Positions 1-33,104 of a stretch of DNA of 33,104 nucleotides are shown here, piece by piece. This stretch comes from Parcubacteria group bacterium. GTDB lineage: Bacteria > Patescibacteriota > Minisyncoccia > Phycocordibacterales > CALRBT01. The first letter of the stretch is position 1, and the number at the start of each line of letters is the position of its first letter. The notes beneath the pieces were generated by a model. That model was not told the DNA's origin. It did not search any database and saw nothing but the letters and a program-made list of their open reading frames with translations. Location of the stretch: assembly GCA_943354475.1 (NCBI GenBank), contig CALRBT010000011.1:1-33104 (forward strand), given 5' to 3'. Position numbers and translations under genes: made by a program.

Positions 1-62
1 GGGCGCAGGCCTTTGGCCTGCGCCCGCTGACCTAAAACCTACAAGCTACCACCTATAACCTT
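1..62. repeat. Perfect hairpin (GGGCGCAGGCC-TTT-GGCCTGCGCCC) followed by CCTA-type degenerate repeats
   Basis: Direct reading: 11-bp perfect inverted repeat, then acctaaaacctacaagctaccacctataacc; a related composite lies at 15946-16023 on the other strand. Confidence 0.6.
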
Positions 63-217
63 CTGGTTTTCGATTGACTTTTGGGGTGATTTTGTTAGTA
101 TTGGTTCGCATAAACAGAGGATTTTAGAGGACTGCGCCACGGTTACCAGGGCAGTCTCTTTCAAGTTATAGGGTCTGTTGTGTTTTAAATAGCTTACATC
201 TTAAACCTAATATTATT

Positions 218-688
218 ATGAAAGAAGACGGAAAAGAGTACTTAACAAAAGAGAAATTCGAGGCACTAAAGGTTGAACTCGACACACTCAAGAATGTGAA
301 GCGAAAAGAGATCGCTGATAATCTTGAGTATGCAAAATCACTCGGTGATCTCTCAGAAAATGCTGAGTATCACGAGGCACGTGAGAATCAGGCTTCAACT
401 GAAGAGCGAATTCTTACCATTGAAAATATTCTCAATTCCGCAGTAATTGTTTCTGACTATCATGGGGATACTGCGAACATTGGCTCAACAGTTACCATTA
501 AGAAGGATGGTGAGAAGGATGGTAAGATTTATCACATCGTTGGTTCTGAAGAGTCAAATATGAAAGAAAGTAAGCTCTCTCACCGATCTCCTGTTGGTGA
601 AGCGATTGTCGGTAAGAAAAAAGGGGATTCATTCACCATCAAAACAAATTCTGGAACTGTGGTGTATACCATCGTGGATATTAAATAA
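218..688 (+). CDS. greA: Transcription elongation factor GreA
   Basis: YLTKEKFEALKVELDTLKN...LGDLSENAEYHEAREN...SPVGEAIVGKKKGD is a typical GreA pattern. Confidence 0.95.
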   Translation: MKEDGKEYLTKEKFEALKVELDTLKNVKRKEIADNLEYAKSLGDLSENAEYHEARENQASTEERILTIENILNSAVIVSDYHGDTANIGSTVTIKKDGEKDGKIYHIVGSEESNMKESKLSHRSPVGEAIVGKKKGDSFTIKTNSGTVVYTIVDIK

Positions 689-689
689 A

Positions 690-900
690 ACAGGTTTTCT
701 GCCTCTCCTCGTAGGCAAGCTCTCGAGGTATTCGGCACAAAACACCATGGCTGTTTTTTTGGAATAGGAGTGGTCCTCCGACCACTCAACACACAACGCG
801 TGTTTTCATACCCGCGGCAAAGCCTTGAGTTATTCAAACATCGCACTCCAATAATCAAGGCTACCAAAGCACCATAAAAGCCCAAGTTTTGCTTGGGTTT
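690..900 (+). ncRNA. Candidate structured noncoding region ending in an intrinsic terminator
   Basis: Hairpins GAGTGGTC-CTCC-GACCACTC (768-787) and AGCCTTGA(g)TTATT...AATAATCAAGGCT (821-862), then terminator CCCAAG-ttttg-CTTGGG-TTTTT; no credible ORF. Confidence 0.35.
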
Positions 901-902
901 TT
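876..902 (+). terminator. Intrinsic terminator
   Basis: CCCAAG ttttg CTTGGG followed by a T run. Confidence 0.7.
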
Positions 903-1190
903 GTGGTTCTAGGCGAATTCTCAGGATTAGGAGTAGTCTCAGATGTGTTTCATAAAACAATTTGACTTGAAATTTGTCAAATTTTAGTGTATTATTTCTT
1001 TAACGCAAGGATATCTAATCAACGGCACTTATCAGACTCGTTCATTTCATAAGTCGACAGTGCAGGAATCTCATCCGCACTAGTGAAAAGTCTCTAGAGT
1101 TTGTGCTTTAGAAATCGCATTGTTTCGTTACTAGTTAACGGATGCAATAGAGAATGGTTTCTATATCAAAAGCCGTAATAATAAAAAAAT

Positions 1191-1852
1191 ATGACTAATA
1201 ACATTAGTTTACCTAAGGTGTCAGCTCGTTTCGTTCTAGGGGTAACTTTGGCCCTCGCTGCTATAATGGCCCTATCAGCACCACTTCTTACTCACGCAGC
1301 GACACTTCTCGTGAATTACAGTTTGGTATGTCAGGAGCAGACGTCTCTGATCTCCAAAGATTTCTAGCGCAGGATAATACTATTTATCCTCAAGGTTTGG
1401 TAACAGGTTATTTTGGTACGCTTACCAAAGCAGCAGTCTCAAACTTCCAAGCTCGAAATGGAATCTCTAACATTGGACGCGTTGGTCCTGTTACTATGGC
1501 TGCAATAAACGCTCAGATGGGTGGTGGTCTCGTCGGCTCAGGTCCAGTAATTGGTCCTGTCTTTATTACCACAGGGAACACAGGTGCTACTATGACTTGG
1601 AACACTTCAGGAAATTCTGCAGCAATCATTTACTACAGTACAGCTCCACTTGCGATGACCGAAGCTTCAGCTACTACTGGGGTTACCATCGGTGGCTCAA
1701 GTATGCTCGTTCACACAGATCAACGATCTACTCACGCCGCGACACTAACAGGATTGCTCTCAAATAGCACTTACTATTACGTTGTCTACGCAAAGGACGC
1801 TTCAGGTAATGAAAGCATCACATGGCCTTCAACCTTTAGAACTACAAATTAG
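1191..1852 (+). pseudogene. Secreted peptidoglycan-binding (PG_binding_1) + fibronectin III-like protein, apparently frameshifted near 1300-1325
   Basis: Frame from ATG 1191 encodes a signal peptide (MTNNISLPKVSARFVLGVTLALAAIMALSAPLLTHAA) but stops at 1367; the PG-binding frame (RELQFGMSGADVSDLQRFLAQD...) is open upstream of the listed ATG 1328 in a different phase. Confidence 0.7.
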
Positions 1853-1874
1853 TCACAGAGTGTTTTTAAGTATG

Positions 1875-1903
1875 AAAACCGTTGACCCGTTCAACGGTTT
1901 TTG
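1875..1903 (+). terminator. Intrinsic terminator
   Basis: AAAACCGTTGA-CCCGT-TCAACGGTTTTT. Confidence 0.8.
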
Positions 1904-1957
1904 TGCAGATGGCAAATAGTGATTATTAGTTCACAAGGTAAATAGATAAAAAAATCC

Positions 1958-2317
1958 ATGGACTCATTTAATTCACCAAGTACAAAACCACTCTACCTGG
2001 GTACACAAATAGTTTGGTATATTCTCGGCCTCATTGAAGTATTGTTGCTGTTTCGATTTGTGTTGAAATTTCTGGGCGCAAACGGTGGAGCTGGTTTTAC
2101 TAGTTTTATCTATGGCGTTACCTATGTTTTTGCTGCACCATTTCTTAACGTGTTCAAGGTTACTCAAGTTGCAGGAAGTGTCTTTGAGTGGACAACACTC
2201 TTAGCAATGTTCGTCTACTGGATTCTAGCAATGGGAATTATCAAACTATTCCTTATGGGGAAAACAGCGTCGACCCCCGAAGCTGCGGTTAAACTAAACA
2301 ATCAAGAAAAAAATTAA
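1958..2317 (+). CDS. YggT family membrane protein
   Basis: Two hydrophobic segments with a YggT-like pattern (VWYILGLIEVLLLFRFVLKFLGAN...). Confidence 0.7.
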   Translation: MDSFNSPSTKPLYLGTQIVWYILGLIEVLLLFRFVLKFLGANGGAGFTSFIYGVTYVFAAPFLNVFKVTQVAGSVFEWTTLLAMFVYWILAMGIIKLFLMGKTASTPEAAVKLNNQEKN

Positions 2318-2336
2318 AAACTATAATAAAAATCAT

Positions 2337-2489
2337 ATGGCAGATGAAATAACAGAGAAAGATCAAGAAGCAGAAGAAGCTGATCGACTGGCAAGGGGAG
2401 CAGAAGCTACCGCCGCAGAAGCTCATAGTGCGGCGGCTAAGGAGCATGAGGACTTGGCCGATGAAGAGACAGAAAAAAGTAATTCATAG
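2337..2489 (+). CDS. Small charged hypothetical protein, 50 aa (not in ORF track)
   Basis: ATG in AATCATATG context; MADEITEKDQEAEEADRLARGAEATAAEAHSAAAKEHEDLADEETEKSNS*. Confidence 0.55.
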   Translation: MADEITEKDQEAEEADRLARGAEATAAEAHSAAAKEHEDLADEETEKSNS

Positions 2490-2530
2490 TAATTATCATT
2501 AATAAAGCGCCAAAAGCGTTATATAAAAAA

Positions 2531-2680
2531 ATGTTAGCAACAATTGCCGTTATCTTAGTCGTTCTATGGTTACTTGGAATGGTTACCTCATACACAATCG
2601 GAGGATTCGTCCACATACTGCTCGTGATAGCAATCATCGTAATCTTGATCAGAGTCATCCGTGGTGAGAAGGTGCTCTAA
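2531..2680 (+). CDS. Lmo0937-family-like small membrane protein, 49 aa (not in ORF track)
   Basis: MLATIAVILVVLWLLGMVTSYTIGGFVHILLVIAIIVILIRVIRGEKVL*, typical of the ~50 aa two-TM family. Confidence 0.75.
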   Translation: MLATIAVILVVLWLLGMVTSYTIGGFVHILLVIAIIVILIRVIRGEKVL

Positions 2681-2688
2681 GGAAAAGA

Positions 2689-2744
2689 TATAAATGCAGA
2701 AAACCCCCACGCGATAAATCGCGTGGGGGTTTTCTGCATTTATA
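2689..2744. terminator. Bidirectional terminator, about 26-bp perfect stem
   Basis: TATAAATGCAGAAAACCCCCACGCGA-taaa-TCGCGTGGGGGTTTTCTGCATTTATA. Confidence 0.9.
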
Positions 2745-2782
2745 TACGGACGTCCGACGTCCGTATGTAAGCAGTTCGTACT

Positions 2783-2821
2783 AAAAAACGTAAAACCACC
2801 GGGTATCCATCCCGGTGGTGT
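2783..2821 (-). terminator. Intrinsic terminator for the minus-strand gene at 2869-3480
   Basis: Minus strand: ACCACCGGG-atggata-CCCGGTGGT followed by a T-rich tract. Confidence 0.75.
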
Positions 2822-2868
2822 TGTTGGAAGCACTTGGTGTAGGTGGCTTCCGTTGACCTATTAGTTGC

Positions 2869-3480
2869 TTAGTTCGTGAACCCTCCTGCCGCAGCAATTC
2901 TGGCCGAAGTAAATAACAGCTGGGAACTGCTCTTGATGGTGTCCAGTGCCAGTCTCATAGTGGCTAGGACGTCTTCCGCTTCAGCCAAACACTCCGCTAT
3001 GTTTGGCAGAAGACCTTTCTTCCCACACTTTCCAGCAAGAAAGCGTGTAACCGATAGGTTGGTAAGCTTGGCCGAGGCCCCGCTTATCAACCTGGAAGCC
3101 TCCTTTCCGAACCTGCCGACGAGCCGAAGCTCGCTTTCTTGTTCCGCCGTAACTGGCGTTCCAGGTGCCCCAGAGGGAAGTCCTGCCAGCACTTTCTTGG
3201 CCCTTTCTTCGCCATGGGATATCAGCACGACGCCCTGCGCCAGTTCTTGGAATATCTCCGCGACTTCGTTGTCGCCCCGTGCTTTCGCCGCAGACTGTTT
3301 TCCCAGTATGGTGACGACACGCGCGGCCCTTTCTTGGCTGAGGCCCATCTCCTTCTGAACATAGAGCACCATCTCTTGGCGTTCGGTCTCGTTTATTTTC
3401 GTGTCACCTTCCGCATTGGCGGGGGAGATGACCCCTACGATCGTCAGTATCGCGATCGCGGCCAGCATTAGAATTCGCAT
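2869..3480 (-). CDS. Predicted secreted helical hypothetical protein (GC-rich accessory unit)
   Basis: Signal peptide MRILMLAAIAILTIVGVISPANA; SD AAGGAAGG upstream; promoter on minus strand at 3559-3530. Confidence 0.8.
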   Translation of the reverse strand: MRILMLAAIAILTIVGVISPANAEGDTKINETERQEMVLYVQKEMGLSQERAARVVTILGKQSAAKARGDNEVAEIFQELAQGVVLISHGEERAKKVLAGLPSGAPGTPVTAEQESELRLVGRFGKEASRLISGASAKLTNLSVTRFLAGKCGKKGLLPNIAECLAEAEDVLATMRLALDTIKSSSQLLFTSARIAAAGGFTN

Positions 3481-3529
3481 GACTGATTCCTTCCTTGGAA
3501 CGAGATACCGACTGGTTTCTCTGAGAGAT

Positions 3530-3559
3530 ATTATATATCACATACTGTATTTTTGTCAA
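3530..3559 (-). promoter_or_regulatory. Sigma70-type promoter for 2869-3480
   Basis: Minus strand TTGACA ... 18 nt ... TATAAT. Confidence 0.75.
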
Positions 3560-3666
3560 GTAATTTAGATCGGGAACAAAAAACAACCATTTTCTCATTA
3601 AAATTAGCCCTCTCCTCGAATCTTGATTCTTGCTCTGATTGCAATAAAACGATAGACTTCATCTAT

Positions 3667-5262
3667 ATGTTTTGGGGAGATGCTCTGGTAGAAGAGTTAA
3701 AGAAAAATAAAGCAAAAGTCATCGAAAGCGGCAAACCACTAGTTGTTCGTGATGAGAAGACAGCTTCTGGACGAGTCCATGTAGGAAGTACCAGAAGTTT
3801 TGGACTCCATGGCATTGTCTCTGAGATTTTGACCGAGCAAAATGTCCCTCATACGTTTCTCTACGAAATCAACGACTTTGATGTGATGGACGGACTTCCT
3901 GTTTATCTTGATCAAGAGCGCTTCAGACCGTACATGGGGCAGCTCCTCTATACGGTCCCATCTCCAGATGATAAGGCGGAGAACTACGCTGAATACTTTG
4001 GAGCAGAGTACCGAGCAATTTTGGAAGGAATCGGATTTCGTCCTAAATTTTACCGTTCAAGTGAGATGTATAAATCAGGTCTCTATAACGAGGTAATTAA
4101 AATTGCTCTCGAACAAGCAGCTGAAATTCGAAAGCTCTATAAAACAATTTCACGTTCTGAAAAACCAGATGACTGGTTGCCACTTCAGGTTGTTTGCGAG
4201 CAGTGTGGAAAATTGGGTACAACCAAAGTAACGAGCTTTGATGGAGAGATGGTATCCTACGTTTGCCTTCCAAAGCTAGTAACGTGGGCAGAGGGTTGTG
4301 GTAATGAGGGCACAATCTCTCCGTATGATGGAAACGGCAAGCTTCCGTGGAAAGTTGAATGGGCGGCAAAATTTATTGTATTTGGAGTTGATGCAGAGGG
4401 TGGGGGAAAGGATCACTACACCAAAGGTGGAGCGAGAGATTTGGCCAACGCCATTTCGGAAGTGGTCTACAAACGAGAGCATCCTTTTGATATGCCACAT
4501 GAATTTATATTGGTTGGTGGTAAGAAGATGTCCTCGTCAAAGGGGGCAGGACTCTCAGCCAAAGGACTCTTTGACCTGCTTCCTGTGGAAATCTTCAGAC
4601 TTTTCTTGATTCGCAGCGATATCAGATCAGCAATTGATTTTGTGCCCGATGGTGACACGGTACCAATCCTCTTTGATACTTATGATAAATTCGCGGATGG
4701 CTATTTTGGTCACAACGACAAGGTTCTTCAAGATGAAAAAAGAATCTTTTTCTTGTCCCATACAGCAGAGAAACGAAAGAATCTAATGGAACATTTCCTG
4801 CCACGCTTTTCCCAGATTGCGTTCTTGGTTCAGATGCCACACATGGATATCAACGAAGAAGTGGCAAAAATGAAAGGTGCTCCACTGACCCCAGATGATA
4901 TCGAGGAAGTTGAGAAGCGGGTACACTATGCGAAGTACTGGTTGGGAACGTATGCTCCAGAGGATTATAAATTTGAAGTTCAAGAAAACCTTCCAGAAGG
5001 TGCAAAAGCTTTTTCAGATGAGCAAAAAAAGGCATTAGCCCAAGTGCTTGAGTACATAAAAGCAAATGAAGTACTCGATGGTCTTGCACTCCATACTGAA
5101 ATTCATGAAATTAGAAAGAAGAGCGGACTTGAGGCAAAAGCATTTTTCCAGACGATGTACCTTTCAGTCTTAGGTAAAGAGAGCGGACCAAAGGTTGGTT
5201 GGTTCTTGTCGGTGCTCAATCGAGATTTTTTGATAAAGCGATTTACTGAGGCATCCAAATAG
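3667..5262 (+). CDS. lysS: Lysyl-tRNA synthetase, class I
   Basis: Class I features: ASGRVHVGS (HIGH-like), KMSSSKG (KMSKS); likely start MFWGDALVEELKKNK at 3667 rather than 3553. Confidence 0.92.
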   Translation: MFWGDALVEELKKNKAKVIESGKPLVVRDEKTASGRVHVGSTRSFGLHGIVSEILTEQNVPHTFLYEINDFDVMDGLPVYLDQERFRPYMGQLLYTVPSPDDKAENYAEYFGAEYRAILEGIGFRPKFYRSSEMYKSGLYNEVIKIALEQAAEIRKLYKTISRSEKPDDWLPLQVVCEQCGKLGTTKVTSFDGEMVSYVCLPKLVTWAEGCGNEGTISPYDGNGKLPWKVEWAAKFIVFGVDAEGGGKDHYTKGGARDLANAISEVVYKREHPFDMPHEFILVGGKKMSSSKGAGLSAKGLFDLLPVEIFRLFLIRSDIRSAIDFVPDGDTVPILFDTYDKFADGYFGHNDKVLQDEKRIFFLSHTAEKRKNLMEHFLPRFSQIAFLVQMPHMDINEEVAKMKGAPLTPDDIEEVEKRVHYAKYWLGTYAPEDYKFEVQENLPEGAKAFSDEQKKALAQVLEYIKANEVLDGLALHTEIHEIRKKSGLEAKAFFQTMYLSVLGKESGPKVGWFLSVLNRDFLIKRFTEASK

Positions 5263-5267
5263 TCTCA

Positions 5268-5311
5268 AACACAAAACCCCCTCCTTGCTCGCAAGGAGGG
5301 GGTTTTGTGTT
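5268..5311. terminator. Bidirectional intrinsic terminator
   Basis: AACACAAAACCCCCTCCTTG-CTCG-CAAGGAGGGGGTTTTGTGTT. Confidence 0.9.
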
Positions 5312-5342
5312 GTGGGGGAGTGTGGATAAGTAATTAGGCAGA

Positions 5343-5389
5343 GTGGGACAAAGTGTTATAGAATGGTATTAAGGTGGGAAAAAGTGGGA
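5343..5389 (+). promoter_or_regulatory. Putative MraZ-box array upstream of mraZ
   Basis: GTGGGA at 5343, 5374 and 5384, GTGTTA at 5353; 10-nt periodicity within pairs. Confidence 0.65.
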
Positions 5390-5462
5390 TACTCAAAAAA
5401 GAGTAGTCGACGATTGTTTTGATAATCTCACTTACCAAACCTAGAAATATACAATTTCTGAC

Positions 5463-5897
5463 ATGCTCATAGGTGAATACACACATGCAATAGATGACAA
5501 AAACCGGCTCTCCGTGCCGGCTAAGTTTCGTAAAGAACTTGGAGAGAAGATCGTGATTACTCCAGGATTAGATAATTGTCTGTTTGCATATACGCTCACT
5601 GAATGGGGTAAGGTTTCAGAAAAACTCTCAGGACTTTCCATGCTTCAGGCTGATACTAGAAGTTTTAATCGATTTATGTTTGCCGGAGCAGTTGAAGTTG
5701 AGGTAGATGCTAATGGACGCATTCTGATTCCGGAATTTCTCAAAAAATTTGCAGACCTCAAGGGAAAAGTAGTAATTACCGGTATTCATTCACGAGTAGA
5801 GCTCTGGAATGAAAAAGCTTGGATTGATTACAAGAAGCGGATTGAAAAACAAGCTGATCAGTTGGCAGAGAAGCTTGGTGAAATTGGCGTATTTTAA
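5463..5897 (+). CDS. mraZ: Division/cell wall cluster transcriptional repressor MraZ
   Basis: MLIGEYTHAIDDKNRLSVPAKFRKEL...VDANGRILIPEFLKKFADLKGKVVITG. Confidence 0.97.
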   Translation: MLIGEYTHAIDDKNRLSVPAKFRKELGEKIVITPGLDNCLFAYTLTEWGKVSEKLSGLSMLQADTRSFNRFMFAGAVEVEVDANGRILIPEFLKKFADLKGKVVITGIHSRVELWNEKAWIDYKKRIEKQADQLAEKLGEIGVF

Positions 5898-5898
5898 A

Positions 5899-6025
5899 TT
5901 AGAACATATGTATCTGGCAAATTTCTTTGTTAAAATCATCGGTTTCTCCCTCACCATACATTCAAGTATGGTTCAGTCCAAACCTCGATTTTGCCTCGAA
6001 CTTTACTCAGATACCTACGTTCTAA
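5899..6025. ncRNA. Structured 127-nt element, copy 1 (mraZ-rsmH intergenic)
   Basis: TTAGAACATATGTATCTG...CAGATACCTACGTTCTAA outer stem, apical hairpin CCATAC-attcaa-GTATGG; aligns without gaps to 9011-9137. Confidence 0.75.
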
Positions 6026-6032
6026 ACACAAT

Positions 6033-6971
6033 ATGATTACTTCAGCAAAACCCGTCATTTCAAAAATAAAACCAAGCGCTCACAAGAGCGTACTACTTGA
6101 AGCTGTTCTTGATGGATTGATGCTTAAAGAAAATGATGTGGTTGTTGATGGAACACTTGGAGGATGTGGTCACAGCCTCTCGATATGTGCAAAGCTTGGA
6201 TCAGATGGAGTACTCATTGGACTCGATCAAGATAGTGCGGTAATCAATCGGGCAAAAAAAGCATTTGAAGGGGTAAAACCAAAAGTTATTCTCCACATCG
6301 CTAATTTTCGAATACTTGATGAAGTTGTTCGTGGGGAGAAAATTACCAAGGTGGACAAAATCCTTCTTGATCTTGGTTTTAGTTCAGATCAACTCGATTA
6401 TTCAGGAAGGGGATTAAGTTTTCTCAGGGACGAACCACTACTCATGACATTAACCGATGAGGTAAACCAAAACCGATTTACTGCACGAGACATTTTAAAT
6501 ACCTGGGAAGAGGAGAATATCGCAACAATTATTAAAGAATATGGAGAAGAGAGCTTTGCAAAGAAAATCGCAAAAGCGATAGTGAAATCAAGGATTAACA
6601 AATCAATTGAGACGACGTTTGATTTGGTTGAAATAATCAAATCAGCAACTCCATCATGGTATCATCACCGAAAAACTCACCCTGCCACAAAAACTTTTCA
6701 AGCACTACGGATTACGGTTAATGACGAAATAGAGGCACTCAAAGAAGGACTTCTTAATGGTTTTAACGTGTTGGCACCAAATGGACGAATGGCAGTCATC
6801 TCGTTCCACAGTCTTGAGGATCGGCTCGTTAAACACTTCTTTAGAGAAAGGGTCCTGCTTGAGCAAGGGAAAATTATTACCAAGAAGCCAATCATTCCAG
6901 AGAGACTAGAGATACAGGAGAATCCCAGATCAAGAAGTGCCAAACTACGAATTATTGAAAAAACTAACTAA
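6033..6971 (+). CDS. rsmH: 16S rRNA (cytosine(1402)-N(4))-methyltransferase
   Basis: HKSVLLEAVLDGLMLKENDVVVDGTLGGCGHS... and ISFHSLEDRLVKHFFRE; likely start MITSAKP at 6033. Confidence 0.95.
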   Translation: MITSAKPVISKIKPSAHKSVLLEAVLDGLMLKENDVVVDGTLGGCGHSLSICAKLGSDGVLIGLDQDSAVINRAKKAFEGVKPKVILHIANFRILDEVVRGEKITKVDKILLDLGFSSDQLDYSGRGLSFLRDEPLLMTLTDEVNQNRFTARDILNTWEEENIATIIKEYGEESFAKKIAKAIVKSRINKSIETTFDLVEIIKSATPSWYHHRKTHPATKTFQALRITVNDEIEALKEGLLNGFNVLAPNGRMAVISFHSLEDRLVKHFFRERVLLEQGKIITKKPIIPERLEIQENPRSRSAKLRIIEKTN

Positions 6972-6977
6972 AACCAT

Positions 6978-7286
6978 ATGATTACAAAAGCAATACGAAG
7001 CAATAACCAAGAACTCCAACAGAAATTATTTTGGATTGGTAGCCTCATCTTTGTGGCACTTGTCATATACTACTGTTTTTCAATTAATTCCATCGTTTTT
7101 GGGATTGCGGAACGCAAGGATGTTGAATCAAATATGCACACCCTAAAGTCTGACATTGCTGAGATGGAACTTGGGTATGTTGCGCTCCAAAACACCGTGA
7201 CATTAGCGTCTGCTAACTCACTTGGTTTATCACAGGTTAGTAACCCAATCTTTATTGGTGTCAGCAAAACACTTTCGTACCGATAA
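6978..7286 (+). CDS. FtsL-like small bitopic membrane protein
   Basis: Single TM, coiled-coil-like region, located between rsmH and a PBP as ftsL usually is. Confidence 0.5.
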   Translation: MITKAIRSNNQELQQKLFWIGSLIFVALVIYYCFSINSIVFGIAERKDVESNMHTLKSDIAEMELGYVALQNTVTLASANSLGLSQVSNPIFIGVSKTLSYR

Positions 7287-7301
7287 TCACGTTCTATTTC
7301 T

Positions 7302-9014
7302 ATGAAGCCCCACTTACGAAGTAGGCTAAGAATAATTTCTATTACACTCTGTGCCGTAGCATTTATCTTTGTTATTGCGCTTTATTACCATCAGATTATC
7401 AGAGGAGATGTGTACAAGGATAAGGCAAATCATCAGTACATTAGGCCAAGTAAGGTCTTTGACCGAGGTGACATTTTCTTAACCCAAAAAGATGGAACAC
7501 TCATTACTGGCGCCGGCATCAAATCTGGCTTTGACCTTATTATCAATCCAAAAATTTTAGAAAATCCAGAAGACGCTTATAAAAAAATCAACGCAATTGT
7601 ACCCATTGATCGTGAGACATTCCTTGCTAAGAGTGCTAAAACCAATGATGTCTATGAAGAAATTAGTAAACGCTTGGAAGAGGTGGTCGCAACAAAGATT
7701 GAAGCTCTTGGAATTAAAGGAGTTAGTCTCTATAAATCTCGTTGGCGTTTTTATCCAGGCTCCTCTCTTGCCGCCCATGCGCTCGGTATCGTTAGTTTTA
7801 GTGGTAACACCCTTTCAGGAAGCTATGGACTCGAGCGTTACTATAACGACATATTGAGTCGAAACGATGATGGAACCTTCGCTAACTTTTTTGCCGAGGT
7901 ATTCTCCAATGTAAATAAAACTGTCTTCAAAGAAGGAGAACGCAGTCAAGGGGATATCGTCCTTTCAATTGAGCCTGCAGTACAGGCAAACCTTGAAGCG
8001 ACAATTGCTGAAATTCAACACACCTATAGTTCCGTACTCACTGGTGGGATTATTATTAATCCAACAAATGGCGAGATATACGCTCTGGCTATTAATCCAA
8101 CATTTGATCTTAATAATTTTTCAAAAGAAAAAAATGCAGCTGTCTTCTCAAATAATCTTGTTGAGCGTGTCTATGAAATGGGTTCTATTGTAAAGCCTCT
8201 TACTATTGCGGCAGGAATTGATGATGGGGTGATTACGGCAGAGACTACCTATGAGGACAAGGGATTTCTGATTCTTAACGGTAAGAAAATTTCAAATTAT
8301 GATGGTAAGGGGCGCGGCGTGATAAATATGCAAACAGTCTTGAATAATTCGCTCAATACAGGAGCGGCATTCGTTGTAACAAAGATGGGCAACGAAAAAT
8401 TTTCAAAATATATGCGTGCCTATGGACTCGGTGAGGAGACAGGCATTGATTTACCCAACGAAACACATGGATTGGTTGATAAAATTCTTGATTCACCTCG
8501 AGATGTTGAACACGCGACAGCTTCCTTTGGGCAGGGGATTGCGCTTACTCCGATTGAGACCGTCAGGGCACTCTCAGTCTTGGCAAATGGAGGTCATTTG
8601 ATTACTCCGCATCTTGTTCGTCAAACAAAATATACGTTAGGTATTACCAAAGACACAGTCTATGGCGACAGTAAGCAGGTGATAAAACCGGAGACCTCGA
8701 AGGAGATTGGTCGTATGCTTACTACAGTCGTAGACAAGGCTCTTTTGGGCGGAAAAATAAAGATGGAGCATTATAGTATTGCGGCAAAGACGGGGACTGC
8801 TCAAATTGCAAATCCTGCAGATGGCGGGTATTATAAGGACAGGTTCTTGCACTCATTCTTTGGTTACTTCCCGGTTAATAATCCAAAGTTTTTGATATTT
8901 TTGTATACGATAGAACCAAAGGGTGTTGAGTATGCGTCACACACATTGACGATGCCGTTTAGTGAGTTGACTAAGTTTATTATTAACTACTATCAGCTCC
9001 CTCCCGATAGATAG
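7302..9014 (+). CDS. ftsI: Penicillin-binding protein / peptidoglycan D,D-transpeptidase FtsI
   Basis: N-terminal TM, dimerisation region, transpeptidase motifs (EMGSIVKPLT, AAKTGTAQIA). Confidence 0.9.
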   Translation: MKPHLRSRLRIISITLCAVAFIFVIALYYHQIIRGDVYKDKANHQYIRPSKVFDRGDIFLTQKDGTLITGAGIKSGFDLIINPKILENPEDAYKKINAIVPIDRETFLAKSAKTNDVYEEISKRLEEVVATKIEALGIKGVSLYKSRWRFYPGSSLAAHALGIVSFSGNTLSGSYGLERYYNDILSRNDDGTFANFFAEVFSNVNKTVFKEGERSQGDIVLSIEPAVQANLEATIAEIQHTYSSVLTGGIIINPTNGEIYALAINPTFDLNNFSKEKNAAVFSNNLVERVYEMGSIVKPLTIAAGIDDGVITAETTYEDKGFLILNGKKISNYDGKGRGVINMQTVLNNSLNTGAAFVVTKMGNEKFSKYMRAYGLGEETGIDLPNETHGLVDKILDSPRDVEHATASFGQGIALTPIETVRALSVLANGGHLITPHLVRQTKYTLGITKDTVYGDSKQVIKPETSKEIGRMLTTVVDKALLGGKIKMEHYSIAAKTGTAQIANPADGGYYKDRFLHSFFGYFPVNNPKFLIFLYTIEPKGVEYASHTLTMPFSELTKFIINYYQLPPDR

Positions 9015-9137
9015 AACCCATGGATTTGGCGAATTTCGTTGTTGAAATCGTCGGTTTCTCCCTCACCATACGTTTAAGTATGGCTCAGTCGCAACCTAGA
9101 TTTCGCCTAGAACTCCGCTCAAATCCATGGGTTCTAT
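9011..9137. ncRNA. Structured 127-nt element, copy 2 (ftsI-murF intergenic)
   Basis: Perfect 18-bp outer stem ATAGAACCCATGGATTTG/CAAATCCATGGGTTCTAT, apical hairpin CCATAC-gtttaa-GTATGG. Confidence 0.75.
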
Positions 9138-9198
9138 GTCGATTGTTAAAATTCTAACAGAAAAGTTTGAATCAAAATTTGAAAATAATTAACTACCC

Positions 9199-10506
9199 AT
9201 GACCTTCCTTAAAGACACACTCAAGTTTATTGTTATATTCATTTTAACAATTGAGGCGCGACTAGTGCTGAAAAAGTATAAACCAAGAATCATCGCAATA
9301 TCAGGAAGTGTAGGCAAAACCTCGACCAAAGATGCTATATATACAGTACTTGAGAAAGAATTCTTTGTGCGCAAGAGCGACAAGAGCTTCAATGGAGATA
9401 TTGGAGTACCACTTACTATTTTAGGACTTTATAATGGTTGGTTTAGTCTTTCAATCTGGCTAAAAAATATAATCAAAGGACTACTCCTCATTATCTTCAA
9501 CGATCCCTATCCAAAAGTATTAGTCCTTGAAATAGGAGCGGATAAACCGAGAGAAATTGAAAAGATTGTTTCTTGGCTCAAACCAAATATTGCAATCGGT
9601 ACACGATTTCCAAAAATTCCAGTGCACGTCGAGTTCTTTTCTTCTCCAGAGGCGGTAAATGATGAAGATGCACTGGTGCTCAAAGCAGTAGTAAAAGGGG
9701 GAACGGCAATTTTAAATTATGATGATCTTGAAATGATGGAGTACAGAAAAGATCTCTCTCAAGAGATAGTAACCTATGGGATGAATGAAGGAGCAGACGT
9801 CAGGGGTAGTAATCCACACACGGTTTATGATAACGAAGGAAGACCAATAGGGATTGGCTTTACTGTGACTCATAAAGAAGAAAGTAAAGAAGTGATACTA
9901 AAAGGCGCACTTGGACTAACACACGTCTACCCACTCCTAGGCGCCATTGCTGTTGGTATCAAAGAGGGGATTCCACTTGAGATGATTACTCGGCGACTAG
10001 AAACACACACGAGTCCTCCTGGGAGAATGCATCTACTCGATGGTATCAAAGGAAGTTTGATTATTGACGATACTTACAACGCCTCTCCTGTGGCGATGGA
10101 ACAAGCAATAAGAACCATGGATGAGTTAGAACAAAAAGGTGGGCGAAAGATTTTTGCACTTGGTGACATGCTTGAGCTTGGTAGCTTTACCTTAAAGGAG
10201 CATACCCAAGCAGGGGAGAGGGTGGCAAAGGTCGCTGATATTCTGGTTATAGTTGGTGTTAGATCACGCAATATCGCTCAAGGAGCAATCTCTGCGGGAA
10301 TGCCAGAGTCATCTATCATGCAATTTGACGATTCTCGGAAGGCAGGAGAATATCTCAAGAATACAATTTCAAAAGGGGACACTGTGCTCATCAAAGGTTC
10401 GCAGTCAATTCGTATGGAACGCGCTGTGGAGATGGTAATGGCTCACCCTGAGGATAAAGAGAGTCTGTTGGTACGTCAGGATCCTGTGTGGCTGGGGATG
10501 AAGTAA
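9199..10506 (+). CDS. murF: UDP-N-acetylmuramoyl-tripeptide--D-alanyl-D-alanine ligase (Mur ligase family)
   Basis: SGSVGKTSTKDAI P-loop, IGVPLTILGL, DDTYNASPVAMEQAI. Confidence 0.88.
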   Translation: MTFLKDTLKFIVIFILTIEARLVLKKYKPRIIAISGSVGKTSTKDAIYTVLEKEFFVRKSDKSFNGDIGVPLTILGLYNGWFSLSIWLKNIIKGLLLIIFNDPYPKVLVLEIGADKPREIEKIVSWLKPNIAIGTRFPKIPVHVEFFSSPEAVNDEDALVLKAVVKGGTAILNYDDLEMMEYRKDLSQEIVTYGMNEGADVRGSNPHTVYDNEGRPIGIGFTVTHKEESKEVILKGALGLTHVYPLLGAIAVGIKEGIPLEMITRRLETHTSPPGRMHLLDGIKGSLIIDDTYNASPVAMEQAIRTMDELEQKGGRKIFALGDMLELGSFTLKEHTQAGERVAKVADILVIVGVRSRNIAQGAISAGMPESSIMQFDDSRKAGEYLKNTISKGDTVLIKGSQSIRMERAVEMVMAHPEDKESLLVRQDPVWLGMK

Positions 10507-10555
10507 TTGCCTAGGCACAAGGGGTTGGTCATAGGTTTTAGAGCGGATTTAATAC

Positions 10556-10584
10556 TTGACAATTTATATATAATCTGGTATTCT
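10556..10584 (+). promoter_or_regulatory. Sigma70-type promoter for 10638-11054
   Basis: TTGACA - 17 nt - TATTCT; followed by UTR hairpin CTAAGCAC-agccc-GTGCTTAG. Confidence 0.65.
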
Positions 10585-10637
10585 GATTACAGATACTAAG
10601 CACAGCCCGTGCTTAGCCAAATAGAGGGTTAGATACT

Positions 10638-11054
10638 ATGAAGTCACTTCTTGCGGCGACGATCCTTTTCGCGGGTCTTGCGGCCACTCCGGCCGTGGCG
10701 GATGAGTTCTGCGGACGGCTTGTCTGCAGCAAACTCTCGGGAGAGTGGGTCTCAACCCCAGACCCGCTTCGGCAGGTCATGAGCCAGGGCAAGCTCACGG
10801 TTTCTGTGAGCATGTCCCCCAAGGATCAGATTGCGAACTTCAACTACTCCTGGCTCGTAGACGCAAACTACCCAATCATTAGAACTCGCTTCAAAAGGTG
10901 GGAAGGGACCTTGGGACCAGTTTTCGACGGCCTTATCGCAAAGGGCGATGTCATTCACTTCGTTCGCATTGTCGTCGACACCAAAGATGTACCGGGGGGC
11001 GTCGACGAGAACCGTCTGAAGGAGGTTCTGGCATCCCTGACGGTGGCCAAGTAG
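10638..11054 (+). CDS. Predicted secreted hypothetical protein (GC-rich accessory unit)
   Basis: Signal peptide MKSLLAATILFAGLAATPAVADE; own promoter, SD-like GAGGG, own terminator. Confidence 0.8.
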   Translation: MKSLLAATILFAGLAATPAVADEFCGRLVCSKLSGEWVSTPDPLRQVMSQGKLTVSVSMSPKDQIANFNYSWLVDANYPIIRTRFKRWEGTLGPVFDGLIAKGDVIHFVRIVVDTKDVPGGVDENRLKEVLASLTVAK

Positions 11055-11087
11055 GCTCTTCCAACAAGGAAGCCTGCAGAGAGTTAG

Positions 11088-11124
11088 GAGCGCGGAAAGA
11101 CAATCAGGCTGACCGCGCTCTTTT
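11088..11124 (+). terminator. Intrinsic terminator
   Basis: GAGCGCGG...CCGCGCTC-TTTT. Confidence 0.75.
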
Positions 11125-11164
11125 CAATTTCCCATTTTTTATGTACAGTAGTGATGTTTGATAT

Positions 11165-11289
11165 ATGGAGCTGGGTTCGATAAGGGAGCGAACGCGGACA
11201 CTTATGCCCTGCGGGTATAAGGGAGCGAACGCGGACACTTGAGGGAACACTCATAGTCGCAGACTATATCCTCATGGAGCTGGGTTCGA
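11165..11289. repeat. Short nested direct repeats upstream of tRNA-Glu
   Basis: ATGGAGCTGGGTTCGA at 11165 and 11274; TAAGGGAGCGAACGCGGACACTT at 11181 and 11218. Confidence 0.8.
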
Positions 11290-11305
11290 GAATTAAATAA
11301 TACAT

Positions 11306-11377
11306 GGCCCTATCGTCTATCGGTTAGGACACATCCTTCTCAAGGATGGAAGCGCGGTTCGACTCCGCGTAGGGTCA
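11306..11377 (+). tRNA. tRNA-Glu(CTC), CCA not encoded
   Basis: Acceptor GGCCCTA/TAGGGTC, anticodon arm CATCC-TTCTCAA-GGATG, T arm CGCGG-TTCGACT-CCGCG. Confidence 0.92.
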
Positions 11378-11400
11378 CAAATTTTTGCAGAGCAAAAATT

Positions 11401-11535
11401 GTGCCCTAAGTAATGTGTCTACACACATTACGTCGCGGAGTCGAAGCCTGTTTGAGATATTTTTAAAGTGAAGCGAATAAAAATATCCAAACACGGGGAC
11501 TGCTCCAGTAAGGAGAGACTCCGCGTAGGGTCACA
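11401..11535. repeat. tRNA-Glu 3'-end duplication with inverted complement
   Basis: GACTCCGCGTAGGGTCACA at 11361-11379 and again at 11517-11535; CGCGGAGTCGAA at 11434-11445 is antisense to the tRNA T arm. Confidence 0.8.
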
Positions 11536-11571
11536 TAAAGTTATAAATTTATACTAATTTTTATAAAAAAC

Positions 11572-11835
11572 ATGATTGACCCCACTAGGCTAAATTTAAA
11601 TGACTTACCTAAAAAACTATGTGACGGAGCCATTGGGGCTTATGGAAAAGAATTTTTTTCTTTTGTGCTTACATCGGGGAATAGTTTAGATTCATTTGCA
11701 TCAACACCTCAAATGATGAAGAGTATTGCTATCTGGATGGGTGGACAAGTTGAAGGTTACGAAAAACAATTTGGTGAAATTGACATGACACCCCCTCAAA
11801 TACAAAGCCCTATTCAAATTACTGATTTAAAATAA
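11572..11835 (+). CDS. Hypothetical protein, possibly DUF3467-like
   Basis: GKEFFSFVLTSGN...TPQMMKSIAIWMGGQVEGYEKQFG resembles that pattern; weak. Confidence 0.55.
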   Translation: MIDPTRLNLNDLPKKLCDGAIGAYGKEFFSFVLTSGNSLDSFASTPQMMKSIAIWMGGQVEGYEKQFGEIDMTPPQIQSPIQITDLK

Positions 11836-11978
11836 CCAAACAACGATAATTAGTCATATATTTAATAGGTATAGCTTTTGGATACCGGAAGTTTGTTTTT
11901 GATTCAGATAGAGATGTGGTGCTAGTTTCATCAAGATGCTACAATTTTATTAATTATTAGTAGCTATAAGTAATTTTT

Positions 11979-12428
11979 ATGTTTGAACTTGTTAATATTT
12001 TTGCTGTCTTTGTTGCCACAGTTTCCACATTTCTTTTTGGTTGGCTCTGGTATTCGAAGTTTCTTTTTGGAAATCAGTGGATGACCTCTGTGGGTAAAAC
12101 CACAGATCAAATGATGGCAAATAAAAAAGAGATGCCAAGAGTAATGGCGTTTGGATTTTTTATTACCTTTATCACTAATTATGCTTTAGCGGTAATGTTT
12201 GCCGTGATAGCTCCGGGTAATATTGTTGAAGTACTTGGTATCGCACTATTTCTTTGTTTTGCATTTGTGGTGACAACTAAATTTACCGAACTTATCTATC
12301 AGTCACGTGAACCTCATTGGAGCAGGAAACCACAGATGCTTTTCTTGATCTCATCTGGTTACCATCTTGGGAGTTTTGTGATTTCAGCTCTCGTGCTGTG
12401 GTTCTTCATGAATGGAATGAGTCTCTAG
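11979..12428 (+). CDS. DUF1761 family membrane protein
   Basis: FLFGWLWYSKFLFGNQWM... four TM pattern. Confidence 0.75.
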   Translation: MFELVNIFAVFVATVSTFLFGWLWYSKFLFGNQWMTSVGKTTDQMMANKKEMPRVMAFGFFITFITNYALAVMFAVIAPGNIVEVLGIALFLCFAFVVTTKFTELIYQSREPHWSRKPQMLFLISSGYHLGSFVISALVLWFFMNGMSL

Positions 12429-12453
12429 TCGTTCACTATAAAAATAATTTCGT

Positions 12454-13083
12454 ATGCAGGAGTCAGTAAAAGAACTGGGCAAGGATAAACGTTTTGCCCA
12501 GCTTATTGCGAAATATGGTGAGCCAAACCTAAAACGAGGAGGAAATCCATTTCAAGCTCTCGTTCGTTCTGTTATTTCCCAACAACTTTCAACCAAGGCA
12601 GCTGCAACCATTAGGAATCGTTTCTTGACCCTCTACACCAAACCAAAAAAGGGTAAGGGAAAAGTTACACCTAGATTCCCAACACCTGCAGAAGTATTGG
12701 CCACAACCGTTCCTCAAATGCGAGCGGTAGGGTTATCAAACCAGAAAGCAACTTATCTACACGACTTGGCTTTGAAATTCTCTGATGGGACAATTAAACA
12801 CAGATCACTTTCTAAAATGAAAAGTGAGGAGATTGTTGAACACCTAGTACAAGTGAAAGGAATTGGGGTTTGGAGTGTCCAGATGTTTTTGATTTTCACC
12901 TTAAATAGATTAGATGTGCTGCCGACAGGAGACTTGGGGGTCAGGAAGGGGATGCAAAAGTTATATAAATTGCGCGACCTGCCAACCCCTCAAAAAATGG
13001 AAATATTGGCAAAGCCGTGGCGTCACCATGCATCAGTCGCGTCGTGGTATCTTTGGAGAGTTGCAGATGAATACAAGAGGTAG
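12454..13083 (+). CDS. DNA-3-methyladenine glycosylase (HhH-GPD, AlkA-like)
   Basis: FQALVRSVISQQLSTKAAATI...VKGIGVWSVQMFLIFTLNRLDVLPTGDLGVRKG. Confidence 0.9.
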   Translation: MQESVKELGKDKRFAQLIAKYGEPNLKRGGNPFQALVRSVISQQLSTKAAATIRNRFLTLYTKPKKGKGKVTPRFPTPAEVLATTVPQMRAVGLSNQKATYLHDLALKFSDGTIKHRSLSKMKSEEIVEHLVQVKGIGVWSVQMFLIFTLNRLDVLPTGDLGVRKGMQKLYKLRDLPTPQKMEILAKPWRHHASVASWYLWRVADEYKR

Positions 13084-13098
13084 ATTTTATAAATTCAT

Positions 13099-13335
13099 AT
13101 GAATGTGAATCAATTTAAAAAAAGTGGTGGGTATGTCGGACTGCTACTTCTCGTACTTTCTTTATCGATTGTCATATTTTTTATTTGGTACGCTTACTTT
13201 AGAGATGTTGTGGTGGATACTCCAGAGGGGATGCGTGGTGATAAAACACTTTTTGATCAAAATAAAAATGCGACCAAGTCTGCCGAGAATATTAAAATAT
13301 TAATCGAGGAACAAAATAGAGAGTCAGTAAGATAA
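13099..13335 (+). CDS. Hypothetical single-TM protein
   Basis: ATTCATATG start; GYVGLLLLVLSLSIVIFFIWYAYF. Confidence 0.6.
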   Translation: MNVNQFKKSGGYVGLLLLVLSLSIVIFFIWYAYFRDVVVDTPEGMRGDKTLFDQNKNATKSAENIKILIEEQNRESVR

Positions 13336-13351
13336 CTTTTTAAAAAGGCGT

Positions 13352-13375
13352 AGCCGTCACAAAATTGTGACGGCT
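13352..13375 (-). terminator. Terminator overlapping the 3' end of 13357-13812
   Basis: AGCCGTCAC-aaaatt-GTGACGGCT. Confidence 0.65.
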
Positions 13376-13812
13376 GTTGTTTGTTGCGTTAAGAATTGAG
13401 TGAATTGCAAGCGTCGCTTATAGATATCTTCCGGGCTTAGGATTGCCCGGTTAACCTTTAGTAAAGGAAACCATGTTTGTAGCGCAAACATAACCTCGAT
13501 TGGAAGCAAGTTTCTATCTTTAACAAGGTCAATCATATCTACAAAAAAAGCACCGTTCCATCCAGCCATCGGTGGCTGAGTTTTATATCTGTGATTAAAA
13601 AACTCTTCAACCATACTCCTGTATGCTACCGTAGTTGTAAAAATGTACGGCATTTGAATAATGACTGGTGAACCGCGCGTTACTGAACGTATTTCATCAC
13701 CAAAAATTATTATTGGTGTCGGCATGCGTAACCGTCGCGCACGATTCTGTGCGGTAGCAGTAAAAAAATCAATAACATTTTTTTCTTTTGGTACACCCAC
13801 TACCCTAAGCAT
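13357..13812 (-). CDS. Hypothetical protein (accessory unit with SD AGGAGG)
   Basis: 151 aa; upstream AACAAGGAGGAATACCATG and promoter-like TTGATA...TATGTT. Confidence 0.75.
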   Translation of the reverse strand: MLRVVGVPKEKNVIDFFTATAQNRARRLRMPTPIIIFGDEIRSVTRGSPVIIQMPYIFTTTVAYRSMVEEFFNHRYKTQPPMAGWNGAFFVDMIDLVKDRNLLPIEVMFALQTWFPLLKVNRAILSPEDIYKRRLQFTQFLTQQTTAVTIL

Positions 13813-13884
13813 GGTATTCCTCCTTGTTTCTACTTATAACATACAATAATTCTCGAATTTATCAAGTTTTTCTTCCAATAGTCG

Positions 13885-13916
13885 AAAACCCGCCAAGTCT
13901 TGCGACCGGCGGGTTT
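13885..13916 (-). terminator. Intrinsic terminator
   Basis: AACCCGCC...GGCGGGTTTTC on minus strand. Confidence 0.75.
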
Positions 13917-13932
13917 ATGGGGGGGCGAAATC

Positions 13933-14187
13933 TTAGTCACCCCAGATAGAAATTGTGGTCTTTATGAGGCCGCCGTCTTCTGCGAGGCAAACCGCAGGCT
14001 CTGAGCCCGTGGGTTGTTTCCCGAAGAGGCCTTGCTGCTTTATTCGGGCAGCTTCGATCGCCTGGAGGACTTCACAAGTCCTCACTCGAGAAGAGAAACC
14101 GCCTCCAAGGTGAATGGCTGTCCCTGCAATCACTAAGAGAAAGAGGATTGTGGCGATGGAACCTTGAGTTGTACGAGGACGCAACAT
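13933..14187 (-). CDS. Small hypothetical membrane/secreted protein (GC-rich accessory unit)
   Basis: N-terminal hydrophobic segment, SD GGAAGG, promoter TTGACA-18-TATTAT on minus strand. Confidence 0.7.
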   Translation of the reverse strand: MLRPRTTQGSIATILFLLVIAGTAIHLGGGFSSRVRTCEVLQAIEAARIKQQGLFGKQPTGSEPAVCLAEDGGLIKTTISIWGD

Positions 14188-14273
14188 GGAGAACCTTCCA
14201 AGTTTGGGTTATATCTGGTCAGCATAATACAACATAAGTCGTACTTATGTCAATGTATAAACTTTTACTTACC

Positions 14274-14726
14274 TTAGTTCAAAATCTCCTCAACCACAGC
14301 TTTCACATCGGCGCCGTCCGCCTTGCCCTTGAGTTCTTTCATAATGGCTGACATCAGTAAGCCACTCTTTGATTTGTCAGTGATTCCAAGTTCTTCTTTT
14401 TTTTCAAGCGCAATCACTTTTATGGCAGAGCGTTCCATCATAGCTGGTAAGTAGGGCAGAAGATACCCAAGTTCTTCTTCTTCTTTGGCCGCCAAATCTT
14501 CGCGCGCGCCCGCATTAAATTGTTCAATTGAGTCTTTACGTTGTTTTGCCAAACGGGTAATAACCTTGAGCGCCTCTTCATCGGTTAATTCATCTTGGGG
14601 AGTTTTGCCGATCGCCACCAATTCATTGGTAAAGCTTGAAAGAATACCCCGTAGTACTGAGAGTTTAAGGGAGTCCTTGGCAATCATTGCTTGCTTCATT
14701 TCCTCTCGAATTTTAGTTTGTAACAT
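14274..14726 (-). CDS. GatB/YqeY domain-containing protein
   Basis: MLQTKIREEMKQAMIAKDSLKLSVLRGILSSFTNE...EEELGYLLPYLP. Confidence 0.92.
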   Translation of the reverse strand: MLQTKIREEMKQAMIAKDSLKLSVLRGILSSFTNELVAIGKTPQDELTDEEALKVITRLAKQRKDSIEQFNAGAREDLAAKEEEELGYLLPYLPAMMERSAIKVIALEKKEELGITDKSKSGLLMSAIMKELKGKADGADVKAVVEEILN

Positions 14727-14844
14727 GGATTTTTATGTTAATTTGTTGGTTTCAACTAGTATAGCACTCTTTGGTTTTAGGCTGAAACTCAAGGTGAATT
14801 ACTATTCTTCTTAATTCTAATCCCTCATGTTAAAATTCTTCATT

Positions 14845-15945
14845 ATGACTACAACTCAATTAGCCTTCATTTTACTTGGATTTCTGGTGTTCCTTGGAGC
14901 AAATCTCATCGTTATTTTTTATCTATTTAACCGTTTTTCAAAGAAGGTTACTGGTGGAGATAAAAATGACCAAGGGTTCCTGTTGATGCAAAATCAATTG
15001 AGTGACTTGGTTAAAGTGGTTGACCAGAAGATAGGAGAGACCAATAAATCAATGTCAGAGGGGATGCGTGCACAGTTTGGCGAGTCACAGAAGCTTGTGG
15101 ACCAATTTCTCCGTGAGCTCGGCAATATGACTGAGAAGGTAACCCGAATGGAAGAAACCGGAAAGCAGATGGTCTCGTTTACTGATCAACTCCAATCGCT
15201 TCAGGATATTTTAAAGAATCCCAAACAGCGCGGTATCCTCGGAGAGTATTATCTCGAGACACTACTTAAGAATATTATGGGCCCTACTGGCTATCAGATG
15301 CAGTACCCATTCCCTGACGGGACGATTGTGGATGCTGTGGTGTTTGTAAAGGATAAGATTATTCCAATTGACTCCAAGTTCTCTCTTGAAAACTACAACC
15401 GCACGATTACAGAGAAGGATCCTGTGGAAAAGGAGCGATATGAAAAACTCTTCGTGAATGATTTAAAGAACCGAATTGTTGAGACAGCAAAATATATTCA
15501 ACCAGAGCAAGGAACCATGGACTTTGCCTTTATGTTCATTCCGCACGAGGCGATTTATTACGATCTTTTGATTAACAAAATTGGTGCAGTAACGGATGAC
15601 ACAGAGAGCCTTATCCAACGTGCGGCGGGGAAATACAAGGTAATCATTGTTTCTCCAACGTCGTTCTTGGCCTACCTGCAGACAGTGCTCCAGGGACTAC
15701 GCGCAATGCAGATTGAGGAGACTGCTAAAGATATTGTGAAGCGGGTTACTGAGCTTGGTAAGCACCTAAAAAGTTATGAAGAGTATCACGGCAAGCTCGG
15801 TAATGCTTTGGGAACGGTGGTTAACCACTACAACGCCACTGGCAAGGAATTTAAGAAGATAGATAAGGATGTCATGAGGATTACCAGCGAAGCGGTTGGA
15901 ATTGAGGTGATGAGCTTGGAAGGACCGGAGAAGGCAGGGGACTAG
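14845..15945 (+). CDS. rmuC: DNA recombination protein RmuC
   Basis: NPKQRGILGEYYLETLLKNIMGPTGYQMQY...VDAVVFVKDKIIPIDSKFSLENY; start 14827 or 14845. Confidence 0.92.
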   Translation: MTTTQLAFILLGFLVFLGANLIVIFYLFNRFSKKVTGGDKNDQGFLLMQNQLSDLVKVVDQKIGETNKSMSEGMRAQFGESQKLVDQFLRELGNMTEKVTRMEETGKQMVSFTDQLQSLQDILKNPKQRGILGEYYLETLLKNIMGPTGYQMQYPFPDGTIVDAVVFVKDKIIPIDSKFSLENYNRTITEKDPVEKERYEKLFVNDLKNRIVETAKYIQPEQGTMDFAFMFIPHEAIYYDLLINKIGAVTDDTESLIQRAAGKYKVIIVSPTSFLAYLQTVLQGLRAMQIEETAKDIVKRVTELGKHLKSYEEYHGKLGNALGTVVNHYNATGKEFKKIDKDVMRITSEAVGIEVMSLEGPEKAGD

Positions 15946-16023
15946 GGAAAAGGGTATAGGGGTTAGGTGATAGGGACTAGGTGGAACAAAGTAAAGCCCC
16001 AGCACAGGCCGTAGGCCTGTGCT
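15946..16023. repeat. CCTA/TAGG-type degenerate repeats plus hairpin AGCACAGGCC-gta-GGCCTGTGCT
   Basis: agggaaaagggtataggggttaggtgatagggactaggtgg...cagcacaggccgtaggcctgtgctg. Confidence 0.65.
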
Positions 16024-16113
16024 GACTGGTTTCTCCTTATAACTTACACTCTAAAACCAATCATCTAGATTTGCTCTTGCAATTCTTCGGCTTTTAGGTA
16101 AAATAGTGGAACT

Positions 16114-16524
16114 ATGGCTAAATTGGCATCACCAGAGAAAGATATTGTAAAAAAGCCGGTAGCCGCTAAGGTGGTTAAAAAGGCTGTTTCTTCTGTATCA
16201 GAAGCTAGTGAAATCGCTGTAATTGCAACCGGTGGAAAGCAGTACACCGTGACTCCAGGACAGACACTCAAGATTGAAAAGCTCTCAGGTGAGTTTAAGG
16301 TGGGCGACGCTATTGTTTTTGACAAGGTTTTGTTGGTTGATAATGGATCGGATACCACTATCGGAACTCCTTACATCAAAGGTGCAGAGGTCAAGGCAAC
16401 TTTTCAAGGTGCTGGCCGAGCTGCAAAACTCCTCGTGATGAAATACAAGCAAAAAAGCCGATATCTCAAGACCAATGGACACCGACAACCATTTTTTACT
16501 GTTAAAATTGAGTCTTTCAAATAA
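16114..16524 (+). CDS. rplU: 50S ribosomal protein L21 with N-terminal extension
   Basis: IAVIATGGKQYTVTPGQTLKIEKL...KYKQKSRYLKTNGHRQPFFTVKI. Confidence 0.95.
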   Translation: MAKLASPEKDIVKKPVAAKVVKKAVSSVSEASEIAVIATGGKQYTVTPGQTLKIEKLSGEFKVGDAIVFDKVLLVDNGSDTTIGTPYIKGAEVKATFQGAGRAAKLLVMKYKQKSRYLKTNGHRQPFFTVKIESFK

Positions 16525-16528
16525 ACAC

Positions 16529-16566
16529 AAAAACAAAACCCTGCTGAAAAGCAGGGTTTTGTTTTT
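16529..16566 (+). terminator. Intrinsic terminator
   Basis: AAACAAAACCCTGCT-gaaa-AGCAGGGTTTTGTTTTT. Confidence 0.85.
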
Positions 16567-16615
16567 GTCTTATTTTTGCTAGTATCATCCTGGATGTGGA
16601 ATTGGAGGAAAGAGA

Positions 16616-16813
16616 ATGACGACCACAAATTTTTTGCTTGCCTTTGCCTCGCTCATTATTTTTGGTTATATGAAATACATAAAACGATTTGATAATGTTT
16701 TTCCAACTGAGATTAGTCTTCAAGATTTAAATAAATTGGAGCACTGGATGATTCATGTGAGGACAGCAATCATTGTGTTACTTGTAGTAATTGTAAAAAT
16801 ATTTTTCTTATAA
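16616..16813 (+). CDS. Small hypothetical membrane protein, 65 aa
   Basis: Two hydrophobic segments; followed by hairpin AACACTCTCGA...TCGAGAGTGTT (16812-16844). Confidence 0.55.
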   Translation: MTTTNFLLAFASLIIFGYMKYIKRFDNVFPTEISLQDLNKLEHWMIHVRTAIIVLLVVIVKIFFL

Positions 16814-16882
16814 CACTCTCGATCACTAAAAAGTCGAGAGTGTTAATTAATTTTAGGAATCTTAATTTTTTGAATTTTAACG

Positions 16883-16911
16883 AAAAATGCCGCGTCCACG
16901 GGGGAAGCGGC
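16883..16911 (-). terminator. Intrinsic terminator downstream of recR / micro-ORF
   Basis: Minus strand GCCGC...GCGGC-ATTTTT. Confidence 0.65.
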
Positions 16912-17007
16912 AAGTTTGTCGGGAGTGTACACCACCTTCTATGGGGAGATGCACACTTACGGGCGATGGGTTACTCGAGTAGTATCTAGATTCCTCTCGG
17001 GAGATTT

Positions 17008-17124
17008 TCATTTTGGACGATAGCCAAAACTATCTCCGTGCATAATCGCGATCCATGTCGGCGATGGGATGATAAACTGCATATCACACCGTGCGCACTG
17101 GAATTCTAGACGCTCTCCACTCAA
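17008..17124 (-). CDS. Possible 38-aa micro-protein with a CxxC knuckle
   Basis: TTG start after GGGGT; (M)SGERLEFQCARCDMQFIIPSPTWIAIMHGDSFGYRPK*, between recR and a terminator. Confidence 0.3.
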   Translation of the reverse strand: MSGERLEFQCARCDMQFIIPSPTWIAIMHGDSFGYRPK

Positions 17125-17144
17125 GATTCTACCCCAAGAACCCT

Positions 17145-17771
17145 TTACTGTCTATTTTTCAACGCATTTTTTATGGTATCGGTATCGGAGTATTCAAGCT
17201 CGGTACCTGTAGCCAAGCCTCTCCCGAGCATTGAGATTTTAATGTCATTCATAAGCGCAATAGGTCCAAGAAATCCATTTAAGTAGTCGAGTGTATTCTC
17301 ACCTTCGGTTGTGGCGCTAATCGCAAGAATAATCTCCTTAAGTTTTGGATTATTACCTGCAATTTTTTGATTAACTAACGTAAGAAGTTCATTCGCTCTG
17401 ATTTTATCTTGAGGAACTTTTTCGAGAATAGGGAGAGATCCACCTAGAACAAAGTAGAAACCATTATAAACCTTACTTTTCTCTACCGTTTCAAGATCGA
17501 CATCTTTTTCAACAACCATCAAAAGTGTTCCATCACGATTTTTATCTGAACAAATAGTGCAACGTGTTCGTTCGATTTTACCAAGAGGGAAGTAGCGCTT
17601 GCAGTCCTGGCACTGCGCAATTTGTTTCTGCAGGTCGAGAAGTGCGCTCGTTAACTCTTCAATAAAGCGATGGTTTCGAGTGAGGAGGAAATAGACAAAA
17701 CGCTTGGCTTGCCTCGGACCAATGCCTGGGAATTCTCTGAAGTATTCAGTTAGTCGAGATATGGAATCCAC
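17145..17771 (-). CDS. recR: Recombination protein RecR
   Basis: FPGIGPRQAKRFVYFLL, CQDCKRYFP...CTICSDKNRD zinc finger, TOPRIM region. Confidence 0.95.
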   Translation of the reverse strand: MDSISRLTEYFREFPGIGPRQAKRFVYFLLTRNHRFIEELTSALLDLQKQIAQCQDCKRYFPLGKIERTRCTICSDKNRDGTLLMVVEKDVDLETVEKSKVYNGFYFVLGGSLPILEKVPQDKIRANELLTLVNQKIAGNNPKLKEIILAISATTEGENTLDYLNGFLGPIALMNDIKISMLGRGLATGTELEYSDTDTIKNALKNRQ

Positions 17772-17808
17772 AAAAGTTAAAAAATTCTCTGCTCTCTATC
17801 TGGTTTGT

Positions 17809-19179
17809 TTAAAACGAATCGAGTGCTCCAAAGTCACTCTTCTCAATACTGAGGAAAGTAGCTTTACGATCATCAAAGAAGAGTTCGACTTTGCCAGTGG
17901 CACCGTTACGATGCTTTTCGATCAAGATTTCAGCAATGTTTGGTCTACCAGTATCTTCTTTGTACTTGTCTTCACGGTGAATAAACATTACCACGTCGGC
18001 GTCCTGCTCGATGGAGCCTGAATCACGAAGGTCAGAGAGGCGAGGCTTACCACCACGCTGTTCTACCGCACGAGAGAGCTGTGAGAGTGCAAGGACAGGC
18101 ACATCGAGCTCACGAGCGAGCGTTTTGAGCGAGCGGGAAATTTCGGTAACCTGTTGGACCATCGATTCGACGTTACGTGCTTGATGGGGGACCATTAGCT
18201 GGAGGTAATCAACAACAATAAGTCCCAGCCCTCGCTCGTTCTTGAGACGTCTGGCCACGGCGCGCATCTTGAGGAAGTTGTTGCCAGGTTGATCATCAAT
18301 AAAGATTGGTGCTTTGGAGAGCTTATCGAGTGAATCACGAACGCGGGCAAACTCCTCATCTAGTTTGAGATTACCAGTACGCAAACTCCACGCATCCACA
18401 CGCGATGCGGCGGCAAGCATTCGGTCGGTGAGTTGTTGCGAGGACATCTCGAGTGAGAAGATACCAACTGGAATATTGTGCACAGTTGCTGCTTGCCGCG
18501 CGATATCAAGTGCAAGTGAAGTCTTACCCATTGAAGGGCGAGCCGCCAGAATAATAAGGTCAGATTTTTGAAGTCCCGAGAGTTTTTCGTCGAGTGCTTT
18601 AAATCCGGTCGGCACGCCACGGAGGGTATCTTTGGTTTGATGGAGCATTTCCATTCGCTCCCAAGCTTCACCGAGAATGTCCTTTAGTTCTACGAACTTA
18701 TGGATTGATGAGGTGTTGGTCGCCTCGTAAATTTTCTTCTGCGCTTTGTCCAAAAGTTCTTCAACCAGTTCTTCTTCATCATAACCGAGTCCTGAAATGT
18801 ATTCTGCCGCACCAATTAGATTGCGAAGCATGAATTTATTATGAATCAAATCGCCGTAGTGGCGGATGTGGGATGAAGAGGGGACGGAGTTTACTAGCTC
18901 TCCGAGATAGCTCGCTCCACCAGCAAGGTCGAGCTGGTTCTTTTCTTTAAGTCTCGATGAGAGCGTGAGGAGGTCAATTGGGTCGCCTTTACCCACCAAT
19001 TCAAACATTGTTTTATAAATCACACGGTGCTTGTCGGCATAGAATGTATCGGGAGTAATCAGGTCGATAATTTCATTGAGTGCATCGGGACGAATAAGAA
19101 TCGAACCAAGAAGTGCTTTCTCTCCATCAATATTTTGTGGAGGAACTTTTAGAGAATTGTAGCCAGTTTTAGTCGCCAT
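17809..19179 (-). CDS. dnaB: Replicative DNA helicase DnaB
   Basis: NIDGEKALLGSILIRPDAL, ARPSMGKTSLALDIARQAA, DYLQLM. Confidence 0.97.
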   Translation of the reverse strand: MATKTGYNSLKVPPQNIDGEKALLGSILIRPDALNEIIDLITPDTFYADKHRVIYKTMFELVGKGDPIDLLTLSSRLKEKNQLDLAGGASYLGELVNSVPSSSHIRHYGDLIHNKFMLRNLIGAAEYISGLGYDEEELVEELLDKAQKKIYEATNTSSIHKFVELKDILGEAWERMEMLHQTKDTLRGVPTGFKALDEKLSGLQKSDLIILAARPSMGKTSLALDIARQAATVHNIPVGIFSLEMSSQQLTDRMLAAASRVDAWSLRTGNLKLDEEFARVRDSLDKLSKAPIFIDDQPGNNFLKMRAVARRLKNERGLGLIVVDYLQLMVPHQARNVESMVQQVTEISRSLKTLARELDVPVLALSQLSRAVEQRGGKPRLSDLRDSGSIEQDADVVMFIHREDKYKEDTGRPNIAEILIEKHRNGATGKVELFFDDRKATFLSIEKSDFGALDSF

Positions 19180-19302
19180 AGCTCCATCATTCTATCACAG
19201 TCGAAATTGGTCGTGGAAGTAGGGCGATAGGTCATTTGTAGGCACAAGCTGTTAAAAAGATGTGTACAAAATATCAGACCACATAATCTAGGTTACAAAT
19301 AG

Positions 19303-19335
19303 CAAAACCGTCGAAACGGCTCTGCCATTCGACGG
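19303..19335 (-). terminator. Intrinsic terminator
   Basis: Minus strand CCGTCGAA...TTCGACGG-TTTTG. Confidence 0.75.
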
Positions 19336-19336
19336 G

Positions 19337-19660
19337 TTATTCGGTCTTTGGAGCTGGTGATTTGCGCCCAGCCTCGACGCCTGCCATGAATATCTTGAGT
19401 AGAAATGGTTCTGCTCCAGCCTCCACCTCATCTTTCTTGCTGAAAGGTAATAGCATGTGTGCCTCCAGAGCTAATTGAAGAACTGCCCTAAGAGCGGCTT
19501 CCTCTGGATTCTCTTCGTTGAACGGGATAACCTCAGTGACTTCAAAGCCGCTCCCTGGAATTTCGAGGTCTCGCTCAGCTTCAGTTCTGTTGTTGGCGCC
19601 GAGAAGTGCGAGGCTAAATCTACCAGTTTCTTTGTCCCTCGATATGACGATTGCGGACAT
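19337..19660 (-). CDS. Hypothetical protein (GC-rich accessory unit)
   Basis: SD GGAAGGAGA before ATG; TTGACA-17-TAATTT promoter candidate; own terminator. Confidence 0.75.
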   Translation of the reverse strand: MSAIVISRDKETGRFSLALLGANNRTEAERDLEIPGSGFEVTEVIPFNEENPEEAALRAVLQLALEAHMLLPFSKKDEVEAGAEPFLLKIFMAGVEAGRKSPAPKTE

Positions 19661-19755
19661 CAGGCATCTCCTTCCGTTGGTGGAATTAGGTGAGTGAAAT
19701 CACCTCCTCAACAAAATTACATACTATTTAATAGATTGTCAAGTTTTTGGTGAAA

Positions 19756-21135
19756 CTATTTCTTCGAAATCTTTGGACCATCAGGGGTGTCTTCTACACG
19801 GAAGCCGAGCTCGCTAATTTCCGAGCGGAGCCCATCTGCAAGGTTGAAGTTGTCTTTGGAACGTGCGATTTCCCGCTCCTCCACAAGGTTTTGAATTTTT
19901 TGCGGGATCTCCACTTTTGTAAGGGAAGAGAGATTTAGTTCAAGTACTCGGTCAAAATCAAGGAGAGTCGATCGTTTGTCTTCATTACTTAGTTCTGCAT
20001 CGTTTAATACTTGATAAAAAAGTGCAAGCGCCTTTGGGGTGTCGAGGTCATCATTGATTGCATTCAGGAATGTCTGTTGTAAATCTTCATCTACTTCACC
20101 CTCGGTAGTACCAAGTTCAAGAAATTTGTGTTTGAGCTTTTGGTAGGAATTTTCTGCTCCCGTCATTGCATCGTCGCTGTAGTTCATTGGGGTGGAGTAG
20201 TGTGCACCAAGAAGCCAGAGGCGATAGGCGAGTGGCTCAACTCCATTATCAATCAAAGTTTGAAGCCGTAGGAAATTTTCGCCAGACTTTGCCATCTTGC
20301 CACCTTCAATATTAACAAAAGCGCCATGAAGCCAATAATGTGCGTAGGGTTTACTGGTGGCACCTTCGGATTGGGCGATTTCATTGTTATGGTGGACAGG
20401 AATATGGTCGATACCACCAGTGTGGACATCAAAGGTTTCGCCGAGATATTTCATCGACATCGCTGAACATTCTATGTGCCAGCCGGGGTAGCCCTTGCCC
20501 CAAGGAGATTCCCATTCTTGCTCGTGTTTGCCTTCTCCTTGAAAGAATTTCCAAAGTGCGAAGTCGGTCGGATTTCTTTTTTCTGTATTAACATCAATAC
20601 GTGCGCCTTCCCGCAAGCCTTTGATATCAATGTTTCCGAGTTTACCGTACTGTGGAAACTTGGCAGTATCAAAGTAAACACCGTCAGAAGTTTGATAAGT
20701 AAAGCCCTTAGCTTCTAACTTTTTAATCAGCTCAATTTGCTCTGGGATGTGATCAGTTGCCTTTGGATATGTTGTCTCACTTGTTAGAAAATTTAATTTT
20801 TTTAGGTCATCAAAAAAAGCATCGGTATAGAATTGTGCAATTTCTTTTACACTTTTACCTTCACGTTTTGCCCCTTTCTCCATTTTGTCTTCGCCTTCAT
20901 CAGCATCAGTCACCAAATGTCCAACATCGGTAATGTTCATTACCTGTTTAACTTTTAGTCCATTGTATTCAAACATACGTCTCAATGTATCAGCTAATAT
21001 GAATGACCGAAGATTTCCAATGTGGGCAAAGTTGTAGACCGTCGGTCCACAGTTGTACATCGAAACATGACCTGGTACGAGAGGTTTGAACGTTTCTTTT
21101 TTGTCAGTGAGGGTGTTGTGAAGAAAGATTTCCAT
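19756..21135 (-). CDS. cysS: Cysteinyl-tRNA synthetase
   Basis: YNCGPTVYNFAHIGNLRSFI, GWHIECSAMS, KMAKSGENFLRL. Confidence 0.97.
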   Translation of the reverse strand: MEIFLHNTLTDKKETFKPLVPGHVSMYNCGPTVYNFAHIGNLRSFILADTLRRMFEYNGLKVKQVMNITDVGHLVTDADEGEDKMEKGAKREGKSVKEIAQFYTDAFFDDLKKLNFLTSETTYPKATDHIPEQIELIKKLEAKGFTYQTSDGVYFDTAKFPQYGKLGNIDIKGLREGARIDVNTEKRNPTDFALWKFFQGEGKHEQEWESPWGKGYPGWHIECSAMSMKYLGETFDVHTGGIDHIPVHHNNEIAQSEGATSKPYAHYWLHGAFVNIEGGKMAKSGENFLRLQTLIDNGVEPLAYRLWLLGAHYSTPMNYSDDAMTGAENSYQKLKHKFLELGTTEGEVDEDLQQTFLNAINDDLDTPKALALFYQVLNDAELSNEDKRSTLLDFDRVLELNLSSLTKVEIPQKIQNLVEEREIARSKDNFNLADGLRSEISELGFRVEDTPDGPKISKK

Positions 21136-21136
21136 G

Positions 21137-21238
21137 GAAAAGGGTATAGGGTTTAGGGGATAGAGAATATGGAATAAGGATTTTAGATTACAGATTTTGG
21201 TCTTGCTATAACCTAGCCCCTATAACCTAAACCCTAAA
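21137..21238. repeat. Opposed CCTA/TAGG-type repeat arrays between cysS and corA
   Basis: ggaaaagggtatagggtttaggggatag ... ctataacctagcccctataacctaaaccctaaa. Confidence 0.7.
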
Positions 21239-22153
21239 TTAGAGCCATTTTTTGTAGCGGAACATGGCTAGCATACAGACAGTGAACACTGCCATTATCC
21301 CGATTATAATCCAAAAATCAAATCTCATTCCGACAATTGGTTTATATTCTGTCGCCATAGCAAAGATTGTCGCAAAAAGAGTAAGTGGAAAGACAATGAG
21401 GGAGATGATGGTGAGCGCCTTGATTACCTCATTTTGTTTGGTGGTGAGAAGGGAATTATTCGTCTCACGAACTTCATGCAGGAGTACCCGGTCATTTTCA
21501 ACAGTACTTGAGACTTTGTAGTACTCATCAGAAATAGCACTGGCGTAGAATCCAAATTCTTGTCCAAAAAAAGTATGTGACGCATTTTCAAATGATTTGA
21601 GAACTTCACGATGCCCGCTTGTTGCCTGGATAAAGCTGGTGAGGTTTCGACTAATCGTTGAGAGTTCGTACACCATTGCTTTTTCCTGTCCTTTAAAGAT
21701 ATTGTCCTGGACCTCTTCGAGAGAGTCGTGAATAAAATCGAGTTCGTGGGCGAGTGAACGATATAGTTTGCGGATGATGTAATAAAAAAGGAATCCTGCA
21801 TGCACACCCAAATCTTCCTTCTCAAGGACAGCGTTAACTTCAAAAACCTTAGAGAATTTATGAATCGGATCGATCGTATCGTAACGAGTAGTAATAAGGA
21901 AATTCTTGCCGATAATGAAATCAACCTCCTGATTCATTCGTTTTCCATGGGTGTGTTTGAGGGCGGGGAAGTGCAGGACTAAATAAATGAAATTCTTATA
22001 TAATTCAGCCTTTGGTTTTAGGGATGGCAAAAGAAGCTCTTCTACGGTACTGATATTGAGATCATATCTTTCCATAACCTCTCGAACTTCTTCTTGAGTA
22101 GGTGATTCAAGGTCGAGCCATTCCAAATCTTTGTAGGTGTATTTGTTAATCAT
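21239..22153 (-). CDS. corA: CorA family divalent cation transporter
   Basis: C-terminal two TMs; GMRFDFWIIIGIMAVFTVCMLAMFRYKKWL; CorA N-domain pattern. Confidence 0.85.
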   Translation of the reverse strand: MINKYTYKDLEWLDLESPTQEEVREVMERYDLNISTVEELLLPSLKPKAELYKNFIYLVLHFPALKHTHGKRMNQEVDFIIGKNFLITTRYDTIDPIHKFSKVFEVNAVLEKEDLGVHAGFLFYYIIRKLYRSLAHELDFIHDSLEEVQDNIFKGQEKAMVYELSTISRNLTSFIQATSGHREVLKSFENASHTFFGQEFGFYASAISDEYYKVSSTVENDRVLLHEVRETNNSLLTTKQNEVIKALTIISLIVFPLTLFATIFAMATEYKPIVGMRFDFWIIIGIMAVFTVCMLAMFRYKKWL

Positions 22154-22279
22154 TTATTTTTTAAGCCATAATTAGTTGCCTGTATAGTATAACCCCACTG
22201 CAATTTTTTTTAAAGAGATAATTTCCCCAATTTTTCAATTGACCTTCGAGGTTATTCGAGCGATACTTATATTCAACTG

Positions 22280-23545
22280 ATGAAAAATTTTATCGATAAA
22301 CATAAGGGTCTTTTCAAAAAGCTCTCAATGGTCCTTATTTCCCTGGTACTCCTTGGGGGTGTTTTTTTTACTGGAGTTCAAGTTGGGGTTTCTAATGCTC
22401 CGGCAATCCTAAAGATTACTGAACTTACCAATAAAGACACAGGTTCTCCAGGAACCGTTGATTTTTCACCATTTTGGCAGGCATGGAAAGTCCTCAATGA
22501 AAAGTATGTTGCCACCAAAGTACACAAAACAGTTGATGATCAAGACAAAGTCTGGGGGGCAATACAAGGATTAGCTTCCTCGCTCGGTGACCCTTATACC
22601 ACTTTTTTTCCTCCAGAAGAGAATAAGTCTTTCAATGAACAGATTGCAGGAAAGGTAAACTTTGGTGGTATTGGAATGGAAATTGGTATTCGCGATGGGG
22701 TGATTACCGTGATTTCACCACTCAAAGGCTCTCCGTCAGAGAAGGCAGGGTTCCATATTGGAGACAAGATTGTCAAGATTGAAGCAACCTCAACACAGAG
22801 TATGAAAGTAGAAGAAGCTGTTAGTTGGATTAGAGGTCCTAAGGGAACGTCAGTCAAGATCACTATTTTCCGTGAAGGACTTAAGGAACCAAAAGTGATT
22901 TCTGTTGTCCGTGACACAATAGTGGTCCCAGTTATCAATACTGAGATACGCGCTGATGGCGTTTTCGTCATTAGACTCTATAGCTTCTCTGAAAACTCGC
23001 CAGAATTATTTCAAAATGCGGTAAGGGAGTTTGTAAATTCTGGAAGTGATAAGCTCGTTCTCGATCTTCGAGGAAATCCCGGAGGTTACCTTGAAGCGGC
23101 CGTAGATATGGCCAGCTGGTTCCTCCCTTCTGGAAAGCTAATTGTCCAAGAAGAATTCAAGAAAGGGGACTCTGATACCAAGAAATATACGAGCAGTGGA
23201 AGAGGTGTTGCTGGTAATGGCTTACGCTTTGCAATTCTCATCAATGGTGGCTCAGCTTCAGCTTCCGAGATTATTTCAGGTGCACTCAGTGAACACGGTG
23301 TTGCAAAACTAGTTGGCGAGAAGAGTTATGGTAAGGGGTCTGTTCAAGAACTCGTTCAAATTACTGATAATCCAAAAACATCGCTTAAGGTGACGGTTGC
23401 GAGATGGCTCACTCCAAAAGGTCATTCGATCTCTGAAGAAGGATTGAAGCCTGATATTGAAGTTAAGATGACCGCAGAAGATGCAGCTACTGGTAAGGAC
23501 CCACAGCTTGACCGAGCAGTAGAATATGTAAAGACAGGTAAATAG
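22280..23545 (+). CDS. C-terminal processing peptidase, S41 family (PDZ domain)
   Basis: FGGIGMEIG PDZ region; LVLDLRGNPGGYLEAAVDMASWFL; GSASASEIISGAL...GEKSYGKGSVQ. Confidence 0.95.
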   Translation: MKNFIDKHKGLFKKLSMVLISLVLLGGVFFTGVQVGVSNAPAILKITELTNKDTGSPGTVDFSPFWQAWKVLNEKYVATKVHKTVDDQDKVWGAIQGLASSLGDPYTTFFPPEENKSFNEQIAGKVNFGGIGMEIGIRDGVITVISPLKGSPSEKAGFHIGDKIVKIEATSTQSMKVEEAVSWIRGPKGTSVKITIFREGLKEPKVISVVRDTIVVPVINTEIRADGVFVIRLYSFSENSPELFQNAVREFVNSGSDKLVLDLRGNPGGYLEAAVDMASWFLPSGKLIVQEEFKKGDSDTKKYTSSGRGVAGNGLRFAILINGGSASASEIISGALSEHGVAKLVGEKSYGKGSVQELVQITDNPKTSLKVTVARWLTPKGHSISEEGLKPDIEVKMTAEDAATGKDPQLDRAVEYVKTGK

Positions 23546-23685
23546 AGATGCATGAATTAAGAATTAGAAGAAAGATTGACAAAATTTATATAATGTATTA
23601 TAGACGTTAACCTCGTTCATTTTTCTTCAATAGGTATGCGGGTTTACGAGGTTACCGCGGATCCTATAAGAAAAGGAAGTCGACC

Positions 23686-24033
23686 GTGAGTATCTTGCGT
23701 TTGGTCATCAAAAAATCTGGCAACCCTTTCCCTGGCCTCGATAGAGTTGCCGAAGAGATTGCGAGGTGCCGAGACGGTGCTGTGGTTTCAACGGTAACTG
23801 TTCTCAATATAAGTCTGCAAACCACTTCGAAGGAAATCGTTTTGGTACTTGCAGGGATGAGTGAGACTGGCCGAAGGGACTTTGTTGGAGTTCTCTGTAA
23901 GGTTGTGACCGATACAGGAGTCAGTGAGTTCATCATTGGCCATGAGGGGGATAAAATGGGCCTATTCATATCACTAGTAGCTGGAGTACACGAAGGCTAC
24001 GATCGAGTTTTTCATCTCTCTCGTGCCAGCTAG
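23686..24033 (+). CDS. Hypothetical protein, GTG start (GC-rich accessory unit)
   Basis: SD AAAAGGAAG before GTG; upstream TTGACA-17-TATAGA; own terminator. Confidence 0.7.
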   Translation: MSILRLVIKKSGNPFPGLDRVAEEIARCRDGAVVSTVTVLNISLQTTSKEIVLVLAGMSETGRRDFVGVLCKVVTDTGVSEFIIGHEGDKMGLFISLVAGVHEGYDRVFHLSRAS

Positions 24034-24085
24034 GTCCTGAGAGGTAGTGCTCTAGAAAGAGCAAAGTAATTAATCTAACCACAAG

Positions 24086-24126
24086 CCGCAGGAACGAAGG
24101 TCCAAATCCTTCACCTGCGGTTTTAC
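24086..24126 (+). terminator. Two-helix terminator
   Basis: CCGCAGG-aac-GAAGG-tccaaat-CCTTC-a-CCTGCGG-TTTT. Confidence 0.75.
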
Positions 24127-24232
24127 TATTTTATTTTACTATTTAAAAAGTCTAGTTGATTTTAGGGTTTTATACTGGTATCCTTCTAGAATCTTAATGG
24201 TCAAACATTACCTGTAATCTTAAAACTACCCT

Positions 24233-24676
24233 ATGAAAGTAATTCTACTCAAAGATATTCCAAATGTTGGACGAAAGTACGAAGTAAAAAACGTAGCCGA
24301 TGGACTCGCTGTTAACATGCTTATTCCGCGCGGTCAAGCACAAATCGCTACAGATCAAGCGTTAAAACGAGTTGAAAAAGAAGTGGCACAAGCTGTGGCG
24401 GATAAGAAAGTTCAAGATACGCTACTTGCTAAAGATCTGGATAAATTAAACAGTCTAATAATTGAAGTAAAAGAAAAAGCCAACGAAAAAGGTCATCTTT
24501 TTGCTGGAATTCGTAAGGAAGATTTACTTGAGAAGATTAAAGCGCAAACTAAACTAAATATATCCGCAGAGCATATTTTGATGGAAAAGCCTATCAAAGA
24601 AGTGGGAGAGTTTGTTATTCCATTCAAGGTTGGGGACAAGCGCGGTTCAGTTAAATTGATTGTTGAGACATTATAG
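24233..24676 (+). CDS. rplI: 50S ribosomal protein L9
   Basis: MKVILLKDIPNVGRKYEVKNVADGLAVNMLIPRGQA. Confidence 0.96.
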   Translation: MKVILLKDIPNVGRKYEVKNVADGLAVNMLIPRGQAQIATDQALKRVEKEVAQAVADKKVQDTLLAKDLDKLNSLIIEVKEKANEKGHLFAGIRKEDLLEKIKAQTKLNISAEHILMEKPIKEVGEFVIPFKVGDKRGSVKLIVETL

Positions 24677-24680
24677 ATTT

Positions 24681-25130
24681 ATGTCAGAGGAGGGAAAGAA
24701 GAGGTTTACGTTTCGTTCGGCTGTTTTTTTGGTTTTGAGGGATGGTAACAAAGTCCTTTTGGGTAAACGAATTAGTGAACACGAGAATGGCAATTACGGT
24801 TTGGTTTGTGGACATCTCGATGGAGAAGAAACGGCAGAGCAAGGGATTGTAAGGGAAGCCAAAGAAGAAGCGGGAATTGATATTGATCCAAAGGACTTAA
24901 GGGTATTGCATGTCATGCATGCCAATATTAGAGACGGAGCAGGGGAGTATTTTAACGTCTATCTAACGACAGATTCCTGGAAAGGGGAAATAACTAATAT
25001 GGAGCTCGATAAGTGTGAAAGTCTCGACTGGTTTGATAGGAATAACTTACCAGAGAATACAATCAAATATGTCAGGCAGGCACTTGATTGTATTGATAAG
25101 GGAATTTTTTACAGCAACTTCGGATTCTAG
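24681..25130 (+). CDS. NUDIX hydrolase
   Basis: Nudix box GHLDGEETAEQGIVREAKEEAGI; likely start MSEEGKK at 24681. Confidence 0.92.
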   Translation: MSEEGKKRFTFRSAVFLVLRDGNKVLLGKRISEHENGNYGLVCGHLDGEETAEQGIVREAKEEAGIDIDPKDLRVLHVMHANIRDGAGEYFNVYLTTDSWKGEITNMELDKCESLDWFDRNNLPENTIKYVRQALDCIDKGIFYSNFGF

Positions 25131-25138
25131 AAAAAAAG

Positions 25139-25185
25139 TTTCAAAACAAAAACCTCTCATGCTGTGAGAGGTTTTTGTTTTGAAA
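25139..25185. terminator. Bidirectional terminator
   Basis: TTTCAAAACAAAAACCTCTCA-tgc-TGTGAGAGGTTTTTGTTTTGAAA. Confidence 0.88.
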
Positions 25186-25193
25186 AGTAAGTT

Positions 25194-25466
25194 CTAGTTG
25201 ACGTTGACTACCTTCTTAATCTTGATAGTGCTATCGAGATGCTTCATTCGCTTTGAGCTAAATGAGACGATTCCTGGCTTGAGAGCAAAAAGGGTGTGGT
25301 CCTTGCCCATTCCTACATTGTTACCTGCAAGGATAACTGTTCCGCGCTGACGGATAATAATAGAACCTGACTGTGCAGTTTCTCCTGCATAGAGTTTAGT
25401 TCCAAGATATTTTGGATTTGAGTCGCGTAGGTTTTTGGCGGATCCGCCAGCTTTTTTACTAGCCAT
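25194..25466 (-). CDS. rpmA: 50S ribosomal protein L27
   Basis: [43 protein letters not shown]. Confidence 0.96.
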
Positions 25467-25545
25467 GGTTTAGAAATTAATTGTTAGTTTGTGGCTTTTA
25501 GCTTGAAAAGTGACTATACTTAGGTTGCTCCTCAAGAACTAAAAC

Positions 25546-25980
25546 GTGGCTATGAATATACCAGAGTCCATAAGAAAAATCAAGGGTGGTTTTTTGGATA
25601 GATTAGGTCTTAATCTTTCTCATGATATTTTCGTTATATTGCTCATTATTTTAGTTGCTTTAGCAAGTTTTGGATTAGGGAGGCTTTCGGTTCTTGATAA
25701 TAAAAAAACACCAATTCGTATTGAATCAGGAGGTCAGATGGGATCTCTTTTGGACGGGAGTAATGCGGTATCTCAAAATACTATCCAAGCTGAAACCAAA
25801 GGGGTTCCAAGTGTTGGTGCCTCCGGTACATATGTCGGCTCAAAGACGGGAAAAAGGTACTACTTTCCTTGGTGTGCAACGGCAAATCGAATAGCAGAAG
25901 AAAATAAGGTTTGGTTTGCAACAAAACAAGAGGCTGAAGCTAATGGTTATACACCAGCTTCCAACTGTAAGGGATTATGA
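25546..25980 (+). CDS. TM-anchored protein with Ada-like/sunset-like C-terminal metal-binding domain
   Basis: TM segment then YVGSKTGKRYYFPWCATANRIAEENKVWFATKQEAEANGYTPASNC. Confidence 0.7.
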   Translation: MAMNIPESIRKIKGGFLDRLGLNLSHDIFVILLIILVALASFGLGRLSVLDNKKTPIRIESGGQMGSLLDGSNAVSQNTIQAETKGVPSVGASGTYVGSKTGKRYYFPWCATANRIAEENKVWFATKQEAEANGYTPASNCKGL

Positions 25981-26285
25981 TTCACAAAATTAAAAGACAT
26001 GCCAAGCGAATTACACTCGATACAATCGGATGGATTTTTGTTATACTTGGACTTGTTGGTCTAGTCTTACCGTTTTTACAGGGGTTATTGTTTTTAGCCA
26101 TTGGTTTTTATATCCTTTCAATTCATTCAGCCTATATCCAAAAGATTGTTTATAAGATTAAACACTACCACCCAAAGATTACTCCACATTTTGACCGAAT
26201 TGAAAAGAAAATTGAACATTTCTTTCGTCATCTTATCAACCGTGACGACCCCAAAGATGATCCCAAGAATAAATCAAAAGAATAA
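25977..26285 (+). CDS. Small membrane protein (PGPGW/DUF454-like)
   Basis: LDTIGWIFVILGLVGLVLPFLQGLLFLAIGFYIL; ATGA overlap with the preceding stop. Confidence 0.6.
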   Translation: MIHKIKRHAKRITLDTIGWIFVILGLVGLVLPFLQGLLFLAIGFYILSIHSAYIQKIVYKIKHYHPKITPHFDRIEKKIEHFFRHLINRDDPKDDPKNKSKE

Positions 26286-26415
26286 TTGTTTTTGAATATA
26301 TGAATCCTTTCTTGCGTTTCCTAAACCTTATCAGCTATTCGTCCAGCACAAATCCGCACGGACATGATTTACTCAAAAATTTTTTTAATCGAATAAATCA
26401 CCTAACCCCTAGTAT

Positions 26416-27009
26416 ATGATTGTCGTCGACGTAGAAGCTTCAGGGCTTGATTTCAATAAGCATTCAATTGTGAGTATTGGTGCACTCGATCTCAAACATC
26501 CAACCAATCAGTTTTATGCTGAATGTCGCATTTGGGATGGGGCAGGAATTATGGATGATGCTCTTGAGGTCAATGGATTCACTAAGGAGCAGATTATGGA
26601 TCCAAATAAACAATCTTTGGAGGAAGTCATAACCGCTTTTATGTCATGGATTGAACAGTGTGATGAGTTTACATTGGCTGGGCAAAACCCATCTTTCGAC
26701 AGGGACTACCTCCATAGTTCGGCTACGAGATACCATTTAAACTGGCCCTTAGCTCACAGAACGCTTGATTTGCACTCAGTTGCATATGCCCATCTCATAT
26801 CTCGCGGAATACCAATACCGCTCAAAAACAAGCATTCTGCGCTTAATTTGGATAATATTTTGGAGTATTGTGGTATGCCAGAGGGTGAACCAAAGCCTCA
26901 TAACGCACTTACAGGTACCAAGTCGGCCGCAGAATGTTTCTCAAGAATTCTTTATGACCAAAAGCTTTTACCTGAATTTGATGCTTTTGAGATACCTTGG
27001 AAAGTTTAA
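26416..27009 (+). CDS. DEDDh 3'-5' exonuclease domain protein
   Basis: MIVVDVEASGLDFNKHSIVSIGALDL...GQNPSFDRDYL...PHNALTGTKSAAE. Confidence 0.88.
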   Translation: MIVVDVEASGLDFNKHSIVSIGALDLKHPTNQFYAECRIWDGAGIMDDALEVNGFTKEQIMDPNKQSLEEVITAFMSWIEQCDEFTLAGQNPSFDRDYLHSSATRYHLNWPLAHRTLDLHSVAYAHLISRGIPIPLKNKHSALNLDNILEYCGMPEGEPKPHNALTGTKSAAECFSRILYDQKLLPEFDAFEIPWKV

Positions 27010-27033
27010 ACCTTTTAAATTCTCGAGTGATTG

Positions 27034-27070
27034 AAACAAAAACATCTCACAATGTGAGATGTTTTTGTTT
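27034..27070. terminator. Bidirectional terminator
   Basis: AAACAAAAACATCTCAC-aat-GTGAGATGTTTTTGTTT. Confidence 0.87.
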
Positions 27071-27088
27071 TAGGCTACTGTGTTTAAG

Positions 27089-27529
27089 TTAGTTCATTGA
27101 TGGGGTAGAGGATTTCTTGCTTTGCCAAGCGTCAATACTCCAACTACCAGAACCAAATGCTGAAACGTAGAGGAGACCTCCAATAATCGCTACATTCTTT
27201 AGAGCTTCAAGTATCTGTGCCGCTTGAAAGTGGAAGAAATAAATAGTAAGAATAGTGAAGATGGTGAGCGTACATGCTGCCCACTTTGTCTTGTAGCCAA
27301 CGATGAGCATGAGTCCAGCAATAATTTCAACTGCAATAATGAGGATAAGTAGGGCCATTCCAGCCATAGGAATTTTAACATACTGCATGAGTCCAACCAT
27401 ATTCACCCCACCTGCATTGAGGACGTCCATGAGTTTCTCATATCCAGCATAGATAAAGAGAAGTGCAAGAAATACTCGACCAAGCACTGGATAATAAGAA
27501 GCACACCAATTTTCACATTTTTGCATCAT
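27089..27529 (-). CDS. DoxX family membrane protein
   Basis: YYPVLGRVFLALLFIYAGYEKLMD...AVEIIAGLMLIVGYKTKWAA. Confidence 0.85.
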   Translation of the reverse strand: MMQKCENWCASYYPVLGRVFLALLFIYAGYEKLMDVLNAGGVNMVGLMQYVKIPMAGMALLILIIAVEIIAGLMLIVGYKTKWAACTLTIFTILTIYFFHFQAAQILEALKNVAIIGGLLYVSAFGSGSWSIDAWQSKKSSTPSMN

Positions 27530-27598
27530 AATAATACAGAGTTTACTACACTCAGTTAATTAGCTTTAGTAATACAGCTATATTACTATAAATTCATC

Positions 27599-28087
27599 AT
27601 GAAAAGAAGTTTAAGGCACTGGCTCCTCAAGACTGAGCCAGGTTCATATTCGATAGATGATCTAAAACGTCAAGGTAAGACGAGGTGGGATGGTGTACGA
27701 AATTATCAAGCAAGGAATTACATGCGAGATTCTATGAGGCTGGGGGATAGGGTCCTCATTTACCACTCAAACGGTAAGGCTCCGGCTATTGCTGGATTGG
27801 CTACAGTCTCTGCCTCGGCAATCCCTGACGCAAGTCAATTTGACCATATGAGCCAATATTTTGATAAAAAGGCAAGTAAGGACAGGCCAATTTGGTGGGC
27901 AACTGAGGTCAAATTTACTAAAAAGTTATCCACAGAACTACCCCTTAAAGACTTGCAAATGAGCAAAGAACTTGAAGGTATGGTTTTGCTAAAACGAGGC
28001 TCAAGATTGTCCGTCCAGCCGGTAAAAGAGGAAGAATTTGATACAATACTAAAAATGACAAGTCAAGAAAAAAAGCCTTATTATTAG
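27599..28087 (+). CDS. EVE domain-containing protein
   Basis: RHWLLKTEPGSYSIDDLKRQGKTRWDGVRNYQARNYMRDSMRLGDRVLIYHSN. Confidence 0.92.
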   Translation: MKRSLRHWLLKTEPGSYSIDDLKRQGKTRWDGVRNYQARNYMRDSMRLGDRVLIYHSNGKAPAIAGLATVSASAIPDASQFDHMSQYFDKKASKDRPIWWATEVKFTKKLSTELPLKDLQMSKELEGMVLLKRGSRLSVQPVKEEEFDTILKMTSQEKKPYY

Positions 28088-28219
28088 CCACAGATTCTGG
28101 TTTGACAGGAGAAAGAAATCCTTGTTTAACCATTGACAAAAAGATTTCAAAATGTTACTATATAGGAAATCCAGTGTATATCTGGATTTTCTAGTTTTGG
28201 ATCAATCTGCCGGGGTAAA

Positions 28220-28786
28220 GTGTTGAATTTTATTCATTCCTGGCAAGTAGAGAAAAGACGAAAAATTATGTTAGAAATTGCAACCGGTTTGTTGGTTTAT
28301 ATAGTAACAACTCATGGAAATCAGGGTGTGGCAGACGAGCCAGCACTCAAAGTACAGGCACAAAAGGTCCGTACGGTTCCCGCTAGAGATAATAATCTAG
28401 CCTTAGTACCTAGGAATACTCCTGTGTTGAGTAAGTCTCAGGCTGAAGTTAAGCAAAAGGTAAAAGAATATTTTGCCGATACACCACTCCTAAGTGAGAT
28501 TGCAAGTTGTGAGTCTCGTTTTAACCAATTTGGTAAAGACGGATCAATTTACAGAGGTGAGATCAATCCAGCTGACGTTGGGGTAATGCAGATCAACGAG
28601 TATTACCACCTTCAAACGTCAAAAAAGCTTGGGCTCGATATACACACGCTTGAGGGAAACATGGCATATGCCCGGTATCTCTACGAGCGAGAGGGTAGTG
28701 TACCCTGGAATTCTTCCTCATATTGTTGGAGAAAGTACGAAAGTATTTCTTCAAAAGGAGGTCAACTAGCACTAGCTAAAAAATAG
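28220..28786 (+). CDS. Secreted transglycosylase-like (SLT/lysozyme-like) protein
   Basis: LLSEIASCESRFNQFGKDGSIYRGEINPADVGVMQINEYYH...GNMAYARYLY; start uncertain (GTG 28220 or ATG 28268); upstream TTGACA-17-TACTAT. Confidence 0.75.
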   Translation: MLNFIHSWQVEKRRKIMLEIATGLLVYIVTTHGNQGVADEPALKVQAQKVRTVPARDNNLALVPRNTPVLSKSQAEVKQKVKEYFADTPLLSEIASCESRFNQFGKDGSIYRGEINPADVGVMQINEYYHLQTSKKLGLDIHTLEGNMAYARYLYEREGSVPWNSSSYCWRKYESISSKGGQLALAKK

Positions 28787-28792
28787 AAAATA

Positions 28793-28834
28793 AAGAAACA
28801 CCCCTGAAAGCAAAGCTTTCAGGGGTGTTTCTTT
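28793..28834 (+). terminator. Intrinsic terminator
   Basis: AAAGAAACACCCCTGAAAGC-aaa-GCTTTCAGGGGTGTTTCTTT-like stem. Confidence 0.88.
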
Positions 28835-28860
28835 ATACTAAGGAATAAAAGAGAAAACAA

Positions 28861-28890
28861 AAAAGACTCGGATTGCTCCGAGTCTTTTTT
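28861..28890. terminator. Intrinsic terminator (csp side)
   Basis: AAAAGACTCGGA-ttgc-TCCGAGTCTTTTTT. Confidence 0.85.
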
Positions 28891-28924
28891 GTTTTGTTCT
28901 GTAAGTTCCAGAACCTAACCTGAG

Positions 28925-29125
28925 TTAGGCGCGAGAAACGTTTACAGCGTTAGGACCTTTTGGTGAGTCAGCTACTTCGAAAGCCAATGAATCACCTTCT
29001 TTCAGATCATCAAACATAACTCCTACGAGTTCTTTTGAATGAAAGAAGAGATCTTTTGAACCATCTTCAGGGCTGATAAAACCAAAACCTTTGTCCTTTA
29101 CGAGTTTCTTGATGATTCCCTTCAT
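28925..29125 (-). CDS. Cold shock domain protein
   Basis: MKGIIKKLVKDKGFGFISPEDGSKDLFFHSKELVGVMFDDLKEGDSLAFEV; start at 29125 rather than 29215. Confidence 0.93.
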   Translation of the reverse strand: MKGIIKKLVKDKGFGFISPEDGSKDLFFHSKELVGVMFDDLKEGDSLAFEVADSPKGPNAVNVSRA

Positions 29126-29397
29126 AAACGCAATGTGTTTAGTATCTAATTTCACAAAGATTGCGTATCGAGAGATTCGACGAGGCTCCACTAAATAGCT
29201 ACTTTGTGATTTCAATTATAGTACCTGGGCTTAGATTTGTCAATGACTATTGTGCACCTTTCAATTTTTCGTAAACGTAAGTATAGATGAGGCCAATTTG
29301 AGTAATGAGGAGATCGTGCAACCACCCTTGTTACCTATAGTCTTTTTGGCAGTTTACTGAGTAGTGCAAATAACTTTAATTCTAATTTAACAACCAT

Positions 29398-30144
29398 ATG
29401 AAGAAAAAAAATCTCATCAAAATTGTTCCCCTGATTGCAATTACACTTCTTGCGTTAACGAGTGGATTTAGCTCAGTTGCATTCGCCGATTCAACAACGA
29501 CAAGTTCTTCAGTTGAAATGAAGCGTGGCTTATTCAAGTACTCACCCATGGCTCAAGGTGGGGGGGTGCTTGGGACGGTTACAGGAATTACAGGGACAAA
29601 TATCTCTGTAAAAGATTCGAAAGGTGTACTGTTTAGTGTCGATGCAAGCACTGCAAAATTATTCAAAGATTTTGCTTCAACCACGATTGCGATTACTGAT
29701 ATAAAAGTAGGGGACTCTGTTATGGTTCGTGGCACGACAGTAGGGGTAAATGTTAAGGCTGCTGTAGTCATTGCGGGGAAGTTTACACACCGTGGTTTGG
29801 TTATTGGAAAGCATCATGGGTGGATGCATAAAGAAGACGCTGATGATAAAGGAAAGAGGGGATTTGGAGTTAGAGGTGTGGTGACGACCATTAGCGGATC
29901 AAACCTTACTCTAAACGCGCAGAACAGCACAACATACAATGTTGATGCAAGTAATGCCGTAATATTCAAAGGTCAGCCAAAAGCGACAAGTACTCTATCT
30001 GAAATTAAGAGCGGGGATTCTGTCATCGTTCGTGGTGTGGTAAATGGAACAACGATTACCGCAACAACCATCATTGATGGAATTACTCAGAAAGATAAAA
30101 TGGGAAAACATAAGTACGGTTTTAAGAAAGGGGAGGATAAGTAA
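29398..30144 (+). CDS. Secreted DUF5666-like repeat protein
   Basis: Signal peptide; two related repeats GTVTGITGTNISVKDSKG..VDAST.. and GVVTTISGSNLTLNAQNSTTYNVDASN. Confidence 0.75.
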   Translation: MKKKNLIKIVPLIAITLLALTSGFSSVAFADSTTTSSSVEMKRGLFKYSPMAQGGGVLGTVTGITGTNISVKDSKGVLFSVDASTAKLFKDFASTTIAITDIKVGDSVMVRGTTVGVNVKAAVVIAGKFTHRGLVIGKHHGWMHKEDADDKGKRGFGVRGVVTTISGSNLTLNAQNSTTYNVDASNAVIFKGQPKATSTLSEIKSGDSVIVRGVVNGTTITATTIIDGITQKDKMGKHKYGFKKGEDK

Positions 30145-30165
30145 TAAACTAGAACCAAAACAAAC

Positions 30166-30203
30166 TCAAAACCCTTGCGCAGAATTCTGCGCAAGGGTTT
30201 TGA
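30166..30203. terminator. Bidirectional palindromic terminator
   Basis: TCAAAACCCTTGCGCAGAATTCTGCGCAAGGGTTTTGA. Confidence 0.88.
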
Positions 30204-30517
30204 CAAATTAATTAAAGGTCGCACCAAAGGAAATTCACGAGGGTGGGGGAGTCAGATCGGATTATCCACCGGACTTACTCCCCCGCTCGGATTCAAAAAA
30301 ACGGGAGGGTTAGAAACCAGAAGAGTTTAAAAAGAATAAAGAAGATATTACAGGAAAATCTTCCATGATTTTTGTGAGCCATCTATAGGGTAGGGACGAC
30401 GGGAAATTGATATCTAGTGCCCAAGGCAGGCAAGTGCCACCTCGCTCTAGGCTATATGTCGCACAATATATCTTTTGCGACATATATACTCTTTTACTTA
30501 CTATAACTAAGCAACGT

Positions 30518-30546
30518 CGCCCGGTCCATTATTTGTGGACCGGGCG
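30518..30546. terminator. Strong hairpin downstream of the minus-strand gene 30564-30824
   Basis: CGCCCGGTCCA-ttatttg-TGGACCGGGCG; little T tract. Confidence 0.5.
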
Positions 30547-30563
30547 TAGCCTAATTAGCCGCT

Positions 30564-30824
30564 CTATATATTATGACCAAATTCAATCTGCTGGTTGAGT
30601 GCCTCTAGGGCTCCAGAGAGATTACCGGATTCAAGCGCTTCTCGTACCGCTCGCAGTGTTTCTTGTGCGGCAGTGAGGTTATCGGTCACCAGTTGGAATC
30701 GACTCCTGACTGCCCCTGTGGGTATTGATGAATCGCCACCGCTCATCAGTCCAGCCTTGTGAGGTCCGACGTGATGGATCGTCATTGTCAGACACTCATC
30801 GATAGTTCCCGTATTTTTTGCCAT
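30564..30824 (-). CDS. Hypothetical protein (GC-rich accessory unit)
   Basis: Likely start MAKNTGTIDE after GAGGAGA; promoter TTGCAA-17-TATAAA on minus strand. Confidence 0.7.
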   Translation of the reverse strand: MAKNTGTIDECLTMTIHHVGPHKAGLMSGGDSSIPTGAVRSRFQLVTDNLTAAQETLRAVREALESGNLSGALEALNQQIEFGHNI

Positions 30825-31003
30825 AGCCACTCTTCTCCTCATTGTTTGAATTGGGTTTGATTAGCCAAATATTTTATAACACAACTATCAGTCTTTTGCA
30901 ACTAGGTAAAAATTTCCATTTTAAGAGGGGATTCACTTCCCTATTTTGACTCAAAACGGTAGAATGGAAGCAATAAAAGTAATTCCTTCGACTCTATTTT
31001 TTT

Positions 31004-31972
31004 ATGATTCACTTCAAGCGATTTATAATTGGATTTACAGTCGTTGCTATTGTCTTACTTGGAACTCTGGTGAGTTCGTTCTCGTTTTACAAGGGTACAT
31101 CAGAGGCACCTCCTGATTTACTTACCACAAATGTTGATTATAAAAATAAGACAATCAACGACGACGGATCATCAATTAATACTATTGAAGCTTCAGGTGG
31201 TTCTTTAATCAATTCTTCGCTCATTGCTGACATTTATGAGAGCACTTTGGAAGCATTGAGTTCATTTGGAGTATACCAAAGCCTTGCGTCAGTTGTTCCA
31301 GGACTACCACATAAAGTTTATATAAAAATATATCCAGGCGAGCGAAAGGAGCAGATTGCTGACAAACTTGCAAAACAATTTAAGTGGAAAGAAAAAGATA
31401 AAAAGAATTTTCTTAATGAGTTTGAGCCGATTAATATTACAAACGATGGACACTATTATCCTGGTTTTTATGCTGTAGATTCAAACGCATCCAGTACAGA
31501 AATTAGAGATATCCTGTTCGGTAAATTTCAAAAGGATGTTGCGAGTCGTTACCCAAAATCAACCAGTGAGCAAGTTCCGCTCAACATGGCCCTTACGGTT
31601 GCCTCTCTTATTCAACGAGAAGCTGGGGGTAAAGAGGATTTAGCTTTAATCTCGGGAATTATTTGGAACAGGATGTTTATCGGAATGAATCTTCAGGTTG
31701 ACGCAACACTTCAGTACGCAAAGGGTAAAAAAGGTAATTGGTGGCCAAGAGTTTTATCAAAAGATAAGTTTATCCCCTCCTTATATAATACCTACAAAAA
31801 TAATGGCCTACCTCCATCCCCTATTTCAAATGTAAGCCTCGCTTCGCTTCAAGCAGCGCTTAATCCTGTAAAAACAGATTGCATCTTTTATTTACATGCT
31901 AAGGACCGTTCCTTTCACTGCTCACCAACATATCAAGGTCATCTCGATAATATAAAAAAGTATCTCAAGTAA
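31004..31972 (+). CDS. mltG: Endolytic transglycosylase MltG (YceG-like)
   Basis: LTVASLIQREAGGKEDLALISGIIWNRMFIGMNLQVDATLQYA...NGLPPSPISNVSLASLQAALNP. Confidence 0.92.
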   Translation: MIHFKRFIIGFTVVAIVLLGTLVSSFSFYKGTSEAPPDLLTTNVDYKNKTINDDGSSINTIEASGGSLINSSLIADIYESTLEALSSFGVYQSLASVVPGLPHKVYIKIYPGERKEQIADKLAKQFKWKEKDKKNFLNEFEPINITNDGHYYPGFYAVDSNASSTEIRDILFGKFQKDVASRYPKSTSEQVPLNMALTVASLIQREAGGKEDLALISGIIWNRMFIGMNLQVDATLQYAKGKKGNWWPRVLSKDKFIPSLYNTYKNNGLPPSPISNVSLASLQAALNPVKTDCIFYLHAKDRSFHCSPTYQGHLDNIKKYLK

Positions 31973-32011
31973 CACGAGATACTAATACGGAAAAGTATTC
32001 CTTAACTCTTT

Positions 32012-33104
32012 TCACTTTTTATTAAAATATCGTTTGTGTTGCAACTTCTTCGGAAGAAAATCTTCGGTACTGTACTGCTCATATCCTTTACCATAGCCAA
32101 GTTCTTTCATTAGTTTTGTAGGTGCATTTCGTATCATCATTGGAATTTCCAAGTTGCCGTACTCCTTCGCATCAATGAGTGCTTCTTGATAGGCGTCATA
32201 AGCACTTCTATCTTTCTTGGATCCTGCGAGATACGCTACAGCGTGGGCAAGATTTATGCCACATTCAGGTAATCCAATGATTTCAACTGCCCTGAAGGCC
32301 GCGTTCGCCACAACTAAAGCGGTTGGTTGTGCAAGTCCTATATCTTCACTTGCAAAGATAACCATACGGCGCGCAATAAACTTTGGATCCTCACCTGATG
32401 CGATCATTCGTGCCAGATAGTAGATGGCAGCATCAGGTTGGCTCGCACGCATACTTTTTATAAATGCACTGATAGTGTTGTGATGTTCTTCGTCCGCTTT
32501 ATCGTATCGCAAGAATTTAGACTGCAAGGTTTCTTTGAGTGACTCAACCGTTATTTTTCCATAAAGTTTTTGAGCCTGATCAATGGTTGTTATAGCAACC
32601 CTCGCATCACCATTTGCCATAGCGATAAGCCATTCTCGAGCATCTTTCTTTATTTTACCGGTAACCCTGTCGATAATTTTTGAAATTTCCTCATCACTTA
32701 GTTGATGAAGAGTAAATACACGACACCTAGAGAGAAGTGCAGAAATCACCTCAAAACTTGGGTTTTCTGTGGTCGCGCCAATCAAGGACAAAGCGCCACT
32801 TTCAACAAATGGAAGAAGGTAGTCTTGCTGTGTTTTATTAAATCGATGGATTTCGTCGAGGAAAAGAATTTTTGGCTTGCCCGTCTCTGGAACAGCCGCA
32901 ATTTTTCTGATGTCGTCTTTGCCGGCTGATACTGCTGATAATTCAAAAAATTCAGCATCAAGACTGTTCGCATATATTCGAGCCAATGTGGTCTTCCCTA
33001 CTCCAGGGGGACCCCAAAGGATGAAAGAAAAAAGGTGTTTATTTTTTATAGCAGTAGAGAGTGGTTTCCCCTCCCCTACTAGATGTTCTTGACCGATGAA
33101 ATCT
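32012..33104 (-). CDS. rarA: Replication-associated recombination protein A / AAA ATPase (partial, runs off window)
   Basis: [15 protein letters not shown]...[40 protein letters not shown]; frame remains open to 33104. Confidence 0.93.

Follow-up and report, generated by a model that had tools for sequence, protein, structure and literature searches.

What is a structured element of about 127 nucleotides doing twice among division and cell-wall genes of a Parcubacteria group bacterium, once between mraZ and rsmH and once between ftsI and a Mur ligase gene? The DNA analyzed is a stretch of 33,104 nt (contig CALRBT010000011.1, positions 1 to 33,104), which is referred to here as the window. A sequence-only reading of it favored a cis-acting RNA (leader, attenuator, or processing site) upstream of rsmH, possibly a CPR version of the mraW RNA, and named a structured DNA repeat as the alternative. 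The overall best explanation, which we regard as highly probable, is a non-coding mobile hairpin whose structure is selected on one strand and whose copies abut stop codons and are oriented with the replichores.

The two copies and their neighboring genes

The segments at 5899-6025 and 9011-9137 align over 127 nt with 101 identities and zero gaps (pairwise alignment), exactly as had been counted by hand, and no other direct repeat in the window is comparable, the runner-up being 38 nt long. The distances from the first copy to the mraZ stop codon and to the rsmH ATG at 6033 also hold to within 1 nt. The features are listed below. The ends of the window copies were set from young copies in two related genomes (G023 and G219), and R1 is a covariance model built on the minus strand.

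5463 to 5897, plus strand: mraZ (Pfam MraZ PF02381, E 2.1e-34), with its stop codon at 5895-5897, 2 nt upstream of copy 1
5900 to 6024, minus strand (the strand with the fold under selection): copy 1 of the mobile hairpin element, with TAG...CTA ends (R1 match 5902-6021, minus strand, 118.4 bits)
5899 to 5916, plus strand: outer stem P1 of copy 1, arm 1 (partner 6008-6025)
6008 to 6025, plus strand: outer stem P1 of copy 1, arm 2 (partner 5899-5916)
6033 to 6971, plus strand: rsmH (mraW methylase; Pfam PF01795, E 2.9e-97)
7302 to 9014, plus strand: gene for an ftsI-type transpeptidase, ended by copy 2 (Pfam PF00905, E 5.1e-67)
9012 to 9014, plus strand: TAG of the element end serving as the ftsI stop codon (end of the ORF 7302-9014; element end placed by homology to young copies)
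9012 to 9136, minus strand: copy 2 of the mobile hairpin element (R1 match 9014-9133, minus strand, 131.5 bits; minus-strand fold z -10.4)
9011 to 9028, plus strand: P1 of copy 2, arm 1 (perfect 18 bp with 9120-9137)
9120 to 9137, plus strand: P1 of copy 2, arm 2 (perfect 18 bp with 9011-9028)
9199 to 10506, plus strand: Mur ligase gene (murF position; Pfam PF08245/PF02875), 3' of copy 2

Both strands of the copies fold far beyond shuffled sequences, and the minus strand folds best. On the plus strand, copy 1 reaches -33.6 kcal/mol (z -6.3) and copy 2 reaches -52.8 kcal/mol (z -7.8), with 0 of 200 shuffles as low in each case; the minus strand of copy 2 reaches -62.5 (z -10.4) and is thus better than its plus strand. 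The earlier description of the element was accurate and the compensatory changes that it listed between the copies are real, but the opposite strand is the more stable one. Copy 2 has the 18-bp outer stem that had been described for both copies in perfect form, and in copy 1 this stem is interrupted. The outermost T-A pair of the 127-nt segment lies outside the element proper, which is 125 nt long. The sequence of P1 differs among copies yet complementarity is kept.

Other repeats were observed in the window. At 2688-2745, a perfect inverted repeat of 28 bp with 2 nt between its arms (ATATAAATGCAGAAAACCCCCACGCGAT) exceeds the usual terminator length, and three terminator-like hairpins (25144-25181, 27034-27071, and 28858-28895) with the flanks AAACAAAAA/TTTTTGTTTT are similar enough to form one repeat family. 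A further short intergenic repeat family, GGGTATAGGG..TTAGG..GATAGGG / CCCTATAACCTAACCCCTA, has direct and inverted copies at 15946-15979, 21136-21169, and 21147-21236 and in the flanks of three element loci (L008, L038, and L039), and stretches resembling it are found elsewhere in the same genome.

A dispersed family with pairing kept by selection on one strand

The genome that carries the window (786 kb, 98% complete) contains 37 matches to the element, 33 of them at E < 1e-6 (blastn and covariance model R1), and these copies are scattered singly beside unrelated genes. Of 41 genomes in the order, 17 carry the element, with at most 24 matches in any genome other than this one. In a phylum-wide sample of 240 genomes a second model (R2) detected it in 25; no more than 15 candidates per genome were scored there, so these copy numbers are lower bounds. 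The covariance-model search that had been proposed for this genome and other Patescibacteria therefore uncovered a dispersed family. No meaningful match was found in phage and plasmid collections (blastn), pattern scans of IMG/VR did not find the element, and no description of such elements in Patescibacteria was found in the open-access literature searched. Each copy is a non-coding, long imperfect hairpin of ~125 nt, or up to ~180 nt with an extra arm. Among the interiors there are several sequence types, all with the loops TTC[TG]AGGCG / CAAC[AG]A[AC]GAA and tandem G-A mismatches in common. Some copies (L004/L006 in this genome and L264-L269 in G219) have an extra hairpin arm where the inner helix meets the outer stem, for a total of ~150-180 nt.

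Double-sided changes occur in 39 of 41 pairs across 105 aligned copies, and 87.8% of cells are paired compared to 34-42% after sliding the partners by 1 to 3 columns; no shuffle attains the observed values. Because the alignment used for counting was fitted to the structure model, the figures are tilted in its favor, but the contrast is very large. The structured repeat that had been offered as an alternative is thereby confirmed far beyond two copies, and the covariation persists once more copies are aligned. The strand opposite to the one first described, which is the antisense strand, is more stable in 177 of 185 family members with RNA parameters and in 180 of 185 with DNA parameters. Counted on this strand, G-U outnumbers A-C among the outer 12 pairs of P1, by 89:24 in the main set and by 48:7 in one genus (g28). 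A strand-neutral process would give equal numbers, so the G-U excess indicates that the fold of the antisense strand is the one that is kept; the usual leading-strand C-to-T bias would push the ratio the other way. Selection on one strand is shown to maintain the base pairing together with the purine-rich internal loops. Part of the P1 covariation could reflect the co-evolution of both ends as transposon termini.

Insertion, target sites and strand

In genomes with recent copies, the element inserts as DNA. In G023, 13 of 16 copies are flanked, in one fixed register, by a direct repeat with at least 5 of 6 bases matching (0.2 expected, z 8.5), and 8 of 10 of the near-identical copies in G219 have a duplication that matches to the same degree. 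The TAG...CTA ends of these young copies are thus bounded by target duplications of 5-6 bp, and since the T of the element end often accounts for the sixth base, the duplication is best read as 5 bp. It follows that the element transposes. The possibility that the outer stem is a pre-existing terminator hit by an insertion was ruled out because the target duplications lie outside the stem. G023 also contains other palindromes (L172 1434-1515 and L176 1385-1515) that have the same TAGGACTTACGC-type ends and an unrelated interior based on GTCATTCCCGCGAAAGCGGGAATGAC; these are a second element type and fit the view of the ends as transposon termini.

The copies in the window's own genome show target duplications no more often than chance would give, yet their stems have stayed intact (P1 is 85% Watson-Crick), so these copies are old or their flanks have eroded. 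Their transposition would follow from the behavior of the relatives and from empty sites. In four relatives located through RsmH (one titled Ca. Taylorbacteria), mraZ and rsmH adjoin or overlap with no element, and in the 3 of these with loci that reach that far, ftsI and the next gene adjoin without it.

Sister species have several occupied junctions in common (e.g., L204/L225/L256, with flanking proteins 98-99% identical for L204 and L225). The copies at such junctions are no more alike than random family pairs (mean identity 0.576 vs 0.589), which rules out slow vertical evolution in place. Between L204 and L225 the element differs, while the gene side shows 97% identity and a downstream hairpin is nearly unchanged. 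At L209, a new copy is nested between the stop codon and an old copy, which in the sister species (L232) stands alone. The pattern is one of copies repeatedly inserted or replaced behind the same stop codons, though it may require no more than a restricted set of tolerated sites.

The placement of the copies is one-ended. Of 120 copies, 62 have the 3' end of the folded strand directly against the stop codon of a gene that runs the opposite way, where 4.2 would be expected; in genus g28 the same holds for 45 of 65 copies, with 2.0 expected. The other end is so placed in 4 of 120 and 1 of 65. Combined, this gives 107 cases against ~6 expected and 5 for the other end, or about half to two thirds of copies; the expectation is from random non-coding sites in the same loci, with gene ends taken from simple ORF calling. 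The tendency is weaker in the young copies of G219 and G023 and sharper in old ones, and the element often supplies the stop codon of the gene itself, as with the ftsI TAG.

The folded strand is mostly opposite to the neighboring genes, and in one complete genome it follows the replichores. In this single-contig genome (G043, in which three stretches of the sequence are N), the 16 copies lie on the plus strand at 10-180 kb, on the minus strand at 353-483 kb, and on the plus strand again at 624-691 kb, and these switches coincide with switches in GC skew. Across 16 genomes the folded strand has negative local GC skew in 157 of 184 copies, and of 105 pairs of adjacent copies, 83 agree in strand. 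Genes are strongly co-oriented with replication, so gene and fork are hard to separate as the cause of the strand bias; the cases in which gene and skew disagree favor the fork (18 vs 6).

A copy that spread by transposition could have been domesticated behind the stop codon. ERIC insertions at gene 3' ends have an orientation-dependent effect on the mRNA (PMC2229807, PMC10969869), and on this model the element would be kept, in the mRNA sense, because it stabilizes, processes, or insulates the transcript. The one-ended abutment and its sharpening among old copies point in this direction, as do the stems that stay intact after the target duplications are gone and the filling of the same junctions in sister species. 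However, selection acts on the structure of the antisense strand, and copies at common junctions are replaced rather than conserved. An intrinsic terminator has a G+C-rich stem and a U-tract, and neither window copy is followed by a U-tract (ACACAATATG and TGTCGATTG follow). Domestication can coexist with the best explanation, and we consider it possible without expecting it.

Known repeats, rival readings and the proposed mechanism

The family is best read as a structure-constrained small palindromic mobile repeat of the ERIC/REP/Correia kind. Like a MITE, the element is short and non-coding with inverted ends, and it has target duplications in G023 and G219 that are not detectable in the window's own genome. 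Searches by end patterns in G023, G219, G259, and G200 found no autonomous element, including no insertion sequence with the same ends in the first two; the same-ended elements with a different interior are those of G023. The hairpin also resembles the integron attC site, an imperfect hairpin with a variable stem sequence of which one folded strand is recognized (recognition would be the inferred part here), but the element is scattered singly beside core genes and forms no cassette arrays.

ERIC, Correia, and RUP have TA ends, target duplications, a long stem-loop, and a similar size (PMC2229807). Together with NEMIS, these MITE-like repeats (ERIC is 127 bp) share with the element a length of ~100-200 bp, the lack of a gene, an intergenic location, TA-ended inverted repeats with target duplication (PMC2229807, PMC10969869), and a single long stem-loop. 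The present element differs in that its arms vary freely yet stay paired, its fold is strand-specific with G-A loops, its stop abutment is one-ended, and a parent insertion sequence was not found. No similarity was found in the collections searched, ERIC being compared by description. Rickettsia palindromic elements are ~150-bp palindromes that likewise spread in reduced genomes (PMC10969869), but they integrate in frame within protein genes while the present elements lie behind stop codons.

REP/BIME repeats are palindromes found between co-directional and convergent genes, and their termini often supply TAG stop codons (PMC3733652), as those of the element do. The element is 3-5 times longer than these 20-40 nt palindromes, has target duplications, and lacks the GTAG/CGTC tag, with no G preference before TAG.

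Movement as single-stranded DNA by a RAYT (Y1 HUH) transposase would suit the hairpin, the strand-specific fold, and the replichore bias, and Y1_Tnp genes occur in many of the element-bearing genomes. They are missing from the window's own genome and from G005, G010, G031, G038, G200, G256, G149, and G107, the ends show no GTAG preference, and a 5-bp duplication is not expected of this enzyme class, which makes the reading unlikely. A retrotransposed structured RNA was rejected because reverse transcriptase (RVT_1) is missing from G043 (single contig), G152, G200, G256, G277, and G020. None of Y1_Tnp, DDE_Tnp_1, rve, and RVT_1 is present in all element-bearing genomes tested, and as each candidate is missing from several, the mobilizer would be some other enzyme or one that was lost in some hosts. 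A single reverse transcriptase domain was observed in the window's own genome (G000:C9:36354-36983, ~358 aa frame; possibly a diversity-generating retroelement), and of the 16 element-bearing genomes tested, nine others have one or two such domains.

A polar repeat guiding the replisome, segregation, or repair would explain the strand polarity, both across genomes and in G043. We find it very improbable as most genomes of the order lack the element, copy number varies widely, and the abutment of stop codons is left unexplained.

A cis-acting mRNA element serving rsmH and murF, for example a CPR version of the mraW RNA motif, is suggested by the stable conserved fold among cell-division genes and by the near-exact fit from stop to start, but is already contradicted and the least probable of all: Rfam has no match (gathering scores for the whole window, E values up to 5 for the copies; 13 loci), ~35 copies lie at unrelated genes, the same junctions are empty in relatives, and the selected fold is antisense to rsmH. 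The likeness to the mraW motif is thus confined to a position upstream of rsmH in this one genome; the element there is not conserved, and its strand is the opposite one.

For the mobile hairpin, the following mechanism is proposed. An enzyme acting in trans would recognize the folded strand's hairpin, whether in single-stranded DNA, extruded DNA, or RNA, and move it, which would leave structure and not sequence conserved. The strand bias may arise from insertion at forks or from loss of copies that have the stabler hairpin in the lagging-strand template. The site just behind stop codons would be a tolerated (or preferred) landing place in a gene-dense genome, and genes may later adopt the TAG or TAA of the element as their stop. 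The window copies would then merely occupy the mraZ/rsmH and ftsI/murF junctions, and any effect on those mRNAs (e.g., RNase processing, as reported for similar repeats) would be secondary. A bolder proposal is that these mobile hairpins form a phylum-wide class and carry their information in the secondary structure of one strand. An enzyme outside the usual transposases would insert them during replication, strand-specifically and at or behind stop codons, and would repeatedly bring them back to the same gene ends; we put this forward as speculation and hold it to be doubtful as a whole.

The genomes of Patescibacteria are tiny, and the element is phylum-wide and multi-copy in them. The mechanism becomes testable through the near-complete covariation and the placement rule (one end at a stop codon, one strand with respect to replication), and the element provides a ready RNA/DNA model for the annotation of Patescibacteria genomes. 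If copies alter the mRNA ends or stop codons of essential genes (here ftsI), they would be a source of regulatory change in reduced genomes.

Follow-up and report, generated by a model that had tools for sequence, protein, structure and literature searches.

Two 127-nt imperfect palindromes lie at gene ends in a 33,104-nt stretch of DNA from a Parcubacteria group bacterium (contig CALRBT010000011.1; hereafter the window), one just 3′ of the mraZ stop codon and the other across the stop codon of ftsI. What is a hairpin of constant length doing at the stop codons of two genes? The initial annotation described a repeated, fixed-length element with co-varying stems, took its placement to argue against random insertion, and suggested an RNA switch. 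The features that bear on this question are as follows.

5463..5897, + strand: mraZ, upstream of copy 1 (Pfam MraZ, 2.1e-34)
5899..6025, + strand: element copy 1, just 3′ of the mraZ stop (covariance model, 128.2 bits, E 2.2e-30)
6030..6971, + strand: rsmH/mraW, downstream of copy 1, its start placed directly after the element (Pfam Methyltransf_5, 2.9e-97)
7302..9014, + strand: ftsI-type transpeptidase gene, upstream of copy 2 (Pfam)
9011..9137, + strand: element copy 2, a 127-nt imperfect palindrome over the ftsI stop codon (covariance model R1, 136.7 bits, E 1.3e-32)
9011..9028, + strand: left outer arm of copy 2, including the ftsI stop TAG (arm sequence and fold)
9028..9044, + strand: left conserved core of copy 2, GGCGAATTTCGTTGTTG (family alignments)
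9066..9083, + strand: tip hairpin of copy 2, CCATAC-gtttaa-GTATGG
9104..9120, + strand: right conserved core of copy 2, CGCCTAGAACTCCGCTC (family alignments)
9120..9137, + strand: right outer arm of copy 2, perfect complement of 9011-9028 (arm sequence and fold)
9199..10506, + strand: murF-type Mur ligase gene, downstream of copy 2 (Pfam)

Copy 1 (5900-6024) and copy 2 share 81% identity over 125 ungapped nucleotides. The 18-bp arms of copy 2, ATAGAACCCATGGATTTG (9011-9028) and CAAATCCATGGGTTCTAT (9120-9137), pair perfectly, as had been annotated; copy 1 falls short of this, with 16/18 positions of its outer stem paired. Placement of both copies at the stop of the upstream gene is likewise borne out: the ftsI TAG occupies 9012-9014, within the first bases of copy 2, and the mraZ TAA ends at 5897, immediately before copy 1. 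Compared with dinucleotide shuffles, copy 2 folds with z = -6.9 on the plus strand and -9.3 on the minus strand, and copy 1 with z = -6.5. Both are far more stable than these controls, none of 200 shuffles equalling either copy.

The window holds other hairpins. Perfect 21-28 bp inverted repeats with loops of 2-3 nt occupy intergenic positions 2688-2745, 28790-28836 and 5268-5311; they are unlike the 125-nt family and resemble very long terminator-like hairpins. Three similar intergenic hairpins of the form AAACAAAAACNTCTCA...TGTGAGANGTTTTTGTTTT (25144-25181, 27034-27071 and 28858-28895) look like a repeated bidirectional terminator design.

Copies 1 and 2 belong to an apparently uncatalogued mobile family of ∼125-nt imperfect palindromes in Patescibacteria. 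Searching the host genome at the DNA level returned eight sites, and a covariance model trained on ten copies identified ∼35 copies in this 786-kb genome, with the family present in 66/197 genomes of the order and 29/287 genomes across the phylum. A pattern scan of GTDB contigs yielded 28 stretches from Parcubacteria, Taylorbacteria, Kaiserbacteria, one Moraniibacteriota and other bins. Copies measure ∼122-127 nt nearly everywhere, so the annotated fixed length holds for the family at large. Conserved segments comprise a left-hand GGCGMATTTCKTYGTTG, a right-hand CGCCTMGAACTKCATCC and a tip of the CGTAC/GTACG type; the remaining stems are variable. Copy number is uneven within a single genus (38, 16, 6 and 5 copies), and this patchy occurrence indicates that the family is dispensable. 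Searches of Rfam gave no family match at gathering thresholds or at E<1 (the chance-level matches all lay outside the element), phage collections gave no match, and searches of the literature outside subscription journals turned up no Patescibacteria MITE or comparable structured element.

Several relatives depart from the standard length. A ∼217-nt form in Kaiserbacteria CSBr16_134 has the same left core and an extended middle, and occurs three times in one 4-kb contig end (L059 544-760, 2529-2746 and 3059-3276) and again in L068. Genome G363 carries many matches of 91-101 nt, near-identical ∼97-nt hairpins that align to the inner model only and are perhaps a related but shorter mobile palindrome. 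In the host-genome copies L004/L095 and L089 the right arm is broken by ∼30-45 nt (...GACCTACTGGGTCGAA...-like) and then resumes, which we read as a shared or parallel insertion into the element.

The wider family bears directly on the proposed switch, an RNA with two mutually exclusive pairings. Its basis was the co-change of direct repeats, CCTCGA in copy 1 and CCTAGA in copy 2, and this co-change is real between the two window copies. It is no rule of the family: L072 (CCTCGATTCCGCCTAGAAC) and L074 (CCTCAATTTCGCCTAGAAC) break it, and it is missing from most of the other copies. The 4-bp TCGA/CTAG repeats needed for the alternative pairing are not conserved, one long hairpin is common to all copies, and this single hairpin dominates every alignment fold. 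A switch is thus very improbable; what the window contains is two members of a real and unusually widespread family of mobile palindromes.

How the family spreads is evident from its younger members. Age was scored for 180 copies by the match of their ends to the consensus, with young copies matching at least 11/13 positions and old copies fewer than 8/13. Young copies are bounded by TAGGACTTACGC terminal inverted repeats and, like MITEs in general, the copies are short (122-127 nt) and non-coding. Exact 5-bp flanking repeats accompany 23/70 end-intact copies, defined here as copies with ends reading TAGGACTT at 14/16 positions or better, against a mean of 0.59 and a maximum of 5 after shuffling of flanks; in the same copies, repeats of other lengths gave no signal. 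Because these young relatives carry both inverted-repeat ends and 5-bp target-site duplications, the family inserts as a mobile element, spreading as a non-autonomous MITE-type DNA transposon of the cut-and-paste kind. The annotated argument against random insertion therefore survives only in part: insertion is evident among young relatives, and it is the stop-codon placement that exceeds chance. Both window copies are old, and reading of their flanks revealed no 5-bp target duplication beside either.

A pattern search of three genomes found no autonomous 1-2 kb partner with the same ends, only short elements. Genomes G023, G138 and G179 carry other short elements (about 130, 166, 204 and 302 nt) with TAGGACNTACGC ends, which we interpret as a multi-family MITE burst whose transposase is missing. 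G138 also holds a ∼660-bp stretch bounded by TAGGACCTACGC and ACGTACGTCCTA (L029 1458-2118, identical to L050 942-1602) within which a 125-nt copy is nested beside a membrane-like ORF of 70 aa; this stretch may be a larger element that has the same ends and carries cargo. Element pairs standing back to back or less than 200 nt apart (L303 2001-2256, L266 1877-2128 and L159 1001-1325) suggest tandem insertion.

Where copies persist is far from random. Among the 180 copies, 70 start between -2 and 7 nt from the stop codon of a gene on the same strand and 3 do so relative to a stop on the opposite strand (p = 1e-17); the host genome by itself gives 17/30 against 2/30. This anchoring differs sharply with age: 48/88 old copies start at a same-strand stop and 0/88 at an opposite-strand stop, as compared with 6/50 and 1/50 of young copies (Fisher p = 6e-7, young versus old). 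The copies that remain after their end sequences have decayed are thus largely those that start at a same-strand stop codon. Since the placement appears with age, retention or selection seems a better account of it than a preference at insertion. By eye, stop placement recurs in other classes, for example in G298, G418, G345 and G416. The upstream genes include mraZ, ftsI, groES, rnc, clpB, tuf (EF-Tu), rpsI and ssb in the host genome, and gyrA, gyrB, nusG, rpoC, secY, ftsZ, fusA and the RNase Y gene in genus g6; mraZ and ftsI were named by Pfam, some g6 genes by NCBIfam and the others by eye from their translations. The core-gene look of this list should be read against the fact that reduced genomes consist mostly of core genes.

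Old copies have also kept their structure. Their arms match the consensus end at just 5.8/13 positions on average and each other at 15.1/18, and they retain the core motifs and a length of 125±2 nt. In genus g6, 88% of alignment cells are paired and 611 show two-sided changes; the score for covariation reaches 0.648 as compared with 0.150 for shuffled and 0.08-0.12 for slid alignments, figures flattered by an alignment that was fitted to the model. The co-varying stems of the initial annotation are upheld by these counts. Coordinated two-sided changes have kept old arms complementary around conserved cores at constant length, and the family supplies natural compensatory-mutation data in an amount that few bacterial repeats offer. 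The pairing is nearly strict Watson-Crick, lacking the G·U excess expected for an mRNA helix.

Such strict pairing is also the outcome expected of arm-to-arm copying, and could be explained without selection on function. Copies would be selfish MITE debris that survives best after stop codons, where it is harmless, and template-switch correction at replication would maintain complementarity. The target duplications, the inverted-repeat ends and the occurrence of other short elements (about 130-300 nt) with the same ends agree with this account. However, a 70:3 orientation bias near stops is unexpected for a palindrome resting in a neutral spot, old copies still show constant length and conserved core positions that are unpaired, and template switching would erase conserved mismatches too. 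We consider debris of this kind an unlikely explanation.

Relatives offer a further view of retention. In one genus, copies occur at the same stop codons of nusG, rpoC, gyrA, gyrB, ftsZ, secY and the RNase Y gene. Most copies at shared stops are no more similar in sequence than random copies, which weakens the argument for descent in place: either stem sequence has reached saturation under a preserved structure, or fresh elements have entered these sites again. There are clear exceptions; pairs such as L283/L289, and L303/L302, which by eye differ by paired substitutions, favour in-place descent for some copies.

Which strand acts is a separate matter. In 125/129 old copies (p = 2e-22) and in 47/50 young ones, the minus-strand fold is more stable by ∼10 kcal/mol. 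G·U:A·C ratios over predicted pairs are 172:44, 84:53 and 252:104 on the minus strand, and 76:96, 72:58 and 179:134 on the plus strand. A helix acting in mRNA is expected to show G·U well above A·C, as is seen for the tRNA acceptor stems in these loci (12:1). The sense-strand outer stem of old copies gives 21:75, an A·C excess to which a few columns resembling conserved mismatches contribute. On the minus strand, purines predominate in the conserved internal loops. These strand data favour a bottom-strand fold, and the acting strand may be either one.

Because the strand evidence misfits a simple sense-RNA hairpin, we retain some probability for function of the bottom strand. Here, the molecule would be the folded template strand, either single-stranded DNA for a structure-specific recombinase or transposase, by a logic like that of integron attC sites, or an antisense RNA, and the sense orientation at gene ends would follow from how the site is used. 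The length and gene-end position of the family resemble attC sites and fit this proposal, as do the fold energies, pair ratios and purine-rich loops. Against it, none of the 197 genomes of the order has an integron integrase above the TIGR02249 cut-off (weaker matches also occur in 13/14 control genomes), and attC-like heptamer boxes were not seen on inspection against the heptamer consensus, the ends reading TAGGACTT or, in old copies, being arbitrary. Likewise, the adjacent genes are core genes in conserved operons and not cassette arrays, -10-like sites show no excess on the minus strand beside the element, and part of the A·C excess stems from the few apparently conserved mismatch columns. 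Function of the bottom strand is thus possible but doubtful. Tentatively, and as a single joint claim, one may further picture a phylum-wide Patescibacteria class at the 3′ ends of core genes (rpoC, nusG, gyrA/B, ftsZ and tuf) in which selection keeps a folded bottom strand of fixed length and leaves stem sequence free; members of the class would be either antisense structural RNAs or single-stranded DNA sites that are recognised by their structure and have no relation to integrons.

The reading that we prefer, and regard as probable, is that a MITE-type hairpin repeat has been retained as a cis-acting gene-3′-end element by exaptation. Old, retained copies would be the exapted elements. Because the hairpin begins at the stop codon, a terminating ribosome may cover and open the left arm and free the right arm, and what happens to the transcript, or to the gene that follows, could thereby be coupled to upstream translation. 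We infer that the molecular action would be mRNA decay, translation coupling or an activity of bottom-strand DNA or RNA. Several observations pull against exaptation: elements may insert repeatedly at favoured stop codons, as the dissimilarity of most shared-stop copies allows; occurrence is patchy even within one genus; the sense strand is not G·U-rich and the antisense strand folds better; and the three genomes searched yielded no autonomous partner. Patescibacteria have tiny genomes with few described mobile elements or regulatory RNAs, and retention at core-gene stops across the phylum, if it holds, would show how such genomes acquire 3′-end control elements.

Among known systems, integron attC sites (VCR) are likewise imperfect palindromes of similar length that directly follow a gene stop in fixed orientation, are poorly conserved in sequence and fold better on the bottom strand, as judged for our family from computed energies and G·U:A·C ratios only. 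Integron attC sites recombine as folded bottom strands (PMC2727003). The family differs in its association with core genes instead of cassettes, and the attC identity was rejected on the integrase search described above. RUP, Correia/NEMIS and Nezha MITEs are also short, non-coding elements whose inverted-repeat ends have TA termini, and RUP and Correia share target duplications with the family; its duplication is 5 bp, while the reported RUP target is TA-type. Unlike other bacterial MITEs, the family has a core conserved across a phylum, old copies that keep their structure, and no identified parent insertion sequence. REP/REPIN sequences are palindromic, extragenic, hairpin-forming and close to gene ends, but our family has 5-bp target duplications, which are not expected of Y1 transposition, and lacks a consistent GTAG/CGTC tag. 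The REPIN/RAYT candidate was set aside: the Y1 transposase PF01797 is absent from the host genome (G000) at E<=1e-3. PF01797 is present in 46/66 element-positive and 69/131 element-negative genomes. The ERIC/IRU repeats of enterobacteria resemble the family in length (127 bp), long imperfect hairpin, TA termini and mobile character, and in their location at gene 3′ ends or between genes. Our family nonetheless belongs to a different phylum, blastn (word size 11) against 20,395 E. coli records found nothing that matches copy 2, and the family is strictly stop-anchored in one orientation, with an outer stem that is rewritten freely yet stays complementary. At Yersinia gene 3′ ends, action of the kind that we propose has been reported for the 127-bp ERIC repeats.
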